Shown: positions 1-64,000 of the stretch, piece after piece
How the letters are laid out: every line of letters starts with the position of its first letter
Numbering within the stretch: position 1 is the stretch's first letter
From: Opitutales bacterium
GTDB taxonomy: Bacteria > Verrucomicrobiota > Verrucomicrobiia > Opitutales > T3Sed10-336
Assembly: GCA_007130045.1 (NCBI GenBank)
Contig: SLTG01000008.1
Coordinates: forward strand, 1 to 64,000
Direction of reading: 5' to 3'
DNA length: 64,000 nt
Notes under the pieces: model-generated
Databases searched by the model: none
Told to the model about the DNA's origin: nothing
Seen by the model: only the letters and a program-made list of their open reading frames with translations
Made by a program: the position numbers and the translations under genes

Positions 1-153
1 TCGTTGAGCATCCGCGCCGGGAGAATTTCTCCCGTAGGCCTCGTTTCGTTTTTTGCACCCGATTCCTGGTCGGCCGTCGACATGGCCGGGGTATTTGAAC
101 GGAAATCCCTACATTTGTCAATGGTATCGAATGTTTTACAAAATTTGCACCTT

Positions 154-177
154 CGCTCCCCGCCGTGCGGGGGAGCG
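154..177. repeat. Perfect 8-bp stem-loop CGCTCCCC-(gccgtgcg)-GGGGAGCG
   Basis: Arms 154-161 and 170-177 are exact reverse complements. The following GTGGA makes it look like the stem of a type I-C CRISPR repeat, but it is a single copy. Confidence 0.4.
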
Positions 178-264
178 TGGAAGGGGTGGCCGGTTTGTTC
201 TGTAATCGGAGGTGGTGGGAAAGTTTCGCTTGTCGAGATTGCGTTGTCCTGCATCTCTGTTTCC

Positions 265-1191
265 ATGGAAGCGTTTCCAGATTTCTTGCGACCTTTGGAG
301 TATTTGACGCAGCCGTTTCCGGAGGAGGCGGTTCGGGCAGCGATCGCCCGGCGCGACGAAAGTGTTCCTCATTTTCTCGCCGCGCTGGAGTGGACGGCGG
401 CAAACATGGAGAAGGCCGTCGAGAGGAGCGATTATATCCTGCCCGAGTTTGCGATGTACCTGCTTGCGCAGTTTCGGGAGACTCGTGCCTATGAATCCGT
501 GGTGCAAATTGCGCGTCATTCTCTCGCCGACGACCTTTTTGGTGACACCATAACTCAAGGACTGAATTGCAGTTTGGCGTCGATTTCAGGCGGAAATCCG
601 GGCCCGATTCAATCGTTGATCGAAGACGAGGACGCTGATGAATATGCTCGGGGGTCCGGTTTGCAAGCGCTGGGAGCGATGATGAAGCACGGCATGCTGG
701 CGCGCGAAACGCTTTCCGATTACATGACGACTCTCTATTGCGAGAAGATCGAAAGGGAGGAATCCCACGTCTGGAACGCGTTGGTCATGGTTTCGACCGA
801 TTTGGGTTTCCCGGAACATCTGGAACTGATCCGCGAGGCGTATCAGAACGGTTTGGCCGATCCCTATTTCGAATCATTGGAAAGCGTGGAAGAGCGACTT
901 CGCACCGGTGAGCTGTTTGACTGCGAGCTGCGGGAGTATCGTTTGGTTGATGACGTGATCGAAGAGATGTCTTGGTGGGCCTGTTTTGACGAAAAGGAAA
1001 TGAGTCGGGAGACTCTGATTACAGCGGATGAAATCGCGGAGGATATAGACCGGGACGAGCCGGTCCGGATGCCGTTGTTCCGAGATCAGGCGAGTCCATC
1101 CGGTTATCGGCGCGCGGAACCCAAGATCGGTCGGAACGACCCCTGTCCGTGCGGAAGCGGTAGGAAATACAAGAAGTGCTGCATGGAGTGA
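265..1191 (+). CDS. DUF1186-like protein with C-terminal SEC-C metal-binding motif
   Basis: ORF 4..1191. The likely start is the internal ATG at 265 ([18 protein letters not shown]). C-terminus [19 protein letters not shown] is a classic SEC-C motif. Confidence 0.8.
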
Positions 1192-1283
1192 ACCTTCGGC
1201 GCTACAGTTTCCACTGGGACCCGACGGTACGAAGGAGGATCGTCAATCGGATCCCCGGCGGTAACACCTCGTCTGATGCCTGT

Positions 1284-2000
1284 TCAGCCATAGGGCTCAG
1301 CATGTTCTTCCACGATTCTGCGAATCCGCTCGGCGGTCTTTTCTCCGATTCCCTCGATCGCGGCCAGTTCCTCTGCCGAGGCGGAGAGGCATTTTTCCAC
1401 GCTGCCGAATTTCTCCAAGAGACGTTCGGCTCGGTCGGGGCCGATGCCGGGGAGAGTACGGAGGAGACGGACTTTTTGTTTTCGGACTGTTTTGGGTTTG
1501 CGGTGGTTGAGCGGGGCGAGCCCGCCACTGGCACGCCGGAGTTGTCCCGCCGCGTAAAGCATCAGTTTGGCGGTTTCCTTTTGGTCTATGGCGCGGAGCA
1601 CAGGGATACGAAAGATAAGGCTCAACGTGATCAAGGCGCCTTGCAGGGCTTCGCGTTTTATCCCCGTGGCCGAAAAGTCGCGACCGGTCCCTTCGATGAT
1701 ATAGATCACCGGGCAGCCGGTTTTGCCTGCCCGCGAAGCTTGACGAAAAAGCCGAGTGTCGAGTATGGAGGCGGCGAAGTCCGCCGCGGTTTTGCGTTCG
1801 ACCAGCAAGGTGCCATCCACCGAATAATCGCCGTCCGTCAATGTATCCACGGTGACTCGCACTCCCGGATGCTGCTCGAGGAATTCTTTCATGCCAGAAG
1901 GCGATTCGCGATGGTCCATGGTTACGAGGGCGCCGTCCCGGGAGAGATTCGATGGGGATGTAGGCGAAGCGGGATCTTGAGACGAGGCGTTGGCGTTCAT
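1284..2000 (-). CDS. ERCC4-domain nuclease with C-terminal helix-hairpin-helix (XPF/MUS81-like)
   Basis: DTLTDGDYSVDGTLLVERKTAADFAASI (GDY...ERK nuclease motif) and LLRTLPGIGPDRAERLLEKFGSVEKCLSASAEELAAIEGIGEKTAERIRRIVEE (tandem HhH). Confidence 0.85.
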   Translation of the reverse strand: MNANASSQDPASPTSPSNLSRDGALVTMDHRESPSGMKEFLEQHPGVRVTVDTLTDGDYSVDGTLLVERKTAADFAASILDTRLFRQASRAGKTGCPVIYIIEGTGRDFSATGIKREALQGALITLSLIFRIPVLRAIDQKETAKLMLYAAGQLRRASGGLAPLNHRKPKTVRKQKVRLLRTLPGIGPDRAERLLEKFGSVEKCLSASAEELAAIEGIGEKTAERIRRIVEEHAEPYG

Positions 2001-2136
2001 GGGGGAGGTTTGGAGGATTACAGCTTTAAGAATTCGATATCAATCTTTCGGGCGCGCCGGATGTCCGGGGGGAAGATGTTGGCGGAGGAGCTCCTTGAAG
2101 TTTTCGCGTCCTTTTTCCCGGCGTGTACGGATATCG

Positions 2137-2538
2137 TTATTCTTCCGGGATTGGTCGTTCAAATGCCGTTGACCCTGGATTTCCGAGTTTTGCAGAAAGT
2201 CGGCCCAGGACCGCAATTGCCGCGAGCAGCTCTCTGCAATTGATTTGAGATTTGAAATCGCGAAGCTGGGGGCGGCGCTCGAAGTAACACAGCATGGAGC
2301 GGGATTCGCCGGCCGAGCCGCGAGCGATATAGAGAAAATGGAGAAGTTCGCTGGTGGTTCCGCGTTCGAAACCTTCCGCGATGTTATTGGAGACCGAGAG
2401 GGAACAGCGGTCGAGTTGATCTCGTTTGGACCACGTGATTCGTTCTTTGGTCGCCAGGAGAAAATCCTCGCACCCTTCGGCGAGGCGAATGGCCTCGTTC
2501 CAGACGGGAAGATCCTCGAAACGTTCGTAAGTGGGCAT
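2137..2538 (-). CDS. Four-helix-bundle protein, S23 / 23S rRNA-IVS family-like
   Basis: FEDLPVWNEAIRLAEGCEDF...QLDRCSLSVSNNIAEGFERGTTSELLHFLYIARGSAGESRSML matches the family pattern (vW..A..L......S..SNIAEG..R.....F..FL.iA.gS..E). Confidence 0.85.
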   Translation of the reverse strand: MPTYERFEDLPVWNEAIRLAEGCEDFLLATKERITWSKRDQLDRCSLSVSNNIAEGFERGTTSELLHFLYIARGSAGESRSMLCYFERRPQLRDFKSQINCRELLAAIAVLGRLSAKLGNPGSTAFERPIPEE

Positions 2539-2799
2539 GGGATCTTTTGATTTGGGATTTCAGATCTGAGATTTGAAATCGGGGTTGTTGTTTTGAAACG
2601 TTTGGGGATCTTGGTCGTCCGTTGGGAAATATCAACGGAAATATTCTTGAACTCTTCGTTACGGGTTCTTTTTCGGTTGCTTGGGCATATCCGGTGCGTC
2701 GTCAGCTTCGGTCATGGAGGCATTTTTGAAAGAGCCGGGAGGCCTGTCGAGACAACTTGCGAGGGAGTCGGCAAACAGATCCCAATTTGGTGGCGTTTC

Positions 2800-3108
2800 T
2801 CATTCTTCGCCGTGCGTATTGGAGCGGGATGGACACGTCGGTGGATAATCCGCCGGGGATTCCGCCACCTGGGAAGCATCGGCTCCTTTTCGGCCCGGCA
2901 CGAACTCTCCGGTGTCGGGATCGAAGTAGGGTTCGCCCCTGGCTTTGCGGCGGGCGAAAATTTCGTTGGCGAAATTGTTCATTTCTTCGTTTGCCCTGAG
3001 TTTTTCGTCGAAACTGAGCCGTCGCCATCCCCGCAGGTTCTCGCGCTCCGCGCCTTCGAACGTGGTTCTAGACCAATCGATGTCGTCTTTGTCCCGGGAT
3101 TTGTTCAT
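2800..3108 (-). CDS. Small hypothetical protein translationally coupled to the upstream nucleotidyltransferase
   Basis: 102-aa ORF. Start ATG overlaps the stop of 3105..3614 by 4 nt (tcat at 3105-3108). Confidence 0.5.
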   Translation of the reverse strand: MNKSRDKDDIDWSRTTFEGAERENLRGWRRLSFDEKLRANEEMNNFANEIFARRKARGEPYFDPDTGEFVPGRKGADASQVAESPADYPPTCPSRSNTHGEE

Positions 3109-3614
3109 GGCAGCGGATCTTCCTGGATTTTGCGAAGGTACTCAATATCGATGCGGTCTTCGGGCCGATCGGCGACTTGCTTCATTTTAATGAGGGTGGG
3201 GATGGTGGCAAAGCGGATTTCCGTAGCCCGGGCGCCGGTCGCTTCCTTCTTGGCGATATTCCATTCGGATTCGAAGTCAAATGGATGCTCGATGAAGACA
3301 TCGAGCTTTGCGCCCGGATGGGCATCGCTCCAGAACTGGAGGACCTGCATGTGCTTCTTATCGCGCCAACCCCGGCGTGTGTCAGGATCGGCAAACTGTT
3401 CGGCGGAGACAGGCACTGTGGGACGGTAGCCGATCCCCGCGAGCGCTTCAAAGGCGTGCGCGATGTTGTCGGGAACGAGTTCAATCACGATGTCCGCATC
3501 CCGAGTCACGCGCAGGTAACCGTGAGCGATCACCGCAAGCCCGCCGACAACGATGAATCGGACCCGAGCGGCATCAAGAGCTTCGACAATGGCATGGAAT
3601 GAGGCGGCCTTCAT
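3105..3614 (-). CDS. Nucleotidyltransferase (MNT/AbiEii-like fold)
   Basis: RFIVVGGLAVIAHGYLRVTRDADIVIELVPDN: GG-A-x(n)-T-D-x-D nucleotidyltransferase core. Confidence 0.75.
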   Translation of the reverse strand: MKAASFHAIVEALDAARVRFIVVGGLAVIAHGYLRVTRDADIVIELVPDNIAHAFEALAGIGYRPTVPVSAEQFADPDTRRGWRDKKHMQVLQFWSDAHPGAKLDVFIEHPFDFESEWNIAKKEATGARATEIRFATIPTLIKMKQVADRPEDRIDIEYLRKIQEDPLP

Positions 3615-3809
3615 GATCTCTTGCCGGCCTCAGCCTGCATAGACGAGTGCGCCGGTATTGCTGAAACCACTTTCGCGGATCTCCCGACAGTCATCCGCGT
3701 GCGAGTCAGTTTGCTCTCGAATTACCCGGTACATGAGATTGAGGAAGGATGGCCGAAATCAGGGAGCCCGGCAACCGTTACCGTACAGGAGTTCGCGTTC
3801 ATATGAACA

Positions 3810-4724
3810 TTAAACCGCCCGTGCTGGCGTGAAGTTGCGGAATTTGCCGGTGGTGATGCGCTGGCTGCTGAATACGGCGGCGATGCTGCGGGCGCGGAGT
3901 TCGGCGGAGTCGGATGAACTGGGCTGGATGTCACGCAGGGCGAGGAGAGAACGTCCGGTGTCGAGGGTGATGGAGGGCGTCCAGATCGGCCAGGTCCAGA
4001 AGGTGTCGTTGCTGCGGTGGCCCGTGAAGCCGGTGGTTTCGAGGTGAGTGCCAACGGGAGAAGTCGGCAGCAAGGGAAGGGCTTCAATGGCGAGGCGGTT
4101 GGCGCCGCGTTGAGTGCGGGTGGGGTCTTGACTGGGATTTTTCCATGCGAGCGCGTAGCGTTTGTCTTCGGCGGGGTCCCAGCGTAGGCCGATTTTCTCA
4201 TCGGGGTAGGTCCAGGTCTCAAACAAAGTCTTTTGGAGTTGCTCCTCGGTGGTGACTTCCGCGAGGTCGTTCATGGTCTTGAGGAAGTGTTGGTGTCCGG
4301 CTCCGCTCATGGTGCGCAGGGCGGTGTCCTCAATGTCGCCTTGCTCGTTGATCGCCACAGTGGAGCCGAAAGCGGCGAAAAAGGCGGCTGAAATCCGGTC
4401 ATCCTCATTAAACCAACGTTCCATCGCCGCCTTGGCTTCCTTTTCGAATTCGCCGGGTTTGAGTTTGAGGTTTTGTGAGAAGGTGAAGAGCCGGTGTTGA
4501 CGCATTTTCGCCAGCTCCGTGTGGAGTTGCGCAACAAAAGGGTCGCGTTCCAGGGGCTGGGGAAAGGAAAGCACCGGCGTCCAGTGCCCGGCGTGGGGTT
4601 TCCAGTGGAGTTTGGTGCCAGGCTGATTCCGGTCGGCGATGCGCCACGTGCCGAGTGCGGCGAGAAAACCTAGGGGATTGGCGCCGTCGAGGCCGGGAAA
4701 GGGAAGCGGGTGGAGGGCGTTCAT
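3810..4724 (-). CDS. Putative type I-G (I-U) CRISPR large subunit (Cas8-like; Csb3/Csx17-like)
   Basis: Starts FPGLDGANPLGFLAALGTWR; last gene of the cas operon; 4-nt ATGA overlap with the cas3 stop (4721-4724). Assigned mainly by context and the N-terminal motif. Confidence 0.6.
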   Translation of the reverse strand: MNALHPLPFPGLDGANPLGFLAALGTWRIADRNQPGTKLHWKPHAGHWTPVLSFPQPLERDPFVAQLHTELAKMRQHRLFTFSQNLKLKPGEFEKEAKAAMERWFNEDDRISAAFFAAFGSTVAINEQGDIEDTALRTMSGAGHQHFLKTMNDLAEVTTEEQLQKTLFETWTYPDEKIGLRWDPAEDKRYALAWKNPSQDPTRTQRGANRLAIEALPLLPTSPVGTHLETTGFTGHRSNDTFWTWPIWTPSITLDTGRSLLALRDIQPSSSDSAELRARSIAAVFSSQRITTGKFRNFTPARAV

Positions 4725-7700
4725 GATGCGGCGGTGGTTTCGAAGTTGGCGATGTCGTCGGCATACCAGCCTTCGGCCTCGGCTTCGCTGGCCTGCTGGT
4801 CCGCGAGGCGCAGGATGGTTTCGAGGAAGGCGAGTCCCCAGGGACCGTGTTGGCGGAGCAATCTCCAGAAACGGTCGGGGACGCCCGAGTCGAGGCGGTG
4901 GGCGGGGTGATCTTTGCGCTCGTTTCCGGAGATAGAGATGGCCGGTGCGCCGGGCAGGCTGTGGGTGCTGAGCGGTAGCGGATCGGGATCGTCGATGACC
5001 GGGGCGAAGGGTCGGGCGTGTCCGTGGTGGGCGGCGATGAGGTGAAGCGCGAGATCGCGAAGGCCGGCGGCATCGGGCAGAAGGTCCGCCGCGTCCGGGT
5101 GGGTGGCAAGCGGGAGCGAGCTGAATTCGTGTCGGAAGCCTTTGGGCAATGCGGAACGTTGGTGCGCGAGTTCTCGTTCGCGGAGGCTGGCGGAGAGGCG
5201 GTCGGATTTTGCCAGGGGTTCGGGAAGGGCGTAGGCGGCGTGTGGGTTGCCGCCGAGGAGCAAGGACTGAAAGCGCGGATCGAGTTTACCCCAGTCGTGT
5301 AGATCGGCGGCGGCAACGAGGCAATTCCGGATGTCTTCGCTCAAACCGAGAACCCGGGCACTGGCGACGACGAGATCCCTGACGTGATCGGTGTGGGCAC
5401 GCAGGGTCACCGTACCGGTGCTGGCGGCGCGGCTCCATTCGTCGGCTTCGTCTTCGGCCTGGCTTACGGTGAGGTTCCGTCCGAGGCGGCGGCGGGTGGT
5501 GAGGACGATGCCGCGCTCGTCGGCATAGCGTGTTTCGATGAAACCGAGCTTGTGCAGTGAAAGCAGGGACTCCCTCAAAGGCTGGGAAAGGGCCTCGTCT
5601 TGCGAGGCTTCTTTGAGGAGACTTCGAAACTCTCTCTGGTTCAGACTTGCGTCCGGATCACTGGCAAAGGTGAGAAGTGCCTGCCAGGCTTCGCCGCCGG
5701 TAACGTTGGGGAAAAGGCCGGCCCGGAGGCGGAGCAAAGCTCGGTCGCGGGTGATGCGGAAAGCCTCTTCCGCGCGATCGACGGAAAGAAGTTGGTCCAA
5801 TGGGAGCGGCTCTTCTTTTTCTTTACGGGTCGCCGGATCGGATGGGGCCTTGGGGATGTGCCCGAGTTGGCTCCAGCCGCCAAGCGTGAGGGGAAGAACG
5901 ATGGTGGCGCCGGGGTAAAGGTCTCCCGGTTGGGTGATTACTTTGCTTTCGGAGGTCCCCCTCCACAGGAGTGCTGTGCCGATCGGATCTTTTGTTTCGT
6001 CTCGACCTGCCGGTGCGTCGGCGGAAGCGGCGGCATCGAGCACATCGCCGGTGTCGGCGAGGGCGAGGGTTTTTGCACTCGCCTGGAAAAACCAGTTTTG
6101 GAAAACGTGCAGGGGGACGGGGAGGGCTTCGACTTGCGAGGGCGGGCAAAGGCTAAGGTTCTGAATGGCGGTATCAAGATCGGCATTCTCCGGAAGGTCG
6201 GCCCGCCAGAGGACGAGAACATCCGGGCGGGCGGTCTGTTTGCCGTGGAGAAAGTGAGCGGGATCGGGGTCGGGCCAGGGGGCGGGATTGGTTTGCGCCC
6301 AGGTGTCGAGGTAGGCGGGAAAGAGGACGGGTGCGGACGATGTCGGGGCCTGGAGGCGGTTGAATTCCTCTTCGGGAAAATTCTTCACAAGGCTACCCAT
6401 GTGGGTGAGTCCGAAATCGACCGAATCCCCGGAGGCGATGGATTGGAGCCAGTTCCACGTTTCCGACAAGGCGTTGCCGTAGATGGGGTCGAGTGGTTGG
6501 CCGTCGGCGGCGAGTTTGTCCAGTTTCTGGCGGTCGGTCTCGATCAGGTGTCCCGGCATGACGATTGCGCCAGTGGCCGAGATGTCGCGTCCAGTACGGT
6601 TGAGGCGGCCAAAGCGTTGGCGAAGGGCGTCCAGGCTCGCGCATTCCGTAACGAGCGCATCGAAGTCGAGATCGGCACCGACCTCAAGGCACTGGGTGGC
6701 CACAATAATTTCAACGGGGGGCGGGGCTTCGCCATCGGGGATCGGGTCGCGGCGGGCGGCGGTTTTGAGGGCGGCCTGGATGCGCTGGGTTTCGGCGTCC
6801 CGGTCAACGGGGCGCATCCGTCCGATCAGGAGAGAAGTGTTCGCCTGAAAGCGAGCCTTTTTTGATTTGGATTCCTTTGCAACTAAGTCGGCGACCAGGT
6901 GGGCGGTGCCCACGCGGTTAACCATGATGGCGAGGGAGCGCGTCGCGGTTTCCGCAATGATGGCGGCCGCTTGATCGAGGAGGTCGGCGGCAAGAGTTTC
7001 GTGCTTCTTGGCCTTGGTTTTTGCCGAGGAGATTGTCAGGCGAACCGGCTTGGTGGCGTTCAGGCGTTTGCTCAGCACCGGATGCTCGCGGTCGGCGTCG
7101 GTGAGGGTGATCGTGTTTGTGACACCCTTGGGAGGCGTGGCGGTCATCTGCACCCAGCGCAGCGGCGGCGGCTGAATGGAGTCCGGGTTTTGAGCGATAT
7201 GGTGTTCGCGAAAACGTTGGAGCGTGGCCACGGTTTCGGCGAAGGGGCGGCTGATGTGGGCTTCGTCGAGAATCCACAGCGCATCCGTCGCGACCAATGC
7301 GGCGTGGATGGGACGGGCGTTGGGGGTGACACCGTATCCGCGGAAGAGCATGCGGGAACCGATTTGGTCGATGGTCGTGGCGACAAGTGTCGGCTGTAGG
7401 AGCGAACGCGTCCAGCGCTGGTCGCGGAAGATCGCTCCGCGGAGTTGGATGCAATCAAGCGGCGGATGGGGAAAGCGATTTCCGTTTTCTGGAACAGGAT
7501 TTAGTTTTAACAATGCCTCGGCAACGGCGGCGCAGGCCGGACGTTCGGAAGCCGGATTTGCCAATGCCTTTGTAATGCGCCGAGCCCGCTCGAAAGCCTC
7601 GTCGACGATAACCCGGCGGTTGACGATAAAGAAGATGCGGCGGCAGGCGTTTCGCTCGCTCACGGGAAGGCTGGCCTGGGTCGCGAGGGCATAGACGGCA

Positions 7701-7873
7701 ACTTCGAGACAGGCGGTTTTCCCGCTTCCGGTGGGGGCGGCGATAAACTCCGGCCAATTTCCGGATGCGGCACGTTCGGCGAAGTCGCGCTGCCAGGGGA
7801 AAGGGTCGAGGGTCTGCCCGTCGTCGGTGCAATTGAATTCGCGGAAGAATTCTTCGAACGTGGGAAAACTCAT
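4721..7873 (-). CDS. cas3: CRISPR-associated helicase/nuclease Cas3, type I-G architecture (helicase then C-terminal HD)
   Basis: Walker A APTGSGKTA, Walker B ILDEAH, HD motif AADLHDWGKLDPRFQSLLLGG, later AAHHGHARPF. Confidence 0.9.
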   Translation of the reverse strand: MSFPTFEEFFREFNCTDDGQTLDPFPWQRDFAERAASGNWPEFIAAPTGSGKTACLEVAVYALATQASLPVSERNACRRIFFIVNRRVIVDEAFERARRITKALANPASERPACAAVAEALLKLNPVPENGNRFPHPPLDCIQLRGAIFRDQRWTRSLLQPTLVATTIDQIGSRMLFRGYGVTPNARPIHAALVATDALWILDEAHISRPFAETVATLQRFREHHIAQNPDSIQPPPLRWVQMTATPPKGVTNTITLTDADREHPVLSKRLNATKPVRLTISSAKTKAKKHETLAADLLDQAAAIIAETATRSLAIMVNRVGTAHLVADLVAKESKSKKARFQANTSLLIGRMRPVDRDAETQRIQAALKTAARRDPIPDGEAPPPVEIIVATQCLEVGADLDFDALVTECASLDALRQRFGRLNRTGRDISATGAIVMPGHLIETDRQKLDKLAADGQPLDPIYGNALSETWNWLQSIASGDSVDFGLTHMGSLVKNFPEEEFNRLQAPTSSAPVLFPAYLDTWAQTNPAPWPDPDPAHFLHGKQTARPDVLVLWRADLPENADLDTAIQNLSLCPPSQVEALPVPLHVFQNWFFQASAKTLALADTGDVLDAAASADAPAGRDETKDPIGTALLWRGTSESKVITQPGDLYPGATIVLPLTLGGWSQLGHIPKAPSDPATRKEKEEPLPLDQLLSVDRAEEAFRITRDRALLRLRAGLFPNVTGGEAWQALLTFASDPDASLNQREFRSLLKEASQDEALSQPLRESLLSLHKLGFIETRYADERGIVLTTRRRLGRNLTVSQAEDEADEWSRAASTGTVTLRAHTDHVRDLVVASARVLGLSEDIRNCLVAAADLHDWGKLDPRFQSLLLGGNPHAAYALPEPLAKSDRLSASLRERELAHQRSALPKGFRHEFSSLPLATHPDAADLLPDAAGLRDLALHLIAAHHGHARPFAPVIDDPDPLPLSTHSLPGAPAISISGNERKDHPAHRLDSGVPDRFWRLLRQHGPWGLAFLETILRLADQQASEAEAEGWYADDIANFETTAAS

Positions 7874-8394
7874 GACTTGTTGGCGGTATGAAAACCGATG
7901 GCGCGGTTGGGTTTTTTTTCAGGGGGTTGGAGGAGGGGCAGGAGTTTCTGGTAAAGGCCCCAGAGGGCCTGGTCTTGCTGCATGAGGGTTTTGTCGATTT
8001 CGGCCAGGCGTTTGAGGATGGTGGTATTGGCCATGAGTTCCTCGCGCATCTTCACAAATGCCCGAATGACGTAGACGCTCATCGCAACCGTCCGCTCGGA
8101 GTTCAGGATTGTCGAGGCCATGAGCGCGCCGTGCTCGGTGAAGACTCGCGGTGGTTTTCGTCGCCCGCCACGGCCTTTTGATCTTCCAGTTTGGAACATC
8201 AATTCTCTAAATTCTTTGTCTGTAAGGACAAATGAGAATTCATCGGGAAAACGAGCCAGGTTTCTCCCTACAGCTTTATTGAAATTTCCGGTCGTGACCT
8301 GATAAATCCCGGCCAGATCGCTATCCAAAACGACGTGAAGACCTCGAATGGTGTGGATGGGGAGGTCTTGAAGAATTTCCCGGTTCCGCGTCAT
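7870..8394 (-). CDS. ORF6N (KilA-N/RhuM-like) DNA-binding domain protein embedded in the cas operon
   Basis: Start at the internal ATG of ORF 7870..8592: MTRNREILQDLPIHTIRGLHVVLDSDLAGIYQVTTGNFNKAVGRNLARFPDEFSFVLTDKEFREL...RKPPRVFTEHGALMASTILNSERTVAMSVYVIRAFVKMRE. ATGA overlaps with csb2 (8391-8394) and cas3 (7870-7873). Confidence 0.85.
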   Translation of the reverse strand: MTRNREILQDLPIHTIRGLHVVLDSDLAGIYQVTTGNFNKAVGRNLARFPDEFSFVLTDKEFRELMFQTGRSKGRGGRRKPPRVFTEHGALMASTILNSERTVAMSVYVIRAFVKMREELMANTTILKRLAEIDKTLMQQDQALWGLYQKLLPLLQPPEKKPNRAIGFHTANKS

Positions 8395-10019
8395 TTCAGA
8401 CCTCCTTTGAACCACGGCTTGCACAACCCATAACCCCGGTAACGGCCGCCTCCGAGGAGGACAGGGCCGAGGACGGGGCGGTCGAAGCGCAGCCAGACAT
8501 GGACCTGGCGGCGGTTGGGGCCGCCGGGACGGGTGGGCATGAGGGGATAGCCGTCGGGTCCGGGCTTGGCGCGGGGGGTGCCGCGATGCCATGAGGTTTT
8601 GTCGATGTCGATTTCAACCGGGTCGGGCAGGCCGATGCGGCGGCAGCTTTCGGTGATGATGGTCGCCACTTCGGCGAGATGACCGCCGCGGTCCTTGCGC
8701 GGGTCGGTTTTGGGATGGCGGTCGAGCACCACGGGGGAGACGCTGGCCCAGACTTCCGCGGGACCGGTCCAAGTGGTGGAACGGAGTGCTTTTGGCGAGG
8801 AGGGACGAAGCTCTTCGCCCAGGGTCCAGACACCCAGTTTGCCGAGGGTCAACTTGAGTTCCTGCGAGAGGCCTTTGGCGTCGTAGAGGAGTTTTCCGAC
8901 GAGCTTGCCCCGGTCTTGCGGGGAGACGGCTCTTGGAAACGCAAGGGCCACGCCGAGGAGGTGTCCGTCGGCATGTTCATTGCCGACGAAGCCCAGTGGG
9001 ATGAGTGCGAGGTGCGGGTGTTCGGAAGGTTTGCCGTCGGATTTGTGGCCGTTCACCCATTCCGGGGTGGGGGCGGTGTGTTTTTCAATGGCTCCGCGCA
9101 GGGCGGTGAGCAGTTGCCAGGTGGATTCGAGTCCGAGGCTGGGGCCTTCCCGTTTGTCGAGAATGAGGAGGGTGTCGTCGAATACGGTGGAGACTGGTGA
9201 AGCTTCGTCCGGATTGTTGGAGATGCGTTGGTAGGCTTGGGTCATGCTGAGGACGGGGCGGCGGAAGGCGGGCGCGGTGAGGCTTGCCTTCCATGGAACT
9301 CCGAATTCGGCTTCGAACTCGGCCTTCAATGCCTTTTGCTCTTTCCCTTGGGTTGATTGGATGCCGACATAAAAATCGTAAAACCGCTCCACTGCTTCGC
9401 CGTTGTATTGTTCGCGGAGGTAGTCGAGGCAGCCGGGGCCGGGCATCCGGAAGCGTTCCAGAGATCTGGTCGCGTTATCTTCCGGAGCGGGCACCCAGCC
9501 TGATGGTTCGTCCGGGGGACTCTCGCTCGACCACATGCGGACCAGAGACGAGGAATGTCCGATGCGGATGACTTTCGCGCAAATCCGCTCCAAAGCGGCG
9601 CGTTGCGTATCGGTCGGTTCCGGCGCAGGCCAATGAAGATAGAGCATCGACTGGTGCGGGCGGACCTTCGGGAAGGTGCGGGGCTGGCGGTTGGTGCGGT
9701 AGGCGGGAATGATCGTCCGTTTGGTTGGCCCCATGTCGTTGGGCGGAACAAACACGTCCACGACATCGCGGCGGTCGATGGTCTCCGAACCGAAGATCAG
9801 CGGTGCTTCAAGCTTTTCCAACCAACGCAATGCCTCTTCCTCCTCTTGCCATGACTGAATGGCCTCCGTTTCCAAGGACTCTGGCCGGGATTCGAAATAG
9901 GCTGCCGCCATGGCCATGAAGACGCGTCCGGGATGGGGCGGCCATTCCGCCACCGCACGGTCGCCCGTGGATGTGGCAACCGCGTAACCGGTGAGATATT
10001 CGATGCCCAGGGTAAGCAT
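8391..10019 (-). CDS. csb2: Type I-G CRISPR protein Csb2 (Cas5-Cas6 fusion)
   Basis: N-term MLTLGIEYLTGYAVATSTGDRAVAEWPPHPGRVFMAMAAAYFE; C-term glycine-rich LLGGGRYRGYGLCKPW. Confidence 0.85.
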   Translation of the reverse strand: MLTLGIEYLTGYAVATSTGDRAVAEWPPHPGRVFMAMAAAYFESRPESLETEAIQSWQEEEEALRWLEKLEAPLIFGSETIDRRDVVDVFVPPNDMGPTKRTIIPAYRTNRQPRTFPKVRPHQSMLYLHWPAPEPTDTQRAALERICAKVIRIGHSSSLVRMWSSESPPDEPSGWVPAPEDNATRSLERFRMPGPGCLDYLREQYNGEAVERFYDFYVGIQSTQGKEQKALKAEFEAEFGVPWKASLTAPAFRRPVLSMTQAYQRISNNPDEASPVSTVFDDTLLILDKREGPSLGLESTWQLLTALRGAIEKHTAPTPEWVNGHKSDGKPSEHPHLALIPLGFVGNEHADGHLLGVALAFPRAVSPQDRGKLVGKLLYDAKGLSQELKLTLGKLGVWTLGEELRPSSPKALRSTTWTGPAEVWASVSPVVLDRHPKTDPRKDRGGHLAEVATIITESCRRIGLPDPVEIDIDKTSWHRGTPRAKPGPDGYPLMPTRPGGPNRRQVHVWLRFDRPVLGPVLLGGGRYRGYGLCKPWFKGGLK

Positions 10020-10022
10020 GGA

Positions 10023-11246
10023 TCAGGCTCCGTCTTCGTCGGTGGCTTCGGCGGCGGCGATTTCCTGACTGCGCTGGAGAAGCTCGACGAGTTGATGGGC
10101 GGGCGTGAGTTTGAGGGGTTCCTTGCGCCAGATGAGGCCGGCCCTTTCGGCAGCGGCGACGGCCTCTTTTAGCGTCCGGATGGCGGAGTCGGCATCAACG
10201 GTCAGAACGGAGGGTTTCGCGCCCGGCTTTTCGAGAAGCTCCCATTGAAGTTCTTCCTCCGGCCAGAGGAGACAACGGGAGCGCAGATCATAACCGCTTT
10301 CGGCGGCGAGAGCTGAAGCGGTCAGGGCGAGGGCCGCAAGGACGGTTCGCCCAGCGGCATCGGATTCGGTGGTGGGAGCGGCACCATTGATGGGGAAGCG
10401 TAGGCGTCGCAACGCTGGAAGTGAAAGGACCGTGGTCTGCTCGGCGTAGTCGATGGTGACGCCGCCTGTCTTTCGATCCACATCTGGAGGAATATTGCCG
10501 TGGTTGACTTCCGAGGGTGACACCGCGCCCTTGGCGGAGTCGCTTTTCGCCAAAGTATATCCATCTTTCGATTTCATGACCTTGGCAGCGGCGCGAATCT
10601 GCAATGGATCGATACGACTGCTGGTTTTCGCGCCGGTCTGAGCGTTGATGCCGACAATCTCCGAAACCAGTGCCCGCTGGAACTTTGCGCCCAAGCCGCC
10701 CTTCGGGCCGGTGGAATCCCAGATCCCGAAAATCAGGGCCGTCGGGCAGATTTCGTAAAGCGGGGTGGCATTGTTGAGGGTGGCTTAATCGAGCTTTTTG
10801 CCGATGTCGGATTTACGGAAGGGAGTGCCGTCCAGGAGACTGTCGCGCAGAATGGCATCCGCCGCGCGGTGGGGGGCCTGCAAACTCGTGATCCGGCCAA
10901 TTTCGTCGAGAAGTTCAAGGCCCGAGAAATCGACTTCGATGAGTGGAATCGGGCAATCTTCGAAGCGTCCGGCATCGATGGCCAGTTGGAGCGCTTCTTC
11001 GAGGCGGTTGGCCTGCGACTGAACGGAGTCCATGAGGACGCACGGAATCGTCTGCCAAGAGGTTTTTCCATCGCTGTCGGTAATCGTCACCCGCCGCTTT
11101 TCCGTGGCGTATACTGCGCCCGCATAGGAAGGGGGGAAGGCTTTGTCGCCTTCGCCTCCGGCGGGCTGAAGGCGCGTGCGGGCTCGGAAAGCTGCGGCGG
11201 TCCCAGAGACCGCGGATTGGAGGGTCGAGAGGTCTAGTGTTTTCAT
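10023..11246 (-). pseudogene. csb1: Type I-G Cas7 protein Csb1 interrupted by one in-frame TAA (10785-10787)
   Basis: ORF 10785..11246 (MKTLDLSTLQSAVSGTAAAFRARTRLQPAGGEGDKAFPPSYAG...) and ORF 10023..10694 (GAKFQRALVSEIVGINAQTG...) are in the same frame. The 90 nt between them reads ATLNNATPLYEICPTALIFGIWDSTGPKGG, a conserved Csb1 stretch, with only one stop between the halves. Confidence 0.85.
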
Positions 11247-11367
11247 CTTATGTTTCGTTTTCTTTTGATTCTTTTCTTATTCTTGCACTTGACAGCCTAG
11301 TTGGCAAGGTCAAATTGCTTGAACATGGACGAACCTTTCCACACTGAAATCAGCCGTTACCAGAGTA

Positions 11368-11499
11368 GAGGGACGGTGAGTAGGCGTGGGGCTCCATTGA
11401 AGGTGTTTCGCTTTGTTTTGGCGGATTCCTTGATCGACCGTTTCCGCGCTCTCCGGAGCGCGGCCCCATTGAAGCTTGCAGGTGCGGTCCCATTGAAGC
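11368..11499 (+). CRISPR. Relic CRISPR mini-array: one full 36-nt repeat, one degenerate 36-nt repeat 72 nt upstream, one partial repeat downstream
   Basis: Repeat 11440-11475 GTTTCCGCGCTCTCCGGAGCGCGGCCCCATTGAAGC has a perfect 8-bp stem (CCGCGCTC/GAGCGCGG). Degenerate unit 11368-11403 ends GGGGCTCCATTGAAGG. 36-nt spacer at 11404-11439. Partial unit 11481-11499 is GGTGCGGTCCCATTGAAGC. Confidence 0.75.
11440..11475 (+). repeat. Intact CRISPR direct repeat unit (36 nt, palindromic stem, ATTGAAGC 3' end)
   Basis: Sequence read directly; stem-loop plus ATTGAAGC terminus beside type I-G cas genes. Confidence 0.75.
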
Positions 11500-11502
11500 A
11501 TA

Positions 11503-11739
11503 TTGAAAGGTATGAAAAAGGGGCGCAGCACTTTCGACCCGAACGTCATGGGAGGAAAGCCCTGTGTCCGCGGAATGCGGGTGACGGTGGGGACGATTCT
11601 CGGTTTGTTGGCGGCGGGCCGCAGCACCGAGGAGATTCTGGAACTGTACCCGTATCTGGAAAAAGAGGACATCCGTGCGGTTCTCGAATTCGCGGCGTGG
11701 CGCAGCGAGGAAATCGAAGCCCCCCTCGAACCGGCTTGA
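11503..11739 (+). CDS. DUF433 family antitoxin
   Basis: STFDPNVMGGKPCVRGMRVTVGTILGLLAAGRSTEEILELYPYLEKEDIRAVLEFAAWRSEE, the typical DUF433 signature. Start is TTG at 11503 or ATG at 11512. Confidence 0.85.
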   Translation: MKGMKKGRSTFDPNVMGGKPCVRGMRVTVGTILGLLAAGRSTEEILELYPYLEKEDIRAVLEFAAWRSEEIEAPLEPA

Positions 11740-11888
11740 AAGTTTTGATCGACATGAACCTTTCGCCGGATGCGCAGGGTCCGGCGGTGAGCCGGGTTGT
11801 GCGAAAATACGCGTCGGAACTGATGCAAGGTGTCATTGTGACGATCGAACCCGGACGCGCGAGGGTGAGACTTTTGCCGTTGGTGTAA
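11736..11888 (+). pseudogene. Internally deleted DUF5615 (PIN-like) toxin remnant
   Basis: TTGA overlap with DUF433. Reads LKVLIDMNLSPD, jumps to SRVVRKYASELMQGVIVTIEPGRARVRLLPLV: family N- and C-termini without the roughly 60-70 residue middle. Confidence 0.7.
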
Positions 11889-11936
11889 TTTTGCGGCGGG
11901 ACTCCTCCGCCACGCTTTGCCTGCTTTGGAGGACAA

Positions 11937-12047
11937 GTTGTCGATGAGGCGGAACTGGCAATGCGGGTTTTCCGCAAGGCGGCGTTGCCAGTCGTAGGGG
12001 GAGTTGTCGGCGGCGGCTTGGAAAAAGTCCGGGTAGGAAAGCTTCAT
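11937..12047 (-). pseudogene. 5' fragment of a second cas3-like helicase gene
   Basis: MKLSYPDFFQAAADNSPYDWQRRLAENPHCQFRLID resembles the N-terminus of Cas3/DEAD helicases of I-G/I-U-type loci up to the residues preceding Walker A. The similarity ends abruptly after LID. Confidence 0.5.
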
Positions 12048-12297
12048 TGTTCGTTCAGGAAAGCGTTCGGGTTAAAATTTGGCAAGTTGTTTCGACTGCG
12101 TGGCTTGGGTGTTCAATCAGGCGGGGCGGGATCCGGCTGCCCAACGGCGGATAGCGTTCGTGAGTACGTCTGCCCCGCGCTGTTCCGGCAGGGCGGGCAC
12201 GGATGGAGACCATCCCTTCGGTTTGGGCGGTCTGGCTTCTCTTTTTCATTCATTATGCGGACAGTGTAACCGATCGCCGCGAGGGCGGCGGATGCGT

Positions 12298-13473
12298 TTA
12301 CTTCTGGAGTACTTCCGCGCCGTCAGTGATGGCGCAGGCGAGCGTGTCGGGGAAGTGATTGTAGGCTTTACGGTACTCTTCGCGGATGGCTGTCGCGTCG
12401 TCGTCGCCGAACGCCTCCGATGTCAGCGCGATCGCGGCCCCGCCGAATCCGCCGCCGCTGAGGCGGGCGCCGTGCACCCGGGGATGGGCGTTGAGGAGGT
12501 CGGACAGAGTGTCGAGTTCCGGGCAACTGTTCTCGAAGAGAGTGCGCGAGCTTTCGTGGGACTCGTGCATCAGCTTTCCGGTCCGCTCGATGTCGCCGCG
12601 GTTAAGCGCTTCCCTGGTCGCGCGAACGCGTTCGTTTTCACGGATCACGTGGCGCGCGCACTTGACGACTTCCTCGGGCGCGTTGCCTCCGAGTTCATCC
12701 AGGAACGATTCCTTCGCGTCGGTCAGGTATTCGATTTCCGGATGCATCTTCCGGATAATCCGCAGCACCTCCGAGCATTCCGAGTGACGCTTCGAGTAAA
12801 GGGAATCGAGCAGGGAATGTTTCGTTCCTGTATTGAATATTCGGATTCGGCACTCCGGGGGAACGGGAACGAGATCCGCTTCCAGGGTGCGGCAGTCAAT
12901 GAAAACAAGGTGGTTTTCCCTGCCGTGCGCGCAGACTGACTGGTCGAGCGGGCCCGTTGGAACTCCAAGAAACTTGTTTTCCGCGCTGCGGCCGATTTGA
13001 ACGAGGTCCGCGCGAGAAAGGGTCATCCCGTAAAGAGTACCGATGGCGAGAGCGGTGGACAGCTCAAGGGCGGCGCTGCTGCTCAATCCCGCGCCGGAAG
13101 GCAGGTCCGACATGATCGCCAGATTGAACCCGGCATCCGGGCGCAGACCGCGTTCCGCCAGCTCGGTATAGACGCCCAGGGGATAATTCGCCCACCGTCC
13201 TTTGCCTTCGATCTTGCGGATGGCGTCAAGTTCGCAACTTGCAGTTCCGGTTGAAAACTCCGATGCGAATCGCAGAATGCGGTCGGTTCGAATTCCAGCG
13301 GCGACAAGGATCGAGCGGTCGATCGCCGCGCCCGCAACCAGGCCGCCGTTGTAGTCCGTGTGGTTGCCGATAAACTCGATCCGGCCGGGAGCGCGCGTGA
13401 TCACCGCCGGGTGCGACTGGTAAACGGAGCGGAAATAATCGGCGATTCGGCTCTTCGATGCACGTTTGCTCAT
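12298..13473 (-). CDS. galK: Galactokinase
   Basis: RAPGRIEFIGNHTDYNGG, LPSGAGLSSSAALE, RLSGGGFGGAAIAL: GHMP galactokinase signatures. Confidence 0.95.
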   Translation of the reverse strand: MSKRASKSRIADYFRSVYQSHPAVITRAPGRIEFIGNHTDYNGGLVAGAAIDRSILVAAGIRTDRILRFASEFSTGTASCELDAIRKIEGKGRWANYPLGVYTELAERGLRPDAGFNLAIMSDLPSGAGLSSSAALELSTALAIGTLYGMTLSRADLVQIGRSAENKFLGVPTGPLDQSVCAHGRENHLVFIDCRTLEADLVPVPPECRIRIFNTGTKHSLLDSLYSKRHSECSEVLRIIRKMHPEIEYLTDAKESFLDELGGNAPEEVVKCARHVIRENERVRATREALNRGDIERTGKLMHESHESSRTLFENSCPELDTLSDLLNAHPRVHGARLSGGGFGGAAIALTSEAFGDDDATAIREEYRKAYNHFPDTLACAITDGAEVLQK

Positions 13474-13657
13474 GGGGCGTTCACGTTAAGCCGGGCGGGA
13501 GTCCAGGGGAAGGGAAAAAGTCCAAATAGCGAAGAGGGAAATTTCCCGGCAGCCGAAAAGGGCCGCGTTGTCCGGCTTGAACCGTGACTGCTCCAAGGGG
13601 AACCGAACGCGCGTGAGCGCTTGATGCCGCTTGAAAGCGAGAGTAGAGTGATCGAAT

Positions 13658-16600
13658 TTGACCCGCTTCAACGTGATCAACCGCCGCCAAATTCTGTCCG
13701 TCTTTCTGGTATTTACTCTTGTGGGAATCATCTGGTTTCTTCGGACTGGCGAAATTTCGGCGCCCGTTGCGTTTGAGCACAAGGACGATGTGGAGTTGTT
13801 TGATGGGGGTGTTGCGGAAATCCGGTCCGCGCAAGCGGAGACATTGCCCCGGTGGTTGGATTCGGTTTTGGAGGCGGAGAATGAATCCGGTCGGTCCGCG
13901 GATCCCCGGCGCGACGCGGGTCTAACGGAGACGCCGTTGAGATTATACGGGGAGAGCGATTCCGACATCGCGTCCGCGCCTTATGACACGGAGTCCGTTC
14001 CCGCCCCTCTTCCGGTGCGCCGCGAAAGGGCCTTGGTCAATGACGAGCAGCGGAACGAACTCGCGGGCGCCCTTCGTTCCTACACGGAATCCCTGTATCG
14101 CGAAGCCCGGGAGGAGGCGGAGCGATTCGGATTTCCGCTCCGGAGCCGGGACGACGAAGGGCGGACGCTGGAGCTTGTCGCGGTTGTGGACGGGAAGCCG
14201 GTTTATCGGACCACGTTCAACGCAACGGTCGCCGCGTCGACGGGGGCCGCGCTGTTGCGAAACGACGAGGACGCGGTGCGCGGAGAAGGCGTAGCGGTGG
14301 GGATATGGGACGAGGCGAGGATTCTTGCATTTCACCGGGAGTTTGACGAGGGCCGCGTGGTCAATCACAACGAGGCCCCCTTTTACTCTCACCATTCTAC
14401 GCACGTCGCGGGCACGATCGGGGCGCGCGGAACGCGCGGGCCGGCAATGGGAATGGCGCCAGAGGCGCGAATTGAGGGGTATGACTGGAATCAGTCCCTT
14501 GCCGAGATGGTTCACCACGCCGCGCTTTATCCGGACGAACCCGGCGGAATACAGATCGCGAATCATTCCTACGGGCTGGTTTCCGGATGGTTTTTCCTCG
14601 GAGAACGCGGCGCGTTTGTTTTCACCGGATTCGATCGCTTCGGCCGATACGACCAGTTCGCCTACCTCACCGACGTGGTTTCGCACGCCGCGCCGTACCT
14701 TTTGTCCGTCTGGGCCGCGGGCAACCATCGAAGCGGCGATCCCGCACCGGGCGATCCGATTGTCTGGAATGATCGGGTTGTTCCGTACGACCCGGATGTC
14801 CATCCGCCCGGCGACGCCGAGTACAAGCGGGGGTTCGACACGATAAACTCGTTTCAGATCGCGAAAAACGCGCTGACAATCGGCGCGATTGAATTTGAGG
14901 CTCCGGAGGACAGGGGAGAAGGTTCCGGTTCGGCCAGAATGACGGAGTTCAGTTCATGGGGACCGACCGACGACGGGCGCATCAAACCCGACGTGGTCGC
15001 GCACGGAGTGCGCGTGCTTTCTCCGATCGCTCTCGACGGATGGTACGCGCGCGCCTCAGGAACAAGTATGGCCGCGCCGGCTGTGTCGGGTTCCGTTGCG
15101 CTCCTGGTAGATCTGTTTGACGATCGTTTTCCGGGACACGCTTTGCGGGCGAGTACGCTGAAAGCGCTTCTCGTTCACACCGCTGACGACCTTGGGAATC
15201 CCGGTCCGGACTACCGGTATGGATGGGGATTGATCAATACCCCCGCCGCGGCGGAGCTGATTAACGCCTATTACGAGGGGCCCCGATCGAACGTGCTGGT
15301 GGAAGGTTTGTTATCAGAAACCCGTCCCGGAAGGAGCTATTCGGTCGAGTGGGATGGCGAGAGTCCGGTCCTCGCGACACTCGCCTGGACGGATCCGCCT
15401 CCGTCGGGACCGGTCGAAGTGCCGGATGATCGAACGCCGGTCCTTGTCAACAACCTGCATCTTGAGATTTCCGCGCCGAACGGAGAAACCGTTCATTACC
15501 CCTTCCGGCTCGACCCGGCGAATCCCGCCGCGCCGTCGACGACCGGGGTGAACGACGTCGACAACGTGCTTCGAGTCGAGGTGCCCGCGCCCGGGGAGGG
15601 GACTTACACTGTATCGGTTGACTACGACGGGGTGCTCTACGGCGGCGAACAGGTCTATTCCCTGATTGTTACCGGAGCGCAAGCCGTTGAGCCGCCCGGA
15701 GTGGGAATCAGCGTTTCTTCAATCACTCCGGCGTTCGCGCCCAATGACGATGTGGTTATCGTCGAAGTGGAAGGCGAGCACTTTCTCATGGGGACGGATC
15801 TGCGGCTTACGCGGGCGGAAGAGGAGCCGATCGAAGGGTTCGGGATCGAGGTAACGGATTCGCGCATCACGGCGCGCTTTGACTTGTACGGGGCGACACC
15901 GGGACAGTGGGATTTCGAGTTACTGCCGCCCGACGGGGATGAATTGGTCCTGCCCGACGCGTTTGAAGTCGAGCCGGCGTGCCACTTTGCATTCGATCCC
16001 GAGATCGCGGAGGTTCCCGTTGCGGGAGGGTTCTTTACGGCTTCGCTCAACAGCTTCCTGGAGGATTGCGAATGGACGCTGAACAGCAGCGAGAGCTGGC
16101 TGTTGTTTGTGACCCCGCGTACGGGATCAGGGGATACGGAAGTGATTTACAGTGTCGGAGGGCACCATGGCAGCGCGATCCCGCGCTCGGCGGCCATAAG
16201 CGTGGGTTCGAGGGAACTTCTGCTTGTCGAGCAGGACGGTGTCGCCCCAATCCGTCTCAACGACGGACAGGTTCGCTCGGATTTTATAACCGGCCGCGAA
16301 CGCCAGTTCGACTGGAAGTATTACCGGATCGACGTGCCTCACATGCAAGCAGGGAAAGTTGAGTTCTCTGTGGCGGGGCTCACCGGCGACGCCGACCTGT
16401 ACGTCCGCTACGGTGAGAAACCGGACCTCGTCGATTTCGATTGTCGTCCCTTCCTCGGAGGAACCCAGAACGAACTTTGCGAGCTCACGGATCCGGCCCC
16501 GGGCGTCTGGTGGATTGGCGTGAACAATTGGGAAACGGGCAGAATTGATTACATGATATCGGCGACGGTGTTTATTGAGAGAATTCGGTACGATGACTGG

Positions 16601-16990
16601 GTGCGGAATTCGTTCGATCCGGACGAGGCCGAGGATCCCGGAATCTCCGGACCGGAATCCGATCCCGGAGCTTTCGGTGTTCCCAATATCCTGCGATACG
16701 CCCTGGCGATGGACCCGCGAACCCCGGACAAAACGGATTTTCCTCGGGCGGGCGTAATGGCGGAGGCCGGGAATATGTATTCATTTATTGAGTACACCTA
16801 CCTGAAGGCGGCGACGGATTTGACGATCAGCGTGGAGGGTTCGGACGACCTTGTCGAGTGGGGCCAGGTGGATGGCGTTGCCGAAATAATCGACGAAAAT
16901 GCGGTGACGCGGACCGTGCGGGTTCGCGAACCGGATCCTGTTGCGGCGGGAGTGAGGCGGTTCCTTCGACTGCGTGTGACGCTGGATTGA
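13658..16990 (+). CDS. Secreted S8 (subtilisin-like) serine peptidase with PPC domain and DP-rich C-terminal module
   Basis: HHSTHVAGTIGARG (His), GTSMAAPAVSG (Ser), VEFSVAGLTGDADLYVRYG (PPC); C-term NILRYALAMDPRTP. Confidence 0.9.
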   Translation: MTRFNVINRRQILSVFLVFTLVGIIWFLRTGEISAPVAFEHKDDVELFDGGVAEIRSAQAETLPRWLDSVLEAENESGRSADPRRDAGLTETPLRLYGESDSDIASAPYDTESVPAPLPVRRERALVNDEQRNELAGALRSYTESLYREAREEAERFGFPLRSRDDEGRTLELVAVVDGKPVYRTTFNATVAASTGAALLRNDEDAVRGEGVAVGIWDEARILAFHREFDEGRVVNHNEAPFYSHHSTHVAGTIGARGTRGPAMGMAPEARIEGYDWNQSLAEMVHHAALYPDEPGGIQIANHSYGLVSGWFFLGERGAFVFTGFDRFGRYDQFAYLTDVVSHAAPYLLSVWAAGNHRSGDPAPGDPIVWNDRVVPYDPDVHPPGDAEYKRGFDTINSFQIAKNALTIGAIEFEAPEDRGEGSGSARMTEFSSWGPTDDGRIKPDVVAHGVRVLSPIALDGWYARASGTSMAAPAVSGSVALLVDLFDDRFPGHALRASTLKALLVHTADDLGNPGPDYRYGWGLINTPAAAELINAYYEGPRSNVLVEGLLSETRPGRSYSVEWDGESPVLATLAWTDPPPSGPVEVPDDRTPVLVNNLHLEISAPNGETVHYPFRLDPANPAAPSTTGVNDVDNVLRVEVPAPGEGTYTVSVDYDGVLYGGEQVYSLIVTGAQAVEPPGVGISVSSITPAFAPNDDVVIVEVEGEHFLMGTDLRLTRAEEEPIEGFGIEVTDSRITARFDLYGATPGQWDFELLPPDGDELVLPDAFEVEPACHFAFDPEIAEVPVAGGFFTASLNSFLEDCEWTLNSSESWLLFVTPRTGSGDTEVIYSVGGHHGSAIPRSAAISVGSRELLLVEQDGVAPIRLNDGQVRSDFITGRERQFDWKYYRIDVPHMQAGKVEFSVAGLTGDADLYVRYGEKPDLVDFDCRPFLGGTQNELCELTDPAPGVWWIGVNNWETGRIDYMISATVFIERIRYDDWVRNSFDPDEAEDPGISGPESDPGAFGVPNILRYALAMDPRTPDKTDFPRAGVMAEAGNMYSFIEYTYLKAATDLTISVEGSDDLVEWGQVDGVAEIIDENAVTRTVRVREPDPVAAGVRRFLRLRVTLD

Positions 16991-17035
16991 GCGGATGGCG
17001 CCGGATATGGAGCGGGCGAGTTTGCGCCGGCGGAG

Positions 17036-19627
17036 TTACTGGTTCGTCAATCTGACACGCACGCGGAAGAAAAGTTGGGATCGCTCCGGAGCGGGGCGTT
17101 TGTCAACGAATCTTGCGGTTCGTTCAGACAGGTCTCCGATGACCGTGGTGTGCCCGTCTCCCGTTTCCACGAAGGGCCCCATTCCGGTTGCGCGGGCGAT
17201 CGCTGTCCATGTGCGGAGGTCGCCGGATTCCTCCACAGTGAGGATTGCGTCGGGTCGCCTGGCGCGCCTCTGAAACGAAAATTCAACGCATTCGTCATGA
17301 TCGGACGCGACCCGGAGAAGATTGCGCGGGGCGGGCGCGTTCGGATCGAGGCCCAGGGCGTATTTCACAAGGTTGGATACGTTGTCCCCAAAAGGTTTGT
17401 GGCGGGGATTCCTCAGGTGCTCAATCTCGATTTCCCGCGACCACTCCTCGTAGCTGACGGCCGGATCGATGACGAGGTCCCACAAGTTGACGGTTCCGTC
17501 GAGGCTGGCTGTCAGGACCTTCGACCCGTCCGGGTGAAACGCGACCGTACGCACCGCTTGATTATGCCCGGCGAAGGTTCGCAAGAGTTGTCCCGTATCG
17601 CGGTCGAACAGCCGGGCGACTCCGTTAAGGCTACCCGTCAGAATCGATTGACCGTCCGGAGAAAAGGTCGCCGACGTGATCCAGCTTGACTGTGGGCGCA
17701 ACGCCCGGAGGAGCTCGCCGGATTCAACGCTCCAGACGATCGCTGCTCCGTCGTTTCCGCCTGTGACGATCTCTTTGCCTGACGGGGAGAACGCGACCGC
17801 GTTGACCTGGCGGCCGGCGGCTTCGAAACTCCGGACAAGTTCTCCGGTTTCCGCGTTCCAGAGCTTTGCGGTCGAATCGCCGCCGCCGGTAAGGATCGTT
17901 TCTCCGTCGGGCGACACGGCTGCGGAAACGACCCATCGTTCGTGCGCGGTAAAGCTAAGCAGGACTTCCTTTGTCTCAATGCTCCAGACGTTGACGGCGG
18001 AATCCAGGCCTGCGGAAACAATGCGAACGCCGTCCGGAAAGAATGCCAGCGACGAAACCGTTCTCGAATGGCCTTCGAAGCTTTCGGGCATGGTTCCCGA
18101 TTCCACGTTCCAGAGACGGATGACGCCTTTGTCGTCGCCCGTGGCCGCGAACCGGTTATCCGGCGAGAAAGCGACCGAAAAAACGGATTCTTTGCTTTCG
18201 TTGAAGGTTCGCACATCATTCCCTGTATCTATATCCCAAATACGGGTTTCCATTTCACCTCCTGCGAGAACGAATCTGCCGTCGGATGAAAGTGCCGCGG
18301 AACGGAACGATCCTGAATCGCTCTCCAGCGTTCGAATCGGCCGGTACAATATACCATTGCCTTTGACCGGAACAACGCGTTCGCCGTGGAGGACGTCGGA
18401 CCGGATAAAAATGGATCCCTCGTACGCCAATTCCTCGCGAGGAGAGAATGTCACTGTGAGTTCGCGGATCTCCCTGGGTAGGAGCGGTTCGGAGTGGCCG
18501 TCGATTGCGAAGCCCTCAGGAACGCTGATAGCAGACAGGGGAACGGGAGAATCGAGAACGTTGCGGACTCTGAGGGCCAGTTGTTCCGAATCTCCGGCCA
18601 TAAGGGATCCGAAATCGAGGTTGCCCGACAACTCGATTGCATAATCGATCGGATAGGCCTTCCAAAGTTTTGCCGTTCCGTCGCCGCTGCCCGTAAGTAC
18701 TGCCATTCCGTCCCGTGAGAATGCGACGGCGCCGATCGAGGCTCTGTGTCCTTCGAGCCTTCGGAACACCTGATTTCTTATTACATCGCGTATCGCAGCG
18801 TTACCGCTTGAGTTTCCGGTGAGAACGACCTGCCGGTTCGGCGAGAAGGCGGCTGAATTGACGCCCGGGTCGGAGAAGCGGCGGATTTCCCCTCCGGTTT
18901 CCGCGTTCCAGAGCCGAACCGTGCCGTCGTCGCCGGAGGTGAGAATCACCGATCCGTTCATCTGGAAACTCACGGAAGTGACCGCGCCCGCGTGTCCGTG
19001 GAGACTCCGGATCAGTGTTCCCGATTCAGCATCCCAGAGGCGGACGGTGTTTGCCCGGTCGCCGGTAAGAACCCTTGAACCGCTCGGGGAGAAAGCCGCG
19101 GCAACGACCTGGCCGTCGTGTTCCTCGAAGGAACGAATCAAATCTCCGCTCGAAACGTCCCAAATCGCAGCGGTTTTGTCCGAGCCGGCGGTCAGCACCT
19201 TGTCGCCATCCGGAGAGAATGCCACGGAGTTGACCGACGAATTATGGCCGTCGAGAGTGAGCAACGCACTCCCAGACTCCGCATCCCAGAGCCTGGCCGT
19301 ACCATCCGCGCCGCCGGTGAGAACGGACTTTCCGTCGGGGGAGAACGCCACCGACCAGATCCATCCGGTGTGTCCTTCAAAGACCCGGACAGTGCTTCCG
19401 GTTTCGATGCTCCAAAGCCTGGCCGTATGATCGAAACTACCGGTTAGAATCCGGGTTCCATCCGGCGAGAATGCGACGGAATAAACCGGCGAGCCGTGGC
19501 CAACGAATGTACGCAGCGGGTCGTTTTCATCAGCGGATCCGTTCAACGCGCAAAAGAGCGAAAACAGGAACACGGCGGAAGCAAACCGCCTCAAATGGAA
19601 ACGTTTCCAATACATCCAATCCTCCAT
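17036..19627 (-). CDS. WD40-repeat protein with central ASPM/SPD-2/Hydin-like (choice-of-anchor D) domain and DP-rich C-terminal module
   Basis: Repeated VAFSPDG..VLTGS.DGTARLW units; central IELSGNLDFGSLMAGDSEQLALRVRNV; C-term NLVKYALGLDPNAP. Confidence 0.9.
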   Translation of the reverse strand: MEDWMYWKRFHLRRFASAVFLFSLFCALNGSADENDPLRTFVGHGSPVYSVAFSPDGTRILTGSFDHTARLWSIETGSTVRVFEGHTGWIWSVAFSPDGKSVLTGGADGTARLWDAESGSALLTLDGHNSSVNSVAFSPDGDKVLTAGSDKTAAIWDVSSGDLIRSFEEHDGQVVAAAFSPSGSRVLTGDRANTVRLWDAESGTLIRSLHGHAGAVTSVSFQMNGSVILTSGDDGTVRLWNAETGGEIRRFSDPGVNSAAFSPNRQVVLTGNSSGNAAIRDVIRNQVFRRLEGHRASIGAVAFSRDGMAVLTGSGDGTAKLWKAYPIDYAIELSGNLDFGSLMAGDSEQLALRVRNVLDSPVPLSAISVPEGFAIDGHSEPLLPREIRELTVTFSPREELAYEGSIFIRSDVLHGERVVPVKGNGILYRPIRTLESDSGSFRSAALSSDGRFVLAGGEMETRIWDIDTGNDVRTFNESKESVFSVAFSPDNRFAATGDDKGVIRLWNVESGTMPESFEGHSRTVSSLAFFPDGVRIVSAGLDSAVNVWSIETKEVLLSFTAHERWVVSAAVSPDGETILTGGGDSTAKLWNAETGELVRSFEAAGRQVNAVAFSPSGKEIVTGGNDGAAIVWSVESGELLRALRPQSSWITSATFSPDGQSILTGSLNGVARLFDRDTGQLLRTFAGHNQAVRTVAFHPDGSKVLTASLDGTVNLWDLVIDPAVSYEEWSREIEIEHLRNPRHKPFGDNVSNLVKYALGLDPNAPAPRNLLRVASDHDECVEFSFQRRARRPDAILTVEESGDLRTWTAIARATGMGPFVETGDGHTTVIGDLSERTARFVDKRPAPERSQLFFRVRVRLTNQ

Positions 19628-19775
19628 GGCAGATACCGCTGCCGGAAATCACAGTATCGTTTGGGCCGATTGAGAAGTCAATTCAGCGAAACCGCATCCG
19701 TGCCCACAAACCGCAGAACTACGCGGATCAATGAAATATCCGTGGAACGCTTCAACGCGAAGTCGAATCGCTGAA

Positions 19776-22478
19776 TCAGGGATTTTCCGGGGAAGGTGCG
19801 GGTGAACGTTCGAAGGAGCGTCGCGGGTCGAAAGGCAGGCGCCACTGGGGATCCTCCAGCGTGCCGCTGAGCGAGGTTTCCAGGATGTGTCCGAATGGCT
19901 CCAGCAGCCTTCCGAAAATGGCGGATACAAAAGGGACGGGGCTCTGGCGCAGAGGAAAGAGTTTGACGTTGAAATCGAGTGCTCCCCCTTCGACATAGTA
20001 GTCTCCGATTGCTTCCATGCCAACGTTCGGACCCTTCATTTGCAGATCGGGGAAGCGAACAACGCCGTTTTCTAGTTCGAACGAGGATTCGGCCTCATTG
20101 AGTTGAAGCGAGGTGAACCGCAACGGGGTTTGGTCAAGGAGGCGCGAAAGCAGTCCGAGCAATCTGATCCGTCCGAAGTCGGCCTCGCGGACATGCAGGT
20201 CGCCTTTTCCTTCGAATGAAAGGAGGTCTCCGATGCGACCTTCGGCATTCAAGTTGAAATCCGCCTTTCCTCCCAGGTTGCGAAGTTCCTCCAAGGCGCT
20301 TTCGGAGATTTCCCCGGTTCCTGTGTTCGTTGCCAGGCGCTCCAGGGCTTCGCCGAACGAGGTGTCGTCGATCGAAAACGTGAAGGAAAGCAGCGGGTCG
20401 TTTTCGCCGGTGTCGATTTGTGCGGAGGCACGGGCCTCGCCGCCGGAGAAGCCGAAATCAAGGGGATCGAGAGTGAGTTTGGAGCCCGCTAAAAGCCCCG
20501 CGAGCGCCAAGTGATCGAGTGGAATTCCGTGGAATTCAAGCGGTCCATCGCTGCGTGCGGCGATTTTGATGGACGTCTCCTCCGGGGATCCTCCCGGCTG
20601 GAATCGGCCTTTGATGCGAACTTCAGGAGGGGATTCGAGCGCGAACAGGTCAAGGATCTCGGTCCCGGTTCCTCCGAGAAGAGCCTGTGCCGCTTCGTGA
20701 TCGATGCCGCTCTTGAGGTCGAACGCGAAATAGCCCTCCTCGCCCCGGTAATGCAGGTCGCCTTCGACAGTTCCCTCGGTCCGGTCGATCCGGGCATCGA
20801 ATATGTGGGCGTCGTCTTTGGAAACAAAGTAGCTGGCGCGCACGCGATCGGCGTCAACTCCCCGGATCCGCGAATTACGGCCTTCGATGGAGCCTGAAAC
20901 GATCCGCTCGTCCCGGCGGTCCCAGTTTCCTCGAAGGTCCACGCGGGCGACGGGCGGTCCTCCGGCAAACTCGAACTCTCCCCATAACGTTCCCCACCAG
21001 TCCTGGAACCAGGGATCGATATGCATGGGACGAAACGTTCCCTGAAACAGCAGGCGGTAATCCCGCGAACGGAAGTCCGTCCAATAGCTGCCGCCCACTT
21101 CGAAATCACCTCGTTTCAGCTTCAGGGTCGTCACGTCGAATTCGGTGTTCGGGATCCATTGCGCGACCGCATAAGCTGCATCCAGTTCCACGCCGTCGAT
21201 GAAACAGAGGCCGGATCTGAGTTCCAAGTCCGCGTGACGCGGCTCCCAGTTCGGACCGAATTCCAGCATGGCTGTGAGCTCGGGAGCGTCCTCGAACTCT
21301 ACGTCAAAACGAAACCCGGTGTCACGAACTCGCGGACTATCGAGAATGCGCGTCGGATTTACGTCGGCGAATGCCTCGATCACGCCTTCCCCGGTGACCC
21401 AGTTCAGGCTTGCGCGCCCTCTCAGGGATTCTCCTTCGTGGCGAAGGAAGTACGAGAGGTCCGCCCGTTCTTCGTTCGCCCGCCGGCCTTCGACGTAGAG
21501 GGGCCCGACGGATTCGCCGAGGATCGTCGCGCAGGCCGAGGCGAGCCGAACGCGGGTCGGAAGATGGTTTTCGAGGCCGAGACCGGCGGGCAACGTCAAA
21601 TCGGCAACAACGGCCCGAATCTCCGCCCGGTCCGGAACGCGTATGGCTGCGGTGCGTGCGCTGACGGACGCGGGGCGGCCGGTATCGTTCAACACGATCG
21701 CCATTTGTATTTCGGGACGGTCGAATTCGATTCCCGAGACGTGACGGAATCGCTTGGCGGAAACGCGCGCGTTGATGGCGCTCGCGCCGAAGAGATCCCG
21801 TTCAATTGCGATATTCAGGACTCCTTCTTCAACGCCATCGAGCACGTCGTGCTTGAAGCGGAAATACTCCTCGACGCCGCGCACCAACATTTCATTCCAT
21901 GTCAGCTCTTCGACTGGTTCGGGAGGTTCGTCCGGAATTTCCGGTAGCCGGCCGCGCACATTTGCGACAAGATCGCCCGTTCTGAGAAGCAGGTCCGCGA
22001 TAGTCCATTCCTCGTCGTTCCGGACCACGGTGAAAAAAAGGTCGTCCACCAGAGTTCGGTCTTCACCTGAAGGAGTCAATCCAGCGGGGGAGGTGATACG
22101 TCCGCGATCCATCGAGACCGTGCGGCCCTGGAATCGTTTCCAGAGTAGCGCGGCCGGCGAGAACTCGATGACCAGCGACTCCGCTTCCAGAACGAGACCG
22201 GGATGGGTGCTCGATGCGACCCGAACGGATCCCGCGGCCAGCCGGTCCGGAGGGAGCCACTCGATCTCAGCGTGTTCCAGCCACAAACCCTCGGATGCAA
22301 GGTGTTCGCGAAGGCCGCCCAACAGATAATCCGGCACTGGAAGCGTCTTTTGCCACACGACGTAGGACTGGAAAATGACGAATGCGACAAGAAACGCCTG
22401 TAGTGAAATGTGGAATACCTTGCCTGTCCAACGGAGGCAGTTGGTCAGGCGATGGCGGACGGACGCGGCGTTAGGCAT
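19776..22478 (-). CDS. AsmA-like C-terminal region protein (large periplasmic/envelope protein)
   Basis: N-terminal TM, long beta-rich body, C-terminal LQLNEAESSFELENGVVRFPDLQMKGPNVGMEAIGDYYVEGGALDFNVKLFPLR... typical of AsmA-like C-termini. Confidence 0.75.
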   Translation of the reverse strand: MPNAASVRHRLTNCLRWTGKVFHISLQAFLVAFVIFQSYVVWQKTLPVPDYLLGGLREHLASEGLWLEHAEIEWLPPDRLAAGSVRVASSTHPGLVLEAESLVIEFSPAALLWKRFQGRTVSMDRGRITSPAGLTPSGEDRTLVDDLFFTVVRNDEEWTIADLLLRTGDLVANVRGRLPEIPDEPPEPVEELTWNEMLVRGVEEYFRFKHDVLDGVEEGVLNIAIERDLFGASAINARVSAKRFRHVSGIEFDRPEIQMAIVLNDTGRPASVSARTAAIRVPDRAEIRAVVADLTLPAGLGLENHLPTRVRLASACATILGESVGPLYVEGRRANEERADLSYFLRHEGESLRGRASLNWVTGEGVIEAFADVNPTRILDSPRVRDTGFRFDVEFEDAPELTAMLEFGPNWEPRHADLELRSGLCFIDGVELDAAYAVAQWIPNTEFDVTTLKLKRGDFEVGGSYWTDFRSRDYRLLFQGTFRPMHIDPWFQDWWGTLWGEFEFAGGPPVARVDLRGNWDRRDERIVSGSIEGRNSRIRGVDADRVRASYFVSKDDAHIFDARIDRTEGTVEGDLHYRGEEGYFAFDLKSGIDHEAAQALLGGTGTEILDLFALESPPEVRIKGRFQPGGSPEETSIKIAARSDGPLEFHGIPLDHLALAGLLAGSKLTLDPLDFGFSGGEARASAQIDTGENDPLLSFTFSIDDTSFGEALERLATNTGTGEISESALEELRNLGGKADFNLNAEGRIGDLLSFEGKGDLHVREADFGRIRLLGLLSRLLDQTPLRFTSLQLNEAESSFELENGVVRFPDLQMKGPNVGMEAIGDYYVEGGALDFNVKLFPLRQSPVPFVSAIFGRLLEPFGHILETSLSGTLEDPQWRLPFDPRRSFERSPAPSPENP

Positions 22479-22570
22479 GTCTTATTCACGCGGCTTTGCC
22501 GCGCAGCTTAAAGGATTCAACGGATCACTGTGATTTCGGGAAAGCACGGGGTGTTCAGCCCGGACCACAA

Positions 22571-24499
22571 TCAAAACCCGGCGGACTCGTCGGGCTCTGC
22601 GGTGGAATCATCCAAAGCCGGTTCCGGAAATGGAGGTGGAACGTTTTCAAAGGTGTCGATCAGAGATGTGACGGCATCGACAAACGTTTGTCTGGCAAGG
22701 AAAACCACGTTGAGCTCCCACGAGCCGACGAACATGCTCTCCCCGCCCATTTGATCGGTCAGGTACAGCTCGAAATCGGTCGTCAGATCCTCGTCTCCGC
22801 CGGTCAGGGAGTAAGTTGTCTCCAGAATGTAAACCCATGGGCGGTCTTCCTGTCCGAAAGTGAGAATCCGCGGGAATTCATCCAGCACGTAACTTTGGAC
22901 GCGAAGTTGCCGTAACTCGGGAATCAGCGCGAGAACGGCTTTTCGAACCGCTTCGTCCTCTTCATTGAGAACATCGTCCCATGACGCCTGGTCCGACGGG
23001 AGTTCAACGCTGAATATTTCCTGTTCGCGGTCGAGGCTGTAGAGGTTGACCGAGGTGATCCTCGCACCGTCCGGCCGGCTCATGAGCAGGCGATCGCGAT
23101 AAAACTGCGGAAGTACCGGAAGCGCTTCCAGAATGGAGCTGTCCACCGTATACACGAAGGCTTCGCCGTCGATTTTCGCATAGATTTCGTTGGCGCGGGT
23201 CTTGGAAAAATACCCGAGGTGGAGTGTAATTTCGCTGGCGCCATACAGGGTGACGGAGCGCTGAGGTTCGTCCAGACCGAACTCTTCAATATCCTCGGAC
23301 GACGGCGCGTCGCTTCGGAACGAACGTGCCCGCAGCTCTTCCAACCGGCTGATGAGCCTGTTGACGATCGCCGTATCGGAGGGAAGCAGCCGGATCGACT
23401 GGTCGGGCTGGCGGGCGACAAGTTGCCATTGCCCGGTTTCCAATCTCTGGAGGGTGACCGGATCCCTGTTCGGTACGCCGATCTCGATCGACGTAAGCTG
23501 TTCGCGCGAAAATCTCAGAAATTGCCGGTCGCGAAGCGTTTCCCTCGCATCCTTCAGCTCGTCGATTCGATCCGCGTCGACTGTGAAGATCGTCGCCGGC
23601 CCGTCGGCGCGCTGCGGTTTCTTCGCGAAATATTCACGAGTGTCTGTGGTTTCGGCCACTTCGTTGCCGACCAGCAGCTCCTGGCTCCTCATGTTTCCAT
23701 CAAGGGTAATTCTCATCGTCGGCCTGTTGAGGCCGTACTCAGCAAGATCTCCGGTTCCCTCCCCGTTGAACCGACGAACCTTCAGCGCGCTCAGGCGGTT
23801 GACGGTTGTTTGCACGGCGTATTCGTCGGCAGGCACCTGGATGGGCGTTTCAAACGCCCATTTGTCGTCGCTTCGAACGACCCGCATTTTCAGGTTTTGG
23901 GGGGAGGTGATCTCGAGGGTCAGACTGCGGACTTCGAAAAGGGGAATGTCGAAAATCGAGTCACTCCGCAACTGATCAAGAGGCATTGCCAACGCACTCA
24001 ATATTTCCCTCCTGGCAACGTGAATTGTGTCCTTTGCCGGATCGAGAATATAGAGTCGATTGCCGATTCCGCCCGTTGCCGCAAACCGGAGCTCGTAACG
24101 TGTGTTCCCGTAACCGAAGATCAGCGTCATATCGGGGTTGTCCAGACCGTAATCGGCGAGGGTTTGGTCGGTTCGTTCGAGCACGGCGGTGCTGAAGCTC
24201 GTTTCTCGTTCGAGCAATTGAATCTGGTTGAGAATCCGGCTGACGGCGTGGTGGTTGGCGGGCCAGTCGAGCGGCGAGGTCAACCGCCATCGCTCGCGTT
24301 CACGTTCCAGTACATGGGTGTCAGCCAGGTGCTTTCCATCGATCCTGAGGTAATCGACCTGCGCTGTCTCCAGTTGGAATATCCTGTTCGAGGTTTCGGC
24401 GCCCGCATCGGAGCCGAATATCCGGTCCTCGAAGTACAATATGAACGAGAACAACGCGACGTTGAGGATAACGAGAGTGACTGTGATTTTGGTGCGCAT
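22571..24499 (-). CDS. DUF4340 domain protein (gliding/ABC-associated)
   Basis: MRTKITVTLVILNVALFSFILYFE start at 24499; repeated ADYGLDNPDMTLIFG / AEYGLNRPTMRITL units typical of DUF4340. Confidence 0.8.
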   Translation of the reverse strand: MRTKITVTLVILNVALFSFILYFEDRIFGSDAGAETSNRIFQLETAQVDYLRIDGKHLADTHVLERERERWRLTSPLDWPANHHAVSRILNQIQLLERETSFSTAVLERTDQTLADYGLDNPDMTLIFGYGNTRYELRFAATGGIGNRLYILDPAKDTIHVARREILSALAMPLDQLRSDSIFDIPLFEVRSLTLEITSPQNLKMRVVRSDDKWAFETPIQVPADEYAVQTTVNRLSALKVRRFNGEGTGDLAEYGLNRPTMRITLDGNMRSQELLVGNEVAETTDTREYFAKKPQRADGPATIFTVDADRIDELKDARETLRDRQFLRFSREQLTSIEIGVPNRDPVTLQRLETGQWQLVARQPDQSIRLLPSDTAIVNRLISRLEELRARSFRSDAPSSEDIEEFGLDEPQRSVTLYGASEITLHLGYFSKTRANEIYAKIDGEAFVYTVDSSILEALPVLPQFYRDRLLMSRPDGARITSVNLYSLDREQEIFSVELPSDQASWDDVLNEEDEAVRKAVLALIPELRQLRVQSYVLDEFPRILTFGQEDRPWVYILETTYSLTGGDEDLTTDFELYLTDQMGGESMFVGSWELNVVFLARQTFVDAVTSLIDTFENVPPPFPEPALDDSTAEPDESAGF

Positions 24500-24510
24500 T
24501 GCAGATCCGT

Positions 24511-25995
24511 CTATTTTCGGCGTATCCAATAAACAATGATTCCGGAGAGAGCGACCACTCCCGGAAGGAGGCCGAGAAAGGTGAGGCGAAGGTGATTGAT
24601 GTTTTCCCTCGTGAGCACCAGTTCAATGCTCTCGGTTGGCCTGGGCGGAATGTTGATCATGTTGTCGCGGTCCACCATCCAGTTTGCCGTATTGAGGAAA
24701 AGGGTGAGATTGCCCGGCACCCGGACAATCCGGTTGTTCGATACGAAGTCGGAGGTACCGAACACGATCAGGCGTCCGCCGGGTATATTGATGCCGAGCT
24801 GGGACGGAAGTTGCCGTTCGGATACCATCGCGATGCTGAGCGGACCCATCAGGTCGGTTCCGGGGGTGTAGGTCCAGTTCTCGTCGGGTGTGCCATACGC
24901 GCGTTCGCCCCAACTGGTGCGTGAACTGAATATCAGGGGCTGAAGCGAAAGGGAATCGTCGAAAGGCCGCCCCATATCCTCGCGCACGGACCGGATCAGG
25001 CCGCTGACCAGCACGAGATCGTTGTCGAGCAGGCTTTGCGTAATCGGATGTTCCGCATAGCCCCTGAGGATCATATCCCCGCCTCCGGCGAGCGTGCCCT
25101 GATCTTGGTCCAGGATGAGAACGTCGTCAACAAGGACTCCCCATTCGTAAAAGAGTTCGCCCAGACCGTGCCGGCGTCCGGGGTCGATCATAACGATGAG
25201 TCGTCCGGCGTCGTTGGAAAGATACCGCCTCAGGATCTCCTCTTCGTGCGAAAACAGCGGCGTGCGCGGTGCGGCGAGTATAACCAGGTCCGCGTCTTCG
25301 GGAACGCGTCCGGTTTCTCTCAGGTCGAGCGGACGGAGTTGGAAATTCCTGTGGGACAGGGCGTCGCCCAACTCGGATAGTCCGTTGACGGGGTCGGTAT
25401 CGTCCACTCGTTTCACTCCGTGCCCGGTGATGAAATAGATTGTTCTCTGCTGGTCGCTTGCGACGTCGAGAAGTGCGGAAGTAAAAACCTGTTCTCCGCG
25501 AAAGCTTTTTCGCTTTCGATCTTTGGATTCGTAGATTTCGTACGGCTCGATAATTCGCTGTCTGTCCTGGCTTGCGAAAATAATGAGATTCTCCTGCTGA
25601 ACGCCGTATTCGCTCGCGATAAGCTGGGCCTTCTTGCGTTGCTGGTAGATGTTGACGAACTCGACCTCGAAAGTGGCGTCCGGATTGGTGCGGGCGGCGT
25701 ATTCGTACTCCCGAAGCAGGCCGCGAACGTCGCGGTAGAGCTGTTCCATTTCGTCCATTGCGCCTTCCGATGCGATCGTGACGATTACCCTGATCGGCTT
25801 ATCGAGGTTTTCCAGGTACGAAAGGGTCTCGGCGGACAGCGAATAACGGTGGTTCTGGGTCAGGTCGGAGCGCCAGAAGAATTTTGAAGCGATGTGCATC
25901 GCTCCCCCGAAAAGGAGCACGACGAGAACCGTCTGCAGAAACGTGTTCAGCAAGTTGACCCAACGGTAGTGGGTGAAGTCTTTCTTGTGGTTCAT
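24511..25995 (-). CDS. GldG-family ABC transporter substrate/auxiliary protein
   Basis: N-term TM, LTQNHRYSLSAETLSYLENLDKPIRVIV, YFITGHGVKRVDD, C-term TM; context with GldF/GldA. Confidence 0.85.
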   Translation of the reverse strand: MNHKKDFTHYRWVNLLNTFLQTVLVVLLFGGAMHIASKFFWRSDLTQNHRYSLSAETLSYLENLDKPIRVIVTIASEGAMDEMEQLYRDVRGLLREYEYAARTNPDATFEVEFVNIYQQRKKAQLIASEYGVQQENLIIFASQDRQRIIEPYEIYESKDRKRKSFRGEQVFTSALLDVASDQQRTIYFITGHGVKRVDDTDPVNGLSELGDALSHRNFQLRPLDLRETGRVPEDADLVILAAPRTPLFSHEEEILRRYLSNDAGRLIVMIDPGRRHGLGELFYEWGVLVDDVLILDQDQGTLAGGGDMILRGYAEHPITQSLLDNDLVLVSGLIRSVREDMGRPFDDSLSLQPLIFSSRTSWGERAYGTPDENWTYTPGTDLMGPLSIAMVSERQLPSQLGINIPGGRLIVFGTSDFVSNNRIVRVPGNLTLFLNTANWMVDRDNMINIPPRPTESIELVLTRENINHLRLTFLGLLPGVVALSGIIVYWIRRK

Positions 25996-26001
25996 TCCGG
26001 A

Positions 26002-26763
26002 TTAACCTCGCCAGATTTTGCTTCGGACAACGAGGGTGCTGAAGGTGAGCATAAGTATGGTGGAGAAAAGGTAGAAAAACACGGCACGGCTGTCCAGGAT
26101 TCCGCGGCTGAGGTCTTCGGCGTGCTCGAAGATCTGGAGGGCGTCGATCCAGTTGCGGAGGGATGCCGAGTAACCGTCTTCGAGCTGTTTCAACTCCGAC
26201 AGGTAGCGGCTTCCGATGATCATTCCGAACAGCAGCGAGAACGAAAGTATTCCGGCGACAAGCTGGCTGCGTGTAACCGTGCTTGCGAAAATTCCCGTGG
26301 CGATAAAAAGGAGCCCGCTCAACGCCGCGAACGCGAATCCTCCCAGCAGCGGTCCGGCCTCGATGACACGGGCATCGCCGGCGTAATGAAACAGGATGAA
26401 GTTGAATCCGATCGTGATCGACCAGAGGCCGACATAGAGGAAGTACGCCGAGAAAAACTTTGCGAGGACGATTTCGGCGGTTCCCGCGGGGGTGGTCATA
26501 AGATTCTCCAGAGTGCCGAGCCGCTTTTCCTCCGAGAAGCTCTTCATTGTCAGCAGGGGCACCATGAAGAAAACCGGTAGCCAGAAGAGCTGGAAGAAAA
26601 TGACCCAAGGGATAGTCTCCTGCACGCTCTGATTGTAGGTTTCGATCACCCATTGGAACATCGAACCCATCACCAGGAGAAAGAGGAACGCGGCAATGTA
26701 GGTTGCCGGGGAGTAACAGAGTATCCTGATTTCGTGTCTGAGAAGAGTGCCGAAATGTCGCAT
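26002..26763 (-). CDS. ABC transporter permease (GldF-like)
   Basis: Start MRHFGTLLRHEIRILCYSPATYIAAFLFLLV at 26763; multiple TMs; LTMKSFSEEKRLGTLENLMTTP motif. Confidence 0.85.
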   Translation of the reverse strand: MRHFGTLLRHEIRILCYSPATYIAAFLFLLVMGSMFQWVIETYNQSVQETIPWVIFFQLFWLPVFFMVPLLTMKSFSEEKRLGTLENLMTTPAGTAEIVLAKFFSAYFLYVGLWSITIGFNFILFHYAGDARVIEAGPLLGGFAFAALSGLLFIATGIFASTVTRSQLVAGILSFSLLFGMIIGSRYLSELKQLEDGYSASLRNWIDALQIFEHAEDLSRGILDSRAVFFYLFSTILMLTFSTLVVRSKIWRG

Positions 26764-26824
26764 GGTGAATAGAGTGTGGGTCTGCGAGTGAAAAGGTTGG
26801 GTCTCGGTTTTCGGAAGCGACCGG

Positions 26825-27877
26825 CTAGTCTGCCTCCACGGATGATTCCCGCCTCGCTGCGCCGCCGTTATTGCCTCGGTTCGATTTCGGTTTCGGATCG
26901 GGCATGATGACATCCCAGCTTCGTTTTGTCGCTGCCATGAAGACCTCTTCGAGCGTCGATTCGATTCGCTTTAACGAGCGCAACCGAAATCTGCGTCCGG
27001 CCAGAAGCGCGTCGGTGATCTTTTCGCCCAACTCTTCTTCGCTCTCCGTCGAGAGCCTGGCGGTGATGAATCCGTTGTCGTTCCCGGAGGGAAGCAGATC
27101 GACCGACAGGTCGAGACCCGCGCGCTCAAGCGCCGTTGAAATCCCGTGCGGAGGTCCCTTGACTTCAACGATGTACGTCTTCTCGGGAATGAATTCCCGG
27201 CGCAGATTCTCCGGGGTGTTCGCGGCGACGATTCGTCCGCCGTTGATAATCACCACGCGATCGCAGGTCATCTCGATTTCGGGCAGGATATGACTCGAAA
27301 TCAGTATGCTCATCTTTCCCCGGAGGCTGGCGATCAGGTCCCGGATCATTACGATCTGGTGGGGATCGAGGCCGATCGTCGGTTCGTCCATGATGATGAC
27401 TTCCGGTTCGGCGAGGATGCTGTCGGCGATGCCGACCCGTTGGCGGTAGCCCTTCGAAAGAGTGCCGATGATGCGCCTTTGGGCGCGCTTGAGGTCGCAG
27501 ACTTCGAGTACTTCGTCCAGCCGGGAGCGAAGTCGCCGCCGGGGGATCTCCTTGAGGCGACCGCGAAGCTTGAGGTACTCGATAACCCGCATGTCTTCGG
27601 GAAGGGGATTGTTCTCCGGCATGTAACCGACGTGGCGCTTGATTCGCTCCGGGTAACGGGCGACGTCGATGCCGCAAACCGATGCCCACCCGGATGTTGC
27701 CGGAATGAAACCGGTCAGGATTCGCATCGTGGTGCTCTTCCCGGCGCCGTTCGGGCCGAGAAAGCCAATGATCTCCCCTTTCGCCACTTTGAAGGAGACT
27801 TCATTGACTGCTGTGATCCCGGCGTATTTTTTCACCAGGTTGTTTACGAGAATGGATGGTTCGGTGCGTGTCGCCAT
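26825..27877 (-). CDS. ABC transporter ATP-binding protein (GldA-like)
   Basis: FLGPNGAGKSTTMRILTG (Walker A), LSKGYRQRVGIADSIL (signature), VIIMDEPTIGLDP (Walker B). Confidence 0.95.
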   Translation of the reverse strand: MATRTEPSILVNNLVKKYAGITAVNEVSFKVAKGEIIGFLGPNGAGKSTTMRILTGFIPATSGWASVCGIDVARYPERIKRHVGYMPENNPLPEDMRVIEYLKLRGRLKEIPRRRLRSRLDEVLEVCDLKRAQRRIIGTLSKGYRQRVGIADSILAEPEVIIMDEPTIGLDPHQIVMIRDLIASLRGKMSILISSHILPEIEMTCDRVVIINGGRIVAANTPENLRREFIPEKTYIVEVKGPPHGISTALERAGLDLSVDLLPSGNDNGFITARLSTESEEELGEKITDALLAGRRFRLRSLKRIESTLEEVFMAATKRSWDVIMPDPKPKSNRGNNGGAARRESSVEAD

Positions 27878-27924
27878 GCTGGAGCTTACGGTTAATTGTA
27901 CGACAGGCGTTTGGCAACATCGTT

Positions 27925-28746
27925 TCATTCGGAATTCCGCTCCCGGAATGCCAGGGCAAGTCCTTTGAGCGTAAGATCCGGTACAGTGGAAACCTCGATT
28001 CCGTCCAGTTTGTTCCGTTGTATTTCGCGTTTTTCATCTGCCTCTCGAAAAAGGAACTCCGCGGAGCCTCCGGTAAGAATCAGGGCGGGGTCGGTTTCCC
28101 CGCCCGCGGAAAGGTCCTCCCTTATCGCCCCAAGAAGGGCTTCGAGCATTCCGCGAAAACCGATAACACACCCGATCGTCATCGCTTCCCGTGTGGATTT
28201 CCCGATCGCCCGATCGACGCGGAGTTCGTCGTCGAGCTGGGGAAGCAGGGCGGTCTGGCGGTGCAGGTATCGCGTCATCACGCCGATTCCCGGTGCGATG
28301 ATTCCCCCTTCGTAGCCGTTTCGGGAAGAGAGAATGTCGAAGGTCACCGCGGTTCCCATGTCGATCACGATACAGGGAAGACGGAACAGGTTCGAAGTGG
28401 CGACGGCATTCGCCAACCGGTCCTGACCGATTTCTTCCGGCAGGGGATAATGGATGCGAACGGATTTCGGCAGCGTTCTGTAGTCCAGCTGAAACACGGT
28501 GGTTTTCCCGTCGATGTTCCCGATCAGGCGGCGGAGCCGCTTTCCCGCTTCGGGGACGACCGTACAGAACGCAATACTCCCTCCCTGTGGAGCGGAATCC
28601 GCGATCACTTTGATTTCCCGGTACAGGGCGGTATCCGGATGATCGATCTCCGCGGTGGGAATTCGCTGCGGAGCGATGTCGCCGTAATTCCCGTCAATCA
28701 GGCCGAAATGAGTGTGGGTGTTTCCGATATCTATACATAGAAGCAT
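27925..28746 (-). CDS. coaX: Type III pantothenate kinase
   Basis: MLLCIDIGNTHTHFGL, VIDMGTAVTFDILS, GGIIAPGIGVMTRYLHRQTALLP. Confidence 0.93.
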   Translation of the reverse strand: MLLCIDIGNTHTHFGLIDGNYGDIAPQRIPTAEIDHPDTALYREIKVIADSAPQGGSIAFCTVVPEAGKRLRRLIGNIDGKTTVFQLDYRTLPKSVRIHYPLPEEIGQDRLANAVATSNLFRLPCIVIDMGTAVTFDILSSRNGYEGGIIAPGIGVMTRYLHRQTALLPQLDDELRVDRAIGKSTREAMTIGCVIGFRGMLEALLGAIREDLSAGGETDPALILTGGSAEFLFREADEKREIQRNKLDGIEVSTVPDLTLKGLALAFRERNSE

Positions 28747-28762
28747 GATTGTGCCGGAAGGT

Positions 28763-29788
28763 TCAGATGGTTTCGCGGTCGGAGGGGCTCAATTCCCGGG
28801 ATCGATTCAACGTGACGTCGCCGGCGTTCAGCCGGACCGGATTGGCCGCGGCCTCCTTGGTTGCGATCAGCAGCCGGCCTTCCTCGTCGATTCCGAGGGC
28901 CCGCCCGGAGATCGTTTCCTTTCCTTGCTGCGCGGTAACGTTCCGTCCCCGGAGAAGATCGTATTTTTCCCATAGAGAATTCAGGGCGGTCCGATAGCCG
29001 TCGTTCATGAACGCGTCGTACGCGTCGAACAGGCTCGTGATGATGGCGCATGTGAGCCGGTTGATGTCCTGCTTGCCCTGGAGGGCTTCGCGCAGCGACG
29101 TCGCTTCCGTGCAGAGCGGAGATGCCCAAAGGCTTGGGGCGCTGTTGATGTTGAGGCCGATGCCAAGGACCATTTCCAGGATCTGGTCGGCGTTGACTCT
29201 CGCCTCGGTCAGGATGCCCCCGATCTTTAGGGTTCCGCACAGGATGTCGTTCGGCCACTTGATTCTCGGAGAAAGGCCTGTTTCCTCTTCGATGCAACGG
29301 CAGATTGAGACGCCGGTCCAGAGGGTGAATCTTTGCATGCGTTCCGGGGGAACCTTCGGGCGAAAAGCAAAGCTTGCGTACAGGTTGCCTTCGTCGGAGC
29401 TGTGCCAGGCGCGTCCAAGGCGACCCCGGCCCTTTGTCTGCCGGCGGGACAGAACGATGAACGGGGTGTTCCTTCCTTCGCCGAGGAGGCGTTCGGCGTC
29501 GCGGTTGGTGCTTTCGGTGCGATTGAAGAAAACGAGCCGATCCTCGGTGGCGGGCCCCGGCAGGAGGCATTGAAGGTACGGGAGGGACAATCGTTCGGGC
29601 GTCGCCCGAATCCGGTAGCCCCGGTTGCGAACCGCATCGAACACGAATCCGTCGCGGCGGAGGGTTTTCATGTGCGACCAGACTGTCACACGCGATACTC
29701 CGAGCAAACCGGCGAGCCGATTGCCCGTGACAAAATATCCCCGGGAATCGAGGAGAGTGCGTAGAATCGTCGGTTCGATTTCAGGCAA
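28763..29788 (-). CDS. birA: Biotin--[acetyl-CoA-carboxylase] ligase / BirA with HTH
   Basis: N-term HTH (LAGLLGVSRVTVWSHMKTLRRDGF); STNRDAERLL, QTKGRGRLGRAWHS, IKWPNDILC. Confidence 0.93.
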   Translation of the reverse strand: MPEIEPTILRTLLDSRGYFVTGNRLAGLLGVSRVTVWSHMKTLRRDGFVFDAVRNRGYRIRATPERLSLPYLQCLLPGPATEDRLVFFNRTESTNRDAERLLGEGRNTPFIVLSRRQTKGRGRLGRAWHSSDEGNLYASFAFRPKVPPERMQRFTLWTGVSICRCIEEETGLSPRIKWPNDILCGTLKIGGILTEARVNADQILEMVLGIGLNINSAPSLWASPLCTEATSLREALQGKQDINRLTCAIITSLFDAYDAFMNDGYRTALNSLWEKYDLLRGRNVTAQQGKETISGRALGIDEEGRLLIATKEAAANPVRLNAGDVTLNRSRELSPSDRETI

Positions 29789-29890
29789 GGATTTAAGTGT
29801 GTCACGCGAAACGCGGGTTCAGCGGATCACATTGATAGAACGTTGGATGTGGAGAGTGGAATGACATCGGGAAACGGAGATGGCGACGGG

Positions 29891-31045
29891 TTACGTCCTG
29901 CGAATCCGGTTTCCCATGCATGTCTCCACCAATTCGGCCGCGTGGATCCACGGATGGTCGATCGGAACGGTGCGATGTCCGTTGGAAACCTCCTCGAGCG
30001 GAACGGGGACGGTCTTCGACCCTCGTACGGCGATCATGACGTTGTACTTGCCCTCCGCGAGCAGTTGGCCGGCTTCGGTGCCGAGGAGAGTGCAGAGCAT
30101 GCGGTCCTGGGGCGACGGAGAACCGCCTCGCTGTACGTGGCCGAGCGAAGTGGTGCGCGCTTCCAGTCCGGTAAGTTGCTGGAGTTGCCGGGCGATACGG
30201 CTGTCGAGTGACTCCTGCACGAGGTGCGGGCCTTCGTGGAGCGCGTGAGCGTGGCCCTTTTTCCCCTGGCTTTGGCGGGCACTTTCCACTCCGGAGGGTT
30301 TCGCCGGTTTCCCGTCGCGGGCTTCCTTTATCGAACGGGCGCCTTCGGCGACGGCGATGATCGAAAAGCGTTTGTTGTGTTTTCGGCGTTCGATAAGGTG
30401 TGCGGCGACGACTCCACGATCATACGGGATTTCGGGGATGAGAATGACGTCCGCGCCTCCCGCGATTCCCGCGCCGAGCGCAAGCCATCCGGTCTTGTGA
30501 CCCATCAGTTCGCACACGATCACCCGGTGGTGGCTGGTCGCGGTGGTGTGAAGGCGGTCGATCGCCTCGGTGGCGGTGTTCATTGCCGTGTTGAATCCGA
30601 ATGTCACGTCCGTGCCGATAACGTCGTTGTCGATCGTCTTTGGCAGAGTGATCACATTCTGACCCGCTTCGCGGATGCGTTGAGCGTTTTTCTGGGTTCC
30701 GTTACCGCCGAGGCAGACGAGGCAGTCGATCTCGCGGCTGCGGGCGTTGGCGACGGCAACCTTGGTCATGTCCAGCACTTGGTCGCCCATTCGCATCTTG
30801 TGGGGTTTGTCCCGGCTTGTGCCGAGAATGGTTCCTCCCCGGGTGAGGATACCGGAGACATCCGGATCATCCAAAGGAAGAAACCTGTTTTCCACCAGGC
30901 CGCGGAATCCGTCGGGTATTCCGAGCACTTTGATTCCGTAGTGTATGGCGGATTTGGCCACTGCGCGGATAGCGGCGTTCAAGCCGGGGCAGTCACCGCC
31001 GGACGTGAGTATTCCAATACATTTGGTCTTTGAGTTTCGGCTCAT
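29891..31045 (-). CDS. pfkA: 6-phosphofructokinase (GGNGT / PKTIDND variant)
   Basis: GILTSGGDCPGLNAAIRAV, CLGGNGTQKNAQRI, LPKTIDNDVIGTDVTFGFNTA, VIVCELMGHKTGWLALGAGIAGGAD. Confidence 0.93.
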   Translation of the reverse strand: MSRNSKTKCIGILTSGGDCPGLNAAIRAVAKSAIHYGIKVLGIPDGFRGLVENRFLPLDDPDVSGILTRGGTILGTSRDKPHKMRMGDQVLDMTKVAVANARSREIDCLVCLGGNGTQKNAQRIREAGQNVITLPKTIDNDVIGTDVTFGFNTAMNTATEAIDRLHTTATSHHRVIVCELMGHKTGWLALGAGIAGGADVILIPEIPYDRGVVAAHLIERRKHNKRFSIIAVAEGARSIKEARDGKPAKPSGVESARQSQGKKGHAHALHEGPHLVQESLDSRIARQLQQLTGLEARTTSLGHVQRGGSPSPQDRMLCTLLGTEAGQLLAEGKYNVMIAVRGSKTVPVPLEEVSNGHRTVPIDHPWIHAAELVETCMGNRIRRT

Positions 31046-31327
31046 GGCAAATCCGGATAACCGTAGGGTGAAAAGCGGAATCGGGCAATGTCGATTTTAA
31101 CGGTTCGTAAGCGACGGGCGTAAGGTGTGAATATGCCGTCTGAGTATGCACCTGACTAAAATGAGCACATTAATCCTATCTCGAAAGTCAGATACGCGGC
31201 AGTAAATTTCCCGGAGAACCCCGCCCGGGAGGTTAACTTGCGGAAAGAGAGCGGCGGAGTCTTGTGATTGATCCCCGATCGCCCGGACAGTAGCCTCAGT
31301 GCCGGTCTTCTGCGAATGCACGGGCGG

Positions 31328-32785
31328 TCAGGATAGGGGGAAAAGGGAGGACAAGGAGTTGGCGATGGTATCGAGGAAAAGTCCTGGGACGGTGCCGAGA
31401 CCGATGATGACGGCGATGAGGAGAATGCAGAGGACGCGGGCGGCGGGATCGAGGTGAATGGGCGAGGTATCCGCGTCTGCCGGTGGTTCCGCCAGAAAGG
31501 CGGCGTGCACGACACGCAGGTAATAATACACGGCGATGACGGTGTTGAGGACGGCAAGGAGTACGAGCCAGAGGAAGCCTTGCTGGAGGGCGGAGGTTAG
31601 GAGGGAGAATTTGCCCATGAAACCGACAAAGGGGGGAATTCCTGCGAGGGAGAAGACCCCGACGAGGAGGGTTCCGGCGAGCAGCGGGGAGCGCTTGTGG
31701 AGACCGGCGAGGGCGATTATGGGGAGATTCGCGCCGTCGCGGGATACCCGCGTGATGACCGTGAAGCAGGCCAAGACCATGAAGAGGTATCCGGTAACGT
31801 AATACAGGGAGGCGGTGAATCCGGCTTCCTCGAGAGCGACCACACCGAGGATTGTGTAGCCTGCGTGGGCGACGGCGGAAAATCCGAGCAGGCGCTTGAA
31901 GTCGGTCTGGGCGAGGGCGAGGAGGTTGCCGTAGAACATGGAGCCGACTGCAAGGGCGGCGAAAACAAGGGCGAGGCTGTGATCGCCGGGATTGGCCGTC
32001 CCGGCAAAGCGCAGGATAAGGAGGACCGCGGCGACCTTGGGAAGGGACGCAATGATGGCGGTGGTTTCATTGGAGGCGCCTTGATACACGTCGGGCGTCC
32101 AGAAATGGAAGGGAAAGACCGCCAACTTGTAGAAGAACGCGGCCAGGGTGAGCACGAGCCCGGTGATTGCGAGGGGTGTGTGCATCAACGGTTGGAGTCG
32201 CTCGACGAGGAGAGGGAGGGAGGTCGTGCCGGTAAGGCCGTAGAGGTAACCCATTCCGAAGAGCATGATCCCGCTGGCGGCGATTCCAAACATCATGTAT
32301 TTTACGGCGGACTCCATCTGGGAACGCTGGCCGTGGGCCTCCCGGCGCATGGCGATGAGCAGGAAAAGCGGGAAGGAGGAGAGTTCCAATGCGACGACCA
32401 GGGTGATGAGGTCGACGCTGCTGGCCAGAAGGACGAATCCGGTGACGCTGGTTGCGAGGAGAAAGAAATACTCGGGGCGTATGTCGGCGCGGATATCCTT
32501 TAGGTTGTGGCCGATGACGATGCAGCTCAGGTAACCGAGCGCGAAAACGAGCTTGAGCCATTGCGAAAAGGCATCGACGCGGTAGGCTCCATCGAAGAGG
32601 ATGGCTTCCGCTCCGCAAGTGGCCACGCTGGCGAGCGCGAGGGCGGCTGCGGTCGCCAGGGAAACGTAACGGGCCGTGCGGACGCGCTGGGTCCCCAGTG
32701 TGACACCAAAGAGCGCGAGGACCCCGAGGAGCAGGATCCACTCGGGGAGGAAGGCGACCAGGATGGAGGATTGCGCGTCGGGCAT
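31328..32785 (-). CDS. nuoN: NADH-quinone oxidoreductase subunit N
   Basis: Antiporter-like membrane protein; VKYMMFGIAASGIMLFGMGYLYGLTG, FHFWTPDVYQGASNETTAIIASLPKVAA. Confidence 0.93.
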   Translation of the reverse strand: MPDAQSSILVAFLPEWILLLGVLALFGVTLGTQRVRTARYVSLATAAALALASVATCGAEAILFDGAYRVDAFSQWLKLVFALGYLSCIVIGHNLKDIRADIRPEYFFLLATSVTGFVLLASSVDLITLVVALELSSFPLFLLIAMRREAHGQRSQMESAVKYMMFGIAASGIMLFGMGYLYGLTGTTSLPLLVERLQPLMHTPLAITGLVLTLAAFFYKLAVFPFHFWTPDVYQGASNETTAIIASLPKVAAVLLILRFAGTANPGDHSLALVFAALAVGSMFYGNLLALAQTDFKRLLGFSAVAHAGYTILGVVALEEAGFTASLYYVTGYLFMVLACFTVITRVSRDGANLPIIALAGLHKRSPLLAGTLLVGVFSLAGIPPFVGFMGKFSLLTSALQQGFLWLVLLAVLNTVIAVYYYLRVVHAAFLAEPPADADTSPIHLDPAARVLCILLIAVIIGLGTVPGLFLDTIANSLSSLFPLS

Positions 32786-32793
32786 GGTTCAGG

Positions 32794-34302
32794 TCAGGAC
32801 GGAATCGGCGCGGCGGTTTCGGCCGCGCGGGCGATAATATCGAGTATGTTCTGGATGCTGGCTTCCATGAGGCCGATGAAGGGGCCCGGCTGGAGGCCGA
32901 TCCAGAGAATGAATACGAGAAAGGGAGTGAGGAGGAGAATCTCCCGCAGTCCGAGATCGGAAACGGACGAGTGATCGGGATTGTTCGTGCCGCCGTAGGC
33001 GACGCGCTGGAGGATGCGCAGGTTGTAGGCCGCCGCGACGACGATGCCCGGGATGATCGCGAGCCCGAGGATCAAAGAGCCTTCGAAGGCTCCGGCGAGG
33101 ACGAGAAACTCCCCGATGAAGGTGTTGGTGCCGGGGAAGGCGAGCGAGGAGAGGCAGAACATGCCGAGGAAAAAGGCGAAGACGGGCATCTGCTTTCCCA
33201 GGCCGGCCGCACGCGCGAGGTCGCGGGTGTGAAGTCGTTCGTAAACGATGCCGACGGCGATAAAGAGCGCGCCGGTGGTGACGCCATGATTGATCATCAC
33301 GAGGGCGCCCCCGATGGTTCCGTTTTGGACAAGGGAGAAGATGCCCAGAGTGGCGAATCCCATGTGGGCGACACTGGAATAGGCGACGATTTTTTTGAGG
33401 TCGGACTGGGCGAGCGCGGTCAGTCCCCCGTAGATGATGGCTGCGACCGAAAGCCAGAGGATGGCGTGCGCAAAGTGGATCGTGGCAAGCGGGGTGATGG
33501 GCAGGCAAAAGCGGAGGAATCCATAGGCCCCCATCTTCAGGAGGATGCTTGCCAGGAGCACGCTCCCGGCGGTGGGGGCTTCCACGTGCGCGGCGGGCAG
33601 CCAGGTATGGAAGGGGAACATCGGCACCTTGATGGCGAAGGAAATGAAGAAGGCGGCGAAGATCCAGAGCTGGAAATTCCGGTCGTAGGGCTGGTCCATC
33701 AACGCCGGAATGCTGAAGGTACCCGTATCCAGGCGAAGGGCAATGATGGCCACGATGAGGAGTACGGAGCCCGCCATTGTGTAGATGAAGAACTTCATCG
33801 CCGCATAGGCGCGGCCGGACCCGCCCCAAACGCCAATGAGGATGCTCATCGGGATCAGCATAGCCTCCCAGAAGATAAAGAAGAGAACAAAGTCGAGGGC
33901 GGTAAAGACACCCGTCATGGCGGTCTGCATGATGAGCAGGCAGATCATGAACTCCCGGGAGCGGAGTTTGACCGATGTCCATGAGGCGATCACGCAGAAG
34001 GGAGTGATGAGCGTGGTGAGTAGCACCAGGAGGAGACTGATGCCGTCGATTCCGAGGGTATAGTGCATTCCCAGGTGGGGAATCCATTCCCGGTGCTCGA
34101 CGAACTGAAACTCGGCCGTGGAGGCGTCGAAACCGCCGAGGAGGAAAAGGGAGAACGCGCCGATGGACGCGGTGGCGAGAAGCGTCCACCAACGCACCTG
34201 GCGTTCGTCGCACAGGACCAGGGCGATCGCCGCCGCCGCCAGCGGCGCGAAAATAAGGATGCTGAGAAAGGGAATTGCGGTGCTGGATTCGGACAAGTTC
34301 AT
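32794..34302 (-). CDS. nuoM: NADH-quinone oxidoreductase subunit M
   Basis: GIDGISLLLVLLTTLITPFCV, MLIPMSILIGVWGG, FPFHTWLPAAHVEAPTAGSVLLASILLKMGAYG. Confidence 0.93.
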   Translation of the reverse strand: MNLSESSTAIPFLSILIFAPLAAAAIALVLCDERQVRWWTLLATASIGAFSLFLLGGFDASTAEFQFVEHREWIPHLGMHYTLGIDGISLLLVLLTTLITPFCVIASWTSVKLRSREFMICLLIMQTAMTGVFTALDFVLFFIFWEAMLIPMSILIGVWGGSGRAYAAMKFFIYTMAGSVLLIVAIIALRLDTGTFSIPALMDQPYDRNFQLWIFAAFFISFAIKVPMFPFHTWLPAAHVEAPTAGSVLLASILLKMGAYGFLRFCLPITPLATIHFAHAILWLSVAAIIYGGLTALAQSDLKKIVAYSSVAHMGFATLGIFSLVQNGTIGGALVMINHGVTTGALFIAVGIVYERLHTRDLARAAGLGKQMPVFAFFLGMFCLSSLAFPGTNTFIGEFLVLAGAFEGSLILGLAIIPGIVVAAAYNLRILQRVAYGGTNNPDHSSVSDLGLREILLLTPFLVFILWIGLQPGPFIGLMEASIQNILDIIARAAETAAPIPS

Positions 34303-34315
34303 GTAGCGTCGGACC

Positions 34316-36097
34316 TCAGGCAAAGAGGAAAAACATCAGGAGCATCACCGCCACCGCGGCGAAGACGAAGGTGAGGTTCTGTTGGAGGGAGCCCCGCTGG
34401 AGGAGGCGCAGGCGCCAGCCGAGGCCGCGGACACCATGGGCGGCGCCGTCGACGGCGCCGTCGATGACACGGTTGTCGAAAACAGCCAGAGCGAGGGCGG
34501 ATCGCATGAGCGGGAGAATGCCGCCCTTCTCGTGAAGGGCGGCCCAGAAACGGTCGACGGCCTGCAGGGGCGCCTGTGTGAACCGCACCAGCGCCCGTCC
34601 GCCCACCCGGTAGAACCGGTCTAGGTCGAGGGTGACGGCCTCGTTGGGAGTCAGCTTCTTTCGCAGGAGAGCAAATCCGAGGGCGGCCGAGAGTAACAGC
34701 AGGAGAGTCTCGGAGAGATGGTATGAGGTGTAGGGCTGGTAGTCGACGGCGTAGGGAAGCAACTGGTAGAGCGATGCGGGAAAGATTCCCATGAAAAAGC
34801 AGAGAAAAGCCGTCGCTCCCATGGCGGCGGTCATGTTCCATCCCGGGTCTGCGGCTTTATTCCAGGTTTCCGCGCCGGCGCGGCGTTCGCCGAACCAGAT
34901 AAAATAAATGAGCTTGAGACCGATGCTGAGGAACGTGCCGACGGAGGCCAGCATGAGCAGGTAGACGGCCCAGTAGTGGTGGGCCTCGTAACCCGCCCCG
35001 ATCGTCATGGATTTGCTGATGAAGCCGCTGAAGAAGGGAAAGGCCGAGATGGAAAGCCCTCCGACGAGGGTGAAAAACATCGTCCAGGGCATTTTCGCAT
35101 ACAGCCCGCCGAGCTCGGTGAATTTGCTTTTTCCGGTCATGAACAGGACGGTGCCGGCACCCATGAAGAGCAGGCCCTTGTAGAGGATGTGGGCGAAGGC
35201 GTGGGCGATGGTTCCATTGATCGCCATCGCCGTGCCGATGCCGACCCCCGCGACCATGAAGCCGACCTGGCTGACGATGTGGTAGGAGAGGAGACGCCGG
35301 GGATCGTTGGTGAGGAAGGCGTACACGACTCCGTAAAGGGCCATGATGACCCCGAGGACGATGAGGATCTCAAACCCCGCGAATCCGCGGCAGAGGGCGT
35401 AAACCGCCGTCTTGGTGGTAAACGCGGAAAGAAAGACCGAGCCGCTGAAGGTGGCCGCGGGATAGGCGTCGGGCAGCCAGGCGTGGAGAGGGGGGACCGC
35501 CGCATTCAAAAGGAATCCGACGAGTATCAACCAGACGGCGAGGGAGGGGTCGGCGGGAGAAAACGCATTGAAACTGAAATCACCGCCCTGGCCCGCGCCG
35601 TAGAGGACGATGCCTGCGAGGAGAATTACGCCTCCGGCGGTGTGGACGAGGAGGTAGCGGAACCCCGCTGCGAGCGATTCGGGGGTTCGGCGGGCCCATA
35701 TCAGGAAGACCGACGAGAGCGCCATCAGTTCCCAGAAGAGGAAGAGGACCAGCAAATCGCCCGCAAAAATGACTCCGAGCGATCCGGCCACGTAGGTCCA
35801 GGCCGCGACATGTTCGCCGGTATTCTCTACCTTCAGTGCGTAGAGTGTTCCCAGCAGGCACATCAGCGCCATGATGATCGCAAAGACCCGACTGACCGCG
35901 TCCACCCGTCCGAATTCGAGAGTCCAGTCGAGGAAGCGGACACTGCCGAATTCGCCCATGGGCATGTTCAGGACGAGAACGAGGACGCCGGCGGGAACGG
36001 CGAGGAGCCAGAATTTCCGGAGGGCTTGCGGAAGGAGCGGCAGCACGGCCGCACCCAGGAGAAGAAGGAGGGAGGGATGCAGCCAGAACTCATTCAT
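34316..36097 (-). CDS. NuoL/MrpD-like antiporter-type complex I subunit
   Basis: LVLFLFWELMALSSVFLIW, PPLHAWLPDAYPAATFSGSVFLSAFTTKTAVYAL; C-term LLQRGSLQQNLTFVFAAVAVMLLMFFLF resembles the NuoL end. Confidence 0.85.
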   Translation of the reverse strand: MNEFWLHPSLLLLLGAAVLPLLPQALRKFWLLAVPAGVLVLVLNMPMGEFGSVRFLDWTLEFGRVDAVSRVFAIIMALMCLLGTLYALKVENTGEHVAAWTYVAGSLGVIFAGDLLVLFLFWELMALSSVFLIWARRTPESLAAGFRYLLVHTAGGVILLAGIVLYGAGQGGDFSFNAFSPADPSLAVWLILVGFLLNAAVPPLHAWLPDAYPAATFSGSVFLSAFTTKTAVYALCRGFAGFEILIVLGVIMALYGVVYAFLTNDPRRLLSYHIVSQVGFMVAGVGIGTAMAINGTIAHAFAHILYKGLLFMGAGTVLFMTGKSKFTELGGLYAKMPWTMFFTLVGGLSISAFPFFSGFISKSMTIGAGYEAHHYWAVYLLMLASVGTFLSIGLKLIYFIWFGERRAGAETWNKAADPGWNMTAAMGATAFLCFFMGIFPASLYQLLPYAVDYQPYTSYHLSETLLLLLSAALGFALLRKKLTPNEAVTLDLDRFYRVGGRALVRFTQAPLQAVDRFWAALHEKGGILPLMRSALALAVFDNRVIDGAVDGAAHGVRGLGWRLRLLQRGSLQQNLTFVFAAVAVMLLMFFLFA

Positions 36098-36350
36098 CGC
36101 ACTTATCCTTCCCCTGTTGGATGCCGAGGCGGCCGGCGGTTTTGGCGAAGATCAGTAGAAGGAAGCTCGCGGCCAGCCCGTAGAAGGCCCAGAATCCCGG
36201 AAGCCGTTCGACGGCGGTGTGCGCTTCCGACTTGTCCACGAGAAAAGGCAGGGCGTCGAGCACAACAAACAGCGCCAGCATCCCCCAACCCGCCTTCAGC
36301 AGAGTGCCTGAATGCGCGCGCAGGCCTTCGATTATACGGAGAAGGATCAT
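36090..36350 (-). CDS. Small (86 aa) predicted membrane protein between antiporter-like subunits
   Basis: In-frame ATG at 36350: MILLRIIEGLRAHSGTLLKAGWGMLALFVVLDALPFLVDKSEAHTAVERLPGFWAFYGLAASFLLLIFAKTAG. Overlaps both neighbours by a few nt. Confidence 0.7.
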   Translation of the reverse strand: MILLRIIEGLRAHSGTLLKAGWGMLALFVVLDALPFLVDKSEAHTAVERLPGFWAFYGLAASFLLLIFAKTAGRLGIQQGKDKCDE

Positions 36351-37822
36351 GGCAGAACCAGTTGGACGAATTGCATGAAGAAACCGGGGAAGATCCCGAT
36401 CAGGACGGACAGGATGGCCGTGATTATGAGGGGAACGACAATCAGGGGGGACGCCTCCCGCACGGGGGGATCCGATGATTCGGCGGTCTGTTCTCCGAAG
36501 AAGCCGTGGTAAACGATCGGGCCGAAATACGCCGCGTTGAGCAGGGTGCTGGTGAGGAGGACGAGAATAAGGCCCATCGATCCGGCATCCCATGCCCCCA
36601 GCAGAAGATGCCATTTGCTGATGAATCCGGCCACCCCGGGGACTCCGATCATGCTCAGGGAGGCGATGGCGAAGGCGGCGAAGGTCCATGGCATGGCACG
36701 CCCCAGGCCCCCCATCTCCGAGATCTTCTTGCGGTGCGCGCCGACGTAGATGGCGCCGGCGCAAAAGAAAAGGGTGATCTTGGCGAAGGCGTGGTTGGCG
36801 ATATGGATGAGTCCCCCGGCGATTCCGTAGGGCGTGAGCAGTGCCACCCCGAGTACGATGTACGCGAGCTGGCTGACGGTGGAGAAGGCGAGCCGCGCTT
36901 TCAGATCGTCCTTGCCCAGCGCGATAAGCGAGGCGATGATAATGGTGATCGAAACAAACCACGCCGTCGGCAGACCGAGATTGAGATCGGCCATGGTCTC
37001 CGTGCCGAAGATATAAAGCATAACCCGGACGGTGGCGAACACTCCGACCTTGACGACCGCGACCGCGTGCAGGAGCGCGCTCACCGGGGTGGGCGCGACC
37101 ATGGCGCCGGGAAGCCACTGATGAAGCGGCATGAGGCCGTTCTTCGCGAAGCCGATGAGGAAAGCGATATAGAGCCCCGTCACTACCCAGCGGTGGACCC
37201 CCTCCGAAAGCACTCCGGAGGCGGAGTCGTGTGCGAAGTCGAGGTTGCCGTTGAGGACGTAGAGGAGCACCATCGCCGGCAGGACGAGGGCCTTGGCCGT
37301 GACCGTGAGGTAGGCGAGGTATTTGCGGCCTCCTGCATAGCCCTCGCGGTCCTGGTGGTGCGCGACGAGCGGGTAGGTCGTGATGCTGACGATCTCGTAA
37401 AAGAGGTAGAGTGTGAGAAGATTGTCGGAGAGGGCGCAGCCAATGGCTCCGAAGAGCGCGAGGGCGAAGCAGGTGCCGAAGCGCGTCTGGGATCGCTCGC
37501 CCAGTCCCCGCATGTAGCCCGCCGAATAGAATACCGCGAGGATCCATAGGGAGGAGGCCGTGAGGGCAAAGACCATGGAAAGCGGGTCGGCTCGGAGGGT
37601 GAAGCTCAGTCCGGGAAGCAGCTCGACTAGCGTCCAGGTGAAGGTGCGCCCAGCGAGAATGTCCGGGATGAGCGAGATGACCGTGCCAAAGAGGGTCACC
37701 GCCGCAAGGAGCGTGACGCCTTCGCGCAAGTTGGGGCGTCTGCCGGTTACCATGATCAGGCCCGCCCCGAGCAAGGGGACCAGGATCGCGATCAGCAGGC
37801 GCGGGTCGGTGATCGTCTCCAT
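36347..37822 (-). CDS. MrpD/NuoM-like antiporter-type subunit (extra)
   Basis: LYLFYEIVSITTYPLVAHHQ, LMPLHQWLPGAMVAPTPVSALLHAVAVVKVGVF. Confidence 0.88.
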   Translation of the reverse strand: METITDPRLLIAILVPLLGAGLIMVTGRRPNLREGVTLLAAVTLFGTVISLIPDILAGRTFTWTLVELLPGLSFTLRADPLSMVFALTASSLWILAVFYSAGYMRGLGERSQTRFGTCFALALFGAIGCALSDNLLTLYLFYEIVSITTYPLVAHHQDREGYAGGRKYLAYLTVTAKALVLPAMVLLYVLNGNLDFAHDSASGVLSEGVHRWVVTGLYIAFLIGFAKNGLMPLHQWLPGAMVAPTPVSALLHAVAVVKVGVFATVRVMLYIFGTETMADLNLGLPTAWFVSITIIIASLIALGKDDLKARLAFSTVSQLAYIVLGVALLTPYGIAGGLIHIANHAFAKITLFFCAGAIYVGAHRKKISEMGGLGRAMPWTFAAFAIASLSMIGVPGVAGFISKWHLLLGAWDAGSMGLILVLLTSTLLNAAYFGPIVYHGFFGEQTAESSDPPVREASPLIVVPLIITAILSVLIGIFPGFFMQFVQLVLP

Positions 37823-37826
37823 AGTC

Positions 37827-38153
37827 TCAGCCCTTCATCTGTGAAAGTTCGTTGGTCTGAATAGACTGGTAATTGCGGTAAACCGCGATCACGATGCTAA
37901 GGGCGATTGCCACCTCGGCCGCCGAGAGGCCCATGATAAAGAGGACGAAGACCTGGCCGGTCGTGGGGTCGGGCGCGAAAAACCGGTTTACCGCCATGAG
38001 GTTGAGCATGGCCGCCCCGAAGATAAGCTCCCCGGAGATGAGCATCCCGACGAGGGTGTGGCGCCGAATAAGTCCGAAGAGTCCGATGGCGAGAAGCAGC
38101 GCCGCGAGGACGAGATAGACGGAGGGATTCTGGTGCATTTCGAGCAGGTTCAT
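37827..38153 (-). CDS. nuoK: NADH-quinone oxidoreductase subunit K
   Basis: YLVLAALLLAIGLFGLIRRHTLVGMLISGELIFGAAMLNLMAV; AAEVAIALSIVIAVYR. Confidence 0.92.
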   Translation of the reverse strand: MNLLEMHQNPSVYLVLAALLLAIGLFGLIRRHTLVGMLISGELIFGAAMLNLMAVNRFFAPDPTTGQVFVLFIMGLSAAEVAIALSIVIAVYRNYQSIQTNELSQMKG

Positions 38154-38680
38154 TCCATGTGCCTCCCTTTCCGGGCGATGGCGATGGCGCCAAGAATGGC
38201 GACGAGGAGGACGAGGGCGATCGTCAAAAATGCGAGGCTCTGGGAGGTGAGAAGGGCGACGCCGATATTTTCCACGGACCCGTCACTCACCTGTTTTGGG
38301 GGCGCCGGCCAGTCGCCTTTGAGACCCAGCAAGGCGAGCGCCAGGAAGACGCCGCCGGCCGCCGCCGCTGCGCCCAGGGTCCAGGAAAGGGAATGCTGGC
38401 CGGGTGCGTCCGTGGGTTCGTCGGGTTCGGCGAGCATGATCGCGAATATAATGGTGATACAGACGGCCCCGATGTAGATCAGGATGTGGATCACGGCCAG
38501 AAAAGGGCTGTTGAGGAAATAGAACATGCCCGCGAGCCCTACCGAAGCCAAAGCCAGCCCGCAGACGCTTCGGATAATCCATTTGGTGAATACGGCAATG
38601 AGTGCTCCGGCCAGGGTGGCGCCCAGAAAAAGGATGAAGATCGGCAGGACGACGTATTCCGAGGCGGGAAACGGGGTCAT
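38150..38680 (-). CDS. nuoJ: NADH-quinone oxidoreductase subunit J
   Basis: LALASVGLAGMFYFLNSPFLAVIHILIYIGAVCITIIFAIML. Confidence 0.9.
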   Translation of the reverse strand: MTPFPASEYVVLPIFILFLGATLAGALIAVFTKWIIRSVCGLALASVGLAGMFYFLNSPFLAVIHILIYIGAVCITIIFAIMLAEPDEPTDAPGQHSLSWTLGAAAAAGGVFLALALLGLKGDWPAPPKQVSDGSVENIGVALLTSQSLAFLTIALVLLVAILGAIAIARKGRHME

Positions 38681-39126
38681 TTTTTCCGATTCCTTTCCTC
38701 CAGATCCTTGCAGAGATCCATGCGGCGGAACCGCTCCTTGTCGGGAGAGGCCAGATTATAACGTTTGGAGAAATCGATCGCGTCGGTCGGGCAGACTTCC
38801 ACGCACGCTCCGCAGAGGCTGCACGTTGTGAAGTTCAGTTCGTACTTGGTGACCGATTTCTTTCTCGCCCCCTCCTTCTTCTCGCCCTCCACGTAGATGC
38901 ATTGGCTCGGGCAGGCGTTCACACACATGTTGCAGGCGATGCACTTGGACGCGCCGTCCTCGTCCGGGGTAAAGATAATGTGCGAGCGATAGCGGGGGGT
39001 CATCTTCAAACTCTCGCGGGGGTAGTGGACGGTGACCGGTTTGCGGAAAAATTCCTTGAGGGTGATCCCCATGCCGATCATGAGACTGATGAAACCACCG
39101 GCGACGTCTTTGAAGATGTTATTCAT
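38677..39126 (-). CDS. nuoI: NADH-quinone oxidoreductase subunit I (2x[4Fe-4S])
   Basis: CIACNMCVNACPSQCIYV...CSLCGACVEVCPTDAIDFSKRY; start ATG at 39126 (MNNIFKDVAGG). Confidence 0.93.
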   Translation of the reverse strand: MNNIFKDVAGGFISLMIGMGITLKEFFRKPVTVHYPRESLKMTPRYRSHIIFTPDEDGASKCIACNMCVNACPSQCIYVEGEKKEGARKKSVTKYELNFTTCSLCGACVEVCPTDAIDFSKRYNLASPDKERFRRMDLCKDLEERNRKK

Positions 39127-39128
39127 GA

Positions 39129-40118
39129 TTAAAAGATTTTGATCATTACACTGGAGAGCAGAAAGGTGAAGAGCGTTACAGGGATGAGGATTTTCCAGGA
39201 AAGGTTGAGCAATCCGTAGAACTGAGTGCGTGGAAACGTCCAGCGGACCCAGATGACGATAAAGATAAGGAGGTATAGTTTGAGGAGAAACCAAATCACC
39301 CCGGGGAAGACGCCGATCGGGCTGTGCCAGCCGCCGAAGAAAAGTATGACGGCGAGGGCGCAACCGATGATAATGTTGGCGTATTCCGCCATGAAGAAGA
39401 CGCCGAAGCCCATCCCGGCGTACTCCGTATAGGCGCCGGCGACCAGTTCGCTCTCCGCCTCGGCCATGTCGAAGGGCGCCCGGTTTGTTTCGGAGAGCAT
39501 GCAGATGAAGAAAATGATGAACGTGACGGGCATCAGGGGGTTGGCCGCCAGATTGAAGAGGTTCCAGTTCCAGAAGGCTCCGGCCTGTTGCTCGACGATC
39601 CCCGTAAGGCTGAGGGTGCCCGACACAAGGAGCATGGTGATGATAACAAGCATCATAGGGATCTCATAGGCCACGTTTTGCGAGACTACGCGCGCGGCGG
39701 AGATGATGCCGTATTTGTTTCTGGAGGACCAGCCCGCGAGCATGACCGCGATGACGTTGAACGAACTGAATGCGAACAGGGCGATTAGCCCGACATTGAA
39801 GTCGATGGCAACCAGATGCTCACTGAAGGGCAGAATGGCGAATGCCATGATGGCGGGGGGCATCATCATTACGGGCGCCATACGGAATAGGAAACGGTCG
39901 GCTCCCGGCGGCACGATAAGCTGTTTCGACATCAACTTAATGGCGTCGGCAATCGGTTGAAGCAGTCCCGCGTAGCCCACTTCAGTCGGTCCGGCCCGCC
40001 GCTGGAAGCGTCCGGCGCTCTTGCGTTCGACCCATACGAGATAGGCCGCGTTGAGACCGACGAAGCTCGCTGCGCCGACGAGGAAGAGAAGGAGTCGGAT
40101 GGGTTCCACTGTAGTCAT
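39129..40118 (-). CDS. nuoH: NADH-quinone oxidoreductase subunit H
   Basis: WVERKSAGRFQRRAGPTEVGYAGLLQPIADAIKLMSKQ; NRAPFDMAEAESELVAGAYTEYAGM. Confidence 0.95.
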   Translation of the reverse strand: MTTVEPIRLLLFLVGAASFVGLNAAYLVWVERKSAGRFQRRAGPTEVGYAGLLQPIADAIKLMSKQLIVPPGADRFLFRMAPVMMMPPAIMAFAILPFSEHLVAIDFNVGLIALFAFSSFNVIAVMLAGWSSRNKYGIISAARVVSQNVAYEIPMMLVIITMLLVSGTLSLTGIVEQQAGAFWNWNLFNLAANPLMPVTFIIFFICMLSETNRAPFDMAEAESELVAGAYTEYAGMGFGVFFMAEYANIIIGCALAVILFFGGWHSPIGVFPGVIWFLLKLYLLIFIVIWVRWTFPRTQFYGLLNLSWKILIPVTLFTFLLSSVMIKIF

Positions 40119-41239
40119 CGGTCGATGTCGGGTATCACCAGATCGAGGCTGCCCATCATGGCGATGCCGTCGGCCAGCATCATACCGCGGGCGGCCTCCT
40201 CAAAGAGACTGAGATTGCCGAAACAGGGGGTGCGGAGGCGAATCCGGTGGGGGATGAGTTTGCCCGTGCTCACGATCCGTACCTCAAAACGCCCCCGCGC
40301 GGCTTCGGTGGCGTAGCAGTATTCCCCGGCGGGGACTTTGATGACCCGCGGCACCTTAGCCATCACGGGGCCGTCCGGAAGCCGGTCCAGGGCCTGCTCA
40401 ATGATGCGCAGGCTCTGCTCCATTTCCTCCATGCGCACCTTGTAGCGTCCCATGCTGTCGGCCGCGGGATCGGTCGCGACCTCGAAGTCCAGCTCGGGGT
40501 AAACCGAATAGGGTTCGGCCCGCCGGACATCGTAGGGGACGCCCGCGCCGCGAATCATTGGCCCGGTGGCTCCGTATTTGCGGCACATTTCGGCGTCGAT
40601 TATGCCTATGTTTTCCACGCGCTTGCGGAAAATAATATTCTCCGAAACCAGGCGCCGGAACATTCTCAGGCGGGGCCGGAACTCTTTCACGAAGGCGCGT
40701 GTTCCGGCGATGAAATTGTCATCCACATCTTCCAAAACCCCGCCGAACCGGTAGTAGCAGTAGGTCAGACGGGCGCCGGTGAGGGCCTCGAGCAGATCGA
40801 GGATTTTCTCACGATCATCGAAGGCGTAGAGCAGAGGGGTCATTCCGCCGAGGTCCAGGAGATAGGCTCCCCACCAGACGAGGTGGCTGGAGATCCGGTT
40901 CAGCTCCGAGGTGATGACGCGGATATACTCCGCGCGGGACGGCGGTTGGATTCCGCAGGCCCGTTCGACCGCCCCGACGTAGGCGTGCGTGTACATCATC
41001 GCGGAAAGGTAGTCGATCCGGCTCGTATTCGGGAGGAACTGAGCCCAGGTCCGGTTCTCTCCCATTTTCTCGTGTTCGCGGTGCACGTAGCCCGCGACGA
41101 TGACGGCGTCTTTGATGAACTCACCGTCCATCGTCAGCTTGATCCGCAGAACCCCGTGGGTGGCGGGATGCTGGGGGCCCAGGTTGAGGACGAAGGTTTC
41201 CTGGGGACCGGTGGCGTGAACGGGTTGCAACTCCATCAT
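40115..41239 (-). CDS. nuoD: NADH-quinone oxidoreductase subunit D
   Basis: FVLNLGPQHPATHGVLRIKLTMDGE, GYVHREHEKMGENRTWAQFLPNTSRIDYLSAM. Confidence 0.95.
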   Translation of the reverse strand: MMELQPVHATGPQETFVLNLGPQHPATHGVLRIKLTMDGEFIKDAVIVAGYVHREHEKMGENRTWAQFLPNTSRIDYLSAMMYTHAYVGAVERACGIQPPSRAEYIRVITSELNRISSHLVWWGAYLLDLGGMTPLLYAFDDREKILDLLEALTGARLTYCYYRFGGVLEDVDDNFIAGTRAFVKEFRPRLRMFRRLVSENIIFRKRVENIGIIDAEMCRKYGATGPMIRGAGVPYDVRRAEPYSVYPELDFEVATDPAADSMGRYKVRMEEMEQSLRIIEQALDRLPDGPVMAKVPRVIKVPAGEYCYATEAARGRFEVRIVSTGKLIPHRIRLRTPCFGNLSLFEEAARGMMLADGIAMMGSLDLVIPDIDR

Positions 41240-41799
41240 GACGGGTCGGGTTCGGGTTTGAAGTCCTTGCGGAGTGGAAATCCCTGAAAATCGTCCGGGA
41301 GGAGGAGATGAATCGGGTTGGGGTGGCCGGTGAACTGGATACCGTAAAACTCGGCTGTCTCCCGCTCGTGCCAATTGGCTCCGGGGAAGATGGCGGACAG
41401 GCTGGCGATCTCCGGCCTGTCGCGGGGGACACGGGTTCGCACAACGACACGGGCCGGCCCCTGGAAGTGGAGGAAATCATAGATCAGTTCGAACTGGTTG
41501 TCATCCGGCCAATCGATCCCGGTGATCATGTCGATGGCGAAGCCGCCCTCGTCCAGAACCCCGGCCGCTTCGAGGACCTGTTGGGGCTCGACGGCGAGGT
41601 CGAGATCGTAACCCGCTTTGGCGTGCTCCGTCCGGCGGCAGCGCAGTTGCGGGACTGCCGCAGGCGCCTCGGCTTCGAGCGGCTCCGCCTCCTCTCTCGA
41701 ATCCGTTCCGGCTTCATCGGCGGGGGAAGGATTGTCGGCGTCCATGGCGGGAAACAATTTTTGGAATCGCTCGTGGAGGTGTTTGATCGATTGGCTCAT
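41236..41799 (-). CDS. nuoC: NADH-quinone oxidoreductase subunit C
   Basis: [47 protein letters not shown]. Confidence 0.93.
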
Positions 41800-42326
41800 T
41801 CCGTTTCGACTTTGGGCCACCGCCGGTGGCTGGTTATCTTTTCCTCCAGTTCAAGGATCCCTTCAATGAGCGCCTCGGGGCGGGGCGGGCACCCCGGCAC
41901 ATAGATGTCGACGGGGAAAAGTTTCTCGACCCCGAGCACCACCGAATACTGATCCGGATTGACGAAGGGCCCCCCCGACATGGCGCAGTTGCCCATGGCG
42001 ATGACCCACTTCGGCTCCGGCATCTGGTCGTAGAGGGTCTTGACCATATCGGCCATCTTCCGGTTGACCGTTCCGGCCACGATCATCACGTCGGCCTGTC
42101 GCGGAGAGGGCCGAAAGACCTCCGCTCCGAAGCGGGAAATGTCGAAGCGCGAGGCGCCCGCCGCCATCATCTCGATGGCGCAGCAGGCCAATCCGAAGGT
42201 CAGTGGCCAAAGCGAGTTGGCCCGTCCTAGGGCCACCAACTCGTCCAGTTTCGCGAATTTGACGATCGAGGAAAGATCCGGCTGAGGAGATGATTGCTTG
42301 GAGCCGCCGGTTGTTTCGTAATTCAT
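41796..42326 (-). CDS. nuoB: NADH-quinone oxidoreductase subunit B
   Basis: [81 protein letters not shown]. Confidence 0.95.
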
Positions 42327-42742
42327 GATACTTCCTTCTTGATTTGCGCGGGCGGCGGGCGGAGCACCCACTTAAAGACGCCCTTTATCCAGGCATACAC
42401 AACGACGAGGGACAGTATTCCAAGGAAAACAAAGAGACCGACTAGGTCCCGGTAGGGGAACACCCGGTCGTAGATGACCGCTACCGGGATGAGAAAGATG
42501 ACGGCCACGGCAAAGGCTACGAAGACCAGAGCGTAAAGATAGTAAACCGCACTGTAGCGGATCCAGGCGTCGCCGATGGGCTCCGCGCCGCACTCGATGA
42601 ATTGGCCCGCCCGGTTCATGGTCTGTCGGGCGCCCCGGGACATGAGAAGGTGGGCGATGATGAGCGGGACGAGCGCGAAGATGAGTCCCAGAAGGCCAAA
42701 GGCCATCAGGTAGATAATGTGGATCTGTAGTGGTTCGCTCAC
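42323..42742 (-). CDS. nuoA: NADH-quinone oxidoreductase subunit A
   Basis: [42 protein letters not shown]. Confidence 0.93.
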
Positions 42743-42892
42743 GTCGCGCCTGCCTGTCCGGTTCCTATAGTTCCGGATTCGGGCCTTGATGGTACAGGAA
42801 CCCCGGAAGTTCTCAATGAATATTCCGTCCGGTATCCGTTTATGTTTCGCTGGCGGTCCATTCCGCTACCCGTGTTGTCCATCGGTTTGTCC

Positions 42893-43825
42893 TCAGGTTA
42901 AACGCTCCAGTGCCGACATGAGAACCTCGGAAGCGAGGAGGCCTTTGGGCCGTGACTCGGCTTGCCCGACGATTTCGGCCTCGGTTTCGTTCAGGGTCGG
43001 ACGGCGCGACTTGTAATACACACCGAAATACCCGGGAAACCGCTTTTTCGTCAACGCGTAGGCCGCCTCTTCGTCCGTGACGTCGTGGTCGTCGGGAACA
43101 AGAGGGAACTCGCCGCCCTTGCGCGGGACGGCGCCGTCGAAGCACCCGCCGTTAAACTGGACGCATTCCGAGAGGCACTCGACGACCGAGAAGCCGTCGT
43201 GATTCGTTGCCTCTTCCAGCATCTCCAGCAAGTGGGCGGGGTTCGCGGCAATGGTGCGGGCAACGAAGCTGGCGCCGCTCGAAATCAGTTTTTTGGTTGG
43301 ATTCAACGCGGTAACCTTTGACCCCCATGGATCCGTTTTGGAGCGGAAGCCGACCGGGGAAGTGGGGGAGGTTTGTTTCTTGGTGAGACCGTAAACCTGG
43401 TTGTCCATGACAATCACCGTCATGCGCACGTTTTTCCGGGCGCAGTGGTCGAAGTGATTGCCTCCGATCGAAAAGGCGTCGCCGTCGCCGATAAACACGA
43501 AGGGATGGAGGTCGGGACGGGTGAGGCTCAATCCCGTCGTGAACGGAAGAATACGGCCGTGAATGTAGTGGACGCTGTGGGTGTTGACGAAGTACGGAAA
43601 GCGCGACGAGCACCCGATGCCCGAAAGGGTGACGATGGATTCCTGCGGGACATTCAGTTTCTCCAGCAGTTTCTGGTAGGCCGCGAGGACTGCGAAGTCG
43701 CCGCAGCCGGGGCACCAGGTCGGCTTGTCTGCTTTGAGTTGCGCCTTGGTGAGCGTATGCGCGTGTTCGGGCGCTGCGGTTCCGTTGGCGGCCGTTTCCG
43801 GAAAGGATGTGTTCGTGTCTTGCAT
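42893..43825 (-). CDS. korB: 2-oxoacid:ferredoxin oxidoreductase subunit beta
   Basis: WCPGCGDFAVLAAYQKLLEKL, GIGCSSRFPYFVNTHSVHYIHGRILPFTTGLSLTRPDLHPFVFIGDGDAFSIGGNHF (TPP motif). Confidence 0.93.
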   Translation of the reverse strand: MQDTNTSFPETAANGTAAPEHAHTLTKAQLKADKPTWCPGCGDFAVLAAYQKLLEKLNVPQESIVTLSGIGCSSRFPYFVNTHSVHYIHGRILPFTTGLSLTRPDLHPFVFIGDGDAFSIGGNHFDHCARKNVRMTVIVMDNQVYGLTKKQTSPTSPVGFRSKTDPWGSKVTALNPTKKLISSGASFVARTIAANPAHLLEMLEEATNHDGFSVVECLSECVQFNGGCFDGAVPRKGGEFPLVPDDHDVTDEEAAYALTKKRFPGYFGVYYKSRRPTLNETEAEIVGQAESRPKGLLASEVLMSALERLT

Positions 43826-43838
43826 GTCGGGATTGAGG

Positions 43839-45674
43839 TTAGGGGGTTTCGGCGGCGGTCTCGACCTCCGGAAGTCGTTGCAGGATTTCACGGACGCGGA
43901 AGGATAGACCGTCGGTCTTCGTGATCCCGCGGATTCGTTTCAGGCAGGTTTCGGCCCGCAGGAGCCGCCCGAGGTGGCCGCATCCGTTGGTGTCGCAGTC
44001 GTTCATTTCCACAACGAAGACGTGCTGGAAACGGAGGAAGATTTCTTCGAGGCCTTCGGGGAGTGGATTGAGGTGGCGCAGGTGCAGCGAACTGAGGGTT
44101 CTCCCCTGGCTTGCGGCGCGGTCCACCGACTCGCGAATGATCCCTCCGGTCGAACCCCAACCGACGAGAAGAATCTCGCCTTCCCGGGGTCCGTAAACCT
44201 CGGGCGGCGGGAGTTCGCGGGCGAGCGCGACGAGCTTATCCCGGCGCTTCGCCGTCATGGCCGCGTGCGTCTTGGGATTCGCCGACGGGTGCCCGTTTTC
44301 GGTGTGTTCCAAGCCGGTGATATTGGGATATTTCCCATCCTTGATTCGCGTTCCCGGCGGGGCGTGACATGTGATGGATTCCAGGTCGTACGCCATGTGA
44401 GTGGCGAGCGCCTCGCGAGGCGCCGGCGGGACCTGCTTCAGTGTCGAAAGGTCGGGCAGGTTGAACGCTTCGATCCGGGTGGCGAGGGCCTGGTCGCTCA
44501 GAAACATGACCGGCACGCTGTACTTGTGCGCAATCCGCACCGCTTCGATAACCAGATAGAAGCAGTCCTCAACATTCGCCGGGGCCATGACCACGCGGGG
44601 AGCGTCTCCGTGTCCGGCATGAAGGGCCTGGTTGAGATCGGACTGCTCCACGTTGGTCGGCAGTCCCGTCGAGGGACCGCCCCGCTGAACGTCAACGATC
44701 AGGATCGGAATCTCCGCCATGACGGCGTAGCTGATTGCTTCGCTCTTCAAGGCTATTCCGGGCCCGCTGGACCCGGTCATTGAGACGGTGCCGCCGTATG
44801 CCGCGCCAAGCGCCGCGGAGATGGCCGCAAGTTCGTCTTCGGTCTGCAGGAATGTGCCTCCGTAATGCGGAAGGTCGCGGCGCAATTGCTCCATCACCTC
44901 CGTCCACGGAGTGATCGGGTAGGCGGCCCCGAAGCGGACGCCCGCGGCGATGGCGCCGTACGCCAGAGCCTGGTTCCCGGTCATGGTGACCTTCGGCCGG
45001 CCCGTGGCTTCGGGTTCTTCGAAAGAATACAGCGACATGACGTTGCCGATGGAATAGGCATATCCGCCGTTCAACGCCAGAAGCGCGTTGCGGACGACCG
45101 ATTCGTCCTTGCCGGCGAAGCGTTCCTTGATCAGCTTCCGGACCTTTTTCATGTCCAGGTCGAAGGCCCGAGCCAGCAGGCCCATGAGGAAAATATTCTT
45201 CCCTTTCTGTTTTCCGGTACCGCCGAGAACCTCGATCGTGAGCGAGGTCATCGGAACTCCGGCCGGCGTGATCCTGCGGGCGCGGAGCACGCCGATGTCC
45301 GGTCTTACGTGGGTCGAATCGTAAAGCAGGATGCCGCCGTCGCGGAGGTTGTCCAAGTGGTCTTCGTACGAATGTTGGTAAAAGGCTACCAGGATATCCG
45401 AAGTGTCCCCGGGGGTGAGGACCTCGCCGGCGCCCATGTGGACCTGAAAGATCGAGGGGCCTCCGGAGATCGTGGCGGGGATGGTCATGTAAGTCATGAC
45501 ATCCATCTCGCTTCGACCTGCCAAGCGGGCGAGCATGGCGCCGACCGACTGGATGCCGTCCTGGGAATTCCCCGCGATGCGGATGACCGAGTCGCGGATC
45601 GTGCGTGGCACGGAAAGAATCGAGGCGCCGTCGGCCGGGTCTTTGTCGAGCGCTGGCAGGGATTGGTCTTTCAT
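43839..45674 (-). CDS. korA: 2-oxoacid:acceptor oxidoreductase subunit alpha (gamma-alpha fusion)
   Basis: N-terminal gamma domain, then VTMTGNQALAYGAIAAGVRFGAAYPITPWTEVMEQL, DVQRGGPSTGLPTNVEQSDL. Confidence 0.93.
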   Translation of the reverse strand: MKDQSLPALDKDPADGASILSVPRTIRDSVIRIAGNSQDGIQSVGAMLARLAGRSEMDVMTYMTIPATISGGPSIFQVHMGAGEVLTPGDTSDILVAFYQHSYEDHLDNLRDGGILLYDSTHVRPDIGVLRARRITPAGVPMTSLTIEVLGGTGKQKGKNIFLMGLLARAFDLDMKKVRKLIKERFAGKDESVVRNALLALNGGYAYSIGNVMSLYSFEEPEATGRPKVTMTGNQALAYGAIAAGVRFGAAYPITPWTEVMEQLRRDLPHYGGTFLQTEDELAAISAALGAAYGGTVSMTGSSGPGIALKSEAISYAVMAEIPILIVDVQRGGPSTGLPTNVEQSDLNQALHAGHGDAPRVVMAPANVEDCFYLVIEAVRIAHKYSVPVMFLSDQALATRIEAFNLPDLSTLKQVPPAPREALATHMAYDLESITCHAPPGTRIKDGKYPNITGLEHTENGHPSANPKTHAAMTAKRRDKLVALARELPPPEVYGPREGEILLVGWGSTGGIIRESVDRAASQGRTLSSLHLRHLNPLPEGLEEIFLRFQHVFVVEMNDCDTNGCGHLGRLLRAETCLKRIRGITKTDGLSFRVREILQRLPEVETAAETP

Positions 45675-46038
45675 GGAAGCTCGTGCTGGTTTGGAATTGG
45701 ATTCTCGCAGGAGATTGGGTGAAACGCTTGGCAGCGACTGTCCTTTGTTGTGTAAGTATTGCTCATTGAGTTTTTCCGTTGTGTGGAAACCGAAGGTGTT
45801 CCTGGTTTAAAGCATGGGCTATGCCAACCGGGTGGCTGCGACATTCAAGCGCGTGAAATGCGGGGACACGGTGAGCATGCTTCAGGATCTATCAGAACGA
45901 TGACATTCCGGTACGACGCCGCTATACAGACGGTTTCGGCGTGCGTGATTCCTCGCCGTGTCGACCCGGGGGTCATGTGTGAATCCCGGAAATCACAGGC
46001 CTGCAGGGCCTTCCCGTAGGGCGGTTTGGTGGGGCGCT

Positions 46039-46189
46039 GTCACGCTTACGTGACATCCGGTTTCTGCCGCGCCGCCTGTGGATTCGGTTGAATGGCTTGG
46101 AGGGTCAAGACTCATCGCTATTTTGTGGCGCTGGCTGCCAGTGTCATAACTTTGTGACTGCTTGAGTCCGGTATTCACGTGTGTGTGAC
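46039..46189. promoter_or_regulatory. Three copies of a 16-bp dyad (GTCAC-N6-GTGAC-like) upstream of the TRAP operon
   Basis: 46039-46054 GTCACGCTTACGTGAC (perfect 6-bp dyad), 46143-46158 GTCATAACTTTGTGAC, 46174-46189 TTCACGTGTGTGTGAC. Confidence 0.4.
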
Positions 46190-46468
46190 AGTGGCCGGTG
46201 CTGCGGCTGAACGACCGGTTAATTGTCGTAGAGGGACGAATGCATGAGTTGGTGTAACGATTGATCACTCGCCGGTGCTAAAGCCGTTCTTATTGAAATC
46301 CCATGCTCAAGACTGATGGACATAATTTCTGCGGTTGCTTTTCCCTGGGATTTACCTAAGGTGACCATCGTGCCTTGAGGCCGGAAATTCCAGAATCAAT
46401 CCAAGCATTTGTTGTTGTCCATGAACATTATTCGAATTCTTTCGCCCAGCGGTTTTGAGTGTCCGACG

Positions 46469-47596
46469 ATGAAATCGATCGGTAAAATGATTGGCTCCTG
46501 TTTTGTGTTGGTCTGCGCTCTGACTGTTTCAGGATGCGGCGATGGGACAGGGGAGGACGAAGAAAGCGAGACCCGGCGTACCGCCACCTATCGGATTACG
46601 ATGGTCGATCAGGACCTCTCCTATACGCGGGCCGGATCAGAGGTGTTCAAGCACCACGTCGAAACGGCGACGGATGGCGACATGACAGTCACACTCCTTC
46701 CGTGGGGCGCCGTCGGCACCGACCGGGAAGTGATTGACCAGCTCCGGCTCGGGGAACTTGAGGTGGTCAACGCAACGACTCCCGGTCTAACGGGTGTTAT
46801 TCCGGAAGTGCAGGCTTATAATCTCCCCTTTCTCTTCCCGGACCGGATTACGGCCTGGACTCTGATGCTCGATCCCGCGCATGTCGCGTTCATCCGCGAG
46901 CATTGGCTGGAGCGGTCCGGCAACACACTTCGCTTTCTCGGTGCGGCCGAAAACGCGATCCGCCACATGTACACGACGCGGGGCCCGATCCGGACGCCGG
47001 CGGATTTGACCGAACACCGCATTGTGATGCGAACGATGGAGGCGCCGCTGTATGTCAGCCTCTTCGAAGCCCTGGGTGTCCGCTCGGTTCTCACGATCCC
47101 GGCCGCCGAACGCTACACGGCGCTACAAACGGGCATGATCGACGGCACGGAAGGCGGCTTGGCATCCGCGTGGGAGGCGGGCCTGCTCGAGGTCAGCGAG
47201 TACGTGAGCCTTACGGGTCACATGTTCGACTATCACTGGTACGTCGTGAACAATGATTTTTACAAGTCCCTCCCCGAGAGGTACCGGGAAATTGTCGGCG
47301 AAGCAGCGCTGCTTGCGGTTTTCACGCAAAATGTGGCGGCCATGCGTGAAAGCGATCAGGCGTTGACCGAGATGCGCAAGGCCGGTAGGCAAGTTTACCA
47401 ACCCACCGCCGACGAATTGTCCCAATGGCGTGAAATCGGGCGCGAGCACGGCCTGGCGTATATGTCCCGCGAATTATCGACGGAATATCTGGATACGGTC
47501 ATGGAAGCGGTTGAAGCGGCGCACGAACGTATTGAGGCATATCACGGGCGGCATGCGACGCCGTCAAACGACAGTGCCCGGGAGTTGGACGAATGA
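46469..47596 (+). CDS. TRAP transporter substrate-binding protein (DctP family, lipoprotein)
   Basis: Lipobox LTVSGCG; AGSEVFKHHVETATDGDMTVTLLPWGAVGTDREVIDQLRLGELEVVN; likely start ATG 46469 (MKSIGKM). Confidence 0.9.
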   Translation: MKSIGKMIGSCFVLVCALTVSGCGDGTGEDEESETRRTATYRITMVDQDLSYTRAGSEVFKHHVETATDGDMTVTLLPWGAVGTDREVIDQLRLGELEVVNATTPGLTGVIPEVQAYNLPFLFPDRITAWTLMLDPAHVAFIREHWLERSGNTLRFLGAAENAIRHMYTTRGPIRTPADLTEHRIVMRTMEAPLYVSLFEALGVRSVLTIPAAERYTALQTGMIDGTEGGLASAWEAGLLEVSEYVSLTGHMFDYHWYVVNNDFYKSLPERYREIVGEAALLAVFTQNVAAMRESDQALTEMRKAGRQVYQPTADELSQWREIGREHGLAYMSRELSTEYLDTVMEAVEAAHERIEAYHGRHATPSNDSARELDE

Positions 47597-48879
47597 TCGT
47601 TGTATGGATGTTCGTCGTCCTTATCGTCCTGATTCTCCTGGCAATGCCGGTGTTTGGCGCCATGGGTATCGCCGCGTTCCTTCATTACTTGGACACCGGT
47701 CGTGAGGGTACCCTCACGATCCTCTTTCAACAGATTTTCCGGGGCCTCACCGGAACGAGTTTCATGGCGATTCCGATGTTCCTGCTCGCAGGACAGATCA
47801 TGAGTGCCGGCGGCCTGATAGACAGGCTGTTGGATCTCGCGAAGGCGTTGCTCGGTCACCTTACGGGCGGGCTTGCGCAGGTAAATATCGGGGCGAGCGT
47901 TTTCTTTTCGTCGATCTCCGGCTCCGCCCACGCGGACGTCGCCGCGCTTGGAACCACCTTGATACCTGCTATGGAGCGGGAAGGATACCCCAGAGGATTC
48001 GCAGGCGCGTTGACAGCCGCCTCGGGAACCCTCACGCCACTGCTGCCTCCCAGCATCGTGCTGATTGTCTATGGGGCGGCCTTTGGCGTATCGATTGGCG
48101 CTCTTTTTGCCGCCGGCGCGGGAGTGGGTCTTTTGCTGGCCCTGATGCTTTCGGTGCAGACCTATTTCATGGTCAGGAAGGGAAACTACCCCCGGAGCCG
48201 ACGGCAATCGGGGCGCGAAATCCTGCGCTGCCTGCTACGCGCCCTCCCCGCGCTCGGTCTCCCGGCCATAATTCTCGGGGGAATCTTCGGCGGGATCTTC
48301 ACTGCAACCGAAGCCTCCGCCGTCGCGGTGGCCTACGCACTGACTCTGATCGTCATCTACGGGACGCTGCCGATCCGGAAACTCCCGGAGTTGATGCGGC
48401 AAACAGCGCTCACCACCGCCGCGATCATGATTCTGATCGCGATGGCCCAGTCGTTTTCCTATGTGATCGCCCGTCGAAACGTGCCGGAGGCCGTCATGGG
48501 CATGCTGGGCAGCATCACGGACAATTATATCATCCTGCTCATGCTGATAGTCGGGATTCTCGTCTGTGCCGGGATGTTCGTTGACCGCACAACGAATGTA
48601 CTGCTTTTCGGGCCCATTCTCTTGCCGATTCTCCACGGGCCGGAACTGGGATTCGGTCCGGTCCATGCCGCCATGACCATGATCATGGCCCTGGGCGTTG
48701 GGCATCTGACCCCTCCCGTCGGCGGCACGCTCCTGACCACCGCCCTTGTGGGGAGGATTCCGGTGGAGGAACTGACGCGGTACATGTGGCCGTACATCAT
48801 TTCCTTCATAATTCTCGCTATGGCCGTGACCTTCGTACCCGCCGTCTCGGAAACCCTTCCGCGCATCCTCGGATTCTGA
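47593..48879 (+). CDS. TRAP transporter large permease (DctM)
   Basis: GTSFMAIPMFLLAGQIMSAGG, GSAHADVAALGTTLIPAMEREGYPRGFAGALTAASGTLTPLLPPSI. Confidence 0.95.
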   Translation: MIVVWMFVVLIVLILLAMPVFGAMGIAAFLHYLDTGREGTLTILFQQIFRGLTGTSFMAIPMFLLAGQIMSAGGLIDRLLDLAKALLGHLTGGLAQVNIGASVFFSSISGSAHADVAALGTTLIPAMEREGYPRGFAGALTAASGTLTPLLPPSIVLIVYGAAFGVSIGALFAAGAGVGLLLALMLSVQTYFMVRKGNYPRSRRQSGREILRCLLRALPALGLPAIILGGIFGGIFTATEASAVAVAYALTLIVIYGTLPIRKLPELMRQTALTTAAIMILIAMAQSFSYVIARRNVPEAVMGMLGSITDNYIILLMLIVGILVCAGMFVDRTTNVLLFGPILLPILHGPELGFGPVHAAMTMIMALGVGHLTPPVGGTLLTTALVGRIPVEELTRYMWPYIISFIILAMAVTFVPAVSETLPRILGF

Positions 48880-49451
48880 TGAGAGACCCCGACGCCACGC
48901 CCGAAATCGACGCGCCCGCAGGAGCCTTCCGATCCGCGGTCCGTATGCTGGATAAGGCGACAGGTGTGCTCGATCGATGGGTCCTGTTTGCCGTTACCAC
49001 GTTTCTCGGGGCGCTATTCATTGCCTTGTTCACGCAAGTGGCGCTTCGTTACGTATTTGACATTCCCCTTCGCTGGCTTCCGGAACTGGCGGGATTTATT
49101 CAGGCCTACCTGATCATGTGGGGCTGCAGTTGCCTCATTCGCAACGACGGGCACATCCGAATTACCTTCATTCCGAACCTCCTCCCCGCGCCGCTGCGGC
49201 GCGCGCTGTCGATCGGCATGCACGCCGTCCTCCTCATTTACATTATATACCTGACGTTCTACGGCTATCGGTTCGCGCTCCTCGGGTCCGGAGAGACAAC
49301 CCCCACCGGAACGTTCGATTTCTTCATCCCCCGCCTCGCCCTCGTCACCGGCGGTTTCCTCATGGCCGTCCAATTGTCAAATGCCCTGCTCCGGGAAATT
49401 TTTATCAGACCGAAATCGCCGCCGACTGACCAACTTGCGCTTAACCGGTAA
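48879..49451 (+). CDS. TRAP transporter small permease (DctQ)
   Basis: Start ATG overlaps the DctM stop (TGATG at 48877-48881). ALFTQVALRYVFDIPLRWLPELAGFIQAYLIMWGCSCLIRNDGHIRITF. Confidence 0.9.
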   Translation: MRDPDATPEIDAPAGAFRSAVRMLDKATGVLDRWVLFAVTTFLGALFIALFTQVALRYVFDIPLRWLPELAGFIQAYLIMWGCSCLIRNDGHIRITFIPNLLPAPLRRALSIGMHAVLLIYIIYLTFYGYRFALLGSGETTPTGTFDFFIPRLALVTGGFLMAVQLSNALLREIFIRPKSPPTDQLALNR

Positions 49452-49552
49452 ACTTGCGCCTGATTCGCCGCTTCAATAGTGGTAACCAAACGAATTCTTA
49501 TTATCTTTAATGTTGCCCATACATCGAAGCGTTTTCGTAGCAGGACGCACTT

Positions 49553-50668
49553 TCACGCCCATGCGGATTTTTTATTAGCATCAATGGGGTAGATGCAAAT
49601 GACGGCCATCCCGCACACGACCCCGAAAGGAAGGTACCCGAAATAGCCGAGGAGCGGCATTTCAAAAATCATGAGGGCGTGAAAATGCGGGACGCCGTAC
49701 ACCCATTTCAAGGCGCTGAAATAATTCCACATCTCCCAGAAAAATCCGCACACGAGGGCGGCCAGCGCCCAGGCGCCGACCCAGCGCCAGTCGCCGGACC
49801 CGAGCCTGCCGGCGCACGTCCAGCGCGTTCGGGGAGGAGGCCAGGCGAGCAGGACGAGGATAGGCGCGACCCAGAGAAGAGGAAATAATGTCTCCGGCCA
49901 CGCTCCGATTGCAATGAGAACGGCGCCGCCGGCGGCGCCGAACCCCGCCCTGAATCGAAGTGTATCCTCAATCGTAATACGAGGTCCGGCCGCGAGAAAC
50001 CGGTTCAGGCGGGGAAAGGTCTTCAGCCAGCACGCGGTGGCGAAGACGGCGGGGAGAACGACCGAGAACGAAACGCTGGCGTGCAGGATGTACTCCGTGG
50101 CGGAAATTTCCTCGGCCCCCGCGTACATCCAGTTTTGGGTGTGACGGTTCAACTGCTCGAAAACCCACCAGAACAATGCGCTCGCCGGAAAGAGGAGGGC
50201 GTAGCGCAATGGCGCGCTCGTCGCCGGACACGTTCCCGCGCGGGCGACGACCAGCGCGTTGACGACGCCGATGTAGCCGAGCCAGAGGGGAGTGAAGGTG
50301 TAGTCCTGGAACGGGGCGAACCAATCGAACCGAGTCCAGGCGAGCACCCAGAAACCCAGCGTCCATCCGGCCGCCGTCCATCCCCACCAGGGAAAGCGGG
50401 CCGCACGCTGCGGTCTCGCCGGGCGGACGAGCTCCTCCGGCGGTTTTCGCCTGAAGACAAACCAGAGCAACACGAGCGCTACTCCGCTTCCGGCGAGGGC
50501 AACCCATGATACCGGAGACAGAAACGGTTCCTGCCGTTCCTCCGATTGCGGCGGAGAATCCAGAAAGCCCTCCACGGGCTCTCCCTCGATCATCGCTCCG
50601 ACAAGCGGAAGGAGAATCACAACGCACAGAATCCCGAACAACCAAACCAATTTTTCAAGAACAGTCAT
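49553..50668 (-). CDS. Multi-spanning membrane protein, unknown function
   Basis: 371-aa ORF with many hydrophobic segments; no family recognised. Confidence 0.7.
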   Translation of the reverse strand: MTVLEKLVWLFGILCVVILLPLVGAMIEGEPVEGFLDSPPQSEERQEPFLSPVSWVALAGSGVALVLLWFVFRRKPPEELVRPARPQRAARFPWWGWTAAGWTLGFWVLAWTRFDWFAPFQDYTFTPLWLGYIGVVNALVVARAGTCPATSAPLRYALLFPASALFWWVFEQLNRHTQNWMYAGAEEISATEYILHASVSFSVVLPAVFATACWLKTFPRLNRFLAAGPRITIEDTLRFRAGFGAAGGAVLIAIGAWPETLFPLLWVAPILVLLAWPPPRTRWTCAGRLGSGDWRWVGAWALAALVCGFFWEMWNYFSALKWVYGVPHFHALMIFEMPLLGYFGYLPFGVVCGMAVICIYPIDANKKSAWA

Positions 50669-51005
50669 TTCATGCGAGGCGCGGATTCATGCAATGCATC
50701 CCGATGTTTTCACACGGTCAGCGACCATCCGGCAAGACCGGATCCGCAGCATCGGGCCTCGCCCGATGAATATGGGCGCGACAACTTCGATACGGGCGCG
50801 TCAATTTCGGAATGTACCGAGTTTCATGTCTCAGGATGTTTCGCAGCACCGCAGAGGAGGGAAGGGAGCAGAGCCGCCCTCTCCGGTATTGTGGCGTGCT
50901 TGCTTGCAAGCGCTGTACGGAGAACGGAACACCCCCCCGTCCACGCTCCGTCCCTTGCCTCGCGGGCCACTCGTCCAGGCACGTAACCCCCCGGACGAAC
51001 AGCAT

Positions 51006-51713
51006 CTATCGGCGTGACCCCGTTTCCTTCACCCCGTCGGTCGAGATGGTGTGGGCGCCTTCGTAATTCATTGTTCGGTAATAACGGTGGCGCCCATCAT
51101 CGTCGATCACGATCAGTTCGGTCGATCCATGGCCTTCGGAATCATCCCAACGAAGGGGGTGCCCGGTTTCCAAGGACGATTCCTCCGCCCGCCGGCGCAT
51201 CATCTGTTGGTGCTCCCTGAGCTCGGAAATCCGCTCGATCGACCGCTGCAGACGGGCCTCCCTCATTTGGGCGCCGGTAGTCAAGTTCCCCTCGGAGTCG
51301 ATCAAGGGAGGCCGCAGGAATTCACTGAAATCAGGCAGCTCCCGCGGCGGGCGGGGCTCGTGGGCGTCCGGATCGAACTCCCCGTACTCTGCGCGCTCCG
51401 CCTCGGCATGGGCGGCGTTCGTCAGGAGTTCGCGATGGTCGGCAACGAGACGCTCGCGCCGATCCGGGGAGAACGTGTCCCACCGTGCCCCGTATTGGCC
51501 GATCAGTCTTTGCTCGATCACCTCCGTGGGGATTTCGAAGGATTGGAATACTCGAGCCGCCATTGCGGAGCCAACCGCTTCACCGTGGATTTTGGACAAC
51601 CGTTCCTCCAATTCGGCTTCAGTCACCGCGTATGACGCCAAAATCGGTGCTGTAGAGAGAATCAAGCAGCCGACGACGGCTGCCAGGCAAACGAGAGGGG
51701 TGAGGGTTTTCAT
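51006..51713 (-). CDS. Secreted hypothetical protein
   Basis: Signal-peptide-like N-terminus MKTLTPLVCLAAVVGCLILSTAPILA; charged helical body. Confidence 0.6.
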   Translation of the reverse strand: MKTLTPLVCLAAVVGCLILSTAPILASYAVTEAELEERLSKIHGEAVGSAMAARVFQSFEIPTEVIEQRLIGQYGARWDTFSPDRRERLVADHRELLTNAAHAEAERAEYGEFDPDAHEPRPPRELPDFSEFLRPPLIDSEGNLTTGAQMREARLQRSIERISELREHQQMMRRRAEESSLETGHPLRWDDSEGHGSTELIVIDDDGRHRYYRTMNYEGAHTISTDGVKETGSRR

Positions 51714-51882
51714 AACGGTTAGAGATCTGGTGGTTTCGGTCGAAGGGGTCGAACTGGATTATGGTCAGTGCGATTTCCCAGGATCTGAATGCAATTGTCA
51801 ACTGATGGGAGCGGGAACACAATTCGGTTTCGATGGGGTTTTCCAAATATTAACGTAACTGCTCAGGTGCAATAGGACCGTT

Positions 51883-52776
51883 TCAAGCAAGAGTGCTAGT
51901 GGTACCCGACATTGCGTCGGTTAATGCCTCAAGGAGGGGTACCCATTGTTTGACGCATGTGGACAGGTAGGAACGAGTGGCGGCGAAGATCTCCGCTCCC
52001 TTCCAACTGTGGAAGCAGCCGGATAACTCTTGCCGGATCTTTGCCATGCGTACGTCACGCTCGGCTTGGTTATACGTGAAGGGGGCCTCCTCGTGATAGA
52101 GAAACGCCAACACCCATTCTTCGTGCTCGTTGAGGCGATCGGTAAGGTTGAGCGCATTCGGTTTGGCCACCCAATCTCGTTGTCCCGACTTGAGAACCGG
52201 AGGTTTCCAAGGGTTTTCCTTTCGGCCTTGCTCCAGACATCGGTGGTAACTCTTTCGCCATTTGTCGGAAGGTTTCGCCTCAGGCTCCCGGCAGGCGCGT
52301 TGCAGCAAGCGCTTCAGGTGGCGCGCCCAACTTTGCCCAAGATCCTCAAAGTAGGTCAACTTGCTGATGATATGTTCGTTGGAGATGGAATGCTCGAAAC
52401 CCAGACCAAGGTAAGCCGACCAGAAGTGATGCACAAACCTTCCCCGATACTCGGGAAGCACTCCCATCCGTTCGATCGCTTTGCCCCCGCGTTTCGGATC
52501 GATATGGTAAAGCGTCTGCTTGGAAGTGCTCAACGAATGCAGCCACACGCATTTTCCTTCCACCAGCATTCCGTTTTCATCGGCATGAAGCCACCGGCTC
52601 ATTCCCGAGTTTGCAAGCCATCTCTTTCCGGAAACCCTCCAGATTGGCGGCGCAGCGTTTACGAGGTTCGTACAGAGTACCCTCCGAAGGTTAGCATCCG
52701 AAAAGATCTTTGCACATCTCTTGAATCCTGCGCATCGGAACGGTATTGTGCCCGCTTGCGGGCATCCCGCGCACAT
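51883..52776 (-). mobile_element. 5'-truncated/degenerate IS66-family transposase
   Basis: LHADENGMLVEGKCVWLHSLSTSKQTLYHIDPKRGGKAIERMGVLPEYRGRFVHHFWSAYLGL...NEHIISKLTYFEDLGQSWARHLKRLL and ERDVRMAKIRQELSGCFHSWKGAEIFAATRSYLST match the IS66 core and C-terminus; the N-terminal part is missing. Confidence 0.8.
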
Positions 52777-52837
52777 CGCCTGAACGGGGGCCGACGCGTT
52801 CGCGAGCGGACGCCCTGCGAAATCAGTTTCGATGCGG

Positions 52838-52933
52838 CTACAGGACCAGCAAACCGATAAATCCCAGGAGCAGGAGCAGTAGCAGGACGGAGAGGGTTTT
52901 CACTTCCTGTTTGGTGAGCTGAAAGAGTTTCAT
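52838..52933 (-). CDS. Candidate 31-aa single-TM microprotein, or truncated N-terminus of a larger membrane-anchored protein
   Basis: Reads MKLFQLTKQEVKTLSVLLLLLLLGFIGLLVL-TAG on the minus strand; below the 60-aa ORF track cutoff. Confidence 0.35.
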   Translation of the reverse strand: MKLFQLTKQEVKTLSVLLLLLLLGFIGLLVL

Positions 52934-53292
52934 CGTGATGAATTGGAGTTAGAGCGTTTGCGCCGGATGGATGGCGCCTGCGAAGCGATTTGCCCGGCAA
53001 GAAATTCCGGTTACCGATTCCGGGCGCCGGGCTCGCGCGCGGCGCGCCGGGCGAGGGCGGTTTCGGAAGGGTCGCCGGCGGAGAGAGGATGGAATCGCAC
53101 ACTGAATGCAAACGGCTCCGGACGCAAGGCGTATTGTGGGAGAACGCCGGGCCCGCACGCGATTTGCATCGTTGACGGACGGCGAAAAAAGCGGGGACGT
53201 TTTCGCGTTGTTCCATCGGGGCGATTGCTTATTCTTAATTCCCGGATCCACCTGAACCGGCGAGCGCGCGATTGTCCGGTTATCGAAAAGAA

Positions 53293-53865
53293 ATGACAAA
53301 GCAGAGCAATAACGGAGCAAAACCCGAGACGAACCTTTACCTGGTCGGATTCATGGGAACGGGAAAGAGCACGATCGGACGAATGGTCGCCTCGCGGCTC
53401 GGGTTCAAGTTTCTCGACAGCGACGCCGAGATCGAACGCGCCAGGGGCAAGAGCGTTCGAAAGATCTTCGAGCAGGAGGGGGAGGATGCTTTTCGCAGGT
53501 ACGAGAGGGATTTTATTGTGGACGGTCATCCCCCGCAACGGTGCGTCGTGGCTTGCGGGGGAGGGCTGATCACGCAACCCGGGATGGTGGACATCCTCAA
53601 AGCGAAGGGCGTGCTGATCGCCCTGTACGCGTCGCCCGAAACGATCATTGAGCGGACGAGCATCAATCGCGCGCGACCGCTTCTGGACTGCGATAATCCG
53701 GAAAAACGTATCCGCGAACTCATGGCTGCCAGGGAAGCGATTTACAGGGAGGCGGGGTCGCTTGTGCTGACCGATCACCGGTCCCGCTGCGAGGTGCTTG
53801 CCCACATCCAACGCATTTATTCCAGGGAAGTCCGGGAGCGGGGAACCCGAAAGTTGGAGGAGTAG
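53293..53865 (+). CDS. aroK: Shikimate kinase
   Basis: NLYLVGFMGTGKSTIGRMVASRLGFKFLDSDAEIERARGKSVRKIFEQEGEDAFRRYE, CGGGLI. Confidence 0.9.
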   Translation: MTKQSNNGAKPETNLYLVGFMGTGKSTIGRMVASRLGFKFLDSDAEIERARGKSVRKIFEQEGEDAFRRYERDFIVDGHPPQRCVVACGGGLITQPGMVDILKAKGVLIALYASPETIIERTSINRARPLLDCDNPEKRIRELMAAREAIYREAGSLVLTDHRSRCEVLAHIQRIYSREVRERGTRKLEE

Positions 53866-53957
53866 GAGGGGATTGGGCTGGACTGTTGCATCCGCCAGGC
53901 GTCTCAGTTAGGGTTGAATGTCATGGAAATCCATGCGTTCCAAACGTGTCCGAGTCA

Positions 53958-55280
53958 ATGAGCAGTCTCTCCAGGAGTTCCGATCCCTCTCCCGCAGGGT
54001 CACGGAAGACGAGTATCGAGAAGCGGGAATCCTTTCGGAATGCCGTCAAAGACATGGGATTCGACGAGGTGCGCTTCGCGCCGGCAACCGAGGCCCCCGC
54101 AATCTACGCCGATCGCTTCGCCGAATGGCTCAATGACGGCGGACACGCCGGCATGGGTTGGCTTGAACGGACCCGGGAGAAACGGCTGGATCCGTCGAGG
54201 GTGCTGCCCGGCGCGCGCTCGATGGTTATGCTGGGGGTCAATTATTGGCCCGGCGAAGAAAAGGCGCGCCGGCAGGAAATGTGGGCGAAGTATGCCCTGT
54301 ACAAGGATTACCATGACATGATCGAGGCCGCGTTGAAGCGGTGCGGGACGCTCCTTGAGGAGCGGTTTGGAATCGGTCCGTCCGACCACCGGTATTACGT
54401 GGATACCGGACCGGTGATGGAGCGCGGGTTCGCGGCCCGGTGCGGGATCGGATTCCAGGGGAAAAACGGGATGCTGATCTCCCGGAGTCATGGGAACTGG
54501 TTGTTTCTTGCCTGCATTGTGACGCGACTCCGTTTTATTCCGGATCCGCCGCTCGTGGGTGGAAATCCGGTCGAAGGCGCGGGCGACACCGGCCAGTTCT
54601 GCGGCACCTGCCGACGCTGCATCGACGCGTGCCCGACCGATGCCATTCGCGAGCCGGGCCTGGTGGAGTCGCGGTTGTGCATATCCTACCAGACTATTGA
54701 AAACAAAGGGATCATTCCCAGAGAACTCCGACCGTTGATCGGAGGGCGGATTTTCGGGTGTGACATCTGTCTCGACGTCTGCCCATGGAACCGCTTCGCC
54801 CGATCGGGGCGGCAATTGTTGCTGGAACAACGCTACCGGCTGGCGGACCTCACGTTGCTGGAGATCCTCTGTATGACCCGGGAGCGCTTCAGCGAGGAAT
54901 TTCGGAGAAGTCCGGTCAAGCGTTTGAAGTGGCGCGGGCTGATGCGAAACGGGTGTGTGGTTGCGGCGAACACGTGCGGCAAAGAACCGAGCGAGCGGGC
55001 GGCGATTCTCGATGCTCTCGAGCGACTCGCCAAAGACGACGAACCGATCGTTCGCGCTCATGCGGTCTGGGCGATTCACCGCATTGCCGGCGGCAACGCC
55101 CGCGACCGGCTGAAATCCCTTTGCCAAAAAGAAACGGACCCCGAGGTTCTCGAAGAATACGCCCGGGCGGAACAACCCCGGGCGGGCCTCAATGCTCATA
55201 CCGGCGCGTCGGCCGGGAACGGCGATTTCGCGGCGGGGATACGCACTAATCGCCGCTCAGGCGAGCCTGAGAAACAGTAA
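53958..55280 (+). CDS. queG: Epoxyqueuosine reductase
   Basis: YVDTGPVMERGFAARCGIGFQGKNGMLIS, CGTCRRCIDACPTDAI, CDICLDVCPWNRF; C-terminal HEAT-like repeat. Confidence 0.93.
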   Translation: MSSLSRSSDPSPAGSRKTSIEKRESFRNAVKDMGFDEVRFAPATEAPAIYADRFAEWLNDGGHAGMGWLERTREKRLDPSRVLPGARSMVMLGVNYWPGEEKARRQEMWAKYALYKDYHDMIEAALKRCGTLLEERFGIGPSDHRYYVDTGPVMERGFAARCGIGFQGKNGMLISRSHGNWLFLACIVTRLRFIPDPPLVGGNPVEGAGDTGQFCGTCRRCIDACPTDAIREPGLVESRLCISYQTIENKGIIPRELRPLIGGRIFGCDICLDVCPWNRFARSGRQLLLEQRYRLADLTLLEILCMTRERFSEEFRRSPVKRLKWRGLMRNGCVVAANTCGKEPSERAAILDALERLAKDDEPIVRAHAVWAIHRIAGGNARDRLKSLCQKETDPEVLEEYARAEQPRAGLNAHTGASAGNGDFAAGIRTNRRSGEPEKQ

Positions 55281-55429
55281 TCTCACGATCGGGTCTGTAG
55301 TCAGACCGTTCGGCGAATGGGATCGATCTTGAACCATCATTTCGAGATTGCCGACGGGGCTACGAAGGCTCGCGGGGAAGGTGAATTCAGGCTTGTATTC
55401 TTCAATCATTCATTAAAGGATACCGAGGT

Positions 55430-57031
55430 ATGAGATATTGCCCCCGTGTATTCCCCGCCGTGTTTTCCGCCGTCTCAGCCGGCGTGGTTTTGTCGGCTTG
55501 CATGCCGCCTGCCGAAGCGGATCTTGACGAGCGACGATCCGTAGAGGTCACGGATCGGGAGATCAGTGATGCGTTTTTCACCGTGGTGGAGCAACTCGAC
55601 CTCGGCGGCGTGTTTTTCGGCTACATCGACATCGAAGAGGATATTGCGGGGTTTGCCGCTGATTTGAACCGGTTCATCGCCGAGATCCAGGAGCATGTGT
55701 CTCCTTTTCCGCCGCTTCCGGTTGACGTCGAGGCGATTGTCCGCAGCGCGCACCTGGACGGGTTGCGTGCGGTCGGGTTGAGTTCGGTGCGAAGCGAAGG
55801 CCTGTTTCGGAATTCCGGGTTCCTTTACCTGCCCGAGGGGCGGCAGGGTGTGTTTCGGGTAATGGGCGGCGAGCCGAAGCCGTTTGCCGGGCTTGCCTAC
55901 GCTCCGGCCGATACGGCGTTTTTCTATGAGATTGAGTGCGACGTTCCCGCGTTGACGAATGTGGTGACCGGGATTGTCGAAACCGTCATGGGCGACGCGG
56001 GACGCAATATGATTGAAAGCTGGAAGGAGCAACCGATCGACGAAAGCGGGGTCACACCGGGGGAAGTCATTGCAGCCCTGGACGGGCGGCTTTCGGTGGC
56101 GCTCGGCCTGAATCCCGGGAATCGGCTGCCGATCCCCGGCGCCGGCGCGACCTTCGCCGAACCGGAGCTTCTGGTTCGGGCCGAGGGATTTGGTTCCCTT
56201 GTGCTAAAGTTGTTGGGTGACAATCCGTTTTTCGTGCGCAGCGACGAGGGCGGGGTTATCATTTTCGAGACCGTGGAGGCGCTTCCGGCGCCGTTTTCCG
56301 GGAAGCACCCCATTTTCCTGATCGAAGACGGAAACATGTTCTTTTCGTTGTCGCGGGAATTCCTGGCGGAAAACCGGGATCTGGACGGTGACACCCTGGG
56401 TGCGCAGGAGGAGTTTGCGACGATTCTGGAAGCCCTGGGCGGTCCGGAAGGGAACGGGCTGCTCTTTGTTCGACCCGTTGTACTGGACCAAATCAGGCGT
56501 TTTGTTCAGGAAAGCGGAGGCGCGAATCCGGAGATGGCTTCGAGTATTGCGATCCTGCAACAAATGCTTCCCGTCACGGATCGTCCGATCGCATCGCTAC
56601 GCCAGAACGTCGATCACGGCATCCTGTTTAAATCCGAATGGCCGAGTTCACACAAGCAGACGATGATTTCCGGGGCTTATTTCAATCCGCTCGTGCTGGG
56701 ACTTCTCAGTTCGATGGCGATTCCCGCGTTCACCCGGGTACGGGAGGATTCCATTGAGGCGCGAACGGATAACGATGCCAGGCAGATCGCGGCGGCGGCG
56801 CAGCAGTATTTCCTCGAGGAAAACGTGGAGGAGGTTTTGGTGGAATACGATCCCGGCACCGGCGAAATTTCCGGACCGCTTGCATTATACGTGCGGAAGC
56901 TCGGCACCGGGTACGACCGGTTTCCTGAAAAGATGACGTTGGACGGCGAGTTTGTCCTGGGTCACCCGACACTCGTCGATGACCGGCGTTACAAGGACTT
57001 TGGGCAGTACATTGGGCCTTCGTGGGAGTGA
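55430..57031 (+). CDS. Lipoprotein with type IV pilin-like C-terminal segment
   Basis: Lipobox VVLSAC; C-term PLVLGLLSSMAIPAFTRVREDSIEARTDNDARQIAAAAQQYFLEENVEE. Confidence 0.75.
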   Translation: MRYCPRVFPAVFSAVSAGVVLSACMPPAEADLDERRSVEVTDREISDAFFTVVEQLDLGGVFFGYIDIEEDIAGFAADLNRFIAEIQEHVSPFPPLPVDVEAIVRSAHLDGLRAVGLSSVRSEGLFRNSGFLYLPEGRQGVFRVMGGEPKPFAGLAYAPADTAFFYEIECDVPALTNVVTGIVETVMGDAGRNMIESWKEQPIDESGVTPGEVIAALDGRLSVALGLNPGNRLPIPGAGATFAEPELLVRAEGFGSLVLKLLGDNPFFVRSDEGGVIIFETVEALPAPFSGKHPIFLIEDGNMFFSLSREFLAENRDLDGDTLGAQEEFATILEALGGPEGNGLLFVRPVVLDQIRRFVQESGGANPEMASSIAILQQMLPVTDRPIASLRQNVDHGILFKSEWPSSHKQTMISGAYFNPLVLGLLSSMAIPAFTRVREDSIEARTDNDARQIAAAAQQYFLEENVEEVLVEYDPGTGEISGPLALYVRKLGTGYDRFPEKMTLDGEFVLGHPTLVDDRRYKDFGQYIGPSWE

Positions 57032-57279
57032 ACGCGAGCCCGGAAGGCGTAACTGAGATGTATTCGGTAAGGAGACCGACGCGGGGGGAATATCTCGTGC
57101 TGTTCACCGTTTTGGGACTGATATTTTTCGGTTTTGGAGTTGCCGGGCTGTATTTCGGATTGCAGGCGCCTGAAGAGAAGAAGGAAGCCGCGGAAGAGCT
57201 CGTTCGGTACAGCTTCATTTCAATCGCATGCGGGGTTGTTTCGGTTTTTTTCGCATCCCTGTTTCGCCGTTGGTCTTAA
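57022..57279 (+). CDS. Small membrane protein, unknown function
   Basis: 85 aa, two hydrophobic segments; overlaps the 3' end of the upstream gene by 10 nt. Confidence 0.5.
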   Translation: MGVNASPEGVTEMYSVRRPTRGEYLVLFTVLGLIFFGFGVAGLYFGLQAPEEKKEAAEELVRYSFISIACGVVSVFFASLFRRWS

Positions 57280-57302
57280 TCCGGACGACAAGTAATCATC
57301 AA

Positions 57303-57340
57303 AACAGGAAGCGCGCATTCACCGGACTGCGCTTCCTGTT
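57303..57340. terminator. Strong 12-bp perfect hairpin, candidate bidirectional terminator
   Basis: AACAGGAAGCGC (57303-57314) / GCGCTTCCTGTT (57329-57340), located between convergent genes 57022+ and 57464-. A-rich before, short T-run after. Confidence 0.6.
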
Positions 57341-57463
57341 TGGTTGGATTGCAGAAAGGACTCGACGCCGCCGGCGCCGGATTGCGAACCCGAGGAACAT
57401 GACGCCGAGGGGATTTTCAGAAGGCGGATCCCTGTCCTTACGAACAGGCCTGTGCCGATTCAG

Positions 57464-57901
57464 CTACTTCTTGCTGAATTTCCGGTCGAGGGCATAAGTG
57501 CCGGAGCCGGCGTAGATCAGGTAAATGCAGGCGAGGAGGAGGAGTCCGTCCAATCTTATGCTGTGTGCACCGGCTATAAGCCCGTTGTCGGCGAACACGG
57601 GTACCTTCGTCAACCAAATGGCAAAGATCATCGTGACGGCGAGCGGAACGGCCGCCAGCCGGGTGTAGAGTCCGAGTAGGACGCCGATTCCTCCAAGAAG
57701 TTCGAACATGCCCACGAACGGACCGAGAAATCCCGCCGCGGGAAGTCCCATTTCCGCGAAACGGCCGGCGCCCATCTCGGCGGGTTCAATAAATTTGCGC
57801 AGGCCCGCGAGGATAAAGACGAGGCCCGCGCCGATCCGAAGGAGGATGACCGCGCGGAACGTGCGGTCCTGATAGGTCTTATTGAATACGGTGGCTCTCA
57901 T
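57464..57901 (-). CDS. DoxX family membrane protein
   Basis: LLRIGAGLVFILAGLRKFIEPAEMGAGRFAEMGLPAAGFLGPFVGMFELLGGIGVLLGLYTRLAAVPLAV. Confidence 0.9.
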   Translation of the reverse strand: MRATVFNKTYQDRTFRAVILLRIGAGLVFILAGLRKFIEPAEMGAGRFAEMGLPAAGFLGPFVGMFELLGGIGVLLGLYTRLAAVPLAVTMIFAIWLTKVPVFADNGLIAGAHSIRLDGLLLLACIYLIYAGSGTYALDRKFSKK

Positions 57902-58345
57902 TGAATTATCGCGTGGTATTTACGGATTGGGTGTGCCGAGGTCAAACCTGGAATCCACAGGGTAATTCCGGCGGATTTTCAAAAGTCGAAAGTATATCAT
58001 AATTGGCACGGGAATTCGCGAAGGACGAAGCCACATATTGGCAAGAGTTGACGCGATTTTGGCCGAAGAAGCGCTTTTATTGGCAAGTGCGTGAGATTTT
58101 GCGCGTCGAGGCTTCTGTTCTGTGATGAAACGCTTTCGTCCGGCAGGGTGCCTGTCGGGCGCCGGCTTCTTAGGGTTGCAAAGTGGGGCGATGCGCGTGG
58201 GAGGGGTATTTATTTTGATGCAGGGAGTTGATACCGGCACAATTAGGTGACATAAAAAGCGTGTGCGTGACTTTTTTGAATTCCCGTACCCATTGCAACG
58301 AGCGTATCCTGTACACTAACTATAATCCTCCCGAGTCCTGAACTA

Positions 58346-61300
58346 ATGAAGAATTTCATATTGCTTCGGCGATCGCATGTTCCTGCGGCGATTGCGTGTG
58401 GTGTGGCGGCATTGGTCTGTTTGGCCATTGTTTATTTGATGTCTCCCGGCTCCGGGACCGTATCCGGTTCCGATGCCGCTTCAATCGACGGATCCGTTGA
58501 AATCCTTCCGGGTCCGTCCGAACAATACGAGCCGGTTGAGGCACGTACTTCATATCTGGATACGATCGATAACGGTTTCCCCGGCGAGATTTCGGAAGAG
58601 GGGGGTGGCGACGGCAGTGCGTCCGAAGCTTTTGCCGCATGGAGCGAGCGCTACGCGACCGCTTCGCCTGCCGAGCGAGCGGCGATGGAGGCGGAGGGAG
58701 TGTTCCTGGCCGGGGAGCGGAGGGACGAGCTGTACCGGTTGATTCGCGAAGATCCTGAAGCCGCGCTGAAATTGGCGGTTCCCGATCGCGTGCGCGGAGC
58801 ACTGCCCGGTTCGGTGACGGCCCTTATCGAGGAACGGTTTGGCGGCACTGGAAGTCTTGTGGTTTTCGGGGTGACCCCGGGTGCCGAAAGACCCGAAGAA
58901 TTTGATCCGGTGTTGCGTTACGCGGAGATTGACGGGGAGCGATACGAGGCGTTCACGTACGGCCGGCGCCTGGATCAGAGGACCGGACGGGATCTATCGC
59001 TGCACGGAATTTCGGTCGATGGACGGATGGCGCTCCACGAGAGCCCTCTGCGGTTGATGGAGGAGGGGGAACGCATCGATGCCGGAACTTCCGTCCTCAA
59101 ATACGATTGCGAAACCGGAAGTGTGTCCGGGACGACGGATGCGGATGTGGCTCCGGGGGCGGTTGCGGCGCAATCCTCCGATATGACTTTCCTGCTTTGC
59201 GGCGAAGACGGTTGCGCCAGCGGGCATTTCATGGCGCTTTCGGACGATTTCACATCCGATTTCGAGGACGGCTTCATTCCCCATCCGTACCGGACCAGGG
59301 GATCAAGAAGCGTTTTGGTCGTCCGGTTTTTGACCGAGGAGGACGAAGACGATGAGAACGGCGATGGAAACGGCGACGAAAACGGCGACGAAAACGGCGA
59401 CGAAAATGGGGGAATTTTCGCGCTGGAGAACGGAGAGGGTAACGGGGAAGAAGAGGAATTGATCCCGGACTGGAGCGATGAGGCCGTTATGGCGGCGATG
59501 CAGGAGGTTAATGAATTCCTGCGCGCGAATTCGTTCCAACAGTTTTCATTCACAACGATCCATGTGACCGAGTTCCTGGCACCGCCCGGCGACTTGTCTT
59601 CGGACCCGATGGAGGTCATCGAAGCGGGACGAAATGCCGCCCGCGATGCCGGGTATGCCGGTGAATATGATTTTCTTATCGTCGGCACGAGGGCGGAGGA
59701 AGGGCTTGGTCGCGGGTACGGGTTGATCGGAGGGAAGGGCGCCTGGGTGCTGGGGGAATTCGATCCCGCCGTCGTCGCCCACGAACTGGGGCACAATTTC
59801 GGTCTGTTTCATGCCGACTACTGGGAGCCTTTCGGTCTCCTGGGGGATTATCCGATCGCAAACGCGCGATCGGTCGAGTCCGGTAATGTGTTTGATTTGA
59901 TGGGCAATGCGGATGCGTTTCCGCAAAATCATTTCAATTCCGCCTTCAAGTCCTTTCTGCGCTGGCTGCCTGAAGCAAACACGCATGTGATTCCTGACGC
60001 GAGTTCGGGCGGGACATACCGATTGCACCGGCTTGACGGAGGCGCCGCCCTCTCGATGAATCGCCGTCACGCGATCCGGCTCGTAAACGATCGCCCCGGC
60101 GATTTTCCAAACATCCCGATCGAGGATTATTGGATTGAGTTTCGTCCGTTGTTCGAAGAAAACCCGCGCGCGAGCATGGGCGTCGCGGTACTCTGGGGCG
60201 ACGAGGGAACCTTCCGCGGAAATCATCTTTTGAACATGGGGCAGGCGGTGGCCGGGATCGAGGCGGGTCTGCTCGATGCCGAGGAATCCGCGCTTGTTTT
60301 AGGGGAAACCTTTTCCGATCTCGCCAACAATATTCACATCACTCCGCTCTCCATGGGGGGGGCGGCGCCTCACGAGTTCGTTGATGTCGCAGTGACGCGG
60401 GGTGTTCTCGAAGTCGCGCTGATCGATCCGTCGCCCGAACCTTCCGTTGTGAATCCCGATGGGGTCATTGGGGTTCCAATAAACGAACAAATCATACTGA
60501 CAGCCGACGCTTGGGCGACAGGCAGTCCGGTCGATAGCGTGGAGTTCCTGCTCAACGGCGAACCCATTCGTCCTGGTGAACCGGTTGGAGGCGGCAGGTA
60601 CACCGCTGAAATGACGCTCGATGGTTTTGGACCCGAAATTCACGAACTGCGGGCGCTGGTCAGGAATGCTGCCGGCAACGAGCGAACGTCCTCCGCCGTT
60701 CTGCTGCAAATCGCGCCGCCCGTTCCCCAGGTCGGTCTCCAGGTTTCGGATATCCAGGTCACGTTGGGTGAAACGGTCACGTTGAGTGTCGTTGACGCGG
60801 ATCAAGGCGAATTTTTCACGATTTCCACAGTGGAGTTCTTCGTCGAGGGGCAAAGCCTCGGGGTGGTTGAGGCGGCGCCGTTCACCATCGAATGGACCGC
60901 TGACGGCAAGGGAGATTTCCTGTTGCAGGCGGTAGTGACCGACGATACCGGTGAATCGGTAACAACTAATTTCGTCGTCGTATTCGTGGTCGACGGCGAT
61001 TTGCCCGATTCTCCGCTCGCTTTCTCCTGGTTCCCCATTACAAGCGGCACAACGGGCGATCTCTTCGATGTCACCTATGGCGGAGATCGATTCCTCGCTG
61101 TCGGAGCATCGGGAATCCTTTTGTCATCCGAAAACGCGGAGGATTGGGTGAGCGAAGACAGCGGGGTGTCCGTGGACCTGCGGGGAATCGCTGCCGGGGA
61201 GGATCTGTACGTCGCGGTCGGCGGCACGGGAACAGTGCTGGAGTCCGTGAATTCGACAGAGTGGACGAGGGTTGACGCGCAAACGATCCGCGGCTTTGAA

Positions 61301-62263
61301 TCGGTTGCGTATGGGGACGGTGAATTTGTCGCGGTCGGCCGGAACGGCCGGACCAAGGTGCGGCAGAGCGACGGGGCATGGAGGCTCCGGTTCGCCGGGG
61401 AATTTTTCGATCTGCACGGCATAAGCTACGGGGCGGATACGTTCGTCGCGGTCGGGCAGGGAGGAAGCGTGTTCACTTCGGAGGACGGATTGGATTGGAC
61501 CCGGCGCTTTTCCGGAACCGACGCTCCTCTTTTTGGAATCGCCCACGGAAACGGGCGGTTTGTCGCCGTGGGCGGGGTCGCCCAGCCGGTGGTGTTGATC
61601 TCATTGGATGGAATCAATTGGACCGAGCTTGACGTTGACGGCTTCGGAGGGCTGCGCAGCGTTCGCTTCGGCGACGAAATGTTTGTCGCCGCGGGGACCG
61701 GTGGAATCATCGTCACGTCTAATCTCGGCGACGTCTGGAGCTTGAATGCTTCGGGCGTTGTGCAAACGCTGGAAGGTTCGACCTTTGGAGGTGAGTTCTG
61801 GGTGGCGGTTGGACGCGAGGGGGTGATCCTTGAATCTCGCCGTACAGGCTATGCGAATTGGCTCACCGTGAACCATTCGCCCATACATTTCGCCAATCCG
61901 GACTGGGTTCTTCCATTGGGAGATCGCGGAGCGACGGGAATTCCAAACGCGCTTCGTTACGCGCTCGGGATCGATCCCCATTCGCCGAGTCAGGAAAACC
62001 TGCCGCGTGTCGGCTTGATCGAGAATGACTCGACCGGCGGAGATTCCTTGTCGATTACATTTACCCGGAGAATCGGATTGAACGACATCGCCGTCCGGGT
62101 GGAGGTTTCAGAGGACCTTGAAAGCTGGGAGATCCTCGGCGACGAGCACATCGTGGAAGTCATCTCGAACGGCGCCATCGAGACGGTTACGGTGATGGAC
62201 AGCGCTCCCGTCACCGAACACACCAAACGTTTCATGAGAGTTCGCGTCGAAATGACGGATTAA
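58346..62263 (+). CDS. Secreted zinc metalloprotease (HExxHxxGxxH) with Ig-like domains, BNR/YCF48-like propeller and DP-rich C-terminal module
   Basis: VVAHELGHNFGLFHADYW; VDSVEFLLNGEPI (Ig-like); repeated YGGDRFLAVGASGILLSSENAEDW units; C-term NALRYALGIDPHSP. Confidence 0.88.
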   Translation: MKNFILLRRSHVPAAIACGVAALVCLAIVYLMSPGSGTVSGSDAASIDGSVEILPGPSEQYEPVEARTSYLDTIDNGFPGEISEEGGGDGSASEAFAAWSERYATASPAERAAMEAEGVFLAGERRDELYRLIREDPEAALKLAVPDRVRGALPGSVTALIEERFGGTGSLVVFGVTPGAERPEEFDPVLRYAEIDGERYEAFTYGRRLDQRTGRDLSLHGISVDGRMALHESPLRLMEEGERIDAGTSVLKYDCETGSVSGTTDADVAPGAVAAQSSDMTFLLCGEDGCASGHFMALSDDFTSDFEDGFIPHPYRTRGSRSVLVVRFLTEEDEDDENGDGNGDENGDENGDENGGIFALENGEGNGEEEELIPDWSDEAVMAAMQEVNEFLRANSFQQFSFTTIHVTEFLAPPGDLSSDPMEVIEAGRNAARDAGYAGEYDFLIVGTRAEEGLGRGYGLIGGKGAWVLGEFDPAVVAHELGHNFGLFHADYWEPFGLLGDYPIANARSVESGNVFDLMGNADAFPQNHFNSAFKSFLRWLPEANTHVIPDASSGGTYRLHRLDGGAALSMNRRHAIRLVNDRPGDFPNIPIEDYWIEFRPLFEENPRASMGVAVLWGDEGTFRGNHLLNMGQAVAGIEAGLLDAEESALVLGETFSDLANNIHITPLSMGGAAPHEFVDVAVTRGVLEVALIDPSPEPSVVNPDGVIGVPINEQIILTADAWATGSPVDSVEFLLNGEPIRPGEPVGGGRYTAEMTLDGFGPEIHELRALVRNAAGNERTSSAVLLQIAPPVPQVGLQVSDIQVTLGETVTLSVVDADQGEFFTISTVEFFVEGQSLGVVEAAPFTIEWTADGKGDFLLQAVVTDDTGESVTTNFVVVFVVDGDLPDSPLAFSWFPITSGTTGDLFDVTYGGDRFLAVGASGILLSSENAEDWVSEDSGVSVDLRGIAAGEDLYVAVGGTGTVLESVNSTEWTRVDAQTIRGFESVAYGDGEFVAVGRNGRTKVRQSDGAWRLRFAGEFFDLHGISYGADTFVAVGQGGSVFTSEDGLDWTRRFSGTDAPLFGIAHGNGRFVAVGGVAQPVVLISLDGINWTELDVDGFGGLRSVRFGDEMFVAAGTGGIIVTSNLGDVWSLNASGVVQTLEGSTFGGEFWVAVGREGVILESRRTGYANWLTVNHSPIHFANPDWVLPLGDRGATGIPNALRYALGIDPHSPSQENLPRVGLIENDSTGGDSLSITFTRRIGLNDIAVRVEVSEDLESWEILGDEHIVEVISNGAIETVTVMDSAPVTEHTKRFMRVRVEMTD
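59351..59410 (+). repeat. In-frame 12-bp tandem repeat (5 units) encoding (D-[EG]-N-G)n
   Basis: gatgagaacggc gatggaaacggc gacgaaaacggc gacgaaaacggc gacgaaaatggg. Confidence 0.9.
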
Positions 62264-62276
62264 CCGGCGAACCCCA

Positions 62277-64000
62277 TCACCCTCGGGCTTTCCATGCCTG
62301 GAGGACGGATTCGAGTTTTTCCGGGTTCTTTCCTCCACCCATCGCGAAATCGGGTTTTCCTCCGCCTTTGCCGCCGAGTTGGTGCGCGAGTTCGCGGATG
62401 ACGTCTCCGGCGCGGCGGCCGGCTTTGACGGCCGCGGGAGAGGCGAGAGCGACGAGGGTTGTCTTTTCGTCGAAGGCGGCCCCCAGGACAACGATTCCAT
62501 CGCCGAGTTCGCCAAGAATGCGGGCTCCCAGGGACCGAAGTTCTTCGGGCGAGGCGGCATCGACTTTGGCAACGACCTGCTTGAGTCCGTCGATCGACGC
62601 GGCGCCCGCAGCGAGCTCGCGAGCAATCCCGGCGGCATCGCGCTGGCGGGACTTCCGGAGCTCCTTTTCGATGCGGCTGGTTTCTTCGAGGATTTGACCG
62701 AGCCGCGCTTCGACCTCTTCGGGACGGCAGGAGAGTTTGCGGGAGAGGGCGTGAAGCCTTTCGTAACTTGTTCCGAGAAGGTCGAGGGCGGCGTCGCCTG
62801 CGACCGCCTCGATCCGACGCGTGCCGGCCGCGATGCCGGCTTCGGCGGTAATCTTGAACGGACCGATCTCGCCGGCGGCCCGGACGTGGGTGCCGCCGCA
62901 TAGCTCTTTTGAAAAGCCGCCGATGTCCACCACGCGCACCCGCTCGCCGTATTTTTCGCCGAAGAACGCGATGATGTCGTCCGGTTTGTCGGCGAAGTCC
63001 ATTTCGTACCATTGGACCGCGGCGTTATCGAGAATGCGCCGGTTGACGATGTCTTCGATTTTCCGAAGTTGTTCGGCGGTGACGGGTTCGAAGTGGGAGA
63101 AGTCGAACCGCAACCGATCGGGGGCGACCAGCGAGCCCGCCTGGTGGACGTGTTCGCCTACGGTGTTCCGGAGCGCAAAGTGCAGGAGGTGGGTGGCGGT
63201 GTGATGGCGCTGGATGGCCCGGCGGCGGTCGAAGTCAAGGGTGATCTCGACCTCCTGACCGGCGAGGTCGTCCGGCGGACTGCCCTTGATCTTGTGGAGG
63301 ATTCGCCCGGAATGATCCTGCTGGGTGTCGGCGATCCGAAGGGACGCGTCGCCGGCGCGTACCGTTCCGGTGTCCCCGATCTGGCCGCCCATTTCCGCAT
63401 AAAATGGAGTTCGGTCGAAAACGAGCCAGATGGTCCCGTCCTGATCGATGACATCAATGACGGTCACCGTGAAGGGACCGGCCTTTTCGAGGTCGTAACC
63501 GACAAAGGCCGTGCCTTCGCCGGAGTTTTTCCCTGAAGCGACCGTGATCTCCGTTTTCTTCCGGGCAGCCCGCGCCCGCGCCCGTTGTTTCTCCATTTCT
63601 TTCGAAAATCCGTCGGTATCGACGGAAAGCCCCTTTTCGCGCGCGAGGATCTGGGTGAGATCGAGCGGGAAGCCGTAGGTATCGTAGAGGGTGAAGGCAT
63701 CGTTGCCGGATATTTCCTTCCCGCTCTTTCCAGCGATTCCCTGGAAGAGCTGCATTCCGCGATCCAGGGTGCGGCCGAACGTCTCCTCTTCGGCGCGGAT
63801 GACCTTGCGGATCACCTCTTCCTGGCGCCTGATCTCGGGGAAGACGCCGCCGAGTTTCCGCACAACGGGGTCGATGAGCTTTTCGAAAAAACCGGTTTCC
63901 ATGCCCATGCGGCGACCGAAGTGAACGGCCCGGCGGAGGATGCGGCGGAGGACGTAGTTTCTGCCCTCGTTTCCAGGCAGGATTCCGTCGGCGATCGAGC
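62277..64000 (-). CDS. alaS: Alanyl-tRNA synthetase, 5' end beyond the window
   Basis: SIADGILPGNEGRNYVLRRILRRAVHFGRRMGMETGFFEKL reads through to the edge; HHTATHLLHFALR; ELCGGTHVRAAGEIGPFKI; C-terminal GGGKPDFAMGGGK. Confidence 0.95.
   Translation of the reverse strand, partial: SIADGILPGNEGRNYVLRRILRRAVHFGRRMGMETGFFEKLIDPVVRKLGGVFPEIRRQEEVIRKVIRAEEETFGRTLDRGMQLFQGIAGKSGKEISGNDAFTLYDTYGFPLDLTQILAREKGLSVDTDGFSKEMEKQRARARAARKKTEITVASGKNSGEGTAFVGYDLEKAGPFTVTVIDVIDQDGTIWLVFDRTPFYAEMGGQIGDTGTVRAGDASLRIADTQQDHSGRILHKIKGSPPDDLAGQEVEITLDFDRRRAIQRHHTATHLLHFALRNTVGEHVHQAGSLVAPDRLRFDFSHFEPVTAEQLRKIEDIVNRRILDNAAVQWYEMDFADKPDDIIAFFGEKYGERVRVVDIGGFSKELCGGTHVRAAGEIGPFKITAEAGIAAGTRRIEAVAGDAALDLLGTSYERLHALSRKLSCRPEEVEARLGQILEETSRIEKELRKSRQRDAAGIARELAAGAASIDGLKQVVAKVDAASPEELRSLGARILGELGDGIVVLGAAFDEKTTLVALASPAAVKAGRRAGDVIRELAHQLGGKGGGKPDFAMGGGKNPEKLESVLQAWKARG

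Follow-up and report, generated by a model that had tools for sequence, protein, structure and literature searches.

Why does a gene for an antirepressor-type protein lie in the middle of a type I-G cas operon, and is it a part of the CRISPR system, a chance arrival or something between the two? The gene occupies 7870–8394 on the minus strand of the window (the whole 64-kb stretch of DNA that was analysed) and encodes 174 aa. An earlier note, made from the sequence alone, had placed an ORF6N gene of this length between csb2 and cas3 with a 4-nt overlap on each side, and the coordinates, the Pfam model and the models of the neighbouring genes agree with that description. In a Pfam profile scan the protein matched PF10543 (ORF6N) at residues 12–96 with E=2.7e-25; the match scored 88.9 bits against a curated cut-off of 27.8 and covered profile positions 2–86 of 86, which makes the protein a member of the ORF6N domain family. 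Such a domain match at such a position inside an operon is far beyond chance. After the domain, a 56-residue helix is predicted at residues 100–155, and the protein ends in the IGFH motif typical of the PDC-S05 family. A KilA-N domain was not found in the protein, as the Pfam scan to E=0.1 gave ORF6N and a weak Phage_pRha match alone. A PDB sequence search was empty at useful E-values. The PDB fold search with the predicted model (pLDDT 74.6) gave no significant match, the best being Ski/Dachshund DNA-binding domains (E=0.26), and therefore the fold comparison was not used as evidence.

The gene is surrounded by a recognizable I-G operon on the minus strand, consisting of cas7g (csb1, 10023–11246), csb2 (a cas5-cas6 fusion, 8391–10019; TIGR02165, E=2e-93), cas3g (4721–7873; TIGR02621, E=1e-212) and cas8g, the 'Cas3-extension' subunit (3810–4724; NF049934, E=2e-79). 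The csb2 stop (8393–8391) and the ORF6N ATG (8394) share a 4-nt ATGA in AAAGGAGGTCTGAAATGACG, the ORF6N stop (7872–7870) and the cas3 ATG (7873) share another in AAGTCATGAGTTTT, and cas8g overlaps the cas3 stop by 4 nt, so the co-directional, overlapping cistrons described earlier downstream of csb2 are indeed there. ORF6N takes its Shine-Dalgarno-like GGAGG and its ATGA start from the 3' end of csb2 (AAAGGAGGTCTGAAATGA), and a Shine-Dalgarno sequence of its own is not evident for cas3g. The GC content of ORF6N is 52.6%, versus 60–63% in the cas genes, and the gene is under purifying selection (dN/dS about 0.1–0.2, with dS near saturation). A sigma-70-like promoter match lies directly upstream of cas7 (11279–11307, minus strand); it is the sole match in 3600–11600, in a scan that gave no more matches than shuffled sequences.

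From its overlaps, the ORF6N gene had been taken for an integral cistron, and the related operons contradict this. The csb2 survey covered 176 genomes of the order and 390 of the phylum, and the cas3g survey covered 390 genomes. Among the 12 sampled I-G loci ordered cas7-csb2-cas3, csb2 was joined straight to cas3 in ten, one carried a HEAT_CxxC_PDDEXK gene at the junction, and one, the window, carried ORF6N. The other sampled csb2 and cas3g loci all lack ORF6N within 1.5 kb. The nearest operon is that of genome G028, which belongs to another family of the same order. Its DNA is 86–88% identical to the window over 3823–7804 and 8403–11246, and the genes between these segments are unrelated: the occupant of the csb2/cas3 junction in G028 is a HEAT_CxxC_PDDEXK nuclease-like gene of 310 aa (E=8e-122). 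A core I-G component would be present at this junction across operons, and ORF6N was present in one locus of 12. Judged by this comparison of sequences, ORF6N is not an integral I-G cistron, and the synteny survey led to the rejection of a conserved I-G cistron.

The overlaps themselves are explained by the junction. A start codon that gives a 4-nt ATGA overlap is available in seven of the ten direct csb2/cas3 junctions. Therefore the coupling is ancestral, and ORF6N sits in it and did not create it. Since the ancestral csb2/cas3 junction has the overlap too, it is weak evidence of integral status. Of the signs that the note had named as refuting an integral cistron, two were found: ORF6N is absent from the other sampled I-G junctions and its GC content is discordant. 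A target-site duplication was not found. No repeats or long target duplication were detected at the borders of the gene, which is flanked by the shared ATGA alone. A transposon-like insertion with a long target duplication was rejected on the same grounds.

By PADLOC, the protein was assigned to PDC-S05 (PDLC04869, E=4.6e-43; PDLC04856, E=4.8e-37, residues 12–164 of 174). The profile match covers most of the protein, and the gene is embedded in a known immune system, here type I-G and in other genomes also type I-C. The PDC set was reportedly presented in a 2024 preprint by Payne et al. PDCs are phage defence candidates of one gene each that came out of a guilt-by-embedding screen, and most of them still await validation (PMC12988326). 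Therefore the general principle, an ORF6N gene inside an immune system, has been published before, as a candidate. The window copy agrees with PDC-S05 in its full-length family match and in being a single gene embedded in an immune operon, the feature that yielded the set. It differs in being joined into an I-G translation relay by an ATGA at both ends. In the accessible literature we found no anti-phage activity reported for PDC-S05 members, and a literature search for ORF6N together with CRISPR found no relevant paper. The attribution to a phage antirepressor-like family was well founded, since the protein matches PHROG 4792 (anti-repressor) with E=4e-18. The gene resides inside a cas operon, not in a phage or prophage. 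Among phage records none reached at least 60% identity to the protein, and the closest were 37–43% identical. A recent phage origin of ORF6N was rejected, as a close phage relative was not found.

The closest relatives of the protein are in G047 (76%, with cas genes not nearby) and G111 (about 75%, for the N-terminal part). The C-terminal half is missing from the G111 copy, and about 300 nt downstream of what remains, at a contig end, there is a fragment of cas3g (TIGR02621, E=3.8e-90). In the tree, these two and the window copy form one clade (support 100/98). By cross-reading the positions of PF10543 and of cas3/cas7c across the same 390 genomes, we also found ORF6N inside two Verrucomicrobiota type I-C operons, between cas7c and cas4. 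The order is cas8c-cas7c-ORF6N-cas4-cas1 in G225, and HEAT_CxxC_PDDEXK-cas3-cas5-cas8c-cas7c-ORF6N followed by cas4 sequence, cas1 and cas2 in G323. The ORF6N gene of G323 is tied to both neighbours: its start shares the same ATGA with the stop of cas7, and its end runs into the start of cas4. G210, of the same genus as G323, has the same I-C arrangement with ORF6N reduced to a 95-aa remnant. The I-C copies form a separate clade (100/92), and thus they were acquired independently, with at least two separate origins.

There are about 282 ORF6N matches (summed) in the 390 Verrucomicrobiota genomes, and most of them are outside defence loci and not near cas genes. With about 282 matches, about 105 operons (each about 9 kb) and about 1.4 Gb sampled, one would roughly expect about 0.2 ORF6N genes in I-C or I-G operons, versus three observed besides the window, two of them independent. 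The earlier reading of an integral cistron rather than a chance insertion holds to the extent that ORF6N recurs in I-C operons and near another I-G cas3 (that of G111), and it fails in that the gene is probably exchangeable cargo and not integral. We also noticed that in locus L003 (1104–5342), upstream of a cas3, repeated fragments of the cas3 5' end are interspersed with MazEF-, ORF6N-, DUF2442- and VapBC-like genes, a pattern that looks as though every newcomer had duplicated the cas3 start.

The cas7/cas4 junction of Verrucomicrobiota type I-C operons is a slot for several kinds of genes. In a census of the best 30 cas7c loci of Verrucomicrobiota type I-C (L168–L197), cas7 was joined directly to cas4 in 11 and the junction was unreadable in five. 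HEAT_CxxC_PDDEXK occupied it in five loci, S23/IVP-like proteins in four (two above and two below the Pfam cut-off), sub-threshold HEAT-S23-like fusions in two, ORF6N in two (one of them a remnant) and a Bro-N protein of PDC-S13 in one. HEAT_CxxC_PDDEXK (PADLOC PDLC01150) thus shares with ORF6N both the csb2/cas3 junction, in G028, and the cas7/cas4 slot. It is an unrelated protein with HEAT repeats and a PD-(D/E)XK-like region, and its gene is usually separated from the cas gene upstream by tens to hundreds of nt, whereas ORF6N overlaps its neighbour.

Upstream of cas7 we found an element that the earlier note did not contain, a CreR-like repeat-spacer-repeat relic at 11394–11475 (plus strand). 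It consists of a degenerate repeat with the 8-nt handle ATTGAAGG to 11403, a 36-nt spacer (11404–11439) and a full I-G type repeat (11440–11475). The first 16 nt of the spacer, its seed end, match 11251–11266 (plus strand), directly 5' of the cas7 start, at 14 of 16 positions (shuffle p about 0.005–0.007), and this is the best non-self match of the spacer in the 64-kb window. The PAM was not imposed in the search, and the match has a 5'-TTA PAM. In type I-G the PAM is TTN and the handle is 8 nt long (PMC9638904). G028 has a different spacer at the equivalent place (unit at L034 13838–13940), which matches the upstream region of its own cas7 (13223–13245) at 20 of 23 positions with PAM TTT; none of 300 shuffles did as well, and the target is the best non-self match in 19 kb.

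CreR is a crRNA-like autorepressor of cas operons, known in type I and V-A operons (PMC12737573). The anatomy of CreR, a degenerate repeat, a spacer and a repeat beside a cas operon with a match in the promoter region, is present in the window and independently in G028. The window element resembles CreR also in that the match to its own cas leader lies at the seed end and has the correct PAM, and it differs in belonging to I-G, in being predicted from sequence and in standing before a cas7 that is interrupted in this genome. RNA folding of the unit (z=−1.48) was not usefully better than that of shuffles. The repeat core was not found near cas7 in G039 and G037, whose arrays share it, and seven further I-G leaders, searched without known repeats of those operons, gave nothing convincing as a CreR-like relic. 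In the two I-C operons with ORF6N, the region near the operon front had no repeat relic. The CreR-like element of the window suggests that Cascade may repress the operon and its ORF6N cargo. As to the regulatory role considered earlier, a regulatory link is indicated for the CreR-like RNA upstream of cas7 and not for ORF6N itself.

The cas7 gene of the window contains an in-frame TAA at about 10785–10787, which was also absent from the earlier note, while cas7 (csb1) is intact in relatives such as G028. Both halves of the interrupted gene have low dN/dS against G028 (0.08–0.09), and therefore the stop either arose very recently or is an artefact of the fragmented assembly. I-G type repeats also occur at the end of contig C83 of the same genome, and cas1 genes are elsewhere in the genome. 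Therefore an array exists in the genome, though the window holds a mere relic.

A recurrent exchangeable cargo slot, between 'integral' and 'chance insertion', fits these results best. We hold it somewhat more probable than even that ORF6N is an exchangeable, co-expressed single-gene defence cargo (PDC-S05) at the I-G csb2/cas3 junction and not a part of the interference complex; it is probably not a core component of CRISPR but a defence gene added to the operon and expressed with it. ORF6N would have taken over the csb2-embedded ribosome-binding site and the ATGA start that otherwise serve cas3, and would pass translation on to cas3 via the second ATGA; the anatomy of this relay is observed, and the coupling is what we infer from it. 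Expression signals other than these borrowed ones are not visible for ORF6N, which would be made with Csb2 and Cas3, presumably from the cas7 promoter. Most likely it would act as an accessory defence factor, a DNA-binding protein of antirepressor type that interferes with an incoming phage or arrests the infected cell; being made only while the CRISPR operon is on might be to its advantage. Since the leader of the operon is matched by the CreR-like guide upstream of cas7, repression of the operon by Cascade is probable, and the ORF6N level would rise once Cascade is occupied or disabled. With cas7 interrupted, the part of this model that depends on Cascade may be inoperative in this genome, except if the stop is an error in the MAG. 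Further points stand against the cargo reading: no activity was found reported for PDC-S05 members in the accessible literature, most ORF6N genes of the phylum, including the 76% relative in G047, are away from cas genes, and the I-C operons with ORF6N have no repeat relic near the operon front.

The repressing guide invites comparison with CrePA, in which a KilA-N toxin, CreP, and a crRNA-like CreA are paired and the toxin is released when anti-CRISPRs disable Cascade (PMC12737573). As with CreP, a crRNA-like guide with a PAM matches the leader of the operon carrying ORF6N, and the antirepressor-type gene is under a promoter that this guide and Cascade could bind. An I-G counterpart of CrePA inside a cas operon is a tentative idea that we consider possible but not likely: Cascade and the CreR-like guide would repress a polycistron with an exchangeable killer or backup-defence gene (ORF6N here, the HEAT-PDDEXK nuclease in G028), and disabling Cascade would switch on fresh Cas protein and the backup weapon. 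The stricter reading, in which ORF6N is a growth-arrest toxin silenced at the cas7 leader by Cascade and a CreR/CreA-like RNA (11394–11475), so that an anti-CRISPR or the loss of Cascade frees the toxin and the infected cell stops dividing, seems unlikely. The guide matches the operon leader in the window and in G028 with the I-G PAM TTN (PMC9638904), CreP toxins are KilA-N-domain proteins repressed by CreA and the Cas effector (PMC12737573), and ORF6N is in the same broad class of phage antirepressor-type proteins. However, Pfam gives ORF6N and not KilA-N at E≤0.1, and therefore the protein was not classed as CreP. Moreover, the gene is inside a cas operon, while the CrePA toxin has its own promoter, and the guide would control the whole operon, as with CreR, and not a separate toxin gene. 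The cas7 stop should already free the toxin here, which argues against strong toxicity in this genome, and a guide is not visible in the I-C operons with ORF6N.

Some of the same data bear on a selfish or neutral insertion, in which a mobile ORF6N gene, widely scattered, inserted where the sequence tolerated it in frame and was kept only since cas3 translation now needs it. The abundance of ORF6N outside defence loci, the ATGA flanks, the cas3 without an evident Shine-Dalgarno sequence, the decaying copy in G210 and the broken one in G111 are all consistent with it, but it is rather improbable given the excess of embedded copies over the rough expectation, the low dN/dS of ORF6N and the lack of a longer repeat or target duplication at the borders. 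A role of ORF6N as transcriptional regulator of the operon is very doubtful. Its family is of antirepressor type and it is co-cistronic with its presumed target, but it is missing from related operons, including that of G028 with its own CreR-like leader, it is placed mid-operon, its relatives are in unrelated contexts, and autoregulation is already offered by the CreR-like RNA. An anti-CRISPR-like brake or an interference subunit is hardly credible: the brake, raised in the earlier note, found no specific support, and nothing but the position between csb2 and cas3 speaks for either. The four-subunit I-G effector is complete without ORF6N (PMC9638904), sister operons do without the gene, and no phage record matches it at 60% identity or more.

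The arrangement is real and recurrent and is of a kind already proposed, that of embedded defence candidates, and a CRISPR-controlled switch is plausible. To the published candidate principle, this analysis adds the location in I-G, the swap with HEAT_CxxC_PDDEXK at one and the same junction, and the relay through two ATGA overlaps. It points to a concrete site in I-G and I-C operons at which several unrelated families of defence-candidate genes stand in for each other, a defined exchangeable slot. PDC-S05, HEAT_CxxC_PDDEXK, PDC-S13 and S23-like genes thereby gain a testable function as accessory weapons expressed with CRISPR. The CreR-like guide makes testable whether, outside the case of the KilA-N CreP, autorepression by Cascade also acts as a dead-man's switch for embedded cargo; toxins of other kinds, and toxins in other CRISPR types, were named as an open question (PMC12737573).

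The wider locus resembles that of Thioalkalivibrio sulfidiphilus (PMC9638904), which has csb2, cas7, cas8g and cas3, and an xpf-like gene and two toxin-antitoxin systems in the wider locus; it differs in gene order, and ORF6N is not mentioned for it in the accessible text. An XPF/ERCC4-like nuclease gene lies downstream of the window operon (1284–2000, minus strand) and parallels the xpf-like gene of that locus. Near the operon there is also an S23/IVP four-helix-bundle gene at 2137–2538, of a family that is also among the cargo types of the I-C slot. A nucleotidyltransferase gene (AbiEii/DUF6036-like) and a small partner gene are downstream of the I-G operon in both the window (2800–3614) and G028 (L034 1862–2657), and they look like a toxin-antitoxin pair. 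Beside the repeat relic, at about 11500–11890 on the plus strand, the translation resembles a DUF433-like antitoxin and, after it, a PIN-like (DUF5615-type) partner that is disrupted.
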